From Polycladomyces abyssicola (GTDB lineage: Bacteria; Bacillota; Bacilli; Thermoactinomycetales; JIR-001), in NCBI RefSeq assembly GCF_018326425.1, contig NZ_AP024601.1, positions 2,158,001 to 2,222,000 of the forward strand: 64,000 bases of DNA, written 5' to 3'. The notes under the pieces were generated by a model. It worked only from the letters and a program-made list of their open reading frames with translations. It was not told where the DNA came from and did no database searches. Of the stretch, positions 1-64,000 are shown in pieces (within the stretch, counting starts at the first letter, position 1; every line of letters begins with the position of its first letter). The translations under genes were made by a program, and so were the position numbers.

Positions 1-877
1 GATGTACGAACCCGTACAGCATGACCAACAGCAACAAGACAAACAAACCCAATCCCAAATGCGGCCATGGGTTTGTATAATCTTGGATCAAGCCGAGTTC
101 CTTCAGTTTGCGGTGCTGATCGGGAGTGATCACTTCCCCGGCGGAAACGATGATCTGTCCCTTTTTGATCGGCACGGGTTCCACACTGTCCCATGCCGCT
201 TCCCGAAGCGCCTTGGTTCTGGCTTCATCGTAAAATTCGTTGGGTACAATGCTCGCCCGAACCAATTCCCGTATGACACTGCGGGATTGGGCATTGATCG
301 ACGATGCCAACAGCTCGCGATCCACCTCGTTCCGCTTTTGCTCCAACTCGGTCTGGCGGACGCCGGATGAGAGGATGTTGCGGGCGATCTCCCGGCTCAC
401 AAAACGCATTTCCGTCAGTTGGTCGGGAGAGGTTCGGACGAGTTGAGTATAAAAGGCATCCGATAAACGATAGGGGATCAATTCCCGCACGCTTTTGATT
501 TTCTGCTGCTCCGTCAAAGAAGTGTCGGCGACGATTCGGCGCGCGTCCGTGAAGATGCGATCCAACCGCTCAATCAAAATCCCCGTCAGCTCATCATCCC
601 GTCGGTACTGCTTTTCAACCGCATCCGCCGCCTGTTTTCGGGCGGCTTCCGTCGCCTCCGAGTCCACTTTGGTGACAGGCGATACGATGGTTTCCGTGCT
701 GATCGAACCCGGTGACAACTCATATTGCTTGGGCAAGACCGCGTTCATCATCATCAAGTATAGCAACACACCGACCACAAAATAGATCAACAGTCGGACG
801 CGGACGCTGGTTTGCGTGCCAGCAGGGAGCCGTATACGTCGAAACCTTCTAGACGGAGGTTCATTGGTGGATATCAT
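1..877 (-). CDS. pgpH: PgpH/YqfF-type 7TM-HD cyclic-di-AMP phosphodiesterase, N-terminal part (cut by window edge)
   Basis: The minus frame is open from an ATG at 877 to the window edge, about 292 residues. A membrane segment at roughly residues 16-36 is followed by a long soluble Lys/Glu-rich region (about 40-265) and a second hydrophobic segment (LGLGLFVLLLLVML) at the very edge. This is the N-terminal half of the YqfF/PgpH family: one TM helix, an extracellular 7TMR-HDED domain, then a 7TM bundle and a cytoplasmic HD domain (the last parts lie outside the window). PgpH proteins hydrolyse c-di-AMP; that function is inferred from family and synteny. A GAAGGAG ribosome site precedes the ATG by 11 bases. 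It follows phoH, as in B. subtilis. The catalytic HD part is not visible. Confidence 0.85.
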   Translation of the reverse strand, partial: MISTNEPPSRRFRRIRLPAGTQTSVRVRLLIYFVVGVLLYLMMMNAVLPKQYELSPGSISTETIVSPVTKVDSEATEAARKQAADAVEKQYRRDDELTGILIERLDRIFTDARRIVADTSLTEQQKIKSVRELIPYRLSDAFYTQLVRTSPDQLTEMRFVSREIARNILSSGVRQTELEQKRNEVDRELLASSINAQSRSVIRELVRASIVPNEFYDEARTKALREAAWDSVEPVPIKKGQIIVSAGEVITPDQHRKLKELGLIQDYTNPWPHLGLGLFVLLLLVMLYGFVH

Positions 878-906
878 CTTTTGATCCACTCCTTCACGTT
901 CTCCCG

Positions 907-1875
907 CTAGGCATAACGATCATAAGCATCGATGATTTTTTGCACCAACGTGTGACGGACGACATCTTCCTGCCCCAAATAGACAAACCGGATTTCCGGT
1001 ACCGAACGCAACACGCGTTGTGCTTCTTTTAATCCAGATTGTTTGCCCTTGGGCAAATCAATTTGCGTAACGTCACCGGTCACGACCATTTTGGACCCGA
1101 AGCCCAACCGCGTCAAAAACATCTTCATCTGCTCGGGCGTCGTATTTTGGGCTTCATCCAAAATGACGAACGAATCCTCCAGTGTGCGCCCACGCATATA
1201 CGCCAAGGGCGCCACTTCGATTAATCCGCGTTCCATCATTTTGGTCACCTGTTCCGCTCCGAGCATGGTATATAAACTGTCATACAGCGGTCGTAAATAC
1301 GGGTCTACTTTTTCCTGCAGGTCTCCCGGCAAAAACCCGAGGCTTTCGCCCGCCTCCACCGCTGGCCGCGTCAGCACGATCCGCTTGACGCGATGCGACT
1401 TCAGCGCCGTCACCGCCATAACAACTGCCAAGAACGTTTTCCCCGTCCCGGCAGGACCGATACCGAAGACGATATCATGCTTCCGGATGGCGGAGACGTA
1501 ATGACGTTGCCCCAACGTTTTGGCTTGAACGGACTTCCCTTTGTAGGTGACGCCGATCCGCTCGTCATACAGCTCCAGCAGTTCATCGACCATTCCCTGC
1601 CGGGCCAAACGGTGAGCGTACACGACATCCCTCTCGGTGATGGGAGTCCCCCGGCGAATCAACGTCAACAAGACGCGGAACAAATGGCCGAGCACCGCTT
1701 GTTCCTCTTGCGATCCGGTGATGACGACCTCTTCTCCGCGCGCAACGATTTTGGCAGTTGTGTTGGCCTCGATCTGCTTCAGATATGTATCATGAGGCCC
1801 GAACAAACTCAACGCTTCACCTGCATCACGCAAACGAATTTTCATGGGTTGTTGACCTTGTTGCAAATGGCTCAT
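907..1875 (-). CDS. phoH: PhoH-family P-loop ATPase
   Basis: 322 residues. Walker A is GPAGTGKT (residues 140-147), Walker B is the DEAQN box (240-244), and VVTGDVTQIDLP follows near 264, all diagnostic of PhoH (YbeZ-like). An N-terminal KH-like region (about 15-80) is also typical. The start overlaps the yqfD stop as ATGA. AAGGAG lies only 1 base from this ATG, so the second Met (residue 11, MKIRLRDAG, with an AAGG about 10 bases upstream) may be the true start. PhoH proteins are NTPases/RNA helicase-like factors linked to RNA metabolism next to YbeY; the exact substrate cannot be told. It is in an operon with yqfD and pgpH. Confidence 0.93.
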   Translation of the reverse strand: MSHLQQGQQPMKIRLRDAGEALSLFGPHDTYLKQIEANTTAKIVARGEEVVITGSQEEQAVLGHLFRVLLTLIRRGTPITERDVVYAHRLARQGMVDELLELYDERIGVTYKGKSVQAKTLGQRHYVSAIRKHDIVFGIGPAGTGKTFLAVVMAVTALKSHRVKRIVLTRPAVEAGESLGFLPGDLQEKVDPYLRPLYDSLYTMLGAEQVTKMMERGLIEVAPLAYMRGRTLEDSFVILDEAQNTTPEQMKMFLTRLGFGSKMVVTGDVTQIDLPKGKQSGLKEAQRVLRSVPEIRFVYLGQEDVVRHTLVQKIIDAYDRYA

Positions 1876-3083
1876 TCTCCTTGCAAAATCGGTTGTGGCA
1901 CCGCAATGTTTTCGACTGCATTGAAGTGTATCTTCAAATAAACTTTACCATTGTCCAGTCGCTCGTGCAAAACTTTTTCCTCCAACACCCTGCCTTCTTG
2001 CCCCAGACGGGCCAGTAAATCCGCACGGGCCCGCTCCATTCCCAAGCGGACCGCTTCTTCCCTCGTCAAGGTGCGTCGCACCCATTTCATCTCCATCCGT
2101 TTCTCATTGACCCATCCGATGGGCAGACGCCAATTACGCACTCGGACAGCGTGGAATTCCTGCATGGTTTCATATCGCTCAAAGGGAACCGGATTCCACC
2201 AGAAAGAAAGCCTCAAGACACGTGAACCTATATATAAGTGGGTGGAAACATGACGTTCGCCGGTGAACACTTTTCGTTTTTGTGTGAGTGGAATGACCAC
2301 TTCCGAGTCATACCACATGATCCCCAGCACTTTTCCTTTTGCCCCGACCAAGCGAAGCGATCCCTTTTCATCGGGGTTGCCGTAATAACCCGAAATCAAT
2401 ACCTGCCCCTTGCGCACCATATCAGAAACGCCCACCATGGGACGCCCCCGTTCCACACGCATGTCGTACACCATGGCATCCCGCTTGGCAATGAAGTTGA
2501 CGGGACCACGGTCATCGTTTTGTTCTGTGGGATCCACCCGCTTTTTTTCCACAACGGTGATAATTGCCCGCGTTCCCTCCAACCGGAATCCCACCCAGGA
2601 TACGTTTGGAAGATTACGGGACAATCGATACTGCACCGACTCCGTGTCAGGAAGGCGGTATTTCACCTGACCGACGTACACGCCCTCCTGCTTGGCCAAC
2701 TTAAGAATCTGTTCATCCGGGATGGTCTCATTTCCTTCTACATCCACCCGCCACACGATGGAGGTCATGACAAACAGCATCGCCAAAAACAGCACGATGC
2801 CCGCCATAAAGAATTTCCTCCGCTCAATCTTGTGCAACCAAAAAGGCAATCCCTTCTTGCCGACGATACGCATGTGGATTCCCGTACGCCGCACAAGAGG
2901 CACCATACGATAAAAATCTTGGACCGCCAGGGTAAACCGTAGTCGTTTCTCATCTTCCCAACGAATATTTTTCAGTTGGATTTCGGCATTCATCGCCCGA
3001 TTCAGCCACTGTGTCAAGTTGTCTCCTTTGAGTTCCACCCGTAGGTAACCGGTCATCGATCGTGGCCACTTGTGTCGCGTCAC
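1872..3083 (-). CDS. yqfD: Sporulation protein YqfD
   Basis: 403 residues from a GTG start with AGGAG 8 bases upstream; the site overlaps the end of yqfC. The cytoplasmic N-terminus is followed by one strong TM segment near residues 93-113 (AGIVLFLAMLFVMTSIVW) and a large outer domain rich in beta strand, as in the YqfD family. In B. subtilis yqfD is expressed in the mother cell under sigma-E and affects sporulation; that role is taken from the family. It lies between yqfC and phoH with a 4-base overlap downstream, so translational coupling is likely. A slightly shorter protein from an internal ATG (MTGYLRVELKG) is possible. Confidence 0.92.
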   Translation of the reverse strand: MTRHKWPRSMTGYLRVELKGDNLTQWLNRAMNAEIQLKNIRWEDEKRLRFTLAVQDFYRMVPLVRRTGIHMRIVGKKGLPFWLHKIERRKFFMAGIVLFLAMLFVMTSIVWRVDVEGNETIPDEQILKLAKQEGVYVGQVKYRLPDTESVQYRLSRNLPNVSWVGFRLEGTRAIITVVEKKRVDPTEQNDDRGPVNFIAKRDAMVYDMRVERGRPMVGVSDMVRKGQVLISGYYGNPDEKGSLRLVGAKGKVLGIMWYDSEVVIPLTQKRKVFTGERHVSTHLYIGSRVLRLSFWWNPVPFERYETMQEFHAVRVRNWRLPIGWVNEKRMEMKWVRRTLTREEAVRLGMERARADLLARLGQEGRVLEEKVLHERLDNGKVYLKIHFNAVENIAVPQPILQGE

Positions 3084-3095
3084 GGCTCCCTCTCC

Positions 3096-3374
3096 TCATT
3101 TCGCAAACTCGATCCCGTGTATGTTCCCCTCGATCCACACCTCGTCCCGATAAATGGCGCGAATCGTCAATTGCGCTCCTGTAATGCGCAGGCTTCCCTC
3201 ACTCAACCGCAAACGCAGTTCCCCGTCGCTGAAATGCGTCACTTCCCGGTAATTTTCAACCGCGATTTGATGAGACCCGATCATTTGAATGCGCGGAACG
3301 TCGGACGTCACATCCGAGGGAAGATCCAGCCATTGAAAGGCTCGTTTTCGCAGCTTGCTGCTCATCTTCCGCAT
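3096..3374 (-). CDS. yqfC: Sporulation protein YqfC
   Basis: 92 residues from ATG 3374 with GGAGG 8 bases upstream. The frame is open further upstream, but the upstream residues look non-coding and family members are about 93 aa. The basic N-terminus (MRKMSSKLRKRAFQWLDLPSD) leads into a YabP/YqfC-like beta-rich domain with motif LRITGAQLTI. It is a small sporulation protein made together with YqfD; its biochemical function is not established. The stop codon sits in the yqfD ribosome-binding region. Confidence 0.88.
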   Translation of the reverse strand: MRKMSSKLRKRAFQWLDLPSDVTSDVPRIQMIGSHQIAVENYREVTHFSDGELRLRLSEGSLRITGAQLTIRAIYRDEVWIEGNIHGIEFAK

Positions 3375-3420
3375 GGACCAGCCCTCCATCTCCTTTCTAA
3401 CCCTTATGCCGTCCCAATCG

Positions 3421-3450
3421 ATTTTATGAGGGCAAAAGTAAAAGCGATGC
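3421..3450 (-). promoter_or_regulatory. Candidate sigma-E promoter for yqfC-yqfD
   Basis: On the minus strand the -10-like CATAAAAT (3428-3421) matches the sigma-E consensus CATACAMT at 7 of 8 positions. A GCATCGC (3450-3444) lies 15 bases upstream where the -35 belongs, but only its first four bases fit. This would start transcription about 40 bases before yqfC. It fits the known sigma-E control of this pair in B. subtilis, but the -35 is weak. Confidence 0.35.
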
Positions 3451-3623
3451 GTCAAGACGCACCGCCCAGATTGATAGAAAAGTCCGCAGGTCCCGATCTC
3501 CCGTCTGATGCGCGAAACAACAGATTGAGTCCCTCGACGGAAATTGCGGACCCACTCCCAAAATCGCGAGTGGTTCAATCTTTTACCATGATATGAGGGA
3601 GAAAGGTCCATCCCTGTTTGACC

Positions 3624-3815
3624 TCAGCTTTGTTGTTGTTGAGCCTGGCGAACCAATCGTTTCGTAATTTCCCCACCGACAGATCCGTTAGCACGGGCCG
3701 TTTCCGCTCCACCCAACGTCACGCCGAATTCTGCGGCAATCTCTTCTTTAAACTGATTGATGACCGCTCCAGCCCCCGGAACCAGCAACTTGTTGCTGCT
3801 GCGCGTGCGTGCCAT
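3624..3815 (-). CDS. Alpha/beta-type small acid-soluble spore protein
   Basis: 63 residues from ATG 3815 with AAAGGGGGTG just upstream. It has the SASP signature: [23 protein letters not shown], split here as [11 protein letters not shown] followed by [12 protein letters not shown], contains the EIA site cut by the germination protease GPR, and the C-terminal half carries [12 protein letters not shown], which matches the second conserved block. The tail is Gln-rich. These proteins coat and protect spore DNA and are degraded at germination. The gene sits between yqfC and floA, a place with no SASP gene in B. subtilis. Its own sigma-G-like promoter suggests it is a separate forespore unit. The GPR that would cleave it is at 26947-28074. 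Confidence 0.95.
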
Positions 3816-3836
3816 GGTTTCACCCCCTTTGTCGAT

Positions 3837-3865
3837 TAGTATGAACCGATGGGGGTGTGCCATCA
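3837..3865 (-). promoter_or_regulatory. Candidate sigma-G promoter for the SASP gene
   Basis: The minus strand carries CATACTA (3843-3837), a perfect forespore -10, and TGATG (3865-3861) 17 bases upstream as a near-consensus -35. It lies about 20 bases before the SASP ribosome site. Sigma-G control of alpha/beta SASP genes is established; this site is read from sequence only. Confidence 0.6.
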
Positions 3866-3944
3866 GTCGCACATGTTTCCATGTCAAACAACGGCAAAGC
3901 ATCCGCCTCGTCACGACAAGCATGTCAGTTCTTCACAATCAAGG

Positions 3945-3966
3945 AAAAACCCGACGTCATGTCGGG
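3945..3966 (-). terminator. Intrinsic terminator after the floA-linked ORF
   Basis: A 6-bp stem (CCCGAC/GTCGGG, 5-base loop) is followed on the minus strand by five T residues. It closes the transcript of the gene at 4041-4409 and separates it from the SASP unit. Confidence 0.75.
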
Positions 3967-4040
3967 TGAGTTTACAAAGTGGTATAGGGAGTTTATCACT
4001 CGTTCTTCGCTCAATCGGGATAAGCTACCGTAACGTGTCT

Positions 4041-4409
4041 TCACCTATCCCGAGGAAGTTTACGGCTGAGCGGCCGCAATGCCCGAGGCGGACCCAGAAT
4101 CTCCTGCATGATGACCGCACGGGACCAGTCCTCCCGTGCCCATTGCATCGGGGATCTCTTTTTTGTTTGCTTCGGCCTTACCCGGGGCTGCACCGCCCGC
4201 GCAGCCGACACCGCCGTAACCGGTGCTCTCCCCTTTTTTGGCTTTTTCTTCGTGGAAACCGAAGCTTCATTCGTGTGAGAAAAAGGGCGTTTCTGATCTG
4301 TTTCGGCCATACGCGGTCGGGAGAGGGAACGCCGTTGATCACCTCTCGACAGCCATCCCACCAATCGGGTCAATAGAAACAATCCGACGGCCAACAGCAT
4401 CCAGCCCAC
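4041..4409 (-). CDS. Small membrane-anchored protein of unknown function (position of yqfB)
   Basis: 122 residues from a GTG with GGGAGGTG about 8 bases upstream. One N-terminal membrane segment (MGWMLLAVGLFLLTRLVGWL) is followed by a very basic, low-complexity stretch (about 25-85) and a conserved-looking end containing WSRAVIMQEILGPPRALRPL. I do not recognise the family. It follows floA in the place where B. subtilis has yqfB, but I claim no sequence relationship. The ILGPPR tail looks like a short binding motif. Good codon structure, ribosome site and terminator support a real gene. Confidence 0.65.
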   Translation of the reverse strand: MGWMLLAVGLFLLTRLVGWLSRGDQRRSLSRPRMAETDQKRPFSHTNEASVSTKKKPKKGRAPVTAVSAARAVQPRVRPKQTKKRSPMQWAREDWSRAVIMQEILGPPRALRPLSRKLPRDR

Positions 4410-4479
4410 ACCGGTGCACCTCCCCGCAGACGTTGTCAGGCTCCGCGATTGACATCATACGAAGACCACCGAACGCTCA

Positions 4480-5466
4480 TCAGCCCTGCTCGTCCTCTTC
4501 CGTATCGGCAGAGCGGCTGATCGATTTGCGCATCGCGGTATCCGCCATCACATTTTGTAAATGATAGTAATCCATAACCCCCAATTTTCCGGAGCGCAAC
4601 GCTTCCGCCATCGCCAGTGGCACTTGTGCTTCCGCCTCCACCACTTTGGCGCGCATCTCCTCCACTCGTGCGCGCATCTCCTGCTCTTTGGCCACTGCCA
4701 TCGCCCGGCGCTCCTCGGCCTTGGCTTGGGCGATCCGTTTGTCCGCTTCAGCTTGATCGGTCTGCAGTCGGGCGCCGATGTTTTCCCCGATATCCACGTC
4801 GGCAATGTCAATGGAGAGGATTTCAAAGGCCGTTCCCGCATCCAATCCCTTGCTCAGCACGGTGTTGGAGATCATGTCAGGATTTTCTAACACTTCTTTG
4901 TGGCTGTTGGCCGAACCGTTGGTGGTTACGATCCCTTCGCCGACCCGGGCGATGATCGTCTCTTCTCCAGCACCGCCGACCAAACGGTCGATATTGGCGC
5001 GGACGGTCACCCGAGCTCTCACTTTCACCTCGATTCCATCTTTGGCCACGGCGGAGACCACCGGGGTTTCAATCACCTTGGGATTGACACTCATCTGCAC
5101 TGCTTCCAACACATCACGTCCTGCCAAGTCGATCGCCGCCGCCCGTTCAAACACCAAATCGATGTCCGCCCGCTGCGCGGCGATCAGGGCGTCCACTACC
5201 CGATCCACATTCCCTCCGGCCAGGTAATGCGTTTCCAACTGGACGATGTTCACATCCAGACCCGCTTTTCTCGCTTTGATCAAAGAATTGACGATACGTG
5301 CCGGCACAATTCGTCGCAACCGCATTCCGATCAATGTGGTCAATCCGACATAAACTCCGGACGCCATCGCACTGATCCACAACATCACGGGTACGAACGT
5401 AAACAGGATGGACAAGAAAATAATACCGACCACCACGAGTAAAATGACCAATACGTCGGCACTCAT
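4480..5466 (-). CDS. floA: Flotillin-like protein FloA
   Basis: 328 residues. An N-terminal hairpin of hydrophobic residues (about 3-35) anchors the protein. An SPFH/PHB-like domain (about 50-230) follows, then an Ala/Glu-rich coiled coil ([19 protein letters not shown], about 235-285). This architecture and the [19 protein letters not shown] block identify FloA (YqfA), a scaffold of bacterial membrane microdomains. GGAGGATGAACGT precedes the ATG. In B. subtilis it is co-transcribed with the NfeD protease gene yqeZ, which is missing here: yqeY follows directly after a 310-bp gap. Confidence 0.96.
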
Positions 5467-5776
5467 ACGTTCATCCTCCGTTTTTTGGTAATGAAAAACG
5501 ATTTTGACAAATGGGGGTCAAAAAAACAGCGCACCCCACGCTGTAAACCACTTGACCCACGGTGTCTGCTCCATCCATTGGGATGAAATCGCCAAACAGA
5601 TGGTACGCAATTATTCCTGATCCCGGTTGACCGGAGTTATCGGAAGGGATTCCCAACTCCGGCAACCTCGCATTACAGACCAGCGAAGTGTTTGATCACC
5701 GATGGTTTCAGCCACCACGCAGGGTACACTGCCCCGTACATGCTATCATCAAAACTGACAACCGCTGTTCACGGCA
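5467..5776. other. 310-bp intergenic region between yqeY and floA
   Basis: No convincing gene. The only sizeable frame (about 64 codons, minus strand) has no ribosome site or family resemblance. This is where yqeZ/nfeD would be expected. The stretch probably holds the floA promoter and leader. Confidence 0.5.
5685..5710 (-). promoter_or_regulatory. Possible sigma-W-like promoter upstream of floA
   Basis: TGAAAC (5710-5705) matches the sigma-W -35 exactly. After 16 bases there is CTTC (5688-5685) instead of CGTA/CGTC. B. subtilis floA is in a sigma-W operon, so the match is suggestive. The -10 is imperfect and the implied leader is long (about 210 bases). Confidence 0.25.
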
Positions 5777-6220
5777 TCAGCTCAATACTTCCTGCACCAA
5801 ACGGTTGACCAGTTTTCCGTCCGCACGTCCTTTGACACGCGGCATGATTGCCTTCATCACTTTACCCATGTCAGCTTTGGACGAAGCACCTATTTCCTGC
5901 ACCACTTCCCGTACCAGCTCGCGCAGTTCCTCTTCACTCAACTGCTCGGGCAGGTACGGTTCGATCACCGTAATTTCCTCCCGCAGTTGCTGAACCAGGT
6001 CATCCCGTCCTGCCTCTTCAAACTGTTGCAAGGCGTCTTTACGCTTTTTCAGCTCGCGCATCAGGACTTCGATCACTTCTTCATCGCTCAGCGTATGTTG
6101 TCGCTGAATCTCTTCATTTTTGATCTCGGAACGAAGCATACGGATCACGGAAAGCTTGGTCTTTTCTTTGTTTTTCATTGCAGTCTTCATGTCCTGGTTC
6201 AACCGTTCCAAAAGGCTCAC
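5777..6220 (-). CDS. yqeY: GatB/YqeY domain protein
   Basis: 147 residues starting at the GTG at 6220 (MSLLERLNQDMKTAMKNK), chosen because YqeY proteins begin MSLLERL and AAGGTGG lies 8 bases upstream. A GTG 12 bases earlier has its AAGGA too close. The YqeY domain fills the protein: Lys-rich helical N-terminus, then VIRMLRSEIKNEEI and the C-terminal tail resembling the GatB tRNA-binding module (GKVMKAIMPRVKGRADGKLV). It probably binds tRNA or amidotransferases; the role is unproven. It lies 18 bases after rpsU, as in B. subtilis. Confidence 0.93.
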   Translation of the reverse strand: MSLLERLNQDMKTAMKNKEKTKLSVIRMLRSEIKNEEIQRQHTLSDEEVIEVLMRELKKRKDALQQFEEAGRDDLVQQLREEITVIEPYLPEQLSEEELRELVREVVQEIGASSKADMGKVMKAIMPRVKGRADGKLVNRLVQEVLS

Positions 6221-6238
6221 CTTGACAGCCACCTTTCC

Positions 6239-6412
6239 TTACTTCCGCTTTTTCCGTGCAGCCTCGGATTTCTTTTTCCGGCGAACACTGGGTTTATCGT
6301 AGTGTTCCCGTTTTCTCAACTCGGCCAGCACGCCGTCTTTCGAGCAGGAACGCTTAAACCGGCGCAATGCGTTATCCAGCGATTCGTTTTTGCGCACGCG
6401 AACCTCCGCCAT
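6239..6412 (-). CDS. rpsU: 30S ribosomal protein S21
   Basis: 57 residues from ATG 6412 behind a purine-rich site (GGAGGGATAGGC). The sequence [20 protein letters not shown] and a basic tail ([14 protein letters not shown]) are classic bS21. It sits in the small-subunit platform next to the anti-Shine-Dalgarno end of 16S rRNA. A strong sigma-A promoter lies at 6621-6650, giving a leader of about 200 bases; rpsU-yqeY is therefore likely one transcript. Confidence 0.97.
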
Positions 6413-6620
6413 GCCTATCCCTCCCCTCCGCGGGTCAGCGAGCCGCCCAAACGAAAGCGGCCGGGGTAAAACAAAGTTGACCACCACCAAGCGGTGACCG
6501 ATTTCCCCGCGAAGGGAAAGTCCGCACCTGCCGGTTCTCGCTGTCAACCTGCCCCCATGCAGCCCGTAGGATGCCTACCGGCCTGAAAAAGACCAGTTTG
6601 ATGTTGCAGAGTCAGCCTTC

Positions 6621-6650
6621 ATTATACATTAGCAGAAAAAGGCATGTCAA
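6621..6650 (-). promoter_or_regulatory. Sigma-A promoter of rpsU-yqeY
   Basis: TTGACA (6650-6645) and TATAAT (6626-6621) are both perfect consensus with an 18-base spacer on the minus strand. It starts about 200 bases before rpsU; I see no clear riboswitch or protein-binding hairpin in that leader. Confidence 0.88.
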
Positions 6651-6668
6651 AGACCTTGGATTGCTACA

Positions 6669-7013
6669 TCAACCCGGAGGCCATGTCAGTTGCCGGCCGC
6701 CGATCAGATGGAAATGAAGGTGAAAAACGGTTTGGCCACCTTCTTTCCCATAGTTGTTTACCACACGAAATCCCTTTTCCGACAATCCCAGCTCCTTGGC
6801 CAGCTTGGAAGCCACCGTGAACAAATGACCCAACACAGCCGGGTCGCGATCCGCCGCTTCGATCACGTCGGAGTGATGCTCCTTGGGAATCAACAGAACA
6901 TGTACTGGTGCGACAGGATTGATATCCTTAAACGCCAGCACACGGTCGTCCTCATACACTTTTTCGGACGGGATCTCTCCCTTGACGATACCGCAAAACA
7001 GACAATCGGCCAC
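6669..7013 (-). CDS. HIT-family (HinT-like) nucleotide hydrolase
   Basis: 114 residues from a GTG at 7013 with AAGGAGG 7 bases upstream. The N-terminal CLFCGIVKGEIPSEKVYED and the catalytic histidine triad HLHFHLIGG near the C-terminus define the HinT branch (purine nucleoside phosphoramidase). The length equals E. coli HinT and is shorter than the other Bacillus HIT protein. The gene has its own promoter and is monocistronic or reads into rpsU. The cellular substrate is unknown. Confidence 0.92.
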   Translation of the reverse strand: MADCLFCGIVKGEIPSEKVYEDDRVLAFKDINPVAPVHVLLIPKEHHSDVIEAADRDPAVLGHLFTVASKLAKELGLSEKGFRVVNNYGKEGGQTVFHLHFHLIGGRQLTWPPG

Positions 7014-7044
7014 GCATGACCCTCCTTGTCCTTCTGATGGCCAC

Positions 7045-7072
7045 ATTATACCAAGAAAATGCCCTTAGACAA
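7045..7072 (-). promoter_or_regulatory. Sigma-A promoter of the HIT gene
   Basis: TTGTCT (7072-7067), 16-base spacer and TATAAT (7050-7045) on the minus strand, about 30 bases before the GTG start. Confidence 0.75.
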
Positions 7073-7275
7073 AAGGTGTTTGAAACGATTTATAAGTGAG
7101 CAGGAAAACACAGGCCTTAGGGTTGGGGTGACAGCGACATGTCAGATGAAAACGAGAAGCCCACGACGACCAAAGGGAGTGCTATGTGAGGCCAGTCACC
7201 GAGTCCCGGCACTAAATAAAGAACACACGCATAGGATACAACGATCGCCCACCGGAAGAAAGGAGGGAAATCGAC

Positions 7276-7629
7276 ATGACCCGCGACAAACAAACAGATA
7301 ACCAGTTGCGGCGCCTGATCCGCAAAATGGTAAAGGAAGAGCTGGAAAAAATGTTCCCCAAGGACCTTTCTGCTCCACCAAACCCCTTTGACGATCCGGC
7401 TTTTGACCATGATTACCCTTCCCCCCCTCCATCAACCCGCTCCCTCAAAAAAGCGGGCAACCCACCACCCTGGGCGGTATTCGGCTCTCCTCAGCTCGAT
7501 CCGGAACGCCATCCCGAACAGGGGAAACGGCCCATGCCGCCACCGGAATGGCCAGTCCCCTTCTCTCCCGGTAGGGAACCGGGAATGGAGCCACCCCCGT
7601 TCATCCCGAAACGAAACAAACAACGTTGA
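7276..7629 (+). CDS. Proline-rich hypothetical protein
   Basis: 117 residues from ATG 7276, preceded by AAAGGAGGG at good spacing and followed by a strong terminator, so it is a convincing gene. The N-terminal 35 residues form a charged helix (NQLRRLIRKMVKEELEKMF). The rest is disordered and dominated by Pro, with repeats such as PPNPF, PSPPPS and PPPEWP. There is no TM segment or signal peptide. I do not recognise it. It lies between the divergent HIT gene and yqeW, a spot with no equivalent in B. subtilis. A coat or scaffolding role is possible but is speculation. Confidence 0.7.
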   Translation: MTRDKQTDNQLRRLIRKMVKEELEKMFPKDLSAPPNPFDDPAFDHDYPSPPPSTRSLKKAGNPPPWAVFGSPQLDPERHPEQGKRPMPPPEWPVPFSPGREPGMEPPPFIPKRNKQR

Positions 7630-7654
7630 CCAGACCTGCGCTCACAAACAATCA

Positions 7655-7680
7655 AAGCCCTGATGGGGCTTTTTTCTTTT
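7655..7680 (+). terminator. Intrinsic terminator after the proline-rich protein gene
   Basis: AAGCCC/GGGCTT stem with a short loop followed by TTTTT C TTTT. Confidence 0.85.
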
Positions 7681-7739
7681 GGACTCATGCCTGTCTCCGC
7701 TTGGCCATATATTGGAATCAAGGGCGGGGAGGGGGAGCC

Positions 7740-8675
7740 ATGCGCGAATTGTTGATCCCTTTTGCAACAGGGTTGACGATTTTTCTGTTCGGTTTGCAAC
7801 TGATCCGTTTCGGATTGGAAACGATGGCTGGTCGGCATTTGCAATCGGTGTTGTTGCGATTTACCAAAACACCGTTTCGCAGTTTTATGACCGGGATTGT
7901 TGCCACCGGTTTCTTGCAGAGCAGCAGTGCAGTTACCGTACTGACGATCGGGTTCGTCAATGCCGGATTGATGAATTTTACGCAAACGGTGGGTTTGATT
8001 TTGGGCACCAATATCGGCACTACCGTCACAACCGAAATACTGGCTCTGAAAATTGAGGATTTCGCCTTGCCGATGATTGTCTCCGGTGCTGCCATCTGGC
8101 TGTTGCCATGGAAACGGTTCGCGTGGATTGGCGTGGTCATCAGCGGGTTCGGCTGTATTTTTCTCGGAATGAACATCATGCAATGGCTGGCCGTACCACT
8201 AAAAGAGCAGGGATGGATGACGTGGCTGCTCAGCCGTGGAGATGCTGTACAAACCGGTCTTACAGCCGGCATATTGATGACGGCAGTCATTCAGAGCAGC
8301 AGTGCCACCATCGCGATGACCATGGGCTTTTTTGCATCAGGCCTGATTTCCCTTCCCTTTGCCGTGGCCGTCGTGTTGGGGAGTAATGTGGGCACATGTG
8401 TTACCGGGTTATTGGCCGTGATCGGTGCCAACCGAGCCGCGAAGCAAGTGGCGGTGGCCCACTTGTTGCTGAATGTGGGCGGAATGTTGCTGTTCTCACC
8501 GTTTATCTCCGCATTTGCGGACTGGGTGGCGACGTTGTCCGCCAATCCTGCAACGCAAGTGGCGCACGCTCAAACCTTGTTTAACATCATCTGTTCATTG
8601 ATCATGCTTCCCTTCACCAGCACATATGCTCGGTTTATTACCAGACTGGTGCCATCGAGGGAGTTGCGTACTTGA
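7740..8675 (+). CDS. yqeW: Na/Pi-cotransporter family protein YqeW
   Basis: 311 residues from ATG 7740 behind GGGGAGGGGGAGCC; the frame is open upstream but has no other good site. Two Na_Pi_cotrans repeats are visible, each with the QSSSA signature (QSSSAVTVLTIGF and QSSSATIAMTMGF), followed by GTNIGTT and GSNVGTC. Eight or so hydrophobic segments predict an inner-membrane protein. The family moves phosphate with sodium. B. subtilis yqeW is next to mtaB in the same neighbourhood; here deoC and two Nudix genes have come between. It lacks the C-terminal PhoU-like domain found in longer relatives. Confidence 0.93.
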   Translation: MRELLIPFATGLTIFLFGLQLIRFGLETMAGRHLQSVLLRFTKTPFRSFMTGIVATGFLQSSSAVTVLTIGFVNAGLMNFTQTVGLILGTNIGTTVTTEILALKIEDFALPMIVSGAAIWLLPWKRFAWIGVVISGFGCIFLGMNIMQWLAVPLKEQGWMTWLLSRGDAVQTGLTAGILMTAVIQSSSATIAMTMGFFASGLISLPFAVAVVLGSNVGTCVTGLLAVIGANRAAKQVAVAHLLLNVGGMLLFSPFISAFADWVATLSANPATQVAHAQTLFNIICSLIMLPFTSTYARFITRLVPSRELRT

Positions 8676-8760
8676 CATTACACACGGCTGAAGCGTGTCA
8701 CGGAAATTTCCGGTGCCGTATTCTTTCAGGTGGGTGCATCGGTAACCATCGCACCAATAC

Positions 8761-8790
8761 AAAAAAGCCGCCTATGCAGGCGGGCTTTTT
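8761..8790. terminator. Bidirectional terminator between yqeW and deoC
   Basis: A GC-rich hairpin (AAAAAGCCGCC, 6-base loop, GGCGGGCTTTTT, one bulged base) has a T run on both strands, serving the converging yqeW and deoC. Confidence 0.85.
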
Positions 8791-8823
8791 GGTTCCGATC
8801 CTCAGGCCGGAGTTGCAGATCCA

Positions 8824-9495
8824 TCAATACCCTTGCGTTCCCCGGGCACCGGTGACGATGGCAACACTGGCACTTGCCCCGATCCGGTTCGCTCCGGCTT
8901 CGATCATTTTGCGAGCGGTTTCCGCATCACGCACTCCACCGGAGGCTTTCACTCCCATGTCGGGTCCCACCGTCTCCCGCATCAGCCGGACGGCCGCTTC
9001 GGTGGCTCCACCGTATCCAAATCCAGTCGACGTCTTGACAAAGTGTGCCCCCGCCTCCTTGGCCAGTGTGGACGCGATACGAATTTCATCGTCATTCAGC
9101 AGGCCTGTCTCCAGGATCACTTTGACCGTTTTTCCACCGGCCGCTTCCACCACAGCCGCGATATCTTCCCGAACAAGCGTGTGATCCCCTGATTTGAGCG
9201 CGCCGATATTCATCACCATATCAATTTCATCGGCACCGTTTTCAATGGCGTTCCGGGTTTCGAACGCTTTGGTCTCCTTGGTAGTCGCACCCAACGGAAA
9301 GCCGACCACCGTACATACTTTGACATCGGAACCCTTCAACCACTCGGCCGCCCGGGCCACCCAAACCGGGTTGACGCAAACGGAAGCAAAGCCATACTCC
9401 TCGGCTTCCCGACACAGTTTTTCGATTTGCGATGCTGTTGCATCCGGTTTCAGCAACGTATGATCGATCATGCTGGCAATGGTTTTCAAGTCCAT
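8824..9495 (-). CDS. deoC: Deoxyribose-phosphate aldolase
   Basis: 223 residues. It cleaves 2-deoxyribose 5-phosphate to glyceraldehyde 3-phosphate and acetaldehyde in deoxynucleoside catabolism. The TIM-barrel marks are DHTLLKP (11-17), [10 protein letters not shown] (D92 in the active site), the Schiff-base lysine K154 in VKTSTGFG, and K183 in the phosphate region VKASGGVRD. Full family length. A GAGGAAGA purine run precedes the ATG. There is no nupC/pdp operon next to it, so it appears to stand alone, read with or after the Nudix gene 25 bases upstream. Confidence 0.96.
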
Positions 9496-9520
9496 TCTTC
9501 CTCTTCCTTTCCTTGCTCAA

Positions 9521-9946
9521 TCAAACGACAATGCCCAAGCATTGAAACGCTTTTTTCAATACAGATCGATTATTGTCATATCCTTCTCGTTCATGCAACT
9601 TCCAAGCCTCTTCTGCACTCAACCACCGCACTGTGTTGATTTCCGACAATTGCGGGACGGCTTGATCCGTTTCAGCTTGTACGAGATAATAGTGGACTTC
9701 TTTTTGCACATTCCCTTTGTCGGGGTGAAAATATGTGTAAGATACCGATTCCAGCGGCTGCTCAATCCGGCCGCGAATCCCTGTCTCTTCCTCAATCTCC
9801 CTCAGTGCCGTTTCCTCGTGCGTCTCCCCGGGTTCCTGCTTGCCTTTGGGCAGTGTCCAATGTGCATACCGGTCCTCAATCAATAAAATTTCCACGCCAT
9901 TTGCCGTCCGCCGGTACACTACACCGCCGGCTGATATCTCTTTCAA
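9521..9946 (-). CDS. Nudix hydrolase
   Basis: 141 residues if translation starts at TTG 9946 (MKEISAGGVVYRR), which has AAAGGGG about 9 bases upstream; a GTG 9 bases earlier is possible. The complete Nudix box is GKQEPGETHEETALREIEEE followed by TGI, with all metal-binding Glu residues present. The KEISAGGVV and HWTLPKGK motifs resemble diadenosine polyphosphate or mutT-type hydrolases; the substrate cannot be told. It ends 25 bases before deoC. Confidence 0.88.
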   Translation of the reverse strand: MKEISAGGVVYRRTANGVEILLIEDRYAHWTLPKGKQEPGETHEETALREIEEETGIRGRIEQPLESVSYTYFHPDKGNVQKEVHYYLVQAETDQAVPQLSEINTVRWLSAEEAWKLHEREGYDNNRSVLKKAFQCLGIVV

Positions 9947-10053
9947 TTGGCACACACCCCTTTGGCCCGTTGTCCTAGGCGGCACAAGTTCACACGTTCG
10001 TGATGATAGCATACCACAAACAGCATGGGCAAGGGAAAAGGAAACAGGGAAGT

Positions 10054-10878
10054 TCAGGTTAGGTCCCTCCGAAATACCCAACTGGTACGGATATAACCCA
10101 TTTTCCCCTCGTAAAACCGGTGTGCATCCAGACGTTGCACGCTGGATGTCAGTTCCACTCTTTCACACCCATTCGCTCGGGCCCACGACTCCAGATGGGT
10201 GAGCAACATTGCTCCATATCCCTTGGATCGTTGTTGGGAATCCGTCACCAGATCATAGACAAACAAGTGTCGTCCATTGTAGAAATTGTGACGAATCCCT
10301 ACACCGGCCAGCGCCATCCACTCTCCGTCCCGGGCCAGTCCAAACAGCCGGTACCCTTCCTTTCGCATGGCATGCAACAGGTCCACATATTTCTCCTCGG
10401 TGAGACCGTTCCTAAGTTGACGTATGAGCGGAAAAGCGGATCGGAAGTCTTCTTCAGTCGTTAATTCTTGAATCGTATGTCCACCTCCCGGTTCTTCCCG
10501 ATACACAGACGGACTGTGCCACAGCGCCAAAAGATTCCCGTACCATGGCATCAATTTTTCCGCTTCATCGAGGTCTCTCCACTCTATGCGCTGAATCTCA
10601 GGATCTTCGGTTGCCATCTTGCCGCCCACTACACGACCGCGAAAGGTGAAAAACACCACATGATCGGATGACATCCGTTCGGTAATCTGCACCACATGAT
10701 CCACTTCTACGTCATAACCAGTTTCTTCCTTCGTTTCCCGTATCGCCGCCTCGCGCAGCGTCTCCCCCTCTTCCCGTTTACCGCCCGGGAGACTCCAGAG
10801 CGCCTCGTTCTGCACCATCAACACCCGTTTTTGCTCCTCATCTACAATCAGTACGGAAACCACGTCGATTCGTTCCAC
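10054..10878 (-). CDS. Nudix hydrolase fused to a GNAT acetyltransferase
   Basis: 274 residues from the GTG at 10878, which has GGAG 8 bases upstream; a GTG 9 bases earlier has none. Residues about 1-125 are a Nudix domain with an intact box (GGKREEGETLREAAIRETKE then ETGY). Residues about 135-274 are a GNAT domain with the acetyl-CoA motif A (QRSKGYGAMLLTHLESWA) and a typical end (DAHRFYEGKMGYIRTSWVF). The frame is continuous, so this is a true fusion and not two genes. Functions of the halves are inferred from motifs; whether the product of one is the substrate of the other is unknown. Confidence 0.88.
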   Translation of the reverse strand: MERIDVVSVLIVDEEQKRVLMVQNEALWSLPGGKREEGETLREAAIRETKEETGYDVEVDHVVQITERMSSDHVVFFTFRGRVVGGKMATEDPEIQRIEWRDLDEAEKLMPWYGNLLALWHSPSVYREEPGGGHTIQELTTEEDFRSAFPLIRQLRNGLTEEKYVDLLHAMRKEGYRLFGLARDGEWMALAGVGIRHNFYNGRHLFVYDLVTDSQQRSKGYGAMLLTHLESWARANGCERVELTSSVQRLDAHRFYEGKMGYIRTSWVFRRDLT

Positions 10879-10914
10879 GTTATTCACTCCATTACGTAAA
10901 AGGGTAACGACCTT

Positions 10915-10943
10915 TTCGTAACAAAATGAGTGATAATTGTCAA
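10915..10943 (-). promoter_or_regulatory. Possible sigma-A promoter for the Nudix-GNAT gene
   Basis: A perfect TTGACA (10943-10938) and a weak TACGAA -10 (10920-10915), 17-base spacer, about 40 bases before the start codon. Confidence 0.4.
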
Positions 10944-10964
10944 TAGTGATACCAAACGGAATCT

Positions 10965-10988
10965 AAAAAACGACCCCAAATGGGGTCG
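10965..10988 (-). terminator. Terminator after mtaB
   Basis: CGACCCCA/TGGGGTCG hairpin followed on the minus strand by TTTTTT; ends the prmA-rsmE-mtaB transcript. Confidence 0.88.
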
Positions 10989-11047
10989 CGAGATTGTTGC
11001 AAAGTGTTAGAGCGTTTATGCTTCGATTTCCCGGTTCGCTCCGTCAT

Positions 11048-12403
11048 TTACACCGCTTTCGGTTTGGATGCCGGACGGGGCACGTCCCGTACCACTGTGG
11101 CAAATGTGCCGCGACAGTATTCGGCCCCCGCTTCGTCGATTTTCACGCGGCATACCTGGCCGATCAGGTCGTCATTGCCTTCGAAGACCACTTGCAGATA
11201 GTTGTCGGAATAGCCCATATACAACCCGCTGTCCGGCGCTTCTTTGAACGGACGCTCCGGGATCACTTCCAGCACATCACCGACAAACCGTTTCGCGTAT
11301 TTGAGCGAGAGACGGTTGGACAATTCGATCAAGCGGTGAACCCGTTCGTGTTTCACTTCTTCCGGCACTTGGTTTTCCATCCGGGCCGCCGGCGTACCGG
11401 TCCGTTTGGAATACGGGAAGACGTGAAGTTCCGCAAATTCCAGCTCCTCAATCAATCGATAGCCGTTTTCAAACTGCTCGTCTGTCTCGCCCGGGAATCC
11501 GACGATCACATCGGTCGTAATCGCCACGTTGGGCATCGCCTCTTTGACTTGTTCGATTTTACGTCGGTACTCGTCCACCGTGTACTTGCGGCGCATCCGT
11601 TTCAACACTTCGTCATCCCCGGCTTGAAGCGGGATATGCAGATGACGGCACATTTTGTCCGAGGCGTTAAGCACTTCGATCACCCGGTCGGTGATCTGGC
11701 TGGCTTCGATCGAGCTGATGCGGACGCGTTTGAGCCCGTCAATCTGGTCCAAATCCCACAGAAGATCCGCCAGCGTGTAATTTTCCAGGTCTTCACCGTA
11801 TCCGCCTGTGTGAATGCCGGTCAGGACGATCTCCTTGTACCCCGCTTCCACCAGTTGGCGGGCCTGTTTGAGGACGCTCTCCGGTTTCCGGCTGCGCATC
11901 AGCCCCCGTGCCCACGGAATGATGCAGAAGGTGCAGAAGTTGTTGCATCCTTCCTGGATCTTGAGCGATGCACGCGTCCGTTCTGAAAATGTCGGGACGT
12001 CCAACTCCTCGAACTCCCGTGCTTTCATGATGTTTTTCACCGCATTGATCGGTTGTCGCTCCCGTTTGTACTGTTCCACATATTCCAGGAGTTTGTCCCG
12101 TCCCTGCGTGCCGACGACGATGTCCACACCCGGTATGGCCATGATCTCCTTGGGAGAGGTTTGCGCGTAGCAACCGGTAACCGCCACCACCGCATCCGGG
12201 TTGCGGCGAATGGCCCGACGGATGACCTGCCGGCTTTTTTTGTCCCCGGTGTTGGTCACCGTACAGGTGTTGATTACATATACGTCGGCTTTTTGTTCGA
12301 AATCCACTTTTTTGTAACCGGCTTGTTTGAACAGCTGCCAGATCGCCTCCGTTTCGTAGGCGTTCACTTTGCAGCCTAACGTATGAAACGCAACGGTGCT
12401 CAT
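11048..12403 (-). CDS. mtaB: tRNA (N6-threonylcarbamoyladenosine37-C2) methylthiotransferase MtaB
   Basis: 451 residues. A radical-SAM methylthiotransferase that turns t6A37 into ms2t6A37 in ANN-decoding tRNAs. An N-terminal MTTase domain carries cluster cysteines C11, C47 and C78. The radical-SAM motif CNNFCTFC gives C153, C157 and C160. A TRAM domain occupies the C-terminus. The length fits the family (YqeV). The start codon overlaps the rsmE stop as ATGA, implying coupling. Confidence 0.96.
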   Translation of the reverse strand: MSTVAFHTLGCKVNAYETEAIWQLFKQAGYKKVDFEQKADVYVINTCTVTNTGDKKSRQVIRRAIRRNPDAVVAVTGCYAQTSPKEIMAIPGVDIVVGTQGRDKLLEYVEQYKRERQPINAVKNIMKAREFEELDVPTFSERTRASLKIQEGCNNFCTFCIIPWARGLMRSRKPESVLKQARQLVEAGYKEIVLTGIHTGGYGEDLENYTLADLLWDLDQIDGLKRVRISSIEASQITDRVIEVLNASDKMCRHLHIPLQAGDDEVLKRMRRKYTVDEYRRKIEQVKEAMPNVAITTDVIVGFPGETDEQFENGYRLIEELEFAELHVFPYSKRTGTPAARMENQVPEEVKHERVHRLIELSNRLSLKYAKRFVGDVLEVIPERPFKEAPDSGLYMGYSDNYLQVVFEGNDDLIGQVCRVKIDEAGAEYCRGTFATVVRDVPRPASKPKAV

Positions 12404-13146
12404 GCCCGTTCACCTCCCATCTCACCTGATGCATACATCACTGCGGTCAGCATGGCGACGGCGGCCGTTTCGGTCCGCAGGATGCGGGGACCCAAACTGA
12501 CCGGAACGGCTCCGGCCGCTTCTGCTTCCCACACTTCTCTTTCCTCAAAACCGCCTTCCGGTCCGACAATCAACATAAAGGACGAGTGATCGTCCTCCGC
12601 TAACACCTGTTGGATCGGTTGACCGCCTCCCTCATAGGCGATCATGGCACGACCCGCTGAAGCCGCTCGGGACAACAACATTTGCCAATCCGCCACGGGC
12701 ATCACTTCGGGAATCGTTCCGCGATGGGCTTGCTCGGCTGCTTCTTTGACGATGCGCATCCACCGTTCCCGCCGTTTTTCCGCTTTCTTTGCATCCCATT
12801 TCACAATGGTGCGCGCAGAGACAAACGGCACAAAGGAAGTTGCGCCCAATTCCGTGCCTTTTTGCAACACCCATTCCCATTTATCTCCCTTGGGGAGCGA
12901 TTGCGCAACCGTAACGGATATGCGCGGCTCTCCCGCGGATGGACGCTTTTCCACCACTCGGCAGACGACCTCATCTGTCCTGATGGTGTCAATGGCTGTC
13001 ACATAATCGGTTCCTCGACCGTCGCAACAGATGACCGGATCCCCCGGCCGAAACCGCATCACCTTTCTAATATGATGAACATCATCGCCTACAATGGTGA
13101 TCGTATGAGAACCGATTAAATCGGGGTCGACGAAATAACGTTGCAT
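12400..13146 (-). CDS. rsmE: 16S rRNA m3U1498 methyltransferase RsmE
   Basis: 248 residues from ATG 13146 (MQRYFVDPD) with GAGGAG 7 bases upstream; the frame extends upstream by a few unsupported codons. It has an N-terminal PUA-like domain and a SPOUT methyltransferase domain with the knot signatures VGPEGGFEERE and LGPRILRTETA. It methylates U1498 of 16S rRNA. It lies 18 bases after prmA and overlaps mtaB, the same order as in B. subtilis (yqeT-yqeU-yqeV). Confidence 0.96.
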   Translation of the reverse strand: MQRYFVDPDLIGSHTITIVGDDVHHIRKVMRFRPGDPVICCDGRGTDYVTAIDTIRTDEVVCRVVEKRPSAGEPRISVTVAQSLPKGDKWEWVLQKGTELGATSFVPFVSARTIVKWDAKKAEKRRERWMRIVKEAAEQAHRGTIPEVMPVADWQMLLSRAASAGRAMIAYEGGGQPIQQVLAEDDHSSFMLIVGPEGGFEEREVWEAEAAGAVPVSLGPRILRTETAAVAMLTAVMYASGEMGGERA

Positions 13147-13164
13147 TGATTCACTCCTCACATT

Positions 13165-14103
13165 CTACACCTTTTTCGCCACGATGGCTACCCAATCTCC
13201 GTCGCGAATGGCTTCCACTATCTGCAATCCTTGCTTTTCCAACTCGCCGCGTACTAGTTTTTCTTTCTCCTGGATGACACCGGAAACGATGAGATGACCT
13301 TTGTCCTTCAGCACCCTGGGGACATCCGGTAACATGCGGACGATGATTTCCGCAAGGATATTAGCCACAATGAGATCGACCTGCCCGGTCACACCCCGAA
13401 GCAAATCACCTTGACGAACCCGCACGCGATCTTGAACTCCGTTCAACCGAACATTGGCCTCCGCACTGGTCACCGCCACATCGTCCAAATCGAGCGCCAA
13501 CACCGTCTCCGCACCCAATTTGGCCGCAGCCACACTCAATATCCCGCTGCCGCATCCCACGTCGATCACACTGCCTCGACAGGGGACGTAACGTTCCAAC
13601 AACTGCAGGCAGAGCGTCGTCGTCGGATGCGTTCCCGTACCAAATGCCATCCCCGGATCCAGCTCGATGATCACTTGATCGTCGCGGTCCGGCTCATACG
13701 ACTCCCAAACCGGTTTCACGATCATGCGTTTGGAGATACGTACAGGTTTGTAGTAGGCTTTCCACGCCTCCGCCCATGATTCTTCCGACATTTTCCGCGT
13801 TGTGACCCGTGCCGGACCCGGATCGAGACCGTGTTCCTCGATCTCCTTCATCAACGATTCGGCTCGCCGGACAAAAGCGGTCACGTCCGACGTTTCGGGA
13901 ATATAGCATTTCACCCGCACTCCTTCCGACGGGTAATCCTCCATCGATAATGCGGGAATCTCACCGAAAGGACTTTCCCATTCACGTTCCAGCACTTCAG
14001 GATCTTCGATGGAAACGCCGTCGGCCCCCATCTCCTGCAACCGAAAGCTGACGGCTTCCACTGCCTCCCGGCTTGTATGGACACAAACCTCTACCCAATT
14101 CAC
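13165..14103 (-). CDS. prmA: Ribosomal protein L11 methyltransferase PrmA
   Basis: 312 residues from a GTG preceded by GGGGAGGTGAG. It has an N-terminal substrate-recognition domain and a class I methyltransferase domain with SAM motif VIDVGCGSGILS and the GTGTHPTT block typical of PrmA. It trimethylates ribosomal protein L11. A terminator at 14125-14147 separates it from dnaJ, so it needs readthrough or a promoter inside the short gap. Confidence 0.96.
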   Translation of the reverse strand: MNWVEVCVHTSREAVEAVSFRLQEMGADGVSIEDPEVLEREWESPFGEIPALSMEDYPSEGVRVKCYIPETSDVTAFVRRAESLMKEIEEHGLDPGPARVTTRKMSEESWAEAWKAYYKPVRISKRMIVKPVWESYEPDRDDQVIIELDPGMAFGTGTHPTTTLCLQLLERYVPCRGSVIDVGCGSGILSVAAAKLGAETVLALDLDDVAVTSAEANVRLNGVQDRVRVRQGDLLRGVTGQVDLIVANILAEIIVRMLPDVPRVLKDKGHLIVSGVIQEKEKLVRGELEKQGLQIVEAIRDGDWVAIVAKKV

Positions 14104-14124
14104 GCACTCACCTCCCCAATATAG

Positions 14125-14147
14125 GAAAAAACGGGCATACGCCCGCT
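14125..14147 (-). terminator. Terminator between dnaJ and prmA
   Basis: CGGGC/GCCCG stem with a short loop followed on the minus strand by TTTTTT. Probably ends or attenuates the hrcA-grpE-dnaK-dnaJ transcript. Confidence 0.75.
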
Positions 14148-14176
14148 ATGACAAGACCTGGAGACTTTTTTTCGGG

Positions 14177-15304
14177 TCATTCGCCTTTAAAGGCCCGTTT
14201 CATCTTGGAGAAAAAGCTGTCGTTTTGCTCAGTGATGTAATCGCCGGTCAACCGTCCGAATTCACGCAGGAGGTTTTTCTGCTCTTCGGTCAAACCGGTC
14301 GGTGTCACCACACGGATCCGCACCCGCTGGTCACCCTGACCGTAACCGCGAAGCCGCGGAACCCCTTTGCCACGCAAACGGAATTCCGTTCCCGTCTGCG
14401 TACCGGGCGGGATCTTCAATTTGGCACGGCCGTTCAAGGTCGGCACCACCACTTCGTCACCCAGTGCCGCCTGAACGAAAGTGATCGGCAGTTCGCATAC
14501 GATGTCGTCGTCCTCACGCGTGAAAAATTCATGCGGCTTTACTTTGATCAAAATGTACAAATCGCCTGGCGGTCCACCGTTGATTCCCGGTTCTCCCTCG
14601 CCGGCCACTCGGAGTTGCGTACCGTCGTGGACACCGGCGGGTATCCGGATGTTGATTTTCCGTTTCCGCTTGACTTTTCCGGTTCCACCGCACGTGACGC
14701 ATTTTTGGCGGATAATTTTTCCTTTCCCTTCGCACTGATGACAGATCCGCCGGTTGACGATGCGTCCAAACGGTGTGTTCTGCACGATTTCCGCCTGGCC
14801 CGATCCACGGCAAACCGGACAGGTCTCCGGACGTGTACCCGGTTTCGCCCCGGTTCCGGAGCAAGTGGAGCAGGTTTCCGTCCGCGGGACCATCACTTCC
14901 ATTTCTTTACCGAACACCGCATCTTTAAACTCGACGGTCAGACGAAACTCCAAGTCGGCTCCCTGCCGGGGTGCATTCGGGTTTCTTCTTCTGCCGCCAA
15001 AAAACATATCGAAAATGTCGCCGAAACCGAAGTCGGTCTCCCCACCAAATCCACCGAACCCGCCAGTTCCACCCGCTCCCATGTTGGGATCGGCATGTCC
15101 GTATTGATCATATTGCGCCTTTTTCTGGGGGTCACTCAGTACTTCGTACGCTTCCTTCACTTCTTTGAACTTCTGCTCCGCATCTGGTTCCTTGTTGACG
15201 TCTGGATGATATTTGCGGGCCAGCTTCCGATATGCTTTACGAATCTCCTCGGGGGAAGCGTCCCGGCTGACACCCAGCACTTCGTAGTAATCCCGCTTGC
15301 TCAC
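14177..15304 (-). CDS. dnaJ: Chaperone DnaJ (Hsp40)
   Basis: 375 residues from GTG 15304 ([12 protein letters not shown]) behind GGGGGTG; longer in-frame starts lack a site. It has an N-terminal J domain with HPD (YHPDVNK), a Gly/Phe-rich linker (about 75-110), four CxxCxGxG zinc repeats ([32 protein letters not shown]) and the C-terminal substrate domain. It stimulates the DnaK ATPase. Last gene of the CIRCE-controlled operon. Confidence 0.97.
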
Positions 15305-15381
15305 GGGTTCACCCCCCTTTTCCATTTCCCCGGCACACGAATCTTTCTTGCATATTATTCATCAAAAAACGGGGAAGTCAA

Positions 15382-15401
15382 AGCGAAAGGACACTTTCGC
15401 T
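15382..15401 (-). terminator. Hairpin between dnaK and dnaJ
   Basis: A perfect 8-bp stem (AGCGAAAG/CTTTCGCT, 4-base loop) 24 bases after the dnaK stop with only a weak T stretch. It may be a partial terminator or RNA-processing site that lowers dnaJ relative to dnaK. Confidence 0.45.
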
Positions 15402-15425
15402 CCGACCCCCGGCATCTGTGGCTTA

Positions 15426-17264
15426 TTATTTGTCATCATCAACCACTTCGTAATCAGCATCAACGACATTGTCGTCTTTCTTTTTGGTTTCCGCCGATTG
15501 GTCGTTTGCTTCATCGGCCGTCTGTTGCTGGGCCGCTTGCTGATACACTTTGACGGAAACCTCCTGCACCACTTTCTCCAACTCTTCAGTGGCCTGCTTG
15601 ATCGCTTCGGTGTCGTTATCCGACAAGGCTTTCTGTACTTTTTCCTTGGCCTCTTCGATTTTTTTCCGGTCTTCTTCGGAGACTTTGTCGCCCAGATCAT
15701 TCAAAGTCTTGTTGGTCGTGAAGACCAATTGATCCGCTTTGTTGCGCACTTCAGCGGCCTCTTTGCGCTTTCTGTCTTCCTCGGCGTGCTCTTCCGCTTC
15801 TTTGATCATCCGCTGAATCTCTTCTTCGCTCAAGCCGCTGGAAGACTGGATCGTAATGTCCTTGCTCTTGCCGGTCGCCAAGTCTTTCGCCGATACGTTC
15901 ACAATCCCGTTGGCGTCGATTTTGAACGTTACCTCGATTTGCGGCACACCACGCGGGGCAGGCGGGATGTCTTGCAGTTGGAAACGACCCAGCGATTTGT
16001 TGTCGGCCGCCATCGGACGTTCCCCTTGCAGCACGTGGATATCCACCACGGTTTGGTTGTCCGCCGCCGTGGAGAAGATTTGCGATTTCTCCGTCGGGAT
16101 GGTGGTGTTGCGCGGGATCAATTTGGTGAATACACCGCCCAGCGTTTCAATTCCGAGCGACAGCGGCGTCACGTCCAACAGCACGACGTCTTTCACGTCA
16201 CCGGACAACACGCCGCCTTGAATGGCCGCACCCATTGCCACCACTTCGTCCGGGTTGACCCCTTTGCTCGGCTCTTTCCCAATGAGTTTCTTGATCGCTT
16301 CTTGCACGGCCGGAATCCGGGTCGATCCGCCGACCAGAATCACTTTGTCGATTTGGTGAGGCTCCAATCCCGCGTCTTTCAGTGCCTGACGGGTCGGACC
16401 CATGGTACGTTCCACCAAATGGGCGGTCAGTTCTTCAAATTTGGCCCGGGTCAGCGTCACTTCCAGGTTTTTCGGTCCGGTTTCGTCCATCGCCAAGAAC
16501 GGCTCGGTAATCGTGGTGGTCAGCATACCGGACAACTCTTTTTTCGCCTTTTCCGCCGCCATTTTCAAACGTTGCATCGCCATACGGTCGTTGCGGAGAT
16601 CAATGCCATGCTCTTTTTTGAACTCTTCAACGAGCCAATCAATGATCGCCTGGTCGAAGTCGTCACCACCCAGGTGGTTGTCCCCGCTGGTCGCTTTCAC
16701 TTCGAACAGACCGTCACCCAGCTCCAGGATGGAGACGTCGAATGTTCCGCCACCCAGGTCGAAGACGAGAATGGTTTGGTCTTCGCCTTTGTCCAGACCA
16801 TAAGCAAGCGCGGCAGCCGTCGGTTCGTTGATGATTCGCAACACTTCCAGACCGGCGATCCGACCGGCGTCCTTAGTCGCTTGCCGCTGGCTGTCGTTGA
16901 AGTAGGCGGGTACAGTGATGACGGCCTGCGTCACGGGCTCGCCCAGATACGCTTCGGCGTCCGCTTTCAATTTCTGCAGGATCATCGCCGAGATTTCCTG
17001 CGGCGTATACTGTTTATCGTCGATTTTCACTTTATAGTCAGTTCCCATGTGCCGTTTGATGGAGATGATGGTTCTGTCCGGGTTGGTGATAGCCTGACGT
17101 TTGGCCGACTCACCCACCAACCGTTCTCCGTTTTTGGTAAATCCGACAACGGACGGTGTGGTGCGTCCTCCTTCCGCGTTCGGAATGACGACCACTTCAT
17201 CTCCATCCATGAACGCCACACAGGAGTTGGTGGTTCCCAAGTCAATGCCTATGACTTTACCCAT
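15426..17264 (-). CDS. dnaK: Chaperone DnaK (Hsp70)
   Basis: 612 residues from ATG 17264 ([15 protein letters not shown]) with GGGGGG 7 bases upstream. The actin-like ATPase domain carries [21 protein letters not shown] and [13 protein letters not shown]. The substrate domain starts after [11 protein letters not shown], and the C-terminus is a charged lid ending near [13 protein letters not shown], typical for DnaK of Gram-positives. It folds nascent and damaged proteins with DnaJ and GrpE. Confidence 0.98.
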
Positions 17265-17415
17265 AGAAATGCCCCCCAAATCATATAATCTCTATTTATC
17301 AACTAAATGGTATGATGCAACTTCCAAAAACGATATGTGTCCACGAGAAACAGGCGCAGCGAAAGAAGGGCGCAGACGAGCCCCATTCCTTCTTCTGCGC
17401 TCGTGCTTCCCGACA

Positions 17416-18072
17416 TCACACGCTGACTTTGACCATAGCCGGACGCAACACCCGGTCCTTGAACCGGTATCCCTTTTGCAGTTCCTCAATGACGATACCA
17501 GGCTCTTTGTCGCTTGTTTCCTCTTGCATCACAGCATTGTGCAGATGTGGATCAAACGGCTGACCCACCGACTCGATCGGCTCCACTCCCACTTGCCGCA
17601 GCACTTGGAGCAACTGGCGATACACCATTTCCACGCCTTCGTGGAGAGCCTTGGCATCTGCTGCGTTTCCGCCTGCCGCCAGTGCGCGTTCCAGGTTATC
17701 CACGACAGGCAGGATCGCCTCAGCCAGAGGCGCCATTGCGTATTTGGCTGATTCTTCTTTTTCCTTGCGCACCCGTTTGCGATAATTGTCCAAATCCGCC
17801 CGGGCACGCAGGAACATCTCATAATGTTCCTCAGCCTTTTGCTTCCATGCTTCCAACTCTTCCAACGTTCGCTGGTACTGCTCCGGATTGACACTATCTT
17901 GCAGATCTTGTTCCGCGTGTTCCGTCTCCTGTTGAACCTGTTCATCCGATTCCTGATGGACCGGTTCTTCCGTCACGCCCGTCTCTTCGTCTTTCGCCGC
18001 TTGCGCTTCGCCAGCGGCGGAAGACCCCTCGGGCCAAACCTTGCGGCGTTGCGCCGGTTGTTCTTTCTGCAC
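17416..18072 (-). CDS. grpE: Nucleotide exchange factor GrpE
   Basis: 218 residues from GTG 18072; a TTG 12 bases earlier directly abuts the GGAGG site and so is less likely. The N-terminal third is acidic and Gln/Glu-rich, a coiled coil spans about 70-130, and the beta domain ends with the GrpE signature around PFDPHLHNAVMQEE and GYRFKDRVLRPAMVKV. It releases ADP from DnaK. Second gene of the operon, after hrcA. Confidence 0.96.
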   Translation of the reverse strand: MQKEQPAQRRKVWPEGSSAAGEAQAAKDEETGVTEEPVHQESDEQVQQETEHAEQDLQDSVNPEQYQRTLEELEAWKQKAEEHYEMFLRARADLDNYRKRVRKEKEESAKYAMAPLAEAILPVVDNLERALAAGGNAADAKALHEGVEMVYRQLLQVLRQVGVEPIESVGQPFDPHLHNAVMQEETSDKEPGIVIEELQKGYRFKDRVLRPAMVKVSV

Positions 18073-18185
18073 CGTGAATTTCAACCTCCTATATGATCAT
18101 GACCTGGCCGAGCCGATGGATAGCCGACCCGATCATCAGATCCCCGACGTTCATACCATTGCTTCCGTCGACAAACATAGGGAGG

Positions 18186-18205
18186 GGGGGTAGCGTCGTA
18201 CCCCC
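18186..18205. repeat. Short inverted repeat between hrcA and grpE
   Basis: A perfect 7-bp stem GGGGGTA/TACCCCC with a 6-base loop in the 185-bp hrcA-grpE gap. There is no T run, so it is probably a stability or processing element rather than a terminator. Confidence 0.4.
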
Positions 18206-18257
18206 ACCAACCCCGGCAGTATCTACATGTTTGATGCGTCGTCCCCGCAACGATCGT

Positions 18258-19280
18258 TTAATACAGACGACGCAGATGCTCTGAAAAGTGCTTGGAGAAG
18301 ACGTCCAAAAGTGTAATCACTTTTCGATAATCCATCCTTGTCGGACCCAAAATTCCGATCGTGCCCAACGGACGCCCGTCCACCGTGTAGGTGGCAGAAA
18401 TGATGCTACAGTTGTTGACCGCTTCCATATCGTTTTCACGCCCGATGCGCACCTGTACGCCTTCTTCCCTCGATTCGAACAGCTGAACCATCGTTTCGCT
18501 GTTCTCGAAAAGGTCCAGCAAGGTTTTGACCTTCTCCACGTCCTGAAACTCAGGTTGGTTCAGCATGTTGGTGGCTCCGCTGAAAAAGACGCGTTCGCCG
18601 TGGTCCGTTTCCAGCATCTGATCGATCATGCTCATCACGGACTCATAGTGATCAATATGCCGACGGAGCTCATCCATCAATTCCCAATAAACCACACGTT
18701 TCAGTTTATATAGAGGAATACCGGTTAATTTGGTGTTGAGTAAGTTAACCAGTTTTTCGATTGAGGATAGTGAGACACCCTCCGGTACCGAAATCCGTCG
18801 TTTTTCCACATGGCCCGTATTGGTTACGAAGATCACTACCGCCGCCCGTTCAGACAATGGAATAACCTGCAAGTGCTTGAGCGTGCTCTCAAACACTTTG
18901 GGTCCGAGGATGATGGAGGTGTAGTTGGTCATCTGAGACAGAATGGAAGCCGTCTCCTGAATGACCTGCTCCACCTCATCCCGTTTGCGCGCGAAGAATC
19001 GGCGGAACGCCATCATCTCCATGCGCGAAAGACGGGCAGGCTCCATCAAGTGATCGACATAATAACGATAGCCTTTGTGGGACGGAATGCGGCCGGCAGA
19101 TGTGTGCGGCTGTTCCAGATAGCCCATCTCTTCCAGGTCGGCCATCTCATTGCGGATGGTTGCCGCGCTGAATCCAACGCCTTCGCGTTTGGATACAGTG
19201 CGCGAACCGACCGGTTCGGCCGTCATCACATAATCGTCGACAACGGCACGGAGGATCAGCTTCTGCCGCTCAGTCAACAT
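18258..19280 (-). CDS. hrcA: Heat-inducible transcription repressor HrcA
   Basis: 340 residues. An N-terminal winged helix (MLTERQKLILRAVVDDYV, then EPVGSRTVSK and SAATIRNEMADLEEMGYL) binds the CIRCE operator found just upstream. The C-terminal GAF-like dimerisation part ends in ILGPTRMDYRKVI. HrcA needs GroEL for activity in relatives. AAGGAGG precedes the ATG. It is the first gene of its own repressed operon. Confidence 0.97.
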   Translation of the reverse strand: MLTERQKLILRAVVDDYVMTAEPVGSRTVSKREGVGFSAATIRNEMADLEEMGYLEQPHTSAGRIPSHKGYRYYVDHLMEPARLSRMEMMAFRRFFARKRDEVEQVIQETASILSQMTNYTSIILGPKVFESTLKHLQVIPLSERAAVVIFVTNTGHVEKRRISVPEGVSLSSIEKLVNLLNTKLTGIPLYKLKRVVYWELMDELRRHIDHYESVMSMIDQMLETDHGERVFFSGATNMLNQPEFQDVEKVKTLLDLFENSETMVQLFESREEGVQVRIGRENDMEAVNNCSIISATYTVDGRPLGTIGILGPTRMDYRKVITLLDVFSKHFSEHLRRLY

Positions 19281-19298
19281 CTGCCACCCACCTCCTTG

Positions 19299-19325
19299 TT
19301 AGCACTCTCTCTACACGAGTGCTAA
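19299..19325. promoter_or_regulatory. CIRCE operator
   Basis: A perfect inverted repeat TTAGCACTC-N9-GAGTGCTAA, 19 bases before the hrcA start and just downstream of the promoter at 19339-19367. It is the HrcA-binding site for the hrcA-grpE-dnaK-dnaJ operon. Confidence 0.97.
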
Positions 19326-19338
19326 AATGCTTATTTTT

Positions 19339-19367
19339 AAAGTACCAAACAGGGTGGGCATTGTCAA
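19339..19367 (-). promoter_or_regulatory. Sigma-A promoter of the hrcA operon
   Basis: TTGACA (19367-19362), 17-base spacer, TACTTT (19344-19339). The -35 box overlaps the stop codon of hemW. CIRCE begins 13 bases after the -10, at the transcription start. Confidence 0.8.
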
Positions 19368-20524
19368 TCTTCACTTGTGTTTTCTGCTTCTCCGAGAAAC
19401 GCGGCAAACACTTCGTTGCCAAAAAGCAGTCCCTGCTCAGTCAAGCGAACCCGTTCGCCATCGATCACCAACAAGCCTTTTTGTTGCAATGCGTCCAAAA
19501 CCGAACCAAACACGCGGTCCAACGGTAATCCGAAACGCCGCGCAAATTCACTCGCCTCCACTCCGCTCAGCACACGCAATCCGAATATCATAAAATTCTC
19601 CATCGCTTCGGCGCGGGAAACATGGTGAACTTCTTCAGTCGGAAAACCTTGCCGCGTTTTTTCGATGTACTCCCGAATCCCCCGCACATTGGCATGGCGG
19701 ACGCCTCCCACATAACCATGGGCACCCGCTCCCAGTCCATAGAACTCCTCATGGCGCCAATACGTCAGATTGTGACGGCTTTCTTTTCCAGGATGGGCAA
19801 AATTGCTGATTTCGTACTGTCTCAGCCCAACCTCACCCAGCATCCGCCGGGTCAACTGGTACATCTTTACCTCTTCTTCCTCCGGTGGGAGCGGGAGCTC
19901 CCCCCGCTGGTACAATGTGTGAAACAATGTCCCTTCCTCCACCTTGAGGCTGTAGGCGGAGATGTGATCGGGCCGAAGCGATAGTGCTGTTTTCAGCGTC
20001 TCTTCCATATCTGCGAGTGTCTGATCCGGCAGACCGAAAATCAAATCGAGTGACAAATTGTCAAAACCGGCATGTCTGGCTTGCTCCACGCTACGAAACA
20101 CGTCTTGCGCCGTGTGAATGCGCCCGATTCTCCTAAGCAGATCGTCACGGAATGTCTGGGCACCGAAGCTGATGCGGTTGACCCCGCCTTCGCGCATCGC
20201 CGCCAACTTTTCCGGTTCGGTCGTTCCCGGGTTGGCCTCCACCGTGAACTCCATATCTGTCGCCCAACGGGGAAAATAACGCCGGATTGCCAAACACAAC
20301 CGTTCCATCTGCCGTGGAGACAAAACGGTGGGTGTCCCCCCGCCGATGAATACCGATCGAATCTCGCCCGGCGGATGCTGCTCCACCGTCCGTTCCATCT
20401 CCCTTTCCAAGGCGGACAGGTAATCATCAACAGGCTGACCTTTTACTACGTATGCGGTAAAGTCGCAGTAGTGACACTTGTTGGTACAAAAGGGGATATG
20501 AATATAAACCGCTTGCGGCGCCAC
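19364..20524 (-). CDS. hemW: Radical-SAM heme chaperone HemW
   Basis: 386 residues from GTG 20524 with AAAGGGGG 8 bases upstream; the longer frame has no site. The radical-SAM motif CTNKCHYC (C13, C17, C20) followed by DF is the HemW type that lacks the extra cysteine of coproporphyrinogen dehydrogenase HemN. GGGTPTVLSPRQME and the C-terminal HemN_C domain are present. HemW binds and delivers heme; it was long annotated as HemN. It lies between lepA and hrcA as in other Bacillales. Confidence 0.93.
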   Translation of the reverse strand: MAPQAVYIHIPFCTNKCHYCDFTAYVVKGQPVDDYLSALEREMERTVEQHPPGEIRSVFIGGGTPTVLSPRQMERLCLAIRRYFPRWATDMEFTVEANPGTTEPEKLAAMREGGVNRISFGAQTFRDDLLRRIGRIHTAQDVFRSVEQARHAGFDNLSLDLIFGLPDQTLADMEETLKTALSLRPDHISAYSLKVEEGTLFHTLYQRGELPLPPEEEEVKMYQLTRRMLGEVGLRQYEISNFAHPGKESRHNLTYWRHEEFYGLGAGAHGYVGGVRHANVRGIREYIEKTRQGFPTEEVHHVSRAEAMENFMIFGLRVLSGVEASEFARRFGLPLDRVFGSVLDALQQKGLLVIDGERVRLTEQGLLFGNEVFAAFLGEAENTSED

Positions 20525-20610
20525 TTGGGATGACCCCCTTTCTAAAAAACGTCGAGATGCAATGACTCGTTTCAGATTACGACAGTTAGACCGGTCCATT
20601 CGTGGACATG

Positions 20611-20693
20611 GAAAAAGATGCGGGAGCCTTCCGTCCCGCCTTCGCTCCGTAGCCGGTCGGCTAGAGTCGCTCGGCTGGGAAACCGGCTCCCGC
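20611..20693 (-). terminator. Large branched terminator after lepA
   Basis: An outer 9-bp stem (GCGGGAGCC/GGCTCCCGC) encloses about 56 bases with an inner AGCCGGTCGGCT hairpin. On the minus strand TTTTT follows 3 bases after the outer stem. It starts only 7 bases after the lepA stop. Confidence 0.75.
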
Positions 20694-20699
20694 TTCCGT

Positions 20700-22523
20700 T
20701 CATTTTTTATTGCTGTCGTCCATTTTCAATACGGCCATGAATGCCTCCTGCGGCACTTCCACACTACCCACGGCCTTCATGCGTTTTTTCCCTTCTTTTT
20801 GTTTCTCCAAGAGTTTCCGTTTCCGGGTGATGTCCCCGCCGTAGCACTTGGCCAACACATTTTTGCGCATGGCGCGGATCGTTTCACGGGCGATCACCTT
20901 GTTGCCGATGGCCGCCTGAATGGGTACTTCAAACATTTGCCGCGGGATGAGCTCTTTCAGTTTTTCCACCAGCTGGCGTCCCCGATAATACGCTTTGTCG
21001 CGGTGAACGATGAACGAAAGCGCGTCAACCGGCTCACCGTTGAGCAGGATGTCCATTTTTACCAAGTTGGATCGTTTGTATCCGATCAGCTCGTAATCGA
21101 ACGATGCGTATCCTTTGGTACCCGACTTCAGTTGGTCGAAAAAGTCGTAGACGATTTCGGCCAGCGGCAGTTCATAAATGATGTTGACACGGTTGTTGTC
21201 CAGATATTGCATGTCGATATAATCGCCCCGTTTGTTCTGACACAGCTCCATGACCGCACCCACGTAGTCATTGGGCGTCATGATGCTGGCCCTTACATAC
21301 GGCTCCTCCACATAATCAATCTTCTGCTGGGGCGGCATATGTGTCGGGTTTTCGATTTCCAACACCGTGCCGTCGGTCTGATGGACCCGGTACACCACGC
21401 TGGGGGCTGTGGTGATCAGCGGAATGTCAAACTCCCGCTCGATCCGCTCCTGAATGATCTCCATATGGAGCAATCCCAAAAAGCCGCATCGGAATCCGAA
21501 TCCGAGCGCAGTCGACGTCTCCGGCTCATATCGCAGAGACGCATCGTTCAACTCCAGTTTTTCCAGCGCCTCGCGCAAGTCGTCATAATCGGCGGAGTCG
21601 ACCGGGTACAGGCCGCAAAACACCATCGGATTGATCCGCCGGTATCCCGGCAACGGTTCGGCGGCGGGACGTTCCGCATCAGTGATGGTATCCCCAACCC
21701 GGGTGTCCTTTACGTTCTTGATACCGGCCACCAGAAAGCCCACTTCACCCACCGATAATTCGTCCATCAGCACCGGATGCGGAGTTAATGCTCCCACTTC
21801 CGTCACTTCAAACGTTTTGCCGGTGGACATCATCTTGATCTTCATGCCCTTTTTGATCGTACCCTCAACGACCCTCAGGTAGACGATAACGCCTTTGTAG
21901 GAGTCGTATAACGAGTCGAAGATGAGCGCCTTCAACGGCGCATCGGGATCTCCCTTTGGCGGGGGCACTTTTTCGACGATTTGCTCCAAAATCTCTTCGA
22001 TCCCGATCCCCGCTTTGGCGGAAGCCAGCACCGCTTCACTGGCATCCAATCCGATCAATTCCTCGATTTCGTTTTTTACCCGCTCCGGTTCGGCGCTGGG
22101 CAGGTCGATCTTGTTGATGACCGGGATGATTTCCAAATCATTTTCCAACGCCAGGTATACGTTGGCCATCGTTTGCGCTTCCACGCCCTGTGCCGCGTCG
22201 ACGACCAAGAGCGCTCCTTCGCACGCGGCCAGACTGCGGGAGACCTCATATGTGAAGTCCACATGTCCCGGCGTATCAATCAGGTTGAGAATATACTCGT
22301 TTCCATCCTTGGCACGATAGTTGAGGCGCACCGACTGCAATTTGATCGTGATGCCACGCTCCCGTTCCAGATCCATCTGATCCAGAAACTGGTCAGTCTT
22401 CTCCCGTTCACTCAATGCGCCGGTGTACTCCAGAATCCGATCGGCCAAGGTCGATTTTCCGTGGTCAATATGAGCGATAATGGAAAAGTTGCGTATATAT
22501 TGTTGCCGATTCCGTTTCTCCAC
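20700..22523 (-). CDS. lepA: Elongation factor 4 (LepA)
   Basis: 607 residues from GTG 22523 ([20 protein letters not shown]) with GCAGGAGGG upstream. The GTPase motifs are AHIDHGKST (G1), DTPGH (G3) and NKIDLPS (G4). The LepA-specific C-terminal domain is complete. It back-translocates stalled ribosomes. Its own promoter at 22569-22597 lies just downstream of the trpEG terminator. Confidence 0.97.
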
Positions 22524-22568
22524 TTGTGTCCCTCCTGCACGGGCAACGCACAAAGACTGCATTTTTAT

Positions 22569-22597
22569 ATTATATCAGGGAACATATGCGTCATCAA
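22569..22597 (-). promoter_or_regulatory. Sigma-A promoter of lepA
   Basis: TTGATG (22597-22592), 17-base spacer, TATAAT (22574-22569) on the minus strand, 45 bases before the start codon. Confidence 0.8.
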
Positions 22598-22612
22598 TCG
22601 ACCCGACATCAT

Positions 22613-22641
22613 GAAAACGGCCAAGCCTTTTCGGCTTGGCT
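22613..22641 (-). terminator. Terminator of trpEG
   Basis: GGCCAAGCC/GGCTTGGCT stem with a 5-base loop followed on the minus strand by TTTT. About 115 bases separate it from the trpEG stop; the repeat at 22642-22740 fills that gap. Confidence 0.8.
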
Positions 22642-22740
22642 GAGACTGCTCATAAAGTAGTCGGACCACTTGTGATTCTGGGTGTGCCGTATTCCCTCTC
22701 ACTCCTGCAACGCAAATGCTAAAGGTCGTTAGTGGAAAAA
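22642..22740 (-). repeat. Dispersed repeat, copy A (between trpEG stop and terminator)
   Basis: About 95 bases that align by eye at roughly 70% identity with 44507-44605. Shared blocks include GAGACTGCT, TTCTGG, TGCCG/CGCCG, TCCCTCTC and AAAGGTC. Both copies sit in the same place: after the stop codon of a minus-strand gene and right before its terminator hairpin. Not coding. Confidence 0.6.
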
Positions 22741-22756
22741 AGGCCACGAAATCAGA

Positions 22757-24946
22757 TCATCCCGTCCGTACCGGTAACATCTCCATCACATTTTCAATGA
22801 TGGTGAGTCCTACGGAGCCGCCCGCCGTCATGATGGACTCCGGATGAAACTGCACGGCCCAAATGGGTAGTGACCGGTGTTCGACCGCCATCACGATGTC
22901 ATCTTCGGAACGGGCGATCATACGGAGTTCCTCGGGTACGCGGGATGCATACAGCGAGTGGTACAAACCAGCCGTGAACGTCTGAGGCACACCCTTCCAC
23001 AACGGACTCGCATGCATGATGGAAACGGTTCGCTTTTTTCCGTGCAACGGCTCAGGCAGAATTCCCAGTTCACCGCCGAAATGTTCAACCAGCCCCTGCA
23101 ATCCCAGACAGACACCAAACATGGGAAGTTGTTTTTCCAGGCATAAACGGATCGTTTCGTTCAATGCAAACTCCTCCGGACGTCCCGGACCCGGAGACAA
23201 CACCACCAGGTCGAAGTCTTCCCGTAACAGGGCATTTCGGGCCGCGTCCGCCCGCAAGGTGATCACATCCGCTCCTGTTCGGCGAAAATACCCAGCCAAT
23301 GTGTGGACAAAAGAGTCTTCATGGTCCACCAACAGGATCGATTTGCCCCGTCCGGTCTGCCGTTCGGCCGAAACGACGGTCGGCGGCTCATCACCGGCCT
23401 CTCGAATCGCCTGCAACAGAGCGGCCGCTTTTACCCGTGTCTCGCGGTCCTCCGTCTCGGGATCCGAGTCGAAAAGCAAAGTGGCTCCGACACGCACCCA
23501 CGCCCGTCCCAACTGCAATTTCACGGTGCGCAATGTGAGTCCGGTGTTGATATTCCCGTTGAACGCCAGATAACCGACAGCACCACCGTACCATTCGCGC
23601 GGGCTGTCCTCATGTTCCTCAATCCACCGGATTGCCGCCCGTTTTGGCGCACCTGTGATCGTAACTGCCCACATATGCGTCATAAAGGCATCGAGCGAAT
23701 CATACGGCGGACGCAACCGCCCTTCCACATGGTCTACGGTGTGGATGAGGTGCGAATACAATTCCGTCTGTCTACGACCGATCACCCGAACCGATCCCGG
23801 TTCGCAAATGCGGGATTTGTCGTTGCGATCCACATCGGTGCACATCGTCAATTCTGCTTCATCCTTGGTGGAATTGAGCAGCCGACGGATCTGCTCGGCA
23901 TCCTCCAGAGCGTCCGAACCGCGCGGGATCGTACCGGAGATGGGACACGTCTCCACCCGATCTCCCTCCACACGGACGAACATTTCCGGCGATGAGCCCA
24001 CCAAGTGGGCATCACCCAGATGGATCAAAAAGCAATAAGGGCTCGGATTGATCTGCTTCAGCCGGTCAAACACCCTGGTCGGGGCGGCGGCACAATCGGC
24101 GGTGAACATCTGCGTCGGCACCACTTCAAACAGATCACCCCTGCGAAACGCCTGTTTGGCCTTCCGCACCAGCTCCGGATAATGCCCGTCCGGGGTCGAT
24201 TTCATCGATTGGATCGGACTCGTTCGGGACAACGCTGCTCCTGTCGAGGTCGAGATTGGACGCTTGGGCAGCATCTCCGTCGATGTACCATCTACTGCAA
24301 ACTGATAGGTAAGATGATACGCACGTGCCATTTGGTGATCGATCACGGCAATCCGATCCGGCAGGTACAGAACCAAATCAGCTTGATCCGGTCGACGGTG
24401 ATGCTTCAGTTTCATCGGTTCCAGTTGGAACACCAAATCGTAACCGAACGCGCCATATAACCCGAGGAAAGCATCCTCGTCGGAGAAAAACAAATCCCGG
24501 ATCGCCCGGATGACGGTAAAAATGGAAGGCAAGCGCGTCCGCTCCTCTTCGCACCGCATGTCTTCCGGCCCCGGCTCTCTCACCGTTCCCCGGAGCAAAC
24601 GATGGTCCACATGCGTCATCCGTACGTCGGGTACACTTTGCAGTACACGTATGACAGCTTCCAGCAACACAACGCCATGCTCCCACAGCGCCCGCACCTC
24701 GAAGGTACGCCCGAAGCCGCGGATTTCAATCGGAGGATTCACCAAACCGATGTCCCACCGGGAGTACCGACCCGGATATTCGTAACAGCTGGCAAACCAA
24801 ATACCTTTGTGCCCGTCAATGGATCGGGCGACTTCATCCATGGCTTCCGCCGGTGCGACAGGCTCCGTCAACCTGCGGATATCCACACCGCCTTTCGTTC
24901 GGTAACTCAACACTTCCGTGGATGTGACTGTGGATAACAGAGACAC
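22757..24946 (-). CDS. trpE(G): Fused anthranilate synthase TrpE-TrpG
   Basis: 729 residues from a GTG with AAGGAGG 7 bases upstream. Residues about 1-525 are the chorismate-binding TrpE part; CYEYPGRYSRWD, RGDLFEVVPTQMF and the late VGATLLFDSDPETEDRE match the rhizobial/cyanobacterial fused clade. Residues about 540-729 are a class I glutamine amidotransferase with LLVDHEDSFVHTL, catalytic C613 in GVCLGLQG, and H701/E703 in QFHPES. It makes anthranilate from chorismate and glutamine in a single chain. No other trp genes are nearby, and it interrupts the conserved lepA-yqxA order. Upstream features suggest TRAP control. PhzE-like function is a less likely alternative. Confidence 0.93.
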   Translation of the reverse strand: MSLLSTVTSTEVLSYRTKGGVDIRRLTEPVAPAEAMDEVARSIDGHKGIWFASCYEYPGRYSRWDIGLVNPPIEIRGFGRTFEVRALWEHGVVLLEAVIRVLQSVPDVRMTHVDHRLLRGTVREPGPEDMRCEEERTRLPSIFTVIRAIRDLFFSDEDAFLGLYGAFGYDLVFQLEPMKLKHHRRPDQADLVLYLPDRIAVIDHQMARAYHLTYQFAVDGTSTEMLPKRPISTSTGAALSRTSPIQSMKSTPDGHYPELVRKAKQAFRRGDLFEVVPTQMFTADCAAAPTRVFDRLKQINPSPYCFLIHLGDAHLVGSSPEMFVRVEGDRVETCPISGTIPRGSDALEDAEQIRRLLNSTKDEAELTMCTDVDRNDKSRICEPGSVRVIGRRQTELYSHLIHTVDHVEGRLRPPYDSLDAFMTHMWAVTITGAPKRAAIRWIEEHEDSPREWYGGAVGYLAFNGNINTGLTLRTVKLQLGRAWVRVGATLLFDSDPETEDRETRVKAAALLQAIREAGDEPPTVVSAERQTGRGKSILLVDHEDSFVHTLAGYFRRTGADVITLRADAARNALLREDFDLVVLSPGPGRPEEFALNETIRLCLEKQLPMFGVCLGLQGLVEHFGGELGILPEPLHGKKRTVSIMHASPLWKGVPQTFTAGLYHSLYASRVPEELRMIARSEDDIVMAVEHRSLPIWAVQFHPESIMTAGGSVGLTIIENVMEMLPVRTG

Positions 24947-24952
24947 GAAAGT

Positions 24953-24971
24953 TCCTCCTTGTCAGGGAGGA
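24953..24971 (-). promoter_or_regulatory. Hairpin that would hide the trpEG ribosome-binding site
   Basis: On the minus strand TCCTCC, a 7-base loop and GGAGGA pair exactly, burying the AAGGAGG of trpEG. In B. subtilis trpE, TRAP binding favours such a Shine-Dalgarno-sequestering hairpin. Translational control is inferred. Confidence 0.55.
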
Positions 24972-25006
24972 GCACAGGAGAAGCGAGGGAGTGGGGAAGT
25001 GAGGAT

Positions 25007-25047
25007 AAAAAAACTTCTTCAGGGGGCATCCTTTACCGGACGCGCCC
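25007..25047 (-). terminator. Candidate attenuator hairpin in the trpEG leader
   Basis: A 10-position stem with one C-C mismatch (GGGCGCGTCC/GGATGCCCCC) is followed after 8 purine-rich bases by TTTTTTT on the minus strand. It lies just after the GAG array. The gap before the T run makes it a poor classic terminator, so transcription attenuation is uncertain. Confidence 0.4.
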
Positions 25048-25070
25048 TTGGTTCGTTCGATCAAGATCTT

Positions 25071-25124
25071 CTTCTCTCCGACTCGTCTCTACTCGGCTCC
25101 GCTCCGCTCTTCCTGGCTCTGCTC
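25071..25124 (-). promoter_or_regulatory. Putative TRAP-binding site (GAG-triplet array) in the trpEG leader
   Basis: Read on the minus strand, triplets fall at exact 5-base steps from 25124 down to 25082: GAG, GAG, AGG, GAG, GAG, GAG, GAG, GAG, GAG. One more GAG comes after a 3-base spacer (25078-25076), and a final AAG at 25073-25071. That is nine exact GAG triplets out of eleven, with 2-3 base spacers, the arrangement bound by the 11-subunit tryptophan-activated TRAP (MtrB) protein on B. subtilis trp leader RNA. The array begins about 10 bases after the predicted transcription start. Binding is inferred. Confidence 0.8.
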
Positions 25125-25141
25125 CGTTTTGTTTGATTGTC

Positions 25142-25171
25142 ACTATACCACGGAATGACTTTCTCCATCAA
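25142..25171 (-). promoter_or_regulatory. Sigma-A promoter of trpEG
   Basis: TTGATG (25171-25166), 18-base spacer, TATAGT (25147-25142) on the minus strand. It gives a leader of about 190 bases containing the GAG array and the two hairpins. Confidence 0.75.
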
Positions 25172-25177
25172 TGGATA

Positions 25178-25543
25178 TCATCGATTTTTCTCATCTGAAT
25201 CCAACCATCCTACAATCACTTCAATCGCTTTTCTCGTTCCCTGACGGATGCCGTTGCCCATCTCATTGCCCATCTTGGCCAGTAAGCCGTTGTTCTGTTC
25301 TACCGAACGTCTCACTTGTTTCACCCGTTGCACGTTCTCCTTGGAAACGGGATTTTGCGTTTCCACCACATGTCCCATCACCGAAATTTCCACTCTGCCG
25401 TTTTCCGGCGTGATGTGAACCGCCCGCGGAGCCCCTTCGTTTCCCTGTATTTTTTGGATGTTTTGTTCAGCCGTGTCAATGCCCAGAAACACCCCGAACA
25501 TCAACACCATCAACAGCGCGGTCACTTGTGCCGCCCATTTCAT
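25178..25543 (-). CDS. yqxA: YqxA-like DUF3679 membrane protein
   Basis: 121 residues. An N-terminal TM or uncleaved signal segment (MKWAAQVTALLMVLMFGVFL) is followed by GIDTAEQNIQKIQG, the family hallmark, and a soluble charged domain. Function unknown. It follows spoIIP as in B. subtilis (gpr-spoIIP-yqxA-lepA), but here trpEG separates it from lepA. Its end overlaps the region of the trpEG promoter. Confidence 0.85.
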   Translation of the reverse strand: MKWAAQVTALLMVLMFGVFLGIDTAEQNIQKIQGNEGAPRAVHITPENGRVEISVMGHVVETQNPVSKENVQRVKQVRRSVEQNNGLLAKMGNEMGNGIRQGTRKAIEVIVGWLDSDEKNR

Positions 25544-25603
25544 CTCGCATCACCTGACCATTCCAGAACTTTCGGATCAATCCATTCCCATCCGGGTGAG
25601 CCT

Positions 25604-25662
25604 GCCTGTTTCCCTCTCTCTCCTTTTTCACCAGATCAAAGATCGTTCGCGGGGAAACAGGC
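25604..25662. repeat. 11-bp inverted repeat between spoIIP and yqxA
   Basis: GCCTGTTTCCC and GGGAAACAGGC pair perfectly across a 37-base loop just after the spoIIP stop. There is no T run; perhaps a readthrough or processing structure. Confidence 0.4.
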
Positions 25663-25673
25663 TACCCTCCCGT

Positions 25674-26837
25674 CTATCTAGAACTGCTTGGTGCCGATGG
25701 CCGGGCGTCAACAGGTTCGGTTTGGAAATACAGATCCGCAAACGCACGGGCCAGCGCTTTGGTGGTACGAAAGACTTCAACAAAGTTGTTGTCCACCCCG
25801 CCGATTTCCACCAGAATACTCCGAGGAGACAAGGATTGGTTGTATTCGCCGTTGCCCGTGGCACGATTTTTGAGAAATACGCCTTTGGACAATCCCGGAT
25901 ACAAGGATTCCAGTTTGTTGTGCAGTTGACGTGCCAGCTTCAGATTTTTCTCCCAATCCTCATGTGCCGTACCGATGACGAACGAAATGCGGGCGTAGGG
26001 CTTCCCGTCGATTGTCGTGGTGGTTTTGTCCCTGCGTTGCGAATCCCGATGAATATCGATGAAGTATTGCAAATCCTGATTTTGATGCATCGCCGCCAGT
26101 ACCGTTTTACGGGAAGAGCGGTACAGTTTGGGGTGCGCTTCCTTATAATGCGCGGTGGAGACTTCCGCTCCGATTCCCAAGCGATCCAACTCCTCGCCCA
26201 AACGCTTGCCGACCATGATCACGTTTTTGTCCCAGTCATAAGCCATGTCGGGATCTTGCCGGCCCAACTCCGGCAAGTACGATTCGCTGAAATGTGTCTG
26301 GTAGATGAAGACACGCTTGACGGAAGGTGAAGGTGAAGGCTTATCCACACGATCTGACGGGATGCTGTTCTTTACCTTTTCGGATTGTCGCTCCAGTTCT
26401 TTGGCCAAATCCGGCGACGGTTCTGATTCGATTGGCACATCCGTGTATTTCACGCCTTGTCCGGCTACGACGATCTCGGTGTCAAACAAACTGAAACCGG
26501 GTAATTCCCGCCCGATAAACGTACGGGGGTCCTTTGGATCGATGCTGGTGGCCAGTTCAAAAAAGAGCCGGGACATCCGCCCATCGTCCTGCTTGTCACG
26601 CATCGTCGCCAAATATGGAATCTCTCTGCCCATCGCCCATAACAGCGTGTCGGCTGACAGGTGAGCGGTAAATCTGCCGAGATCGGAAGAGTGTGCGCTC
26701 CGTTCTGCCTCCAACATGGCGAAAGCGCCGGTAAAAATGAACACCAACGCTGTTCCCAGAATCAACAGGACAAATGATTGGCGTTCACGTGGTCCAGACA
26801 TGTTCAACGTAGCAAAACCCCGATAACGGTGGCGCAT
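25674..26837 (-). CDS. spoIIP: Stage II sporulation protein P
   Basis: 387 residues. A short cytoplasmic head and one TM segment (about 21-43) precede the outer-face SpoIIP amidase/endopeptidase domain (about 170-370) with HFSESYLPEL, FIDIHRDSQRR and SILVEIGGVDNN, which carry the expected metal-ligand His and Glu. It degrades septal peptidoglycan during engulfment with SpoIID and SpoIIM. GGGGGAGAGGA precedes the ATG. The gene lies downstream of gpr as in relatives. Confidence 0.95.
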   Translation of the reverse strand: MRHRYRGFATLNMSGPRERQSFVLLILGTALVFIFTGAFAMLEAERSAHSSDLGRFTAHLSADTLLWAMGREIPYLATMRDKQDDGRMSRLFFELATSIDPKDPRTFIGRELPGFSLFDTEIVVAGQGVKYTDVPIESEPSPDLAKELERQSEKVKNSIPSDRVDKPSPSPSVKRVFIYQTHFSESYLPELGRQDPDMAYDWDKNVIMVGKRLGEELDRLGIGAEVSTAHYKEAHPKLYRSSRKTVLAAMHQNQDLQYFIDIHRDSQRRDKTTTTIDGKPYARISFVIGTAHEDWEKNLKLARQLHNKLESLYPGLSKGVFLKNRATGNGEYNQSLSPRSILVEIGGVDNNFVEVFRTTKALARAFADLYFQTEPVDARPSAPSSSR

Positions 26838-26925
26838 TCCTCTCCCCCTCTATCATCCTTGTCTTATCCCAGGTATATGAAAGAAAGGGACAAGGTAGAA
26901 CCTATGAAAAATGAATTGAATTGAT

Positions 26926-26947
26926 AGAAAAACGGCTGTGTACCGTT
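26926..26947 (-). terminator. Short terminator after gpr
   Basis: AACGG/CCGTT stem (7-base loop) overlapping the last base of the gpr stop codon, then TTTTT on the minus strand. A 5-bp stem, so it may be leaky. Confidence 0.55.
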
Positions 26948-28074
26948 CAAGTTGTATGAGCCGAGACGTTATCGATGGTAACGGATTCGTGCAATGCGCA
27001 ATTGATTCCGTCCGCCACCAGTTTGCCGATATCGGAGATAAAATCGTCCACCTCTTTGGGGGTGACGATCAAGTTTTGTCCCAACGGTGAGAGCACTTCG
27101 TGAATCAACTGCCGTTTTTCCTCATCACTCAGCCCGCCGATCAATCCCAGAAAGCGGTTCTTGGCTGCCTCATCCACTTTCTGATTCTGCAACTCTTTCA
27201 AATCGGGTCGATTCAGCGGGTCAAGCGGGTTGGCCGGTTTTTTTTGGTTCATCTCGCGGTGAAGGTGCGACATCACCAGTTCGATCGTGTCATATGTAAT
27301 CGTCGCCGCATCCACCACTGTCGGTACCCCGATCGCGATCACAGGCACACCCAACGTGTCACGGTTCAATGCTTTCCGTTTGTTTCCCACACCAGAACCA
27401 GGATTGATGCCGCTATCCGCCACTTGGATCGTAGTGTTGACCCGCGTCAATGCCCTGGATGCCAACGAATCGACGGCGATGACAGCGTCCGGTTTCGTTT
27501 TTTCCACAAGACCACGCACTATTTCGCTGGTCTCGATCCCGGTTGTCCCCATCACCCCCGGCGAAATGGCGCTGACCGAACGGTACCCTTCCTCCACTTG
27601 TTCCGGCATCAGCTGAAACAGGTGGCGCGTAATCAGTGTGTGTTTCACGACAAACGGCCCCAGTGCATCGGCGGTCACGTTCCAGTTGCCCAACCCAACG
27701 ACCAAGATTTTGTCGTCTTCGGCAATTCCCGACTCTTCGAGAAAACGGGAAAATTCCCGGGAAAAATGGACGGCCACCCGATGTTGCAGTTCTGAGTCCT
27801 TGCTTCTGAGTCCCGGCACTTCCAACGTCAGATACGTACCCTGCTGTTTTCCCAGTGCACGGGCTCCCTCCTCGTTCTCCACCCAAATCCAGCTGGTTTT
27901 GATGCCATCCTCCTCGTATTCTTCCATTCGCACACCGGGGATTTCCCCTTCTTCGCGTCCTTTCAACGCTAAATCATGGGCTTCCCGCGCGAGGTCCGTA
28001 CGAATGGCCAAGGCACTCAAATCCAACATCGGCCGATCTTTCGCTTCGTCCCGTTTGTTGGTGTCATGCGCCAT
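26947..28074 (-). CDS. gpr: Germination protease GPR
   Basis: 375 residues from ATG 28074 ([12 protein letters not shown]); AGGAG lies 12 bases upstream and a TTG abutting the site is less likely. GPR family blocks: propeptide and N-terminal helix, [38 protein letters not shown] and [12 protein letters not shown]. It is made as a zymogen in the forespore and degrades SASPs at germination; the SASP encoded at 3624-3815 has its EIA cut site. Divergent from rpsT as in B. subtilis. Confidence 0.96.
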
Positions 28075-28108
28075 GTCGATAACCAACTCCTCTCGCTCAG
28101 ATACATCC

Positions 28109-28139
28109 TATTTTTGCCACACATTCCCCCTCATTATTC
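28109..28139 (-). promoter_or_regulatory. Candidate forespore (sigma-F/sigma-G) promoter of gpr
   Basis: GAATA (28139-28135), 16-base spacer and GGCAAAAATA (28118-28109) on the minus strand. The -10 fits the sigma-F pattern GGNNANANTR at every position. B. subtilis gpr is read by sigma-F and sigma-G. Confidence 0.6.
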
Positions 28140-28144
28140 CAAGC

Positions 28145-28173
28145 TTGCAATTTGCCCATTGCCGTGCTACAAT
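28145..28173 (+). promoter_or_regulatory. Sigma-A promoter of rpsT
   Basis: TTGCAA (28145-28150), 17-base spacer, TACAAT (28168-28173), 55 bases before the rpsT start. Confidence 0.7.
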
Positions 28174-28227
28174 TTAGCATGTTGCACGCTAAGGGACGCA
28201 ATGGTGGTATCTGCAGGAGGTGAAATC

Positions 28228-28494
28228 ATGGCGAACATCAAATCTGCGATCAAACGGGCGAAAACCAACGAAAAACGCCGGATGCATCGCGCAGCCCAAA
28301 AATCCGCCATCCGTACGGCCATCAAAAAATTCTTGGCTGCAGTGGAGGCCAAGGATAAAGAACAAGCGGCCGTTCTGTTGCGCGAAGCTTCCCGGAAATT
28401 GGACAAAGGCGTCACCAAAGGCCTTCTCCATAAAAATGCCGCAGCTCGGAAGAAATCCCGCTTGGCTCAAAAATTGAACGCCCTGAACGGTTAA
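28228..28494 (+). CDS. rpsT: 30S ribosomal protein S20
   Basis: 88 residues from ATG 28228 behind [30 protein letters not shown] and the basic helical remainder are bS20. It binds 16S rRNA early in assembly. Monocistronic, with its own promoter and terminator. In B. subtilis it is next to holA; here about 7 kb of other genes intervene. Confidence 0.97.
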
Positions 28495-28499
28495 TCGGA

Positions 28500-28526
28500 C
28501 GACCCCACGCAGGGTCGGCTTTTATT
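28500..28526 (+). terminator. Terminator of rpsT
   Basis: CGACCC/GGGTCG stem, 6-base loop, then GCTTTTATTATT. Confidence 0.8.
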
Positions 28527-28557
28527 ATTGATCATAACTGGACATAGACATAATAGA

Positions 28558-28582
28558 AGGTCCGGGCAATCTGCCCGGACCT
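28558..28582. terminator. Hairpin between rpsT and trpS, probable trpS terminator
   Basis: A perfect 11-bp stem AGGTCCGGGCA/TGCCCGGACCT with a 3-base loop between converging genes. The T stretches on either side are short. Confidence 0.6.
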
Positions 28583-28656
28583 TTATGTTCAGGATCCCGG
28601 TATTCTTCTCTTGGTTCCGCCTACAATCCCCTGCAAGGACGGTACGTACATTTGCA

Positions 28657-29649
28657 TTACCGGCCAAACGGCGGTACCAACCCCATCGCTTCCTTCATCC
28701 TGGCCAGTGTTTCATCCGCGATGGCACTTGCTTTTTCCGCACCTTCAGCCAGTACGCGTTCCACTTCCCCCGATTGCCGCAGTTCGTGATAACGCTCACG
28801 GATCGGTGTGAGATGTTCCACCACTGCTTCGGCCACTTCTTTCTTCAACTGCCCGTATCCTTTTCCTTCAAAATGCTGGACGGTTTCCTCGATCGTCTGT
28901 CCCGTGATCAGGCTGTAAATGACCAACAGATTGCTGATCCCTGGCTTGCTCTCCGGATCATAGGCGATACAGTTCTCCGAATCGGTCACCGCTCGTTTGA
29001 TCTTCTTCACGATCACATCCGGCTCATCCAGAAGCGCAATGTAGTTGGCTTCACTTCCTGCACTTTTGCTCATCTTTTTCACCGGATTGTCCAATCCCAT
29101 GATACGCGCACCGATCTTCCCGATCAGCGGTTCCGGCAGTGTCAGCACTTTCCCGTACCGGTTGTTAAACCGCTCGGCCAAGTCGCGCGCCAATTCCAGG
29201 TGCTGTTTCTGGTCTTCCCCCACCGGAACGGCATCCGCTTGGTACAGAACGATGTCCGCTGCCTGCAGAACCGGGTAGGTGTACAAACCAACAACCACGC
29301 CATCGGACCCCTGGCTTTTTTCCTTAAATTGCGTCATGCGGTTCAACTCACCCATACGGGCTACGCATTGCAACAACCAACCTGCTTCCGTGTGCGCCCG
29401 AACATGGGATTGTACGAACAGTGTCGCCTTTTTTGGATCCAAGCCGGCCGCCAGATACAGCGTCGCCACTTCCAATGTCTTCTCCCGCAATTCATCGGGA
29501 TCACGCGGCACGGTCAATGCATGAAGATCAACCACACAGTAGAAGCATTCGGCCTCATCCTGCAATTCCACAAACCGCTTCAACGCACCGAGATAATTGC
29601 CCAGATGCAGATTTCCCGTCGGTTGAATGCCAGACAACATCCGTTTCAT
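28657..29649 (-). CDS. trpS: Tryptophanyl-tRNA synthetase
   Basis: 330 residues from ATG 29649 (MKRMLSGIQPTGNLHLGNY), GGAG 12 bases upstream; the same length as the B. subtilis enzyme. Class I marks: HLGN for HIGH, and KKMSKSAGS. It charges tRNA-Trp. A tryptophan T-box lies directly upstream. In-frame codons further upstream belong to the leader. Confidence 0.97.
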   Translation of the reverse strand: MKRMLSGIQPTGNLHLGNYLGALKRFVELQDEAECFYCVVDLHALTVPRDPDELREKTLEVATLYLAAGLDPKKATLFVQSHVRAHTEAGWLLQCVARMGELNRMTQFKEKSQGSDGVVVGLYTYPVLQAADIVLYQADAVPVGEDQKQHLELARDLAERFNNRYGKVLTLPEPLIGKIGARIMGLDNPVKKMSKSAGSEANYIALLDEPDVIVKKIKRAVTDSENCIAYDPESKPGISNLLVIYSLITGQTIEETVQHFEGKGYGQLKKEVAEAVVEHLTPIRERYHELRQSGEVERVLAEGAEKASAIADETLARMKEAMGLVPPFGR

Positions 29650-29675
29650 GTCCGATTCACGCTCCTTTTTTCCAA

Positions 29676-29900
29676 AATAAAAAACCCCATCCCCATAGGG
29701 ACGAGGCATTCCTCGCGGTACCACCCTGCTTCGCCGAATATCGGCGCACTTGATTGCCATAACGGTTTGCGACCGGTTCCGCCTACTCGGACGATTGAGT
29801 ATCCTTTCGGGAAACGGCTCCGAAGCCCATTCACGCGGAAGCCCGGTTGACTCGCACCCACCGTCAACTCTCTGAACGGGCCGGTCCGCGCTACTCTTCT
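29676..29900 (-). ncRNA. Tryptophan T-box leader of trpS
   Basis: The minus strand carries the T-box sequence AGGGTGGTACCGCG (29727-29714), followed by a terminator hairpin (about 29706-29685) and TTTTTTATTTT. In Stem I the specifier is UGG (29829-29827), in the context UGAA-UGG-GC, which matches the UGAA-CUC-GC context of the leuS T-box in this window. Uncharged tRNA-Trp would favour antitermination. The 5' limit is approximate. Confidence 0.93.
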
Positions 29901-30001
29901 TCTTCTTCGCCTTTGTCAGTATCCGATTGTCCGTTTTGCGTCCGACGCTCACTTTCATCCCAACCCTGAAGGGCTGAGCTTTCCCGCTCACTCATGATAA
30001 C

Positions 30002-30030
30002 AAGATAACAAGAAATGGCGACGGATGCAA
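30002..30030 (-). promoter_or_regulatory. Sigma-A promoter of the trpS T-box leader
   Basis: TTGCAT (30030-30025), 17-base spacer, TATCTT (30007-30002) on the minus strand, about 100 bases before Stem I. Confidence 0.55.
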
Positions 30031-30047
30031 CCTGACTTACCGAAATA

Positions 30048-30076
30048 TTTACAAACCCAGACTGGTATGTTACGAT
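30048..30076 (+). promoter_or_regulatory. Sigma-A promoter of the ccdC-like gene
   Basis: TTTACA (30048-30053), 17-base spacer, TACGAT (30071-30076), about 25 bases before the start codon; divergent from the trpS promoter. Confidence 0.55.
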
Positions 30077-30103
30077 TTCGGTGTTCAAGTAGGAGGGTTG
30101 ACC

Positions 30104-30610
30104 ATGCAAGCCTTCGGAGTGAAACCACTGCACATCGCGGCCACGCTGGGATCACTCATCATGGCCCTTACCATCGTTGTGATCCGGTTGCGTGCAACCA
30201 AGAAACCGACATCGGCCAAAAAGATCATACTGCCACCGATCGCCATGAGTACGGGGTTTCTGATGTTCCTCTACCCGCCGACCCGTATCCCCGTTTCCTG
30301 GGGAATCATCGCTTTTCTCGCCGGCGCTGTGTTTTTCTCCTACCCGCTGATCCGCACATCCCATTTTCACGTCGTTGGCGGTGATATCTATCTGAAGCGA
30401 TCCAAAGCGTTCATCTTCATCCTGCTCGGGCTGCTGGTCTTGCGTCTTGGCTTGCACACCTACGTGGAAGAACACATTTCCATTCCGCAGACGGGTGGGG
30501 TCTTCTTTATCCTCGCCTTCGGCATGATCCTGCCGTGGCGAGTGACAATGTATCTTCAGTATCGGCGATTACTGAAGCGAATTAAGACTGAATCGCATCA
30601 TGCAGACTGA
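30104..30610 (+). CDS. CcdC-family (DUF1453) membrane protein
   Basis: 168 residues from ATG 30104 with AGGAGGG 6 bases upstream. About five hydrophobic segments: HIAATLGSLIMALTIVVI, then KKIILPPIAMSTGFLMFLYP, WGIIAFLAGAVFFS, AFIFILLGLLVLRLGL and GVFFILAFGMILPW. The PPIAMSTGFLMFLYP block is typical of CcdC/DUF1453. B. subtilis ccdC sits beside ccdA (cytochrome c maturation) but is dispensable; no ccdA is near here, so the function is open. Own promoter and terminator. Confidence 0.8.
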   Translation: MQAFGVKPLHIAATLGSLIMALTIVVIRLRATKKPTSAKKIILPPIAMSTGFLMFLYPPTRIPVSWGIIAFLAGAVFFSYPLIRTSHFHVVGGDIYLKRSKAFIFILLGLLVLRLGLHTYVEEHISIPQTGGVFFILAFGMILPWRVTMYLQYRRLLKRIKTESHHAD

Positions 30611-30640
30611 GAGATGTGGAAACGGTTTATTCATAATCAG

Positions 30641-30666
30641 AGAGCCAGCCGGCTCTTTTTTTATTT
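30641..30666 (+). terminator. Terminator of the ccdC-like gene
   Basis: AGAGCC/GGCTCT stem, 4-base loop, then TTTTTTT. Confidence 0.88.
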
Positions 30667-30837
30667 TGCGCTTTCCGAGTCTTCGCTCGGTTGAGCTTGA
30701 CATTCACTTGGGGAGCATTGCTGCCTAACGGAATGGCCATAGCCCCGATTTTTATTTTTTTAAAAATAGTTCAATAGTCCCAAGGAATCGTTTCCACCGC
30801 GCAAGAAAGATATCCCTAAAAAGAGGAGGGATGCCAT

Positions 30838-32344
30838 TTGAAAAAAACAAGGTTACTGTCCGTACTCACCACAACCGTTTTCCTATTGGCGGGGACCGTT
30901 AGTTGGCCGCTGTCTCCTGCCGTCACACACGCACAACCTGCGACGGACCCGGCGGACATCCCCGGTGTCTATCAACCGGCCAATCCGCACCCGCATGTGA
31001 AGGCGGTGCCCCGGACGAAGTCATCCGCCCACCGGAATGACCGCCTGCTCGGTCCCGCCCGCCCTCATTACCGGATGAACGTCACCTATGATGCCAACCG
31101 TCATACGATCACCGGAACGATGAACGTGACGTTTGGCAACAATCTCGGTTTTACGCTCCATGACCTGTATTTCAATGTGTGGGCCAACGCGCGGGATTTC
31201 ACGGAAGCTGGCGGAGGAACACAGATCCAATCCGTCAAGGTAAACGGAAATCCGACCGCATTTTCCTTAAGCGAAACCGCGCTTCACATCACCGGCCTCA
31301 ACTTGGCCCCCAACAGTCGACCGGAAGTGCAAATCGCTTTTTACCGTCAAAGTGCCTGAACTGCAGGACCGTTTCGGATGGCATGGCACCACCGTTTCTC
31401 TCGGCAACTGGTTCCCCATCCTGGCCGTGTACGATGAAGAGGGCTGGAACACCGATCCCTATTTCCCTTACGGAGAATCGTTCTATTCGTTAACCGGGGA
31501 TTTTGACGTCCTGTTCACCACCGACCGCAGCCAGGTGGTGGCGGCGACCGGCACGCAAGTCGGCAAAACCATCTTCCACAAAGACTTGGCCACTTACCAT
31601 TTCCGAGCTCAAAATGTCCGCGACTTTGCGATGGAGTTGGACCCGAACTACCATGTCCGGCAGACATCGGTCGGCGATGTGAAAATCAACGTGTACTATA
31701 CCGACCGGCAAGCCAAGTATGCCGACGCGATGTTGGAGGCAGGACGCGGTAGCATCGCCCTGTTCAGTGAAAAGTTCGGAAAGTACCCGTGGCCGGAGTT
31801 GGACATTGTCAGCATGGAAGGATGGTTTGGCGGGATGGAATATCCCCAACTGATCATGATGAGCCTCAACGACAACCGTACCCAGGAGTGGGTGAAGTCA
31901 GTAACGGCACATGAAATCGGCCATCAGTGGTTCTATGGCATCATCGGCAATAACGAATATGATGAGCCGTGGCTGGACGAATCATTTGCCACCTTCGCCG
32001 CAGCGCTATACATGAATGATTTGAACGGGTTGACAACGGAACCGACGAAGGAGGAATACTATCACGTTTCCTCCCCCGTTTCCACATTCACCCAGCATGC
32101 AAATGAGGGTGGGATCAATGCGTACCGCCAGATGATCTACGGATACGGCTCCCGCACGTTGAACGAATTGCGGATGGAGCTGGGTGACGATACCTTCTAC
32201 CGTGCCATGCACGCCTGGTTCCAGGCCAAGAAGTTCGGTGTAGCCACCACGCGGGACTTCATCCGGATCATGCAGCAAACCAGCGGGCGGGATCTGCACG
32301 ATTTCTTCGTCAGCCACCGTGTGTATGTCAACGACCAAGAGTGA
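30838..32344 (+). pseudogene. Secreted M1-family zinc metallopeptidase with a +1 frameshift
   Basis: Two adjoining frames encode one protein. Frame 1 (30838-31359, TTG start, GGAGGG 7 bases upstream) gives a signal peptide (MKKTRLLSVLTTTVFLLAG) and the N-terminal beta domain. The continuation in the +1 frame (to 32344) gives the rest, including GGMEYP (GAMEN-type), HEIGHQW and DEPWLDE, which form the HExxH-x18-E zinc site. The shift falls at a run of five T (31338-31342); removing one T reads smoothly as QIAFTVKVPELQDRFG. Everything else looks intact. It may be a sequencing error, a recent mutation or programmed frameshifting. If functional, it is an exported aminopeptidase of about 500 residues. 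Confidence 0.85.
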
Positions 32345-32375
32345 GCGAAAAGGGGAGTTATGGAAGTAACCATAC

Positions 32376-32397
32376 GGCCGCTCAGCTCGGAGCGGCC
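32376..32397. terminator. Hairpin between the M1 peptidase and nitronate monooxygenase genes
   Basis: A perfect 8-bp stem GGCCGCTC/GAGCGGCC with a 6-base loop between converging genes. The T run is weak on both strands. Confidence 0.45.
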
Positions 32398-32422
32398 ATT
32401 ATGATAAACCTTCACGCACTCC

Positions 32423-33490
32423 CTACGTCAACCGACTAACCGCTTTCTCCGTTTCCTTGACCAATACCTGTATCAACGCTTCTGCCGTCATCTCCCGACT
32501 CAGTCGGGTGCCTTGTCCCGCCCACATCGACAGGAATTCGGATCGTCCCTGCTTGCCCGCCGCTTGCCGGATTTCCCGGGTCAACGCATTTTGTACCGGA
32601 TAATCGGGTAGTTCGACATCCGCCATCTCCTCAATGAACCGGTTGCGGATACCTCGTGCAGGCTTGCCGGAGAAAGCACGCGTCAGAGTCGTACTCTCAT
32701 CGGTCGCGGACAACACCGCTTGCTGGTGCAACGGATGGGCGCCGCTCTCGCGGCAGGTCAAAAACGCCGTTCCCAATTGCACGCCTTGCGCTCCCAACGT
32801 CAAGGCCGCGGAAATTCCCCGGCCGTCCATGATGCCGCCTGCGGCAATCACCGGGATGCGGACGGCGTCCACCATCGCCGGGATCAACGCCATCCCGCCG
32901 ATCAACGCTTCATCAAACCGGCTCAAAAACGTTCCCCGATGGCCGCCCGCCTCAAACGCCTGGGCCACCACCATATCCACACCGCTCTCTTCCAATGTGA
33001 CCGCTTCACGCACGGTTGTCGCCGTGCCAATCACCACGACATCGCGTCCCTTCAAAGCTTGCATCCATTCGGCCCCCAACTTGCCAAACGTAAAACTGAG
33101 TACGGGGACCCGTTCTTCCAACACCACTTCCATCTGTTCCTCAAACGCCGGAGCGAACTGTTTGGGAAATTGTGGTTCTGATGATAACCCCAGTTCTTTT
33201 CGATAGCGACGCATTCTCTCCTGAACACGGGAAATCCGTTCCTCCGACACTTCATAAGGTTCCGGGACGAACAGATTGACGGCAAACGGGCGGTCGGTCA
33301 ACCGACGCACAGTGCGAACGGCATCCCGCAACTGCTCGCCCGTCCAGTAACCGGCCCCCAACGTTCCCAGTCCTCCCGCCTCCGAAACCGCCGCGGCCAA
33401 CTCCGGCGATGCGGGACCACCCGCCATTCCCGCCTGGATGATGGGATATTGCACACCCAACTTGCGTGTGACTTCGGTCTCCGACCACAT
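32423..33490 (-). CDS. Nitronate monooxygenase (NPD family)
   Basis: 355 residues; GGGAGG precedes the ATG. An FMN TIM barrel: N-terminal YPIIQAGMAGGPASPELAAAV, AQAFEAGGHRGTF (conserved His near the flavin), VIAAGGIMDGRG and LGAQGVQLGTAFL. The family oxidises propionate 3-nitronate and related nitronates. Close relatives include FabK-like enoyl reductases, but the AGGHRG motif favours nitronate monooxygenase. Alone on the minus strand after DUF523 and its terminator. Confidence 0.88.
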   Translation of the reverse strand: MWSETEVTRKLGVQYPIIQAGMAGGPASPELAAAVSEAGGLGTLGAGYWTGEQLRDAVRTVRRLTDRPFAVNLFVPEPYEVSEERISRVQERMRRYRKELGLSSEPQFPKQFAPAFEEQMEVVLEERVPVLSFTFGKLGAEWMQALKGRDVVVIGTATTVREAVTLEESGVDMVVAQAFEAGGHRGTFLSRFDEALIGGMALIPAMVDAVRIPVIAAGGIMDGRGISAALTLGAQGVQLGTAFLTCRESGAHPLHQQAVLSATDESTTLTRAFSGKPARGIRNRFIEEMADVELPDYPVQNALTREIRQAAGKQGRSEFLSMWAGQGTRLSREMTAEALIQVLVKETEKAVSRLT

Positions 33491-33547
33491 GGACCTCCCT
33501 CTCCCCTTTGTTGGTATTGACGTTCATTTTCATCATAGCAATAGATT

Positions 33548-33580
33548 CAAAAAATAAAAAACAAGGGAAAATCTTCCCCT
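33548..33580 (-). terminator. Terminator after the DUF523 gene
   Basis: AGGGGAA/TTCCCTT stem (one G-T pair, 4-base loop) followed on the minus strand by GTTTTTTATTTTTT. Confidence 0.8.
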
Positions 33581-33610
33581 CTCTTCTGAATCGCGACGTA
33601 CAGTACGGGT

Positions 33611-34108
33611 TTAATCTTGCGGATCCTTTTCTCCTTCCCATGTTTCTTCCGACACGACTTCGATGCCGTGCCTTCGCAACAATGCGGCAGTTACCCCCAT
33701 TCCTGCCTTCAATGTTTTGCTGAATGTCCCGTCGTAAATGGCACAACTGCCGCATGACGGGCTCCGCTCCTTCAAAATCGCTTTTTTGGCACCGATCGCT
33801 TTTGCCATGGCCAATGCTTCCCGTGCACCGGCCAGGAATGCTTCTGTCACATCATTCCCTTGGTTATCCACGACACGAGCCCGGCCGTCCAGCACATCGT
33901 CTCCGTCACCACCGACGATCTCCGCCGGATTGCGTGGGGTGGGCAGACCACCCATCTGTTCGGGACAAACGGGAATCGCCCGCCCTTTCCGAACCAGCCG
34001 CTGGATGGCATCGATCCGGTTGTGCCTTTGGTCAAAACGGCAGTGAATCCCGGCGAAACAAGCGCTGACGATCATCGGGGAAGTTTTCTCCCGATCTTTT
34101 TGCCCCAT
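33611..34108 (-). CDS. DUF523 family protein
   Basis: 165 residues from ATG 34108 with AGGAGG 8 bases upstream; upstream in-frame codons are untranslated. Family marks: IVSACFAGIHCRFDQ, the CPEQMGGLPTPR box, and ERSPSCGSCAIYDGTF. Three conserved Cys clusters suggest metal or sulfur chemistry, but no function is established. Some relatives are fused to DUF1722. Divergent from the FAD oxidoreductase gene. Confidence 0.88.
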   Translation of the reverse strand: MGQKDREKTSPMIVSACFAGIHCRFDQRHNRIDAIQRLVRKGRAIPVCPEQMGGLPTPRNPAEIVGGDGDDVLDGRARVVDNQGNDVTEAFLAGAREALAMAKAIGAKKAILKERSPSCGSCAIYDGTFSKTLKAGMGVTAALLRRHGIEVVSEETWEGEKDPQD

Positions 34109-34182
34109 CTCCTTCACCTCCTGAAACAAAAACAAAACTTTCAGACACCCATTATCCCCTACGCGATGGGGTGGCAATTTTG

Positions 34183-34191
34183 TTACAATAA
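34183..34191 (+). promoter_or_regulatory. Possible extended -10 promoter of the FAD oxidoreductase gene
   Basis: TGTTACAAT fits an extended -10 (TGN plus TACAAT) about 60 bases before the start; I see no good -35. Confidence 0.4.
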
Positions 34192-34252
34192 TCTATGGAA
34201 TACAAGAAAACGCTTTATCTTCAGTGGCAATCAGAATAGGAGTGTGTCATCC

Positions 34253-35554
34253 GTGTCAGAAAAAGTAGTTGTTGTCGGTGGTGGATTGGCAGGACTGAGC
34301 GCGGCCGCGCGCCTGGCCTACCATGGTTACGAAGTCACACTGTTAGAAAAAGCACCGAAGTTGGGTGGTCGGGCGATCACCATCCCGATGAAAGGATTTA
34401 ATTTCAATTTTGGAGCTCATGCCATTTACGCCCGTGATAAAAGTGTCCTGCGCAAATATGAACACGAGCTAAATCTCAAGGTGAACTGGCGGGATTTCTC
34501 CCCCAAAAAAGCGTATTACGATCTGGGATCGTTCACAACCCCGATGCCGTCCACTTTGGAACGGTTATTTCAAACCAAAATCTTGGACAACAAAAACAAA
34601 TTGCGTTTCGCCTATGAAGTGATCAAAACACTGGCCCATATCGAACGGGGGGAAGACGGGGTTCCGATCGGCGAATATCTGAAAAAAGAGCCGGAACCTT
34701 TGCGCGATTTGCTGTTAACGCTTGCATCCTCCAACTTTTTCACCAATGAGCCGGAGAAAATACCGTCCCCGCTATTTTTCCAATATTACAGCCGATTATT
34801 TGCCACTCATCACGCTGTGGCCTACATCGGCGGCGGCTGGCAATCCATTGTGGACGGTTTTGCGGACATTCTCACCAAAAACGGCGGTCGAATCCTGACC
34901 AAAGAAAAAGTGCAACAAGTGGAAACGGAAGACAACCGCGTCACAGCGGTTCACGGGAAGGATACGGTCTATCACGCCGATCATTTCATTTTCTGCATTC
35001 CGCCCAAAGAGTTGCTTACCCTGTTCGGCGAAACCCGATTTGCGCCGTTGTTCGAAGAATACAACCGATACGTTCCGAATCAAGTTGTCGTATACGATGT
35101 GGGTCTCAGCAAACGGATCGAAAGCCCTTACACTTACATTTACCATAAAGGGGAACGGGTATTTATCACCGACATCTCTTATTACGATGAGACCTGTATC
35201 CCGGAAGGCGGCCAACTGATGCAGGCTGTTGCTTATCTGACCCAGGAAGAGATCGAACAAAACAAAGCAGATGAAAAAGTGGCTACGATCGAATCCGTTT
35301 ACGACAAACACTTCCCGGGTTGGCGAGATGTATTGGTCGCCAAGCGAATTTCGAAACGTGCCACCGTGCAGGAAATCAAGTGTATCGACGATCAGCGGTT
35401 GATGCCGACCAAGTTCTACAGCATCGCCAATGCATATTTTGCTGGTGATTGGTGCCAAGGAGAAGGACAATTATCCGAGCTTTCCTTCAGCTCCGCCTAC
35501 AACGTCACCAATCGGATTCTGGCTCATCGTGGCGAAGAACACATGGGTGATTAG
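34253..35554 (+). CDS. FAD-dependent amine oxidase/phytoene desaturase-like oxidoreductase
   Basis: 433 residues from GTG 34253 with AGGAG 10 bases upstream. The N-terminal dinucleotide-binding fold is VVVVGGGLAGLSAA (GGGLAG at 9-14) followed by EKAPKLGGRA, the pattern of the CrtI/monoamine oxidase class. The C-terminal FAD contact YFAGDWCQGEGQLSELSFSS is intact. The IGGGWQSIVDGFADIL helix is desaturase-like. No carotenoid genes are nearby, so the substrate is unknown. It is in its own transcription unit. Confidence 0.85.
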   Translation: MSEKVVVVGGGLAGLSAAARLAYHGYEVTLLEKAPKLGGRAITIPMKGFNFNFGAHAIYARDKSVLRKYEHELNLKVNWRDFSPKKAYYDLGSFTTPMPSTLERLFQTKILDNKNKLRFAYEVIKTLAHIERGEDGVPIGEYLKKEPEPLRDLLLTLASSNFFTNEPEKIPSPLFFQYYSRLFATHHAVAYIGGGWQSIVDGFADILTKNGGRILTKEKVQQVETEDNRVTAVHGKDTVYHADHFIFCIPPKELLTLFGETRFAPLFEEYNRYVPNQVVVYDVGLSKRIESPYTYIYHKGERVFITDISYYDETCIPEGGQLMQAVAYLTQEEIEQNKADEKVATIESVYDKHFPGWRDVLVAKRISKRATVQEIKCIDDQRLMPTKFYSIANAYFAGDWCQGEGQLSELSFSSAYNVTNRILAHRGEEHMGD

Positions 35555-35569
35555 AGCAAGTTCCATCAA

Positions 35570-35600
35570 CCTGAGGGGGGAAGCCCCCTCAGGTGACTTT
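35570..35600 (+). terminator. Terminator of the FAD oxidoreductase gene
   Basis: A 10-bp perfect stem CCTGAGGGGG/CCCCCTCAGG with a 4-base loop, then TGACTTTT. Confidence 0.7.
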
Positions 35601-35679
35601 TGCCTCTTGATCCCTTTTCGACTAACTCCAAGGGCATTTGCCGATTCGGCCCCTTTTAAATGACGGTGATTGGAAGTGA

Positions 35680-36702
35680 TCAAACCGGCTCCGGTGTTTG
35701 CGCCATCAAAAACCGTTCCAATGCCAACACTTTGTCTATTTTCCCCGACTTGACGGCCTGATCGGTTTCAATGGCTTTCAACAATAAGGAGCGCAGCGTT
35801 TTTTCTGAGTATGCCTCCCCTTGACGCACAGCCAACTTCACCGGATATGGGTGCAGCCCAAGGGCAGAAGCGATCTGGCGTTCCGATTTTCCTTGCTGAA
35901 CCAACACTTTCACTTGCAACATGATTCGATACTGGCGAATCAGCAAAGCGAGGATTCGAATCGGTTCCTCCCGCTGATACAACAAATCGTACAAAATGGA
36001 CAGTGCCTCGTCCGTTTTCTGCCGCGCGACACAATCCACCAGTTTGAATACATCATGCTCCAATGTTCGTGGGACCAGCTGTTCCACCATCTCCGGCGTG
36101 ATCTCCTCTTTCCCTGCATAGGCGGCCAGTTTCCTGCATTCTTGATCCAACATGCGCAAATCGTTCCCCGTCAACTGGATCAACCGCCGAACCGCTTCCG
36201 GTTGGGCTGCGGCACCCGCTTGTTTCAACCGTTTGGCCACCCAGCCTGGCAACTCTTTTTCTTCCAATGAGGGAAAAGCGACGGTGCAACAGTTCTTCTC
36301 CAACGCTTTCACTGTCTTTTTTCGTGTGTCCAGTTTTTCAGCGGGTACGATCAACACCACGACATTGGATTCCAGGGGACTTTCCGTATACCTCAGGAGC
36401 TCTTCCGGCTGGTGCTCCACATTGTCCTTCCCCTTGACCGCAGTCAAGAACCATGCATTTTTACCGATTACCAACCGGCGCCCACCGAAAAATGAAGGGG
36501 TTTCCGCCTCCTGCACCAGCTGTTGCACCGGGATTTCCTCCAAGTCCAGGATCACTTCATGAAAGGAAGGATCCTCCGAAGGCAGGACATGTTTGCGCAA
36601 CAAGTGGACCATCTCTTCGATCAAAAAACCTTCTTTGCCGTAGAACAAATAAACCGGCTCAATATGCCCCTTCATGATCTCCCGCGCCAAAGTGCGGTAC
36701 AT
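35680..36702 (-). CDS. holA: DNA polymerase III delta subunit (clamp loader)
   Basis: 340 residues. HolA/YqeN features: GHIEPVYLFYGKEGFLIEE with a degenerate P-loop, LTGNDLRMLDQECRKLAAYA in the middle, and the helical collar domain at the C-terminus. It opens the beta clamp during loading. AGGGGGGA precedes the ATG. In B. subtilis yqeN is next to comEC; here a sigma/anti-sigma pair is inserted between them. Confidence 0.94.
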   Translation of the reverse strand: MYRTLAREIMKGHIEPVYLFYGKEGFLIEEMVHLLRKHVLPSEDPSFHEVILDLEEIPVQQLVQEAETPSFFGGRRLVIGKNAWFLTAVKGKDNVEHQPEELLRYTESPLESNVVVLIVPAEKLDTRKKTVKALEKNCCTVAFPSLEEKELPGWVAKRLKQAGAAAQPEAVRRLIQLTGNDLRMLDQECRKLAAYAGKEEITPEMVEQLVPRTLEHDVFKLVDCVARQKTDEALSILYDLLYQREEPIRILALLIRQYRIMLQVKVLVQQGKSERQIASALGLHPYPVKLAVRQGEAYSEKTLRSLLLKAIETDQAVKSGKIDKVLALERFLMAQTPEPV

Positions 36703-36728
36703 TCAGCAGTCCCCCCTGCTCCGCTTTT

Positions 36729-37427
36729 CTACTTTTCTTCTCGTTTTTGAAGCACATCGTATTTTTTCAACACCGATTTCGCTTGACCATCTTTCCCATG
36801 CCAAACAATCAGTACGATCAACTTGCGATCGTCGGCCCAACTGAGTTGGGCTTTGGCTCCATTTTGCCAAGCGGAAGAGCGATACCACAACTTCCCATCC
36901 TTTGTACGCACCTCTACGCGGTTGCCGGACACCACCGCCTGATAGCGCCGATGAGGCGACCATTCGGGCCCATCTCCAGTGTCCTCCACGGATGCTCCGA
37001 TAACAGGTTTATGGCCGGATGAGGTGGGTGGATGGTCCTTTGCTGAGGGGCCACCAGATGGGTTTGTCGCAACCGGCGGTTTTGGGGGCGTGTGGTTTTC
37101 CGTCATCCCCCATTGGGTGATGATGGCACCGATTACGATCGCTGCAGTGATCCCCCCGCTGATCCATCTCATATTGGTGAACCTTCTGCGGAAGGTACGT
37201 GTCGGCTTTGGTTTTTCCAACTGCGGCAGGATGCGGTCGACCACGCTGACAGGCGGTTGGACTTGGGGCAGGAGAGATAAATGCTCATCCAGTCGCTTTA
37301 ACCGCAAGTGAAAATCCGAACAACTGGTGCACACGGACAGATGGGATTGGAGACGTGCTTGTTCCGCCTCTGACAATTCCTCATCCAAACTCCGTTGAAT
37401 CAATTCCAGTGCGTCCTCACACCTCAT
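36729..37427 (-). CDS. Zinc-binding anti-sigma factor (ZAS type)
   Basis: 232 residues. The cytoplasmic N-terminus has the anti-sigma zinc motif HLSVCTSC (H29, C33, C36) with C3 as likely fourth ligand. One TM segment (about 87-108) leads to a Pro-rich linker and an extracytoplasmic domain of about 100 residues that may sense the signal. The start overlaps the sigma gene stop as ATGA, the usual arrangement. It should hold the ECF sigma factor inactive until released, perhaps by proteolysis. Confidence 0.88.
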   Translation of the reverse strand: MRCEDALELIQRSLDEELSEAEQARLQSHLSVCTSCSDFHLRLKRLDEHLSLLPQVQPPVSVVDRILPQLEKPKPTRTFRRRFTNMRWISGGITAAIVIGAIITQWGMTENHTPPKPPVATNPSGGPSAKDHPPTSSGHKPVIGASVEDTGDGPEWSPHRRYQAVVSGNRVEVRTKDGKLWYRSSAWQNGAKAQLSWADDRKLIVLIVWHGKDGQAKSVLKKYDVLQKREEK

Positions 37428-37966
37428 CGTGCGACACCCCCTTCCTTGTATTCAGCCAACAGCTCTTGCAACTGTTTGCGTGCGCGAAATAAATGGGATT
37501 TGACGGTATTGATGGGCAAATTCATTGTTTCCGCTATTTCCTGGTAACTGTAGTCGTGTACATAACGCAACACGACGGCCGTACGTTGTTGATCCGGCAA
37601 TTGCGAAATGGCCATTTTCAGATCCGAATGAAAATGGGATTGGTGCACTGCCTGTTCCGCCTCAGTATCCACCGGCTGCATCTCTTCCGGCATCGGTACC
37701 ACTTTCGATTTGCGGCGGAACTGATCGATACAAATGTTGGTCACAATGCGTTGCGCCCAAGTTTCAAAGCGGGATTGCCCCTGAAAAGTGGAAATCCGAT
37801 GATAGATCTTCAGCAGTGCTTCTTGCGTCGCGTCCAGCGCATCCTGCTCATTTCCCAGGAGATAATAGGCCGTGCGGTAGACTGGTGTCTCGATTTCCCG
37901 CAGCAACCGGATCATGGTCTCGCGATCGCCGGCTTGCGCCCGTTTGACCCATTCCGCTTCGACCAC
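37424..37966 (-). CDS. ECF RNA polymerase sigma factor
   Basis: 180 residues from GTG 37966 with AGGAGGG 6 bases upstream; about 60 upstream in-frame codons are leader. Sigma region 2 is seen in DALDATQEALLKIYHRISTF and FETWAQRIVTNICIDQFRR, and region 4 in YSYQEIAETMNLPINTVKSH. The group resembles RpoE/SigW-like factors with ZAS anti-sigmas, but the exact ECF group cannot be assigned. Probably autoregulated from the site at 37989-38014. Targets unknown; comEC and holA are only neighbours. Confidence 0.92.
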   Translation of the reverse strand: MVEAEWVKRAQAGDRETMIRLLREIETPVYRTAYYLLGNEQDALDATQEALLKIYHRISTFQGQSRFETWAQRIVTNICIDQFRRKSKVVPMPEEMQPVDTEAEQAVHQSHFHSDLKMAISQLPDQQRTAVVLRYVHDYSYQEIAETMNLPINTVKSHLFRARKQLQELLAEYKEGGVAR

Positions 37967-37988
37967 ATCTATCCCTCCTAATTTACAA

Positions 37989-38014
37989 GACGGTCCTAGG
38001 GTATCAAAAGTTGC
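37989..38014 (-). promoter_or_regulatory. Candidate autoregulatory ECF promoter
   Basis: GCAAC (38014-38010), 17-base spacer and CGTC (37992-37989) on the minus strand, just upstream of the sigma gene ribosome site. It has the AAC...CGTC layout of ECF promoters. The leader would be very short. Confidence 0.4.
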
Positions 38015-38186
38015 TTTTTTTCGAAGTCCGGACTGCGTACGCTCTCCCGGGAGCAAATTCATTCCCCATTGTACCATAGACGGACAAGACGAACGGACCG
38101 AGAAAAACGCTCGCGGGAAAAAGATCACCTTTATACCGTAAGGGAGCAATGTTTTTCCGAGCGAAGGCTAGGGAAAGGGCAAGATT

Positions 38187-38225
38187 AAAATCGCGGGCAA
38201 TTTCCTCAATGCGAACTTTGCCCGC
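38187..38225 (-). terminator. Probable comEC terminator in the 320-bp gap before the sigma gene
   Basis: GCGGGCAA/TTGCCCGC stem with a 17-base loop, then GATTTTAATCTT on the minus strand. The rest of the gap (37967-38286) shows no gene. Confidence 0.6.
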
Positions 38226-38286
38226 GTCCTGCGCTGACCGGGTCGGAACGGGTCATCATCTTCTTCCCTGCAGGGCGCAGTTGACG

Positions 38287-40707
38287 TCATCTTACCACCG
38301 GCAACATTGTCTCCACCGTCCAGCCGGCGGGACGAATCCGAATGGTCACCGCCCCATGGCGATCCGTTCGCCATATATGAATCCGATGGCTTTGTAAGCG
38401 ACGGATCACTTCCGGAGCCGGATGGCCAAACCGATTATGTCGGCCGACCGAGATCACGGCGAAACCGGGCCGAACTTGCGCAAGCCATGATTCACCTGTT
38501 GATGTACGGCTTCCGTGATGAGCCACTTTCAGCACATCCACCGGTGGAAAGCGCCACTTTTCCACCACGTCCTCTTCCGCTTCCTGTTCGATGTCCCCCG
38601 TCATCAACAAGCGGAAATGTTGGATCTGCAGTAAAAAAACAATGGAATCATTGTTGGTCCACCCGTCGGTTGAGAGATGCGCCGGATCGGGATGGAGAAA
38701 CTGCCATACAACCCCCGGTTCCAGTGTCCAAGCCGTTCCGGGGGAAGGTGCCGCGATTCGGGCACCGTTTTCGATCAACGTACGCATCAATTGCCGTTCC
38801 GTCGCTGTACGGGGTGGGTGGGGATTACGTAGGACGAGGCGAACGGGGAATTGTTCCGCCACTTTTTGCAAGCCTCCGATGTGGTCTGCATCCCCGTGCG
38901 TCATAATGAGGTAGTCGATTTGTCGGATGCCGCGATAGCGCAGATACGGAACCACCGTTTTCTCTCCCACGTCGTAGGGATGGTGACGCCGTTGCCATGA
39001 CTTCTGCGGAAAAGACACCATCCCGCCGCCATCCACAACGATGACCTGTCCTCGCGGTGTCTCGATGACAGCGCAATCCCCCTGCCCCACATCGAGAAAG
39101 GTGATGCGCGCCTCCCTCTCCCCGTAAAAAGGATGATAGGAGTAAAAGATCAGACCCGTGATCATCACCGCCGAACACCAACGATGCCGCCGGGGATGAA
39201 GCGCGTTACCCGTCCATGCGAACAATGCGTATACACATGCCGCCGCGTATGCCATACACCATTGCCATGACGGCGGTGACCATGACGTCAACATTCCCTG
39301 TTCCTCAGAAAGCCGTTCCAACAACCATAACAGACCTTTCGTCACCTGTGTGCATATCCAGGCAGGCACTGCTCCCCACACAGGTGCAATCCAGCCCAAC
39401 ATCAAGGAAAGGAGTGCCAAAGGGAACACCACGCTACCGACGATGGGCACAATCCATAGATTGACCCACCAAGAACCTGTCGGAAAGTCATAAAAAAAGG
39501 TGATCGTCACCGGAAATGATACCAGATGGGCAATTAACGTGACCGCCAACCATTGATTTGCCCATTTCCACGGTAATGGAAACAGGCTACTGAGTGGTTC
39601 GACCGCCACCAGCAAGCCGAGCGTGATCAAACAGGTCAGCTGAAACCCCGCCTCCAGAAGCTGATACGGATTCCACAACAGCATCAACCATCCTGCCAGA
39701 AACAAAAAGCTCAGTCGGTTGTGCCACATGCCGAAAACCGTGGCAACGAGGGCGAACCCGGCCATCAGGGACGCCCGGACAACGGATGCTTCCGCGCCTG
39801 TTACCCATGCAAATATCGGCAACGATACGATCGTGAGTCCGCCAGCCACTTCACGCGTTAAGCGCAATCGGGTCAACAAACCGTACACGCCCGCAACGAA
39901 GACGGCCACATTCATCCCTGAAATGGCCAACAAATGCGTCAGTCCCCATTCGGCAAACAGGCTGTCGATCTCTTCCGGCACCGCATTCCTCTCTCCCAGC
40001 ACCAATCCGCGAATCAAACCGGATATCTCCTCAGGATAGAGTTGCGCCAACGTGTCGCCCCCGCTCCGCCGAATCCGGTCTGCCCATGCGAATACATCCC
40101 ATGGGGGCGGTTGTTCCGCCGAAACCCCGCGAAGCCCGTCAGCCGACGCGATCCAATGCACAAATTGACGGCGATAAAACGCCCGTGCATCAAAGCCGCC
40201 AGGATTTCTCGCCGGATCCGGGCGAGTCAACCGTACACCGTTCACCGACAGCCGCGTCCCACTCGTCCAATCGCGAACCGTCCGCAACTCCGACTGAGAT
40301 TGTAATCGAAGACGCAACAACACTTTTTCACCAGTCAAGCGTCGAAAGGCACCACGCACCTCCAACCGGTAGACTTTCACCATACAGGTGAGCTGATCTC
40401 CATCCACCTCAGGAGCGGACTGGACGACCCCATGCAGCTTGATCCCGACTTGATCAGTCAACCGATCATCGATGGACGAGACATTGTGAGTATCCACCCA
40501 TGACGTATAGGCGGCTCCGGCAAAAAAAGCCAGTACTGTGCATGTCGTCGTCCACATCCGCCACCGCCACAGGCACAACCACCCTCCTGCTATCCCGAGC
40601 ACTCCTGCCCCTAACCACCACCATCCTTCATACCCGCTTCCCCCTGTCAACACAACGGCGATGCCTCCTATCCATCCACCCGCCAACCAACCCACCGGAA
40701 CTTTCAT
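38287..40707 (-). CDS. comEC: DNA uptake channel ComEC/Rec2
   Basis: 806 residues from ATG 40707 with GGAGG 5 bases upstream; earlier in-frame codons lack a site. Hydrophobic N-terminus and DUF4131-like OB region (about 60-200), Competence channel domain (about 220-480, with GLTHLLAISGMNVAVF), then a metallo-beta-lactamase-like domain from about 535 with LDVGQGDCAVIETP and HGDADH (604-609). It carries transforming DNA across the membrane and may degrade the second strand. Complete, so competence is plausible. It is separated from comEA by about 9.7 kb. Confidence 0.96.
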   Translation of the reverse strand: MKVPVGWLAGGWIGGIAVVLTGGSGYEGWWWLGAGVLGIAGGWLCLWRWRMWTTTCTVLAFFAGAAYTSWVDTHNVSSIDDRLTDQVGIKLHGVVQSAPEVDGDQLTCMVKVYRLEVRGAFRRLTGEKVLLRLRLQSQSELRTVRDWTSGTRLSVNGVRLTRPDPARNPGGFDARAFYRRQFVHWIASADGLRGVSAEQPPPWDVFAWADRIRRSGGDTLAQLYPEEISGLIRGLVLGERNAVPEEIDSLFAEWGLTHLLAISGMNVAVFVAGVYGLLTRLRLTREVAGGLTIVSLPIFAWVTGAEASVVRASLMAGFALVATVFGMWHNRLSFLFLAGWLMLLWNPYQLLEAGFQLTCLITLGLLVAVEPLSSLFPLPWKWANQWLAVTLIAHLVSFPVTITFFYDFPTGSWWVNLWIVPIVGSVVFPLALLSLMLGWIAPVWGAVPAWICTQVTKGLLWLLERLSEEQGMLTSWSPPSWQWCMAYAAACVYALFAWTGNALHPRRHRWCSAVMITGLIFYSYHPFYGEREARITFLDVGQGDCAVIETPRGQVIVVDGGGMVSFPQKSWQRRHHPYDVGEKTVVPYLRYRGIRQIDYLIMTHGDADHIGGLQKVAEQFPVRLVLRNPHPPRTATERQLMRTLIENGARIAAPSPGTAWTLEPGVVWQFLHPDPAHLSTDGWTNNDSIVFLLQIQHFRLLMTGDIEQEAEEDVVEKWRFPPVDVLKVAHHGSRTSTGESWLAQVRPGFAVISVGRHNRFGHPAPEVIRRLQSHRIHIWRTDRHGAVTIRIRPAGWTVETMLPVVR

Positions 40708-40823
40708 CACAACCTCCAGGAAAGGAATGAAATGGTATATCCTTTCCGCAATTCCCGACAAAAACCCTCCTGATTCGACAAAAACTGTTGCCCATTTGTT
40801 ACGGTTCTGTTGAAAATTATTGA

Positions 40824-40852
40824 TTGACAGTTTCCGTCAGACGGATTAGAAT
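40824..40852 (+). promoter_or_regulatory. Sigma-A promoter of the kimA leader
   Basis: TTGACA (40824-40829), 17-base spacer, TAGAAT (40847-40852). Confidence 0.82.
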
Positions 40853-40889
40853 GCTAATCATGACAAAACCTAATAACTGACAATTTCAC

Positions 40890-41010
40890 ACTCCGAGCGC
40901 TGAATCCGTACAGGAACGGGGGAACCAATTTTTTTGGGGTGAATCCGGTGTCTTCACCGGTAGGGTCACTCTCACGGACCCGAATCCGTCAGCTAACCTC
41001 GTAAGCGTGC
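40890..41010 (+). ncRNA. Cyclic-di-AMP (ydaO/yuaA) riboswitch
   Basis: Conserved ydaO aptamer pieces appear in order: CGCTGAATCCGTACAGGAAC, then GGGGGAACC, GGGGTGAATCC, TAGGGTCA, ACCCGAATCCGTCAGCTAA and CCTCGTAAGCG. A terminator follows at 41047. High c-di-AMP should switch off the potassium importer downstream. Confidence 0.93.
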
Positions 41011-41046
41011 TGAGAGGGAAGTGTGCTTCTTCACATGACCGAAAGT

Positions 41047-41076
41047 CATTGAAGTGGACACTTCAATGGCTTTTTG
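41047..41076 (+). terminator. Riboswitch-controlled terminator before kimA
   Basis: A perfect 10-bp stem CATTGAAGTG/CACTTCAATG with a 2-base loop, then GCTTTTT. Confidence 0.85.
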
Positions 41077-41119
41077 TGTTTGAAACAAAAACGGAATCCA
41101 TCTGGGGAAGGTGTATGTG

Positions 41120-42940
41120 ATGTTATCCTCGCTGAAGCGTTTGATCATCGGGCGCCCGCTTCGCACTGAGCAACTGCAGGAGGAAAAACTGCCGGTTTGG
41201 AAAGCACTCCCAATATTGTCATCGGACGCGCTGTCGTCCGTCGCTTACGGTACGGAGCAGATTTTAACCGTACTCGCTCCGATTGGCGCACTGGCACTTT
41301 GGTATTCATTGCCCATATCCGGCGCGATTATCGGATTGTTGACACTGCTCATCCTTTCCTACCGGCAAATTATCCACGAATACCCAGGAGGGGGCGGTGC
41401 CTACATCGTTTCGACAGACAACCTGGGTTGGTTTGCAGGGTTGATCGCCGGTGCGTCGCTGTTGATCGACTATACACTGACAGTGGCAGTCAGTGTTTCG
41501 GCCGGGACAGACGCGATCACTTCGGCGTTCCCGGTTTTACACAAGCACAGTACGCTCATTTCCGTTTTCTTTGTCCTTCTCATCATGCTCCTCAACTTAC
41601 GGGGTTTACGCGAATCCGGCACGATTTTCTCATTCCCCACCTACCTGTTTATCCTCGGCATGCTGGGTTTGGTGCTCGTGGGGTTGGGAAATGTGGCGGT
41701 CCATGGCATTCCTGCTAACGTCCCGCCAGTGACACACACCTTTCCGGCTGGTCTCGGATGGTTTCTGTTATTGCGTGCGTTCTCGTCGGGATGTTCTGCA
41801 TTGACCGGCGTCGAAGCGATCTCCAACGCCACTCCCACCTTCCGTAAACCGGAGACGAAAAATGCGGCGCGTACCTTGGCGCTTCTGGGCTTATTGCTGG
41901 CCATGTTGTTCGGTGGTACCAGCCTGCTGGCATATTTGTACCACATCACACCCAGTCCGACGGAGACGGTGCTTTCCCAGATTGCCGAAGAGACGTTCGG
42001 CAGAACGTTGCCGTATTACTACATCCAGGGGACCACAGCACTGATCCTGATTCTGGCCGCCAACACTGCCTTCGCAGGCTTCCCGCTGTTGGCCTCCATC
42101 ATGGCCAAGGACAAATTCATGCCGCGGATGTTTGCTTCCCGCGGAGACCGGCTCAACTACTCAAACGGCATCATCGTGTTGGCCTTGGCCGCAATCGGAC
42201 TGATCGTGGCGTTTGAGGGAGAGGTGGAACGATTAATCCCCCTGTATGCGATCGGCGTCTTTTTATCGTTCACCTTGTCACAAACCGGGATGGTGGTACG
42301 CAGGTGGAAGCAGCGCAACCCGGGCTGGATGCGTAAAATAGCGATCAACGCTGCGGGTGCGGTCGTCTCGTTTATCGTCCTGCTGATATTCGCCGTCACC
42401 AAATTTACGGAAGGCGCTTGGATCGTGGTATTGGTGATCCCGCTGTTCATCTTCGCCTTTTATCAAGTTCGAAAACACTATGAGGCTGTTGCCGAAGAGC
42501 TTCGCATCGACATCACTGCCGACAAGCCGGAAAAGAAAGATCATGTCATCATCATTCCCGTCGGGGGCATCAGCCGCGTCGTGCGCAACACGATCGCCTA
42601 CGCCAAGACAATCGGGGATGACATCGTGGCGATTCACGTGGCCTTTACCGAGGAGGATGCGGACAAGATGGAGAAAAAGTGGGAGCAATGGAATCCCGGC
42701 GTCCGCCTCGTTGTTACTCGCTCCCGCTACCGGAGCGTCAACGGTCCCGTGCTCCGATTCATCGACCTGGTTCAGGAACGGGTTGGGGACAACTTGATTA
42801 CCGTCCTGATCCCCGAATTCATCCCACGCAGGTGGTGGCAGCGCTTTTTGCACAACCAATCTGCGCTATGGCTCCGTTTCCTGCTGTTGTTGAGAAAAGA
42901 CGTCATCGTCTCCACAGTGCCGTTCCATCTGCGCAAATAA
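41120..42940 (+). CDS. kimA: KimA-type high-affinity potassium importer (APC superfamily)
   Basis: 606 residues from ATG 41120 with GGGGAAGG 8 bases upstream (GTGs a few codons earlier are possible). The first segment (LKRLIIGRPL, LSSDALSSVAYGTEQIL, YRQIIHEYPGGGGAYIVS) closely follows B. subtilis KimA (YdaO). About twelve TM helices up to residue 460 are followed by a cytoplasmic domain (about 470-606) that binds c-di-AMP in relatives. With the riboswitch this gives double control by c-di-AMP. PgpH, a c-di-AMP hydrolase, is encoded at the start of the window. Confidence 0.93.
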   Translation: MLSSLKRLIIGRPLRTEQLQEEKLPVWKALPILSSDALSSVAYGTEQILTVLAPIGALALWYSLPISGAIIGLLTLLILSYRQIIHEYPGGGGAYIVSTDNLGWFAGLIAGASLLIDYTLTVAVSVSAGTDAITSAFPVLHKHSTLISVFFVLLIMLLNLRGLRESGTIFSFPTYLFILGMLGLVLVGLGNVAVHGIPANVPPVTHTFPAGLGWFLLLRAFSSGCSALTGVEAISNATPTFRKPETKNAARTLALLGLLLAMLFGGTSLLAYLYHITPSPTETVLSQIAEETFGRTLPYYYIQGTTALILILAANTAFAGFPLLASIMAKDKFMPRMFASRGDRLNYSNGIIVLALAAIGLIVAFEGEVERLIPLYAIGVFLSFTLSQTGMVVRRWKQRNPGWMRKIAINAAGAVVSFIVLLIFAVTKFTEGAWIVVLVIPLFIFAFYQVRKHYEAVAEELRIDITADKPEKKDHVIIIPVGGISRVVRNTIAYAKTIGDDIVAIHVAFTEEDADKMEKKWEQWNPGVRLVVTRSRYRSVNGPVLRFIDLVQERVGDNLITVLIPEFIPRRWWQRFLHNQSALWLRFLLLLRKDVIVSTVPFHLRK

Positions 42941-42946
42941 ATCCGT

Positions 42947-42992
42947 CAAAAAAAAGCCCGATCTGCGCCGGATGGCAGGTCGGGCTTTCATT
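42947..42992. terminator. Bidirectional terminator between kimA and the methyltransferase gene
   Basis: AAAGCCCGATCTGC and GCAGGTCGGGCTTT form a long stem (one mismatch) flanked by A8 and TTTC; it serves the converging genes. Confidence 0.85.
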
Positions 42993-43000
42993 CGTTCACA

Positions 43001-43606
43001 TCACTTTCGCGGTTTCGCCCACACCAGATGAACTACACCCGCCCAGTGGGATTCCACCTTTTCCACCACCAGATCAGATGAACGGATGAGGTTCATCATA
43101 TCCCGGTTCTGATGACATCCCACCAGGCGGTAGGCCAACGGATCCAAAGCTTTTTGCAGGAAGGAAAGAAACGGGTTGGAACTGAGACCATGCTCCATCA
43201 ACAAAATGAGGCCGTCATTCCTGCACCACCGACTGAATCGATTGAGTACTCCGACGGGATCTTCATAACCGCATAATGACAAGGTGGACACCACAGTATC
43301 AAAGGAATCGGGCGGAAAGGTGAGCGTTTCGACGTCGGACTGGATAAACTCCACCTCAATCCCATATTCATCCGCAGCATTCCTGGCCCTTTTCAGCATT
43401 TCTGGACTGAAGTCGACCGCGGTGATTCTCACACCGGGTGGATAAAAAGAAAAATTGGCTCCGGCTCCCACCGCCACTTCCAGCACGTTTCCTCGTGCAA
43501 AATAAAGGAGTTTTTGCCTCCACTCTTTTTGTGCCTGTTGGATCCGCCTCTTTTCATACCAACGTGCCTGTTTGTCGAACTTTTTGATCAAATCAGCACG
43601 GTTCAT
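43001..43606 (-). CDS. Class I SAM-dependent methyltransferase
   Basis: 201 residues from ATG 43606 with AAGGGG 8 bases upstream. SAM motif I is VLEVAVGAGANFSFYP, motif II VDFSPEML, and SDVETLTFPPDSFDTVVS follows. The FDKQARWYEKRR start and MEHGLSSNPFLSFLQKALDP end resemble UbiE/phosphatidylethanolamine-N-methyltransferase-like proteins. The substrate is unknown. I do not regard it as yqeM. It follows dcd on the same strand. Confidence 0.82.
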   Translation of the reverse strand: MNRADLIKKFDKQARWYEKRRIQQAQKEWRQKLLYFARGNVLEVAVGAGANFSFYPPGVRITAVDFSPEMLKRARNAADEYGIEVEFIQSDVETLTFPPDSFDTVVSTLSLCGYEDPVGVLNRFSRWCRNDGLILLMEHGLSSNPFLSFLQKALDPLAYRLVGCHQNRDMMNLIRSSDLVVEKVESHWAGVVHLVWAKPRK

Positions 43607-43682
43607 GATTGGATCCCCTTGTAGATGTGTTATCGCTGTCACTTTTATTCCACGCCAGCGAACGTCATTCCTCCCAAATAGA

Positions 43683-43710
43683 AACACTCCTTTCATAAGA
43701 AAGGAGTGTT
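43683..43710 (-). terminator. Terminator of dcd
   Basis: A perfect 12-bp stem AACACTCCTTTC/GAAAGGAGTGTT with a 4-base loop, then TTTCTATTT on the minus strand (partly within the stem). Confidence 0.7.
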
Positions 43711-43717
43711 GACCCCA

Positions 43718-44275
43718 TCAAACCTTGGGCAAGGTGATTCCCCGTTGATGTTGGTATTTTCCCTGCTTGGCCCGATACGACACCTCACACGCCTCATCGC
43801 TTTCGAAGAACAGCACTTGACAGAGTCCCTCGTTGGCGTAGATTTTGGCGGGAAGCGGCGTCGTATTGGAAATTTCCAAAGTAACATGTCCCTCCCATCC
43901 CGGCTCGAACGGTGTCACATTGGTGATGATGCCACACCGGGCGTACGTGGATTTACCCACACAAACGGCCAGCACGTTTTCCGGGATGCGAAAATACTCT
44001 ACCGACCGAGCCAATGCAAACGAATTGGGCGGGATGATGCAAACATCTCCCTTAAAGTCGATAAACGAGTTGGAATCGATCTGTTTCGGATCGATGATGG
44101 AGTTCAGCGCATTATGGAATATCTTGAATTCATCTGCCACACGCAGATCATATCCGTAACTGCTCAGACCGAAACTGACGGCTTCCCCCTTGCCGACGTT
44201 TCGGTCGATGAACGGCTCGATCATGCCGTGTTCCAAAGCCATTTTCCGAATCCACTTGTCCGATTTGATCGTCAT
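43718..44275 (-). CDS. dcd: dCTP deaminase
   Basis: 185 residues. Dcd family: [38 protein letters not shown] (catalytic region) and the C-terminal [14 protein letters not shown]. It deaminates dCTP to dUTP to feed dTMP synthesis; the bifunctional dCTP deaminase/dUTPase form is a possible alternative. AAAGGAG precedes the ATG. It sits between comEC and comEA, where B. subtilis has comEB, a dCMP deaminase. Confidence 0.94.
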
Positions 44276-44333
44276 TTCCCGTACGACTCCTTTTCTCCCA
44301 TTTCAAATATTGCCGACGTATATTCCAACCGAT

Positions 44334-44361
44334 ATGATACGACAGACAAAAACGATTGCAA
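44334..44361 (-). promoter_or_regulatory. Sigma-A promoter of dcd
   Basis: TTGCAA (44361-44356), 16-base spacer, TATCAT (44339-44334) on the minus strand. This 362-bp gap (44276-44637) otherwise holds the metC terminator and repeat copy B. Confidence 0.65.
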
Positions 44362-44476
44362 AGAGACCGGGGCAGGAAAACTGCGGAAAAACAAATCCGT
44401 TGTATCAGGATGTCTCTATTCTACCATATTTTGATACAGATAAAAGGAAAGTCCTTTGCAATCATCCTCAATCCAA

Positions 44477-44506
44477 TAAAAAGCCGGTCAAGTGATCCTT
44501 GACCGG
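44477..44506 (-). terminator. Terminator of the metY-metI-metC operon
   Basis: CCGGTCAAG/CTTGACCGG stem, 5-base loop, then GCTTTTT on the minus strand. Confidence 0.88.
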
Positions 44507-44605
44507 TGAGACTGCTGACAAAGTGTTTAACCACTCGCGGTTCTGGATGCGCCGTTCTCCCTCTCGCTGTTGAATCACTGCGCTCAAAGGTCACTCGTGG
44601 GAAAA
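44507..44605 (-). repeat. Dispersed repeat, copy B (between metC stop and terminator)
   Basis: About 70% identical by eye to copy A at 22642-22740, in the same orientation and the same position relative to the upstream stop codon and downstream terminator. Shared blocks: GAGACTGCT, ACCACT, TTCTGG, TCCCTCTC, AAAGGTC, GTGG. The ends can pair (CCAC with GTGG), hinting at structure. Confidence 0.6.
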
Positions 44606-44637
44606 CGGATACCCACTTTCCGGGTAGCGTGTTCGGA

Positions 44638-45801
44638 TCATCGGTTGGAAGCGACCGAAACCGATCGGACCGACAATGCCTGCTCCAAATCGTTCAACAG
44701 GTCTTCCACATCCTCCAGTCCGACGGACAGCCGGAGCAATCCGTCGGTGATCCCATGTCGCTCCCGGACATGTTGGGGCATCGCAGCATGGGACATCTTG
44801 GCCGGATAGGAGAGGATGCTTTCCACCGCACCCAAGCTGACCGCCACGATGGGCAGACGTACGCGACTCAACACCTCCCGCGCCCGTTCCCCGGATCCGA
44901 CGTCGAACGACAGAACTGCACCATGTCCACTGGATTGTTGACATTGCAAACGGTGGCCAGGGTGTGAGGGAAGTCCTGTGTAATACACCCGATGTACTTC
45001 GGGGTGATTCGCTAACGCCTGGGCGATTGTTTCTGCGGAACGGGTGGCAGTATCCATCCGGGTTTTGAGTGTTTTGATCCCCCTGAGGACCAACCAGGCA
45101 TCCTGCACACCCAATACCGCACCGATCGCGTTTTGCAGGAAACCGATCCGTTCCGCCAAGGTAGGATCTTTTACTGCCACCAAACCGGCCACGACGTCAC
45201 TGTGCCCACCAATGAATTTGGTTGCACTGTGAATGACGATATCTGCCCCCAACAGCAACGGATTCTGATAGACCGGGCTCAAAAACGTGTTATCCACAAT
45301 CAGCAGCGCACCGTGACGTCGGGCAATTTCTGCCGTGCCGGCAATATCCGTCACCTTCAAGGTGGGGTTGGAAGGTGTTTCGATGTAAATTCCCTTGGTG
45401 TTGGGACGAATCGCCGCCTCTACCCGGTTCAGATCCGTCGTATCCACAAAGTCAACCGTGATGCCCAACCGGGGCAGCACTTCGGCCATCACCCGATACG
45501 TGCCGCCATACAAATCCTGGGAAGCCACGAGATGATCCCCGTTGGAAAACAGCAGCAATACCGTGGAGACGGCTGACATCCCCGACGAAAACGCAAATCC
45601 ATGGGAGCCTCCCTCCAGCGCGGCGATGGTCTTCTCCAGCGCTTCCCGCGTCGGATTGCCCGACCGCGCATAATCGTACCGTCCCGGTTGATCCAAATCA
45701 AACTGATGATAGGTGGATGCGAGATACATGGGTATACTGGCCGCCCCCGTACGGGGGCAAATCTCGTTACCATTGTGGAGCAATCGGGTCGCAAATTTCA
45801 T
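44638..45801 (-). CDS. metC: Cystathionine beta-lyase (PLP, MetC-like)
   Basis: 387 residues from ATG 45801 with AAGGAGG 9 bases upstream, inside the end of metI. Cys/Met-metabolism PLP fold: YARSGNPTREALEKTIAALE, SQDLYGGTYR, IVDNTFLSPV and the PLP lysine in [13 protein letters not shown]. It should split cystathionine to homocysteine. Assignment to MetC rather than MetI rests on gene order (metI-metC as in B. subtilis) and the MKFATRLLHNG start; the families are hard to tell apart by motif. Third gene of the SAM-riboswitch operon. Confidence 0.82.
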   Translation of the reverse strand: MKFATRLLHNGNEICPRTGAASIPMYLASTYHQFDLDQPGRYDYARSGNPTREALEKTIAALEGGSHGFAFSSGMSAVSTVLLLFSNGDHLVASQDLYGGTYRVMAEVLPRLGITVDFVDTTDLNRVEAAIRPNTKGIYIETPSNPTLKVTDIAGTAEIARRHGALLIVDNTFLSPVYQNPLLLGADIVIHSATKFIGGHSDVVAGLVAVKDPTLAERIGFLQNAIGAVLGVQDAWLVLRGIKTLKTRMDTATRSAETIAQALANHPEVHRVYYTGLPSHPGHRLQCQQSSGHGAVLSFDVGSGERAREVLSRVRLPIVAVSLGAVESILSYPAKMSHAAMPQHVRERHGITDGLLRLSVGLEDVEDLLNDLEQALSVRSVSVASNR

Positions 45802-46963
45802 CCCGCTTTTCCTCCTTCCATACCCGTTCCGCCTCATCCAGTGCCTGTGCCAGATCAGCAATCAAATCATCCACATACTCGATCCCGACCGACAACCGGA
45901 GCAGACGATCGCACACCCCGACTTTGCGTCGCGTTGCTTCCGGGATGTCGGCATGTGTTTGCGTGTGCGGATACGTGATGAGCGTTTCCACCCCGCCCAA
46001 GCTCTCCGCAAACGCGATCAATCGCAACGAAGAGAGCAATGGCCCCACCATTGCGGGCGATTTCACGCGGAACGACAACATGCCGCCGCCTCCGTCGGCT
46101 TGTTTGGTTTGAATCTCCCACGTCTCCGACTGCAATGCGGGATAGAACACTTCGTCCACCAGCGGGTGCTGACGGAGGAAATGAGCCAATTGATAAGCGT
46201 TTTCCTGATGCCTCTCCATTCTGAGCGCCAACGTCTTCATCCCGCGAAGCAACAACCATGAATCTTGCGGTCCCAGCACGGCGCCGATCGCGTTGTGCAG
46301 TGCTGCCATCTGTTCACTCAACTGGTCGCCCTTGGTCACAATCAGGCCAGCCAATACATCATTGTGTCCGCCCAAATATTTGGTCGCGCTGTGAATGACG
46401 ATATCCGCCCCGCATTCGATCGGACGCTGGAAATACGGCGTCATAAACGTGTTGTCGACAATCGTGATCAATCCATGACATCGGGCGATTTCACAGACAG
46501 CATGCAAATCGGTTACCTGCAGCAGGGGATTGGTGGGCGTCTCGACGAAAAAGGCGCGCGTTTCCGGGCGGATGGCTGCCTTCACTTCGTCCAGACGGCG
46601 GAAATCGACATAACTGAAAGAAAGACCATACCGTGTCATCAACGTTTCAAACAGCCGGTACGTTCCCCCATACAAATCGAGGGAAACGATCAAGTGATCC
46701 CCTCGCTCGAACAATCCCATGACAGTTTGTACGGCAGCCATTCCCGAGCTGCAGGCGAATCCAGCCGTCCCACCCTCCAGGCGGGCGATCGCTTCTTCCA
46801 ACACCGTCCTTGTCGGGTTGGCGGTCCGGGTGTAATCGTATCCCGTGCTTTGTCCCAATCCCGCATGCCGGTAGGTTGTCGAATAATACACCGGATAACT
46901 GATCGCCCCGGTCTTGGTCTCTTTGTTTGAACCCAATTGGGCCAGTTGTGTCTCAATCCGCAT
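45767..46963 (-). CDS. metI: Cystathionine gamma-synthase/O-acetylhomoserine thiolyase (MetI-like)
   Basis: 398 residues from ATG 46963 behind GGGGGAAC. PLP lysine in HSATKYLGGHNDV; DYTRTANPTRTVLEEAIARL and IVDNTFMTPYFQRP are typical of MetI. It joins acyl-homoserine and cysteine to cystathionine. Its C-terminal codons overlap the first 35 bases of metC, so the two are probably coupled. A 302-bp gap separates it from metY. Confidence 0.83.
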   Translation of the reverse strand: MRIETQLAQLGSNKETKTGAISYPVYYSTTYRHAGLGQSTGYDYTRTANPTRTVLEEAIARLEGGTAGFACSSGMAAVQTVMGLFERGDHLIVSLDLYGGTYRLFETLMTRYGLSFSYVDFRRLDEVKAAIRPETRAFFVETPTNPLLQVTDLHAVCEIARCHGLITIVDNTFMTPYFQRPIECGADIVIHSATKYLGGHNDVLAGLIVTKGDQLSEQMAALHNAIGAVLGPQDSWLLLRGMKTLALRMERHQENAYQLAHFLRQHPLVDEVFYPALQSETWEIQTKQADGGGGMLSFRVKSPAMVGPLLSSLRLIAFAESLGGVETLITYPHTQTHADIPEATRRKVGVCDRLLRLSVGIEYVDDLIADLAQALDEAERVWKEEKRDEICDPIAPQW

Positions 46964-47032
46964 GCCATTGTTCCCCCTATTCCAAAAACCGTACGGAAAG
47001 TCTTTTTTGGTCATTTCGGTTACACAGATGGA

Positions 47033-47070
47033 GACGTGCTTTCCCGATTGTCCCAGCCGGAAAACACGTC
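47033..47070. repeat. 12-bp hairpin in the metY-metI gap
   Basis: GACGTGCTTTCC and GGAAAACACGTC pair over 12 positions (one G-T) around a 14-base loop, 70 bases before metI. No T run. It could be a processing or partial termination point within the operon. Confidence 0.5.
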
Positions 47071-47077
47071 CCCTGAA

Positions 47078-48690
<1,613 letters not shown>

Positions 48691-48726
48691 CCGCCTTTCC
48701 GCTTGTGACATCAGCCTAAAACAGTG

Positions 48727-48903
48727 GAATAAAAAAGCCCCTTCTCCGATAAGAGAAGAGGCTTTGGTTACGCCAGCTCTCCTCTCTTATCTCTCGGAAA
48801 CCGTTGGCGTCGGTTTCCGCAGGAATTGGCACCTTCCGGTTCGTACAGACCGGGGTTGCCGGGTTTCATCGGGCCAGTCCCTCCACCACTCTCGATAAGA
48901 GAT
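48727..48903 (-). ncRNA. SAM-I (S-box) riboswitch of the metY-metI-metC operon
   Basis: The minus strand reads GAGAGTGGTGGAGGGACTGG, CCGATGAAACCCGGCAACC, AAGGTGCCAATTCCTGC and later CGAGAGATAAGAGAGG: the standard S-box core with the P1 closing strand. A terminator hairpin built on GCCTCTTCTC/GAGAAGGGGC with TTTTTT follows (48765-48728). High SAM should stop transcription. Confidence 0.97.
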
Positions 48904-48949
48904 TCCAAATCCGATTCAATTGTGTCGACTATCAGAAAACTTGTTTTTC

Positions 48950-48978
48950 ATTATACCGGTCTCTCATACCGCCGTCAA
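48950..48978 (-). promoter_or_regulatory. Sigma-A promoter of the met operon
   Basis: TTGACG (48978-48973), 17-base spacer, TATAAT (48955-48950) on the minus strand, about 45 bases before the riboswitch. Confidence 0.85.
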
Positions 48979-49004
48979 CCGTTTTTTTAGAAAAAGTTCC
49001 GTCA

Positions 49005-49033
49005 TTGATTCCATTCCAAATTCCATCTACAAT
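49005..49033 (+). promoter_or_regulatory. Sigma-A promoter of rocD
   Basis: TTGATT (49005-49010), 17-base spacer, TACAAT (49028-49033), about 75 bases before the start. I see no sigma-54 (-24/-12) box, unlike rocD of B. subtilis. Confidence 0.7.
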
Positions 49034-49115
49034 GGTGATAGATTGCTTATTTTCGGGTCAGGGCGTGTGTATATGCGCCCATACATCAAATTTATTCATC
49101 ATCAAGGAGGCTATC

Positions 49116-50309
49116 ATGTCACGGAACCAAACGTTGATCGAATTGACGGAAAAATACGGCGCGAGGAACTATCACCCCCTGCCGATCGTGATTTCCAAGG
49201 CGGAGGGTGTTTGGGTGGAGGATGCTGACGGCAACAAGTACATGGACATGCTGAGTGCCTACTCGGCATTGAACCATGGACACCGCCATCCCCGTCTGAT
49301 CGCGGCGCTGAAAGAACAAGCGGATAAAGTCACCTTGACCTCCCGTGCGTTCCACAACGATCAGCTGGGACTTTTTTACAAAAAAGTGGCTCAGTTAACG
49401 GGCAAAGAGATGATTCTGCCGATGAATACCGGAGCCGAAGCGGTGGAAACCGCCCTCAAAGCGGCCCGGCGCTGGGCATATGATGTGAAGAAAGTGCCGG
49501 AAAACCAAGCGGAAATCATCGTCTGTGAAAACAATTTCCACGGCCGGACCATCACTGCAGTCTCTCTCTCGTCCAGTGAGGAGTACCAACGCGGATTCGG
49601 CCCGTTGACCCCTGGCTTCAAAATCATACCGTACGGTGATGTCGAAGCGCTGAAAGCAGCCATTACGCCCAACACAGCCGCCTTCCTGGTGGAGCCGATC
49701 CAAGGGGAAGCAGGCGTTATCGTGCCGCCGGAAGGATATCTGCGTGAAGCCTACCGAGTATGTAAAGAACACAACGTCCTGTTCATCGCCGACGAGATCC
49801 AAACCGGGTTCGGTCGAACCGGTCAACTGTTCGCCTGCGACTGGGAAGACGTCCGGCCTGACCTGTATGTGATGGGGAAAGCGTTGGGCGGCGGTGTGAT
49901 GCCGATCTCCGCCGTGGCCGGGGATAAAGAAGTGATGGGGGTATTCGAACCGGGCTCCCACGGTTCCACCTTTGGCGGCAACCCGTTGGCCTGCGCCGTC
50001 TCTGTGGCTGCACTGGATGTGCTGGTGGAAGAAAACTTGCCTCAGCGCTCTCGTGAATTGGGCGAATATTTCATGGCTGAACTGAAACAAATCCAAAATC
50101 CGATCATCAAGGAAATCCGCGGTAAAGGCCTCTTCATCGGAATGGAATTGTATGAACCGGCTCGTCCGCATTGCGAACGTCTGGCTGAAGAAGGTTTGCT
50201 GTGCAAAGAGACGCACGAAAACACCATCCGTTTCGCCCCGCCGCTCACGATTACCCAAGAAGAGCTGGATTGGGCACTGGCCAAAATCCGGAAAGTGTTG
50301 TCTGCTTGA
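49116..50309 (+). CDS. rocD: Ornithine aminotransferase
   Basis: 397 residues from ATG 49116 with AAGGAGG upstream. Class III aminotransferase: [62 protein letters not shown], the PLP lysine in [14 protein letters not shown], and [14 protein letters not shown]. It converts ornithine and 2-oxoglutarate to glutamate semialdehyde, a precursor of proline or glutamate. ComER across comEA is a pyrroline-5-carboxylate reductase homologue, which may be coincidence. Confidence 0.95.
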
Positions 50310-50322
50310 TGTACGATATAAG

Positions 50323-50347
50323 AACCCCCTCGATCCACGAGGGGGTT
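50323..50347. terminator. Bidirectional terminator between rocD and comEA
   Basis: A perfect 10-bp stem AACCCCCTCG/CGAGGGGGTT with a 5-base loop between converging genes; T runs are short (TTAAAATTT on the plus strand). Confidence 0.7.
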
Positions 50348-50362
50348 AAAATTTGGCTCGAT

Positions 50363-51013
50363 TCACGGCACAGTCAAACGGTCGCGAAACTTTTCCAGTG
50401 TTTTCTCCCCGATCCCCGGAACGTTGGCCAGCTCGTCCACCGAGCGAAAAGGACCATGTTCCTCACGATAACGTATTATAGCCGCTGCTTTGGACGGTCC
50501 AATCCCATCCAGCTGATCTAGCTGTTCCGCCGTGGCAGAGTTGAGCGAAATTTTGCCACCGTTAGCCGTCGTGCCCGACTGAGTCCCGCCATCTGGAACC
50601 GAACCGGTTGCACCGGCCACGGGAGGAGGCACCTGTTCCCCTTTTCGCGGGATATAGACCACCATCCCGTCAGCCAACGGCTGAGCCAGGTTGACCCGAT
50701 TCACATCCGCTGACGGTGCCGCACCTCCTGCCTGTTGCATCGCGTCCTGCACACGTGAACCGCCTGACAACTTGTACACACCCGGATGGTTGACCGCCCC
50801 CTTAACGTCGACGACAATCTTGGCGGCTTTTTCCCTATTTCCGCTCGACGGTGTCGCCGGCAGAGCTGGTTTGTAGGCGGGCAGGGTTGGAACCGGTGCA
50901 GTCTCTTCCCGACGGTTGATCAACAACACGATGAGTCCAATCACCACCAGCGCCAGCACCCCTGTCGCCAGCGCCCACTTATTGACCCGGTGATACCACT
51001 TTTCCTCCCACAC
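50363..51013 (-). CDS. comEA: Competence DNA receptor ComEA
   Basis: 216 residues from GTG 51013 (MWEEKWYHRVNKWALATG), chosen because GGGGG lies about 7 bases upstream; an ATG 21 bases earlier has GGAGG too close. TM anchor at about 13-33, SLBB domain (about 65-125, VVDVKGAVNHPGVYKL), a Gly/Thr/Pro linker, and a C-terminal double helix-hairpin-helix (ISLNSATAEQLDQLDGIGPS and LANVPGIGEKTLEKF) that binds double-stranded DNA. comEB and comEC do not follow; the operon is split. Confidence 0.94.
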   Translation of the reverse strand: MWEEKWYHRVNKWALATGVLALVVIGLIVLLINRREETAPVPTLPAYKPALPATPSSGNREKAAKIVVDVKGAVNHPGVYKLSGGSRVQDAMQQAGGAAPSADVNRVNLAQPLADGMVVYIPRKGEQVPPPVAGATGSVPDGGTQSGTTANGGKISLNSATAEQLDQLDGIGPSKAAAIIRYREEHGPFRSVDELANVPGIGEKTLEKFRDRLTVP

Positions 51014-51103
51014 CCTTACTCCCCCTTTCCTCATATTCCTCCCCGCTCCTGCATAGAGTTAAAGGAGAAATGTCAGCGTCATGCGGATGGGGAGGGTATT
51101 GTG

Positions 51104-51940
51104 ATGAAATTCGGCTTCATCGGGACGGGAAGCATGGGAAGCAATCTGGTACTCGCGTTTGTCCATTCCTACGCCATGCAACCCGATCGTATCATCGTTT
51201 CCAACCGTACCCGCGACAAAGCGGAACGGCTGGCTCTGGATTGCCCTGGCATTCATGTGTCCGATCACAATCGGGATACGGCCAAAAAGGCGGATTGCAT
51301 CTTTCTCTGCGTCAAACCGGGAGATTTTCGACAGGTGTTGGATGAGATACAGGATGTTGTCCGGCCGAACCAATACGTCATCTCCATCACCAGTCCGGTG
51401 ATGATCCGCGACTTGGAAGAGCATCTGGACGCGAAGATCGCCAAAGTGATCCCTAGTATTTGTCATGCGGCATTGTCGGGTAACGCTCTGTTGATACCCG
51501 GAACCCGTTTCTCGGATGAAGACACCCAGTGGTTATACCAGCTGTTCTCCTGCATCAGCAAACCGCTGTACGTCGACGAAGCCCATACGCGTGCCGCTTC
51601 CGATTTAGCCAGCTGTGGTCCTGCGTTTCTTGCCAACATTTTGGAGCAATGGATTCAAGCCGCCGTCAAAGAGACCGGACTGCCTGTAGAGACCGCCACC
51701 TCCCTGGTGGAACAGATGATCGTCGGCACAGGAAAACTGCTGACAGAAAACGGGTTCACGCTGCAATCCCTCCAGGATCGGGTGGCCGTTCCCGGCGGGA
51801 TCACGCGCGAGGGACTCCATCTGTTGGATGAGGCCTTCATCCCCTGCTTCACCCGCCTTTTCCAAATGACACACATGAAATTTTCTGAAGACCTCCGCAA
51901 CGTGCAGCAATCGTTCCAACGCGCTGAGAAAAATCTTTGA
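51104..51940 (+). CDS. comER: Late competence protein ComER
   Basis: 278 residues from ATG 51104 with GGGGAGGG 7 bases upstream. Rossmann start MKFGFIGTGSMGSNLVLAF and the P5C-reductase C-terminal domain (TRAASDLASCGPAFLANILE and VAVPGGITREGLHLL). Homologous to pyrroline-5-carboxylate reductase; in B. subtilis it is divergent to comEA, exactly as here. Its molecular role is not clear; it may be a true P5C reductase. Confidence 0.93.
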   Translation: MKFGFIGTGSMGSNLVLAFVHSYAMQPDRIIVSNRTRDKAERLALDCPGIHVSDHNRDTAKKADCIFLCVKPGDFRQVLDEIQDVVRPNQYVISITSPVMIRDLEEHLDAKIAKVIPSICHAALSGNALLIPGTRFSDEDTQWLYQLFSCISKPLYVDEAHTRAASDLASCGPAFLANILEQWIQAAVKETGLPVETATSLVEQMIVGTGKLLTENGFTLQSLQDRVAVPGGITREGLHLLDEAFIPCFTRLFQMTHMKFSEDLRNVQQSFQRAEKNL

Positions 51941-52115
51941 GAGTCTCCATGCTTGTAAGAACGGGATTTCTGAAGCGCCAGACGTCCGGTCCGATTCTTT
52001 TAAGGACTTACTGTCTCATCAACACTTCAAATGATGCCCCCACATGTCATGCCCCGACTGAGCCGTTTTCATTTTACCATGTATTTATTGGAATACCTGC
52101 ATGATTTTCTCATGA

Positions 52116-52159
52116 AAAAACCCGGTTCGCGGCTGCATTTGCAGCTGAACCGGGTTTGA
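52116..52159 (-). terminator. Terminator of the 49-codon small gene
   Basis: AAACCCGGTTC and GAACCGGGTTT frame an inner hairpin (GCTGCATTTGCAGC). On the minus strand TTTTTT follows, so it ends leftward transcription from the small ORF; it can also stop comER. Confidence 0.8.
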
Positions 52160-52173
52160 AACTATTCGGCATC

Positions 52174-52323
52174 TCAAGTGGATGGTCGATTGGGACCTTT
52201 TACTTTTTTTTCTTTGTTCTCATCCACGGCACTGCCCAAGGTTGTTCCTTCCTGCGCCAACTTGGCATCACGAGCTTCGTCCGCTCCGATCGGCGGTAAT
52301 TTCGAATCGGGTTCCACGCGCAT
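52174..52323 (-). CDS. Small hypothetical protein, 49 residues
   Basis: Minus-strand ORF from ATG 52323 with AAAGGA about 10 bases upstream, ending 14 bases before a strong terminator. The protein is hydrophilic and low in aromatic residues (MRVEPDSKLPPIGADEAR, ending KEKKVKGPNRPST), probably disordered. The reading frame shows natural codon use. It is bounded upstream by a terminator at 52412-52441. I do not recognise the family. It may be a small spore or regulatory protein. Confidence 0.6.
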   Translation of the reverse strand: MRVEPDSKLPPIGADEARDAKLAQEGTTLGSAVDENKEKKVKGPNRPST

Positions 52324-52411
52324 GTACCAGACATCCTTTCCCTCGGATTGCCGATCTTTGGATCTGATCGGCGGTTATCCTTTAGGATGTGGAAGGTGTC
52401 GCTTTCTCATG

Positions 52412-52441
52412 CAAAAAGAAAAAGCCCGCCACATAGCGAGC
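52412..52441 (-). terminator. Second terminator after leuS
   Basis: GCTCGC/GCGGGC stem (one G-T pair), 6-base loop, then TTTTTCTTTTT on the minus strand. Together with 52532-52628 it fills most of the 317-bp gap 52324-52640; no gene is visible in the remainder. Confidence 0.8.
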
Positions 52442-52531
52442 TGCAACTGCTGACTGAGTGGTTGGTTCAAGCGAGTCCGAATTTCCTGTCGAGCGCCTTT
52501 AGCCATTGCCATGGAGCGCCATAGAGCGAAC

Positions 52532-52628
52532 GAAAAAAAACAAGCCCGCTTCGGACCGGAAGCACAGGGCTCCAGGCAACGCGCCTCGCAATGGAATCCC
52601 TGCGCGTTCCGGTCCTTCATGTCGGGCT
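52532..52628 (-). terminator. Large branched terminator of leuS
   Basis: On the minus strand AGCCCG, a spacer, GGACCGGAA, an inner GC-rich arm, TTCCGGTCC, a spacer and CGGGCT form a long stem, followed by TGTTTTTTTT. At about 97 bases it is much larger than an ordinary terminator and resembles the one after lepA. Confidence 0.8.
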
Positions 52629-52640
52629 CGATCAAGTGGG

Positions 52641-55097
52641 TCAATTGACCACAATGTTGACCAATTTTCGCGGTACGACGATTACTTTGCGGACCGTTTT
52701 CCCTTCCAACAACGTTTGAATGCGGTCCAGCTTCATAACCAGTGCTTCCACTTCGCTCTTGTCCGCCTCGGCCGGTACAACCACTTTATCTCGCACCTTG
52801 CCATTGATCTGCACCGCAATTTCCACTTCGTTCTGCACCAAAGCCGCCGGATCGAAGGTCGGCCACGACTGGGCATGCACGCTGTCTTGATGGCCCATCC
52901 GCTGCCACAGTTCTTCGGTGATATGAGGCGCAAACGGCGCCAACAACAGCACGACCGTCTCAATCGCATCGGCCAGCGTCCCACGGTCGGCATCCTCCGG
53001 ATAGGCATAGATGCCATTGACCAGTTCCATAATGGCACTGATGGCGGTGTTAAAGTGATAACGGTCATTCACGTCCTCCGTCACTTTTTTGACGGTCCGG
53101 TGCCGCAACCGGTTCAGCTCCTGGGCTTCCTTGCTTGTCGTATCGGGAGCGGGGCGTTGTTCGAACAGGGAGGCGTGCTGCTCCACCATCCGCCAAACGC
53201 GGTTCAAGAAACGGTAGCTTCCTTCCACCCCGGCATCCGACCATTCCAAGTCACGATCCGGCGGTGCGGCAAACAGGATAAACATCCTGGCAGTGTCCGC
53301 CCCGTATTTTTCGACGATGTCCATCGGGCTGACCACATTGCCTTTGGATTTGGACATTTTCGCTCCGTCTTTGAGCACCATTCCCTGGGTCAGCAGGCTG
53401 GTGAACGGTTCATCCACCGGCACCAAACCGGCATCGTACAGGACCTTGGTAAAGAATCGAGAGTACAGCAAATGCAACACGGCGTGCTCAATCCCGCCGA
53501 TATACTCGTCGACTGGCAGCCATTCCTTCACTTTGTCCGGATCGAACGGCATATCTTCGTTGTGCGCATCCGTATACCGGAAGAAATACCAAGACGAATC
53601 GATAAATGTATCCATCGTATCCGTCTCCCGGCGCGCCGACTTGCCGCAGCGGGGGCATTCGGTGTTCACGAACGATTCCGACGTGGTGAGCGGATTGCGT
53701 TTGCCGTCAAATACGACGTCTTCGGGCAGAAGGACCGGCAAATGTTCTTTCGGTACCGGAACAATGCCGCAATCGTCGCAGTAGATGATCGGAATCGGGC
53801 ATCCCCAATACCGTTGCCGTGAAATCAACCAGTCGCGCAGTCGATAATTGACCGTCGGTCCACCCAGCCCTTTTTCCTCCAGATGACGGGCGATGGCCTT
53901 GATCGCTTCCCGGTTGTTCAATCCACTGAAATCACCCGAGTTGACCAGTTTCCCTTCGCCGGTATACGCTTCGGTCAACTCGTCGGTGTCGCCCTCCTCC
54001 GGACGAATGACGACTCGAATCGGCAAATCGTATTTCCGGGCAAACAGGAAGTCCCGCTCATCGTGGGCCGGTACTCCCATCACCGCGCCGGTGCCGTAAT
54101 CCATCAACACATAGTTGGCCACCCAGATCGGCACATTTTCGCCGGTTAAAGGATGTTGGGCAAACGCTCCCGTGAAATACCCCACTTTTTCCGCATCCGC
54201 CGCTGTCCGCGTGATTTCGGATTCTTTCCGCATGCGTTCGATAAAGTCGGCAATCACCGACTCGTTTTCCTTTCCGCGAATCAATTTCGGAACCAGCGGA
54301 TGCTCCGGAGCCAACACCAAGTAAGTGACGCCGAACAACGTGTCGGGACGAGTGGTGAATACGGTCACTTTTTCATGATCCAGTTCGGGAATGGTGAAGG
54401 TGACGTGCGCCCCCTCGCTGCGACCAATCCAGTTACGCTGCATGGCCTTCACTTTTTCCGGCCATTTCGGTAAGCGGTCCAATCCTTCGAGCAGGCGGTC
54501 GGCGTAATCGGTGATTCGCAGGAACCATTGCTCCAGCTCCTTTTTCGTCACCTCCGTATCACAACGCCAGCACAACCCGTCTTCAACCTGTTCGTTGGCC
54601 AGCACCGTGTTGCAAGTGGGGCACCAGTTGACGGCCGCCTTTTTGCGATAAGCCAGTCCGCGCTCGTAAAAGAGCAGAAACAGCCACTGTGTCAACTTGT
54701 AATAGTCCGGTAGACACGTACCGACATACCGCTCCCAGTCATAGGATACGCCCAAACGGGCCTGCTCCTCCCGAATCCGCTTCATATTTTTCAACGTCCA
54801 CTCGCGCGGATTCACCCCCCGCTGGATGGCGGCATTCTCCGCCGGTAGACCAAATGCGTCGGCACCCATGGGGTGAAGGACGCGATATCCGTTCATCCGT
54901 TTGAAACGGGCAATCACATCCCCGATGGTATACACCCGGACATGGCCCATATGTAACCCTTCACCCGAAGGATAAGGGAATTGTTCCAGCGCGTAAAATT
55001 TCGGTTTGTCCCGATCCTCGTCGGTCCGGTGCATGCGGCGCTCCTGCCAGACCGCTTGCCATTTTGGTTCAATTTCACTCGGTTGATACGTCCGCAT
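52641..55097 (-). CDS. leuS: Leucyl-tRNA synthetase
   Basis: 818 residues from ATG 55097 ([14 protein letters not shown]) behind GGAGGTTGG. Class Ia synthetase: [17 protein letters not shown] (HIGH variant HMGH), zinc region CPTCNTVL...CWRC, editing domain (about 220-410), and [12 protein letters not shown]. It charges tRNA-Leu and edits mischarged products. A leucine T-box lies just upstream. Confidence 0.98.
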
Positions 55098-55114
55098 GTG
55101 ACCCAACCTCCTTC

Positions 55115-55410
55115 ACACCAAAATATGAAAACCTCCCGCCCCCAGCCTTCCTTGCTAGGGACGAGAGGTTAGTTCACAACTCCCGCGGTACCACCCTAGT
55201 TGACATTTGTACAGCTACTGCCGGACAAATGCCCACTCTCATCATCCGTAACGGGGATGTTCCGCCGGACAGTACTGAACATTCCCATCCGGAGCGATGA
55301 GGCGAGTTCATCCAACCTCTCTGATCGGCTTGCACCCGAACGCCGACTCTCTGAGCAGAGGAAGCTGGACTACTACTCCTCATCCAAGCTTTGTCGAATC
55401 TTGGCTTATC
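55115..55410 (-). ncRNA. Leucine T-box leader of leuS
   Basis: The T-box core AGGGTGGTACCGCGG lies at 55197-55183, followed by a terminator stem (CCTCTCGTCCC with GGGGGCGGGAGG) and TTTTCATATTTT. The specifier is CUC (55306-55304) in the context UGAA-CUC-GC, a leucine codon. Uncharged tRNA-Leu should promote readthrough. Limits are approximate. Confidence 0.95.
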
Positions 55411-55426
55411 GTGATGTTTGATTCAC

Positions 55427-55456
55427 ATTATATGAAACAGCTTGGACACATGTCAA
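55427..55456 (-). promoter_or_regulatory. Sigma-A promoter of the leuS T-box leader
   Basis: TTGACA (55456-55451), 18-base spacer, TATAAT (55432-55427) on the minus strand; both boxes are perfect. Confidence 0.9.
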
Positions 55457-55533
55457 TGGGTTCTCTATCATTTGTTCACGTGTTTTTAACATTGTTCACA
55501 AATTGGACTCATTCCATACCGTTTGTATGTGCT

Positions 55534-55878
55534 TTATTGCACCTGTTGAATTTCCCTGGCATCGCCCCACAACCGTTCCAGGTCGTAAAATTCGCGTTCA
55601 TCCTTGTGGAAGACGTGGACGACCACATCTCCGAGGTCCATCAGTACCCAGCGTGCCTCGGCAAACCCTTCGATTCCCCTGAGAGGAACCTTTGCCTCCT
55701 GCATCTTTTCCTTGATCGCAGTCACAATGGCTTGCACTTGCTTTTGTGAATTTCCGTGACAGATGACGAAGTAATCGGCTATTACCGACAAACCACGGAT
55801 ATCCAGGATCGTGACACGCTGTGCCTTCTTCTCCTCGGCAGTCGCAGCCGCCAATTGCGCAATCTCCACCAGGTTCAA
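55534..55878 (-). CDS. rsfS: Ribosome silencing factor RsfS
   Basis: 114 residues from TTG 55878 with AGGAGGG 8 bases upstream. The RsfS (YqeL, Iojap) core is VTILDIRGLSVIADYFVICH, GIEGFAEARWVLMDLGDVVV and HVFHKDEREFYDLERLWGDA. It binds L14 and keeps 50S subunits idle in starvation. Last gene of the yqeG operon, 14 bases after yqeK. Confidence 0.95.
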   Translation of the reverse strand: MNLVEIAQLAAATAEEKKAQRVTILDIRGLSVIADYFVICHGNSQKQVQAIVTAIKEKMQEAKVPLRGIEGFAEARWVLMDLGDVVVHVFHKDEREFYDLERLWGDAREIQQVQ

Positions 55879-55892
55879 AAACGATACCCTCC

Positions 55893-56471
55893 TCAGGATG
55901 AATTTTTTCCTGACACCCGCTCTAACACATCATTGCGGGCCAAAAGTGTCAGCGGATACACCTTTTGACCACGGTCGATCAGGAAGCGAATCGTGTTGTC
56001 GAGCGCCATCAACACGGCACGGTCCAAATCGGATTCGGCCACGGCGCGCACTTCGTCCACACCGGGAAACCGTCGGCCGGGTTCGATATAGTCCGCCAGA
56101 AACACCACTTGTTCCAAGCGCGTCATGTTTGGCCGTCCGGTCGTATGATAACGGATCGCATCCAACACCTCGGGATCCGTCACCCCCAGGCACTCACGCA
56201 CCGCTTCGGCACCGACGGGGGCATGCCACAATTCTTTATTATAGTCTAACAGATCCGACGGTAAATGATGACGAATAATCCAGTCCCGCATGCGTTCATC
56301 CGGCCAATATTTGCAGTAATCATGCAGAATACCCGCCAAATCGGCCTTCTCTTTATCAGCTCCGAACCGATCGGCCAAGCGAACAGCCGTTTCCGCCACA
56401 CGCAAAGTGTGTTCAAACCGTGATCGGGGTAGTTCCTTTTCTACAGCTTGCAACAATGCCTCACGTTCCAT
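55893..56471 (-). CDS. yqeK: HD-domain Ap4A hydrolase YqeK
   Basis: 192 residues from ATG 56471, overlapping the end of nadD by 11 bases. HD motifs: RFEHTLRVAETAVRLA, LHDYCKY, YNKELWHAPVGAEA and IRYHTTGRPNM give the metal-binding His/Asp set. YqeK proteins hydrolyse diadenosine tetraphosphate symmetrically. It follows nadD as in other Bacillales. Confidence 0.94.
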   Translation of the reverse strand: MEREALLQAVEKELPRSRFEHTLRVAETAVRLADRFGADKEKADLAGILHDYCKYWPDERMRDWIIRHHLPSDLLDYNKELWHAPVGAEAVRECLGVTDPEVLDAIRYHTTGRPNMTRLEQVVFLADYIEPGRRFPGVDEVRAVAESDLDRAVLMALDNTIRFLIDRGQKVYPLTLLARNDVLERVSGKNSS

Positions 56472-57045
56472 ACAACCTCTTCCCCTTGATGTACTTGCGT
56501 ACCGGTTCCGGCAAAAGATACCGCCCGGAAGCACCGCGCGCCAATTGCCGGCGAATCTGAGTGGATGAAACATTCACAGTGACCGGATCTTGCACCCAGA
56601 TCACTTTTTCCGCGATCTCCGGGGGCAAAGCATCCGTATTCGTGCCGGGGCGTGCGTGTCCAATGATGTCCACCATTTGCAGGATTTCCTCTATTTTATA
56701 CCAATTCGGCAAATCGTTCACCATGTCCCCGCCCACGATGAGAAAAAAACGATCATGTGGATGTTGTGAACACAGCTGGCGAACCGTATCCACTGTATAG
56801 GAAGGTCCTGGTCGTAACAACTCGACTGTGGACAATCGAAACTTGGGGTGATCGCAAATCGCCAGCCTGACCATTTCCACCCGGTGTTCTGCAGGGGTAA
56901 TGTCTTGTCCCGGCTTGTGGGGCGGAGACGCTGCCGGGATGAACCACACCTCATCCAAGCCGACGCTTTGCGATGCCTGTTCGGCAATGATCAGATGACC
57001 GATATGAATCGGGTCAAATGTGCCGCCAAAAATGCCGATGTTCAT
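56461..57045 (-). CDS. nadD: Nicotinate-nucleotide adenylyltransferase
   Basis: 194 residues from ATG 57045 (a GTG directly before it is possible). Nucleotidyl transferase fold: MNIGIFGGTFDPIHIGHL, ASPPHKPGQDITPAEHR, IVGGDMVNDLPNWYKIEEIL and VSSTQIRRQL. It makes deamido-NAD. In B. subtilis yhbY (yqeI) lies between aroE and nadD; here the gap is only 21 bases, so yhbY is absent from this place. Confidence 0.96.
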   Translation of the reverse strand: MNIGIFGGTFDPIHIGHLIIAEQASQSVGLDEVWFIPAASPPHKPGQDITPAEHRVEMVRLAICDHPKFRLSTVELLRPGPSYTVDTVRQLCSQHPHDRFFLIVGGDMVNDLPNWYKIEEILQMVDIIGHARPGTNTDALPPEIAEKVIWVQDPVTVNVSSTQIRRQLARGASGRYLLPEPVRKYIKGKRLYGT

Positions 57046-57066
57046 CACACATCCTCATTTCCGCCA

Positions 57067-57918
57067 TCATTCTCCTTGCAGTGAGGCTTCCAAAACCTCC
57101 CGCATGGTTTCGACCGGCGCCGGACGTCCAGTCCAGTGTTCGAACGCCAACACCGCTTGGTAAAGCAACATGCCCAATCCGGAATGCACACGAGCTCCCC
57201 GTTTTTTCGCCTCTTGCAATAACCGGGTCCACTTCGGCCGGTAAATCAGATCGCTCACGATGAGACGGTCATGCAAACCGGACGGGGCAATCGGAATCTC
57301 GTCCACATGCGGATACATTCCCACAGATGTGGATTGCACCAACAGGGTGGTTTCCTCCAATACCCGGTTGATGTCGGCCAACCCGACCACATCTGTCGCC
57401 GTCCACTGCCCGAGATGGGCCGCCAGTTCCTCTGCTTTTTCTGTCGTGCGGTTGGCCACCGTGATGTGCCGCACCCCTGCCGTCGCCAGTGCATGTCCCA
57501 CCGCTCGTGCCGCACCGCCCGCACCGATGATCAATACGCGTTGTGCGGTAACATCCAGGCCGGTTTCCTCCTGAAGCGAGCGCAGATAACCCGTACCGTC
57601 GGTATTGTACCCGACCAATCGGCCGTTGTCGTTGACCACCGTGTTGACCGCACCGATGGCCCGGGCCGTTTCGTCCACCTCATCCAACCATTCCATAATG
57701 GCAACTTTGTGCGGGATCGTCACATTCCAACCACGGACGCCCAAGGCACGCAATCCCCGCACAGCATCGCCCAATGCTTCCGGTGCCACGTCGAATGCCG
57801 CATATATATAAGGAAGGCCGGCTGTCTGAAACGCTCGATTCATCATCTCCGGCGATTTGGAATGGGCCACCGGATGACCCAACAGCGCCACGACGCCGGT
57901 CGTTCCGTCGATATGCAT
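57067..57918 (-). CDS. aroE: Shikimate dehydrogenase
   Basis: 283 residues from ATG 57918 (MHIDGTTGVVALLGHPVAHSKSP, shown in part) with GGAGAG 8 bases upstream. Conserved GWNVTIPHK (catalytic Lys), GAVNTVV, YNTDGTG (catalytic Asp) and the NADP-binding IIGAGGAARAVGHAL then NRTTEKAE. It reduces 3-dehydroshikimate in the pathway that leads to chorismate, the substrate of the TrpE-TrpG protein in this window. Confidence 0.96.
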   Translation of the reverse strand: MHIDGTTGVVALLGHPVAHSKSPEMMNRAFQTAGLPYIYAAFDVAPEALGDAVRGLRALGVRGWNVTIPHKVAIMEWLDEVDETARAIGAVNTVVNDNGRLVGYNTDGTGYLRSLQEETGLDVTAQRVLIIGAGGAARAVGHALATAGVRHITVANRTTEKAEELAAHLGQWTATDVVGLADINRVLEETTLLVQSTSVGMYPHVDEIPIAPSGLHDRLIVSDLIYRPKWTRLLQEAKKRGARVHSGLGMLLYQAVLAFEHWTGRPAPVETMREVLEASLQGE

Positions 57919-58178
57919 AGGTGATGCTCTCCTCTCCATTTTTACCATTTCCAAGCTCTCGAAAGATGAAACCTGGTGTTCAGGCTTGTTTTCTCCACTT
58001 GCTCCGAGCAGGCGTGCCTGATCTATATCGTGGCATCACTTCCCTGGGCACGCTCCACCTGCGCCCTTTCCGGAAGCAGAGCGAGCCGACCCAGCCGCTT
58101 CCGTTCACTCGTTTCAGGAAGCCCCAGCATCACTCGCTTATGAATCCCCTTGGTTAGATGTTGCAAGTTAAGGGTGTT
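57919..58178. other. Intergenic region between yqeH and aroE
   Basis: No firm gene. A CGGAAGC/GCTTCCG inverted repeat sits near 58070-58105. A 35-codon minus-strand ORF starting MLGLPETSER lacks a good ribosome site. In relatives yqeH and aroE are closer together. Confidence 0.4.
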
Positions 58179-59288
58179 TTAGATGACAGACGGACGCAAT
58201 TCCACCCGGATGCCTTCCGGTGCCCACACTTCAATCTCGGCTGCTTCTTTACCGACAGCGATCCATCCGAGACCCGCAATCACCAGATCCTGCTTCCCGC
58301 CACCCGGAATGTGGAATTGCTGTTTGCGCCAAGGGGGCAAGACAGACGGATCTTCCGGAGGTGCCAACAATTCACCCAGATGTGTCCGTTGAATTTCATC
58401 CGCTTTTTCATACTTGGTCCGGTGAACGTACAGTGCATTGGAAACATACAACACAAACGGCTGGCGTGGTCCCTTGATAAAATCGACGCGTGCCAGGCCG
58501 CCCAGAAACAGCGTTTGTCGGTCGTTCAGCTGATACACCCGCGGGTTGATCGTGCCTTTGGGTACGATGACCTTCAGATCGGCGGGAGAAACCCATTCGC
58601 TCAACCGATCCTTTCGTACGATGCCGGGAGTGTCAATCAAGGAGCGCCCGTCTTCCAACGGAATTCGGATTGTGTCCAAGGTCGTGCCCGGATACGGTGA
58701 CGTCGTGATCGGTTGACCGCCATCGCCGAAATCATGCAACAAACGGTTGATCAGCGTAGATTTCCCCACGTTGGTAACACCGACGACGTACACGTCCCTC
58801 CCCTGTCGGTGACGCTCAATGGCCGCCATCACTTCCCGTATGTAAAAACCTTTGGCCGCACTGCACAGCACGATATCCACCGGATTCGCGCCGAGGCGTT
58901 CAGCCGACCGGCGCACCCATTCACGAATCCGCCCGTGCTTGACCGATTTGGGGAATAAATCGATTTTATTGGCGATCAACAGAAGTGGATTCTTCCCGAT
59001 CCATCGCGGCAGATCTGGAATCCAACTGCCGTCGAAGTCAAACAGGTCCACCACTTGAACAACGAGGCTGTCCGTATCCGCAATCCGTCGCAGCAAGTCT
59101 TCATAGTATCCAGGATCATGGACGACGGGTGCCACTTCGTTATAATGCCGAATACGAAAACAACGCTGGCAAACGGCATCCTGCTCCGCCTCCGCCAGCA
59201 CCTTCTCCGGAACATATCCCGGTTGTTTCGGGTCAGCGGCTTGCAGCGGCACGCCGCACCCCACACAGTATAACGCCGATTCCCTCAC
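58179..59288 (-). CDS. yqeH: Circularly permuted ribosome-assembly GTPase YqeH
   Basis: 369 residues from GTG 59288, which overlaps the yqeG stop (GTGA) and has GGGGGG 7 bases upstream; an ATG 15 bases earlier is possible. The zinc finger (YCVGCGVPLQ...CQRCFRIRHYNE) is followed by the permuted GTPase order: NKIDLFPK (G4) before GVTNVGKSTLINRL (G1) and DTPGIV (G3), as in YqeH/NOA1. It is needed for 30S maturation in B. subtilis. Confidence 0.96.
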   Translation of the reverse strand: MRESALYCVGCGVPLQAADPKQPGYVPEKVLAEAEQDAVCQRCFRIRHYNEVAPVVHDPGYYEDLLRRIADTDSLVVQVVDLFDFDGSWIPDLPRWIGKNPLLLIANKIDLFPKSVKHGRIREWVRRSAERLGANPVDIVLCSAAKGFYIREVMAAIERHRQGRDVYVVGVTNVGKSTLINRLLHDFGDGGQPITTSPYPGTTLDTIRIPLEDGRSLIDTPGIVRKDRLSEWVSPADLKVIVPKGTINPRVYQLNDRQTLFLGGLARVDFIKGPRQPFVLYVSNALYVHRTKYEKADEIQRTHLGELLAPPEDPSVLPPWRKQQFHIPGGGKQDLVIAGLGWIAVGKEAAEIEVWAPEGIRVELRPSVI

Positions 59289-59806
59289 GGTCGATCCCCC
59301 CATCGCAACATTCCCTTTTCTTTCATCCAACGGAAGACAATCCGTTCCATCATCCGGTTGATCTTGGTGAAAAAGCCTTCCGATTCGGAAATCGGCACGA
59401 CCAGAATCGCAAACAGGCCCATTCGTTTGGCCCCCAGCACATCGGTGAACAACTGGTCACCGATGACCACGGTCTCCTCCGGTTTTGTCTCCAAGCGCCG
59501 CAACGCCTTTTTGAACGCGCGGGTGAGCGGTTTTTTCGCACGATGAATAAATGGAATTTGCAAGGGTGTCGCAAACCGAGACACACGTGTACGCGTGTTG
59601 TTGGAAACGATCATCACGCGAAATCCCATCCCCCGTACCTGGTCCAGCCAGCTGACCAATTTGGGCGTGGCGTCGGGACGGTCTGCTTCCACCAGCGTGT
59701 TGTCCAAATCAACGATAGCCGCTTTGACCCCGCGGCGTTGCAACTGATGGAAGTCGATATCGTATATGGATTGTACATACAGATCGGGAACAATCGCTTT
59801 AAACAC
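59285..59806 (-). CDS. yqeG: HAD-family phosphatase YqeG
   Basis: 173 residues from a GTG with GAGGTGGG upstream. HAD motif I is VDLDNTLVEAD, motif II VSNNTRTR, and motif III/IV KPLTRAFKKAL and GDQLFTDVLGAKRMG. Belongs to the YqeG (PGP-like) subfamily IIIA; the substrate is unknown. First gene of the yqeG-yqeH-aroE-nadD-yqeK-rsfS series. No sda gene is visible upstream. Confidence 0.94.
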   Translation of the reverse strand: MFKAIVPDLYVQSIYDIDFHQLQRRGVKAAIVDLDNTLVEADRPDATPKLVSWLDQVRGMGFRVMIVSNNTRTRVSRFATPLQIPFIHRAKKPLTRAFKKALRRLETKPEETVVIGDQLFTDVLGAKRMGLFAILVVPISESEGFFTKINRMMERIVFRWMKEKGMLRWGDRP

Positions 59807-59846
59807 AGGCCCACCTCATCGATCGTCCGTACTTATATCGGCAATA

Positions 59847-59876
59847 ACTATACCACATTTATCCCACCGAGAGCAA
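59847..59876 (-). promoter_or_regulatory. Sigma-A promoter of the yqeG operon
   Basis: TTGCTC (59876-59871), 18-base spacer, TATAGT (59852-59847) on the minus strand, about 40 bases before yqeG. Confidence 0.6.
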
Positions 59877-60294
59877 AAGGAACACCGCATCGAAACCATG
59901 TTCACCTCATGAATTGCGAGCGAGAAGACGCGGCAATTTGATAGGTGTAGATAAAACCGAGCGTTTCGCTGAATCCTCCTCATGGAGTAACAATAAATAG
60001 TATCATCCAATAAGAATTGCAAAAACACTTTAACTGCCCGGTGAGCGAAATACTCGTGAAACTGCTCGCACCTTGAGAAAAACCTATGGGGTTGGCAGGA
60101 GGAAGCGTCTTGCCGTACACCGATTCCGTCTGGCGGATCGACGTTACTTTTACACACCTCAGATCACATTCGCTCTTCATGAGAGGTATTCACCCTCACA
60201 TTTTCGAAAGATTTTAACACCAACTATAAAGTACATTCATACGCCTTTGTTATGGTGAAAGCAATCGGTTGTCCATGGGAAAGGAGCATGGGAA
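59877..60294. other. Intergenic region upstream of the PhoD gene
   Basis: About 420 bases with no convincing gene; I looked for sda and for known riboswitch cores and saw neither. TATAAA (60225-60230) could be the -10 of phoD. Upstream, TTTTCGA and TTTTAACA lie 11 bases apart (60201, 60212), a faint resemblance to PhoP-box spacing. Confidence 0.4.
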
Positions 60295-62187
60295 ATGAGT
60301 GATCGAAACACCAATACCATCGACCAAGGTCGGCGGGTATTTCTCAAATCGTTGCTCACCGGATCGGCCTTGTTTCTCGTCGACAGCCTGACGAAAGGGC
60401 CGGTGGTTGCCATCACCCGTACGGCCAACGCCGCACAAGCGGCCATCGCCACTTCTCGCTATCCCCGATACCAACCGAAGTATGCTCCCGGGATTGGTTT
60501 TCCCCAATCCGTCGCTTCCGGCGATCCTACTGCTACCGGTGCCATGCTGTGGACACGGGTGGACCCCGCTGTCTCACCGGGTCTTTCCACAGACAAGGTT
60601 GACCCCGGTCTGGTTCAGTGGATGCAGGACCCCGCCTCATCCCCCAATGAAGACGTCATCGAATCGATTCGCCAAGGGCGTTTTGTCCAGTTTGAAATCA
60701 GCGAACAAGCGGACTTCTCCCATATTGTACTCAGCGGCTTCGCACCGATTTACCAGGATTATGACCATATCGTCAAAGTGGATGTGGACGGACGTCTTCA
60801 ACCGCAAACCACCTATTATTACCGGTTTATCACGCACTCCGGTCATGTCAGCCGCACCGGCCGTTTCCAAACACTCCCCGCCACGGGTGGACCTGTTCGT
60901 TCCGCCCGTTTCGGTTACGTTTCCTGTGCCGACTACACAAACGGCTACTATCATGCATATCGAATGCTGGCGGAGGAGGACCTGGATTTCGTCATCCATT
61001 TGGGGGACTACATATACGAGTCGGTCGGCGACCCTCAGTACCAAAACCCGCTACCCGACCGGCAAATCCATCTGCCCAGCGGAAAGTCGAAAGCGTTCAC
61101 CCTGGCGGATTACCGGACACTATATCAAACCTACCGCTCCGATCCCGACCTGCAACGCCTACACGAACGACATGCCATGATCGCCATCTGGGATGATCAC
61201 GAATTTGCCAACGATACGTATTTCCCGGCCGTCGCTCCTGACGACAGCCCGGAATCTGATCCGTCACGCCGGTTGACGGCCAACCGCGTATGGTTTGAAT
61301 ACATGCCGGCACGCGTCACCTTTGATGGAACGCAATCATTTGATCGTTCCATCCGCATTTTTCGTTCCTTTACCTGGGGTGACCTGGCCGAATTCATATT
61401 CACCGATCAACGTCTCTACCGCAGCGCCCACCCGTGCGGAGAAAAGGAACTGGGCGAACGTTACCTCTCCTCTGGCTGCCCCCGTATGAACGACCCGGAC
61501 CAGACGATGCTAGGGAAGGAACAAAAAGCTTGGTTCCTCGACCGGATGAAATCCGCCACGGCATTATGGAAAATCTGGGCCAACGAAGTCCAGTTCACCC
61601 CTTTGAAACTGTTCGGACAATATCTCAATCTGGATGCGTGGGACGGATACGCGGGCGAACGCCGTCAGTTGACGGAGGCACTAAAAAAAGCGGGCATTCG
61701 CAATTGGATCACCATCACGGGTGATTTGCACACCTTTGAGGCCAATCTGATCCATGAAGATTACGGCAACGCGTCCGATGAACAGGCGGTGGGAGTGGAA
61801 CTGATGGTCGGTTCTGTCACCTCATCCAATTTGAAAGAAATGGTGCAACAAACGATCCGAGGATCGATCTCCGGCTCCAATCCGCTCCCGCTTTCGGCTG
61901 TCAAACAAATGCTCGCCGATATTTTCGGACCGGTATCGTCCATGTCCGAAGACATCCTGGACAAGGTGATTCATCAGTTGTCCAATCTCATCACCATGCA
62001 AAATCCCTGGATCAAACGGTTTGACAGTACCACCCATGGTTACGCCGTGATGGAATTGACGCGGGACAAAGCCATTTGGCGTGCCTATGCGGTAAGCTCG
62101 ATCCAATCCCGCGACGCACGTAAATCCCTTCTTTTCGAATGTGAGATTCCACGAGATCAGGCACGGCTGAACTTCTCACACGGTTGA
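60295..62187 (+). CDS. phoD: Secreted PhoD-family alkaline phosphatase/phosphodiesterase
   Basis: 630 residues; AAAGGAG lies 8 bases before the ATG. The N-terminus has a twin-arginine signal (QGRRVFLKSLLTGSALFLVD), so export by Tat is expected. PhoD motifs: GFPQSVASGDPTATGAMLWT, YVSCADYTNGYYHAYR, HLGDYIYE, WDDHEFANDTY and ITGDLHTFEANLI, which supply the Fe/Ca ligands. It releases phosphate from mono- and diesters, including teichoic acids in B. subtilis. A tatAd/tatCd pair is not adjacent. Own terminator. Confidence 0.93.
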   Translation: MSDRNTNTIDQGRRVFLKSLLTGSALFLVDSLTKGPVVAITRTANAAQAAIATSRYPRYQPKYAPGIGFPQSVASGDPTATGAMLWTRVDPAVSPGLSTDKVDPGLVQWMQDPASSPNEDVIESIRQGRFVQFEISEQADFSHIVLSGFAPIYQDYDHIVKVDVDGRLQPQTTYYYRFITHSGHVSRTGRFQTLPATGGPVRSARFGYVSCADYTNGYYHAYRMLAEEDLDFVIHLGDYIYESVGDPQYQNPLPDRQIHLPSGKSKAFTLADYRTLYQTYRSDPDLQRLHERHAMIAIWDDHEFANDTYFPAVAPDDSPESDPSRRLTANRVWFEYMPARVTFDGTQSFDRSIRIFRSFTWGDLAEFIFTDQRLYRSAHPCGEKELGERYLSSGCPRMNDPDQTMLGKEQKAWFLDRMKSATALWKIWANEVQFTPLKLFGQYLNLDAWDGYAGERRQLTEALKKAGIRNWITITGDLHTFEANLIHEDYGNASDEQAVGVELMVGSVTSSNLKEMVQQTIRGSISGSNPLPLSAVKQMLADIFGPVSSMSEDILDKVIHQLSNLITMQNPWIKRFDSTTHGYAVMELTRDKAIWRAYAVSSIQSRDARKSLLFECEIPRDQARLNFSHG

Positions 62188-62293
62188 CGGGATCCCATCC
62201 GGTTCGAGACGGCCAAAGCACGTCTGGTGAATACTGTCTCCTCCTTCACGGATTTGCCAGAAACGCCCTAAACAAACGCGGTCCTTTTCTTTT

Positions 62294-62318
62294 GACGGGA
62301 ACATCCCGTCTTTTTTTG
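62294..62318 (+). terminator. Terminator of phoD
   Basis: GACGGGA/TCCCGTC stem, 3-base loop, then TTTTTTT. Confidence 0.9.
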
Positions 62319-62405
62319 TTTTTCCCTTGATTTTTTCCTTCATCAGGCGGATGATGACAGTAGTTCGCGTACAATGATTCCTTTTTCATAGAAAGGAGCA
62401 GGCGC

Positions 62406-63512
62406 ATGCAGGTTCGTTTGGAGAAACTTTCCTCTTGGCTCAAACAGGAATCGATCGATGCCGCGTTCCTCACCTCTACCGCCAATGTGTTCTACCTGTC
62501 TGGATTTCTTTGCCATCCACATGAACGGTTGTTGGGGCTGTTCGTCTTCCCCGAAGCTGAACCGCTGTTGATCTGTCCGCAAATGGAAGTGAAACAAGCC
62601 AAAAATGCGGGATGGTCTTATGAGATCCTGGGATACGACGATACCCAAAACCCGTGGGAAATGATTCGAGACGCACTTACCTCCCGAAAGATCCAACCAA
62701 ACGGGGTTCGCACCCTGGCTGTGGAAAAGGATCATCTCTCCTACCGCCGTGCGGAATTATTGATGTCCATCCTGCCGGGTGTCCGGTTCATTTCGGCGGA
62801 AGATCAGATGCATCAGCTGCGGATGATCAAAGATTCGAAGGAGATCGGCATCATGCGGGAAGCGGCCCGCTTGGCCGACTATGGTGTAGAAGTGGGATTC
62901 TCCGCTTTGAAAGAAGGCGTCACTGAGATGGAAGTGGTCGCAGTGATCGAGAAGGAGTTGAAACAAAAAGGGATTCAGAGCATGGCTTTCTCCACGATGG
63001 TACTGTTTGGAGAAAAGTCCGGCTTGCCGCACGGCATACCAGGCAACCGCCGGCTGCAGGAGGGAGATTTGGTCTTGTTCGACCTTGGGGTCGTGCTGGA
63101 AGGTTACTGTTCGGACATCACCCGCACCGTCGCATATCGCTCGGCCGGAGAACAGCAGCGTGAAATCTATGAAACGGTGTTGCAGGCGCAGCTGAGCGCG
63201 CTGGATGCATGCAAACCTGGGACCCCCATCGGAGAATTGGACAAGACTGCACGAAAGTTGATTGAAAAAGCCGGCTATGGAAAATATTTTCCCCATCGGG
63301 TCGGCCACGGTCTCGGCATCGAGGTGCATGAGTATCCTTCGTTGACCAGCACCAACACGCAACCCCTGCAACCTGGTATGACCTTCACCGTGGAGCCGGG
63401 CATCTACGTGGAAGGCGTCGGGGGTGTGCGGATCGAGGATGATGTGATGATCACCGAAGAGGGATGCGAAATTCTGACCAACTTTTCCAAAGAATTGCTG
63501 ATCATCCGTTGA
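62406..63512 (+). CDS. M24-family Xaa-Pro aminopeptidase/dipeptidase
   Basis: 368 residues from ATG 62406 with AAAGGAG upstream. Creatinase-like N-domain (about 1-125) and pita-bread peptidase domain with metal ligands in VLFDLGVVLEGYCSDITRT (two Asp, shown in part), HRVGHGLG (His), FTVEPGIY (Glu) and GGVRIEDDVM (Glu). It removes N-terminal residues before proline. Similar to B. subtilis YkvY/YqhT; I cannot decide between them. No signal peptide, so cytoplasmic. Confidence 0.92.
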   Translation: MQVRLEKLSSWLKQESIDAAFLTSTANVFYLSGFLCHPHERLLGLFVFPEAEPLLICPQMEVKQAKNAGWSYEILGYDDTQNPWEMIRDALTSRKIQPNGVRTLAVEKDHLSYRRAELLMSILPGVRFISAEDQMHQLRMIKDSKEIGIMREAARLADYGVEVGFSALKEGVTEMEVVAVIEKELKQKGIQSMAFSTMVLFGEKSGLPHGIPGNRRLQEGDLVLFDLGVVLEGYCSDITRTVAYRSAGEQQREIYETVLQAQLSALDACKPGTPIGELDKTARKLIEKAGYGKYFPHRVGHGLGIEVHEYPSLTSTNTQPLQPGMTFTVEPGIYVEGVGGVRIEDDVMITEEGCEILTNFSKELLIIR

Positions 63513-63549
63513 ACAACCCAAAGCCCCCGCTTTTTAGCGAAGTTGAGAC

Positions 63550-63580
63550 ACCCCCTGCCGAAATCGGTAGGGGGTATTTA
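63550..63580 (+). terminator. Hairpin after the M24 peptidase gene
   Basis: A 12-position stem ACCCCCTGCCGA/TCGGTAGGGGGT (one G-T, 2-base loop) followed by ATTTACTT; likely a terminator, though the T run is poor. Confidence 0.6.
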
Positions 63581-63886
63581 CTTCACAGCGGTTACTTCGT
63601 AGGATTTTTGTACAATGCTGCTGGTCCCCCTGATGCCAGGCGATGTTCTCTCCGTGCGCCAGATGGGCCTCTTGTCCGTAAAAGCGGATCGTGATACCAG
63701 TCGAACCACGGTTGTGGGCTTCCAGGTGCCCGGGAAACAGGCGGAGTTCAATGAATGTCACCCACTCGAACATCCCGAACGGTGAAGGAGTCATACACTG
63801 CGTAACACATTTGGGTATCATACTTATAAATCCGGACGATATCACTCTGTTGCAGTCGATCTTTTTTCACTCGTCGTCGAAATGGT
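63581..63886. other. Region between two hairpins near the right edge
   Basis: About 300 bases enclosed by terminator-like hairpins. Several short frames exist on both strands; the only one I would keep as a candidate is at 63748-63870. A longer minus-strand frame (63534-63773) runs through the hairpin at 63550 and has no ribosome site. Confidence 0.35.
63748..63870 (-). CDS. Possible 40-residue protein
   Basis: From GTG 63870: MKKDRLQQSDIVRIYKYDTQ..., with balanced hydrophobic and charged residues (DIVRIYKYD, VRDVRVGD) that look like a small beta protein. No clear ribosome site. It lies just after the large hairpin at 63887. Unrecognised. Confidence 0.3.
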   Translation of the reverse strand: MKKDRLQQSDIVRIYKYDTQMCYAVYDSFTVRDVRVGDIH

Positions 63887-63937
63887 CCGGTTTAAAAAGA
63901 ACCCCCTGGGAATCCAGGGGTTCTTTTTAAACCGGCA
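63887..63937. terminator. Long bidirectional terminator
   Basis: CCGGTTTAAAAAGAACCCCCTGG (in part) and CCAGGGGTTCTTTTTAAACCGG form a 22-bp stem with one bulged C and a 4-base loop; T runs on both strands. It ends the gene entering from the right edge. Confidence 0.85.
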
Positions 63938-64000
63938 TATCCTCGAAATAAGGAAAGCGCTCATTCTGTTCCCAAGATTCAACAATATAAAGCGCCTGGG
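63927..64000 (-). CDS. C-terminal end of an unidentified protein (cut by window edge)
   Basis: The minus frame enters at the right edge and gives 23 residues ending YIVESWEQNERFPYFEDMPV before a TAA that lies inside the terminator stem. The composition is protein-like and the terminator position supports a gene end. Too short to identify. Confidence 0.55.
   Translation of the reverse strand, partial: QALYIVESWEQNERFPYFEDMPV

Follow-up and report, generated by a model that had tools for sequence, protein, structure and literature searches.

A TRAP-type triplet array before the lone fused trpEG gene of Polycladomyces abyssicola, apparently widespread in related bacteria and probably acting by hiding the Shine–Dalgarno sequence

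Introduction

The fused anthranilate synthase gene trpEG of Polycladomyces abyssicola stands alone on the chromosome and is preceded by an array of 11 short triplets. This array is very probably the binding site of the tryptophan-responsive regulator TRAP (MtrB), which would probably block translation by way of a hairpin that hides the Shine–Dalgarno (SD) sequence. The parts of this reading differ in strength: TRAP very likely controls trpEG, its output there is probably for the most part translational, and the array may possibly serve as its own anti-sequestrator. Comparative data suggest that the arrangement of array and trpEG is widespread in related bacteria, where it probably acts in the same way, by SD hiding.

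The B. subtilis TRAP literature cites Du and Babitzke (1998), and Gutierrez-Preciado and colleagues have reportedly contributed comparative papers. The sources used here describe two kinds of TRAP output. In B. subtilis, TRAP recognises 11 (G/U)AG repeats and causes transcription attenuation (PMC3913778); it can also lie over a ribosome-binding site, or promote a refolding that hides the site (PMC4347634). Two further papers describe an SD hairpin at B. subtilis trpE together with TRAP sites at trpG, trpP and ycbK (PMC11255114), and T-boxes on trpE (PMC2494555). Among the matches listed by a literature search mostly outside subscription journals, none describes a TRAP-controlled fused trpEG; to that extent, nothing contradicts the earlier note on this DNA, which had taken TRAP control of a lone fused gene to be undescribed.

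The trpEG leader

The features listed below, in the order of transcription, lie in the window, that is, the whole stretch of 64,000 nucleotides that was analysed; positions are those of the window.

25142..25171, minus strand: promoter-like element TTGATG-18-TATAGT with TG before the −10 (motif scan, congeners)
25071..25124, minus strand: TRAP-type array of 11 triplets (sequence reading, scoring, shuffles, congener alignment)
25112..25115, minus strand: CAGG word at triplet 3, which is off consensus; the word is complementary to the CCUGU tract that precedes the SD (word association across leaders)
25022..25047, minus strand: mid-leader hairpin without a T run directly after it, in a poorly conserved linker (folding)
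24970..24983, minus strand: pyrimidine tract preceding the SD hairpin; contains CCUGU at 24978-24974
24953..24971, minus strand: SD-sequestering hairpin UCCUCC-CUGACAA-GGAGGA, with the SD AAGGAGG at 24960-24954 (folding, congener identity)
22757..24946, minus strand: trpEG, fused anthranilate synthase of 729 aa with a GTG start (family models, ORF reading)

The gene encodes a full-length fused anthranilate synthase of the TrpE-clade3 type, with 1000 bits against TIGR01815 (cut-off 739) and 1056 bits against NF010081 (cut-off 645). It stands alone, flanked by a yqxA-like ORF and lepA, both named from ORF reading, and its start codon lies 124 bases beyond the end of the array.

Read on the minus strand from 25124 to 25071, the array is GAGcaGAGccAGGaaGAGcgGAGcgGAGccGAGtaGAGacGAGtcgGAGagAAG. 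Nine of the 11 triplets are GAG, while the third (AGG) and the eleventh (AAG) are off consensus. Nine spacers have two bases and one has three; triplets 1-9, eight of which are GAG, keep an exact 5-base period, and the 3-base spacer follows. All of this is seen in the minus-strand sequence, and the triplet counts, the period and the 3-base spacer are as the earlier note had described them. With nine GAG among 11 triplets, the leader falls within a definition of 9-11 (G/U)AG triplets separated by 2-3 bases. Dynamic-programming scoring of 11-triplet arrays, with spacers allowed to be 1-4 bases long, gives the array a score of 15.8; the runner-up on either strand of the 64-kb window scores 0.2, and none of 200 dinucleotide-shuffled versions of the leader reaches the score of the array.

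Seventeen bases separate the end of the promoter-like element from the array start. Where the earlier note had named a sigma-A promoter, this element is present and conserved in 29 of 30 columns (1/30 variable among three congeners), but the motif alone is a weak call because the region has two such sites when shuffles lead one to expect 0.7. The mid-leader hairpin has a U7 run 7-8 bases after it (the two together span 25047-25007, minus strand), which is too distant for a standard terminator.

Both congeners retain the array. Across the three congeners, variable columns amount to 19/75 upstream of the promoter, 0/17 between promoter and array, 3/55 in the array (two spacer substitutions and a 1-base indel before the last AAG), 20/81 in the mid linker and 2/47 in the tract and SD hairpin, the hairpin itself being identical in all three; among four-fold sites of trpEG, 115/342 are variable.

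The window holds other regulatory leaders. A T-box leader at trpS (29694-29916, minus strand; gene named by ORF reading) lies on the same strand as the trpEG array and 4.6 kb upstream of it, and another (55154-55395, minus strand) precedes a leuS-like gene, likewise named from ORF reading. A c-di-AMP riboswitch (40888-41023, plus strand) stands before a 609-aa permease-like ORF, and a SAM riboswitch (48784-48901, minus strand) before three consecutive sulphur-metabolism-like ORFs, with functions again taken from ORF reading.

mtrB and anti-TRAP

The host genome encodes MtrB (E 1.1e-41; 142.5 bits against PF02081, cut-off 21.3), which over 67 residues closely resembles TRAP chains of solved structure. 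By ORF reading, mtrB lies 3′ of a folE-like ORF, with a tRNA gene between the two. The gene is present in both congeners and in 39 of the 42 genomes of the host order. A PF15777 search of the host genome for anti-TRAP gave no match. The control search with this model matched B. subtilis and also three unrelated genomes, so that a match would have had low specificity. The earlier note had proposed a genome search for both proteins, of which mtrB was found and anti-TRAP was without a PF15777 match. It had also named two findings that would speak against TRAP, a lack of mtrB in the genome and its relatives and a loss of the array period; neither was observed, since the genome has mtrB and both congeners possess mtrB as well as the array.

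Distribution of fused trpEG, arrays and mtrB

Three of the 42 genomes representing the host order, probably the Thermoactinomycetales, have fused trpEG (1 of 27 genera), as do 15 of 398 genomes of a class sample (10 of 146 genera). At least 80 fused-trpEG loci from named genomes were retained, of which 27 belong to Bacilli. Among the matches listed, 25 of the 27 Bacilli loci carry clear arrays, each beyond all 200 shuffles. Together with the array itself, mtrB and the congeners, this count supports the TRAP control of trpEG suggested by the earlier note; TRAP would, with high probability, bind the leader and repress the gene. Array-bearing trpEG genes are found in Paenibacillus, Saccharibacillus, Tumebacillus, Pseudalkalibacillus, Sporolactobacillus, Terrilactibacillus, Brevibacillus, Shouchella, Rossellomorea and Hydrogenibacillus. 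Within flanks of up to 3 kb per side, 25 of the 27 Bacilli loci have no trp gene that could be found near trpEG; in L034 and L037, trpEG follows trpA. The array of L034 (Rossellomorea aquimaris) spans −48 to +5 relative to the trpEG start and lies over the SD and the start, a mode resembling that of trpG and trpP and not the one with a hairpin.

Some fused genes have a T-box. The trpEG locus of Lederbergia NSJ-179 is without an array (38/200 shuffles score as high) and has a T-box, and that of Sporolactobacillus inulinus has a T-box and a weak array over SD and start (2/200 shuffles as high). T-boxes (Rfam RF00230) before fused trpEG are located at 2705-2939 (plus strand) in L039, 2696-2936 (plus) in L044 and 3734-3975 (minus) in L176. 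The Lederbergia and S. inulinus genomes have mtrB, yet a T-box at trpEG; the regulator of this gene has apparently been exchanged.

mtrB was searched for in 40 of the at least 80 genomes, an author-chosen set of Bacilli, Syntrophomonas-type genomes and eight others, and is present in 27/27, 4/5 and 0/8 of these, respectively. Judged by score, none of the loci from the nine mtrB-less genomes has an array upstream of trpEG. The five Syntrophomonas-type loci, in which trpEG comes after trpA, have no full array upstream of trpEG, the best score being 2.2 with five GAG in phase; L049, L051, L055 and L105 combine this state with mtrB, and L105 is the one with five GAG in phase. In cyanobacterial and proteobacterial loci, no array score exceeds 0.4 within 700 bases upstream of the match, and a few reach 4.9 elsewhere in the locus.

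The class-level search gave 12 new loci. Five match earlier loci at 95-100% and were not recounted, and five further loci carry arrays. L171 (score 9.1) and L172 (score 10.1) stay outside later counts because their start codons were not placed; L171 also contains a T-box-like GGTGGCACC word without an Rfam match. Among ordinary trpE loci of the host order, 28/30 have high array scores (8.5 to 20.8, by score only, without shuffles).

A quick TrpEG tree of 53 rows, from which L172 was dropped as a 21-residue fragment, places the host genus beside Tumebacillus (SH-aLRT 92, below the 95 mark) on a long branch, and the array label needs four changes. On this basis it is plausible, though not proven, that the leader was inherited together with the gene.

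The trp operon and pabA

Five (G/U)AG triplets in an exact 5-base period (2-base spacing) occur at two places in the 3.2 Mb of the genome, a count that covers exact sites only and not looser ones. One is the trpEG leader, with two overlapping matches, and the other lies 180 bases before the trpD match. A reversed-pattern control is uninformative, because GAG reads identically backwards. The leader of trpD has ten (G/U)AG triplets and one off-consensus triplet, with a terminator at a distance of 76 bases from where the array starts; it has the make-up of a B. subtilis trp-type attenuator, in which a terminator overlaps or follows the array. The terminator core GACCAAAGC...GCTTTGGTC is shared with several trpE leaders of the host order.

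The genes behind this leader are arranged as aroF-aroB-(gap)-trpD-trpC-trpF-trpB-trpA-hisC-tyrA, without trpE (trpD named by family model, all others by ORF reading). No ordinary trpE in the host genome rises above the family cut-off. The best match, at 414 bits against a cut-off of 518, is read as pabB, and among the matches in relatives there is likewise a similar second copy. We infer that the trpD leader is the old trpE leader, which remained in place after trpE was lost.

In ordinary relatives, as is known from B. subtilis, PabA has to double as TrpG. A TRAP array over the pabA start, called by a 9-triplet score with at most 2/200 shuffles as high, is present in 23 of 28 loci outside the host genus, as opposed to 0 of 3 genus members; the scan covered 28 of the 31 non-genus genomes with a match, all but G003, G004 and G010. 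The five non-genus loci without an array are those of G016, which is without mtrB, G030, which has a second trpG match beside an array-less trpE, and three genomes of one genus, G039, G040 and G041 (L154, L142 and L161), which have trpE arrays and mtrB. In the host genus, PabA should no longer have to act as TrpG, and its TRAP site is gone.

Proposed mode of action

When tryptophan is plentiful, tryptophan-loaded TRAP would wrap the array, as the array itself, mtrB and the comparative pattern indicate. With the array occupied, the pyrimidine tract would be free to pair with the SD (UCCUCC:GGAGGA), and translation of trpEG would be blocked. When TRAP is empty, the GAG- and CAGG-rich array may perhaps pair with the tract and leave the SD more open, a step at which folding and complementarity only hint. 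TRAP binding might then release the CCUGU...UCCUC tract from the off-consensus CAGG triplet, so that the SD closes. The separate trpDCFBA operon has kept a TRAP leader with an intrinsic terminator, and its output would be transcription attenuation.

This division of labour draws on the terminators. An intrinsic terminator was sought in the trpEG leader of the window as a sign of attenuation, and none was found under strict or relaxed settings. A terminator follows the array in 1 of 33 trpEG leaders, where it is the SD hairpin itself, compared with 22 of 28 array-bearing trpE leaders of the host order (the first set is without L039 and L044, the second without the array-less L111 and L128). Since terminators are rare in trpEG leaders and common in trpE leaders, translational control via the SD hairpin is the likelier output. 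A rather unlikely alternative is that TRAP represses trpEG mainly at the level of transcription, through termination that needs no terminator, through pausing, or through the action of Rho on untranslated RNA. B. subtilis TRAP can terminate transcription without an intact attenuator, according to two papers (PMC3913778; PMC11255114), and the U7 run after the mid-leader hairpin would suit such a mode; these points have to be set against the terminator counts just given, and against an SD hairpin that is invariant in the congeners while the mid linker diverges. The results of folding, which favour this alternative in one respect, are as follows.

Downstream of the array, the window leader has an SD-sequestering hairpin (UCCUCC/GGAGGA, invariant in the three congeners), and local folds of 32 trpEG leaders, viewed by eye, place the SD in the 3′ arm of a hairpin. 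L034 and L044, whose arrays overlap the SD, and the array-less L039 are excluded from the accessibility set; they were folded for hairpin stability outside the 32-leader summary. The 32 hairpins have a mean z of −1.34, with 13/32 below −1.5. In the host genus, z is −0.3 to −0.7, not stabler than shuffled pyrimidine-rich linkers, and in six Saccharibacillus-type leaders it is −0.2 to +1.7.

When the array of the window leader is masked as TRAP-bound in the folding model, the mean unpaired probability of GGAGGA falls from ~0.35 (free) to 0.02 (bound); the trpEG start codon is predicted to be paired in both states. If the SD is taken as AAGGAGG, accessibility changes from 0.51 to 0.20, with shuffled linkers at 0.21 in the bound state and 12% of them changing as much. 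Over the 32 leaders, masked SD accessibility is 0.14, against 0.21 in the shuffled-linker control (Wilcoxon p 0.003), while the free-minus-bound difference is 0.13 against 0.09 and not larger (p 0.14); both tests treat related leaders as independent. Folding alone does not demonstrate a switch, because this difference is not above the control, and it is here that the transcriptional alternative gains some ground.

The words of the leaders add a further line of evidence. CAGG in the array and CCTGT in the linker occur together in 11 leaders, CAGG alone in four, CCTGT alone in one and neither in 16 (Fisher p 1e-4, with words picked after viewing the leaders and congeners counted separately). Of 19 four-letter words that could be tested in this way, CAGG with CCTG gives the strongest association (p 0.004). 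A check on the tree leaves only four independent pairs, which do not decide the matter. Taken together, folding and word association are suggestive of the array as a switch.

In the reading preferred here, SD hiding by TRAP, the main output of the trpEG leader has a reasonably good chance of being translational, through the SD hairpin, and the array may itself be the anti-sequestrator, although the balance leans somewhat against this. More speculative, and rather doubtful as a whole, is an extended proposal in which a terminator-less switch with a CAGG:CCUGU...UCCUC anti-sequestrator travelled as a module with the gene in Bacilli and enabled the loss of trpE and of the pabA site. Uptake of the fused gene would, in that case, have allowed the genus to lose both the trpE of its trp operon and the TRAP site at pabA.

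It is very improbable that the array is no TRAP site at all and is instead a purine-rich stretch retained for some other purpose, such as RNA stabilisation or another binder, or a decaying relic. Two of 11 triplets are indeed off consensus, and TRAP binding itself is a prediction, but the triplets are phase-exact with substitutions confined to spacers, mtrB is present, a second site stands at trpD, and the loci of the nine mtrB-less genomes have no array upstream of trpEG. That a T-box or other leader governs trpEG in place of TRAP can be dismissed almost entirely: T-boxes do precede the fused gene in Lederbergia and S. inulinus-like loci, and trpS in the window, but the trpEG leader has no Rfam match at gathering thresholds.

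Relation to known systems

The kind of control is known; what is new is the gene, the terminator-less leader, the breadth of its occurrence and the corresponding states of trpD and pabA. The findings suggest that one regulator has been fitted to the fused gene of a single genus in the order, and that the surrounding regulon has been rewired to match, with trpE off the operon, the attenuator on trpD and the TRAP site of pabA gone. There are many natural terminator-less TRAP leaders alongside attenuator leaders, all read by the same ring. Because both leader types occur naturally, comparison can be used to test what decides the output of a TRAP site, and naturally varied 11-triplet RNAs are available for TRAP-binding work.

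Like the trpEDCFBA leader of B. subtilis, which combines attenuation with an SD hairpin at trpE, the trpEG leader carries an 11-triplet TRAP array. It differs in that the gene is a lone fused trpEG, no terminator is found in its leader, and the terminator-bearing leader stands on trpD. In B. subtilis trpG (pabA), trpP and ycbK, TRAP likewise acts on translation initiation (PMC11255114). There, however, it covers the initiation region, whereas the array described here ends well upstream, 124 bases before the start; the fused trpEG of Rossellomorea represents the overlapping form, like those B. subtilis sites. A further difference from B. subtilis is that the host genus has no TRAP site at pabA. 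The T-box leaders of Lederbergia NSJ-179 and S. inulinus, finally, serve this fused gene too, in two genomes that possess mtrB as well, but their sensor is, by the definition of the family, a tRNA, and it is these leaders that match Rfam RF00230.
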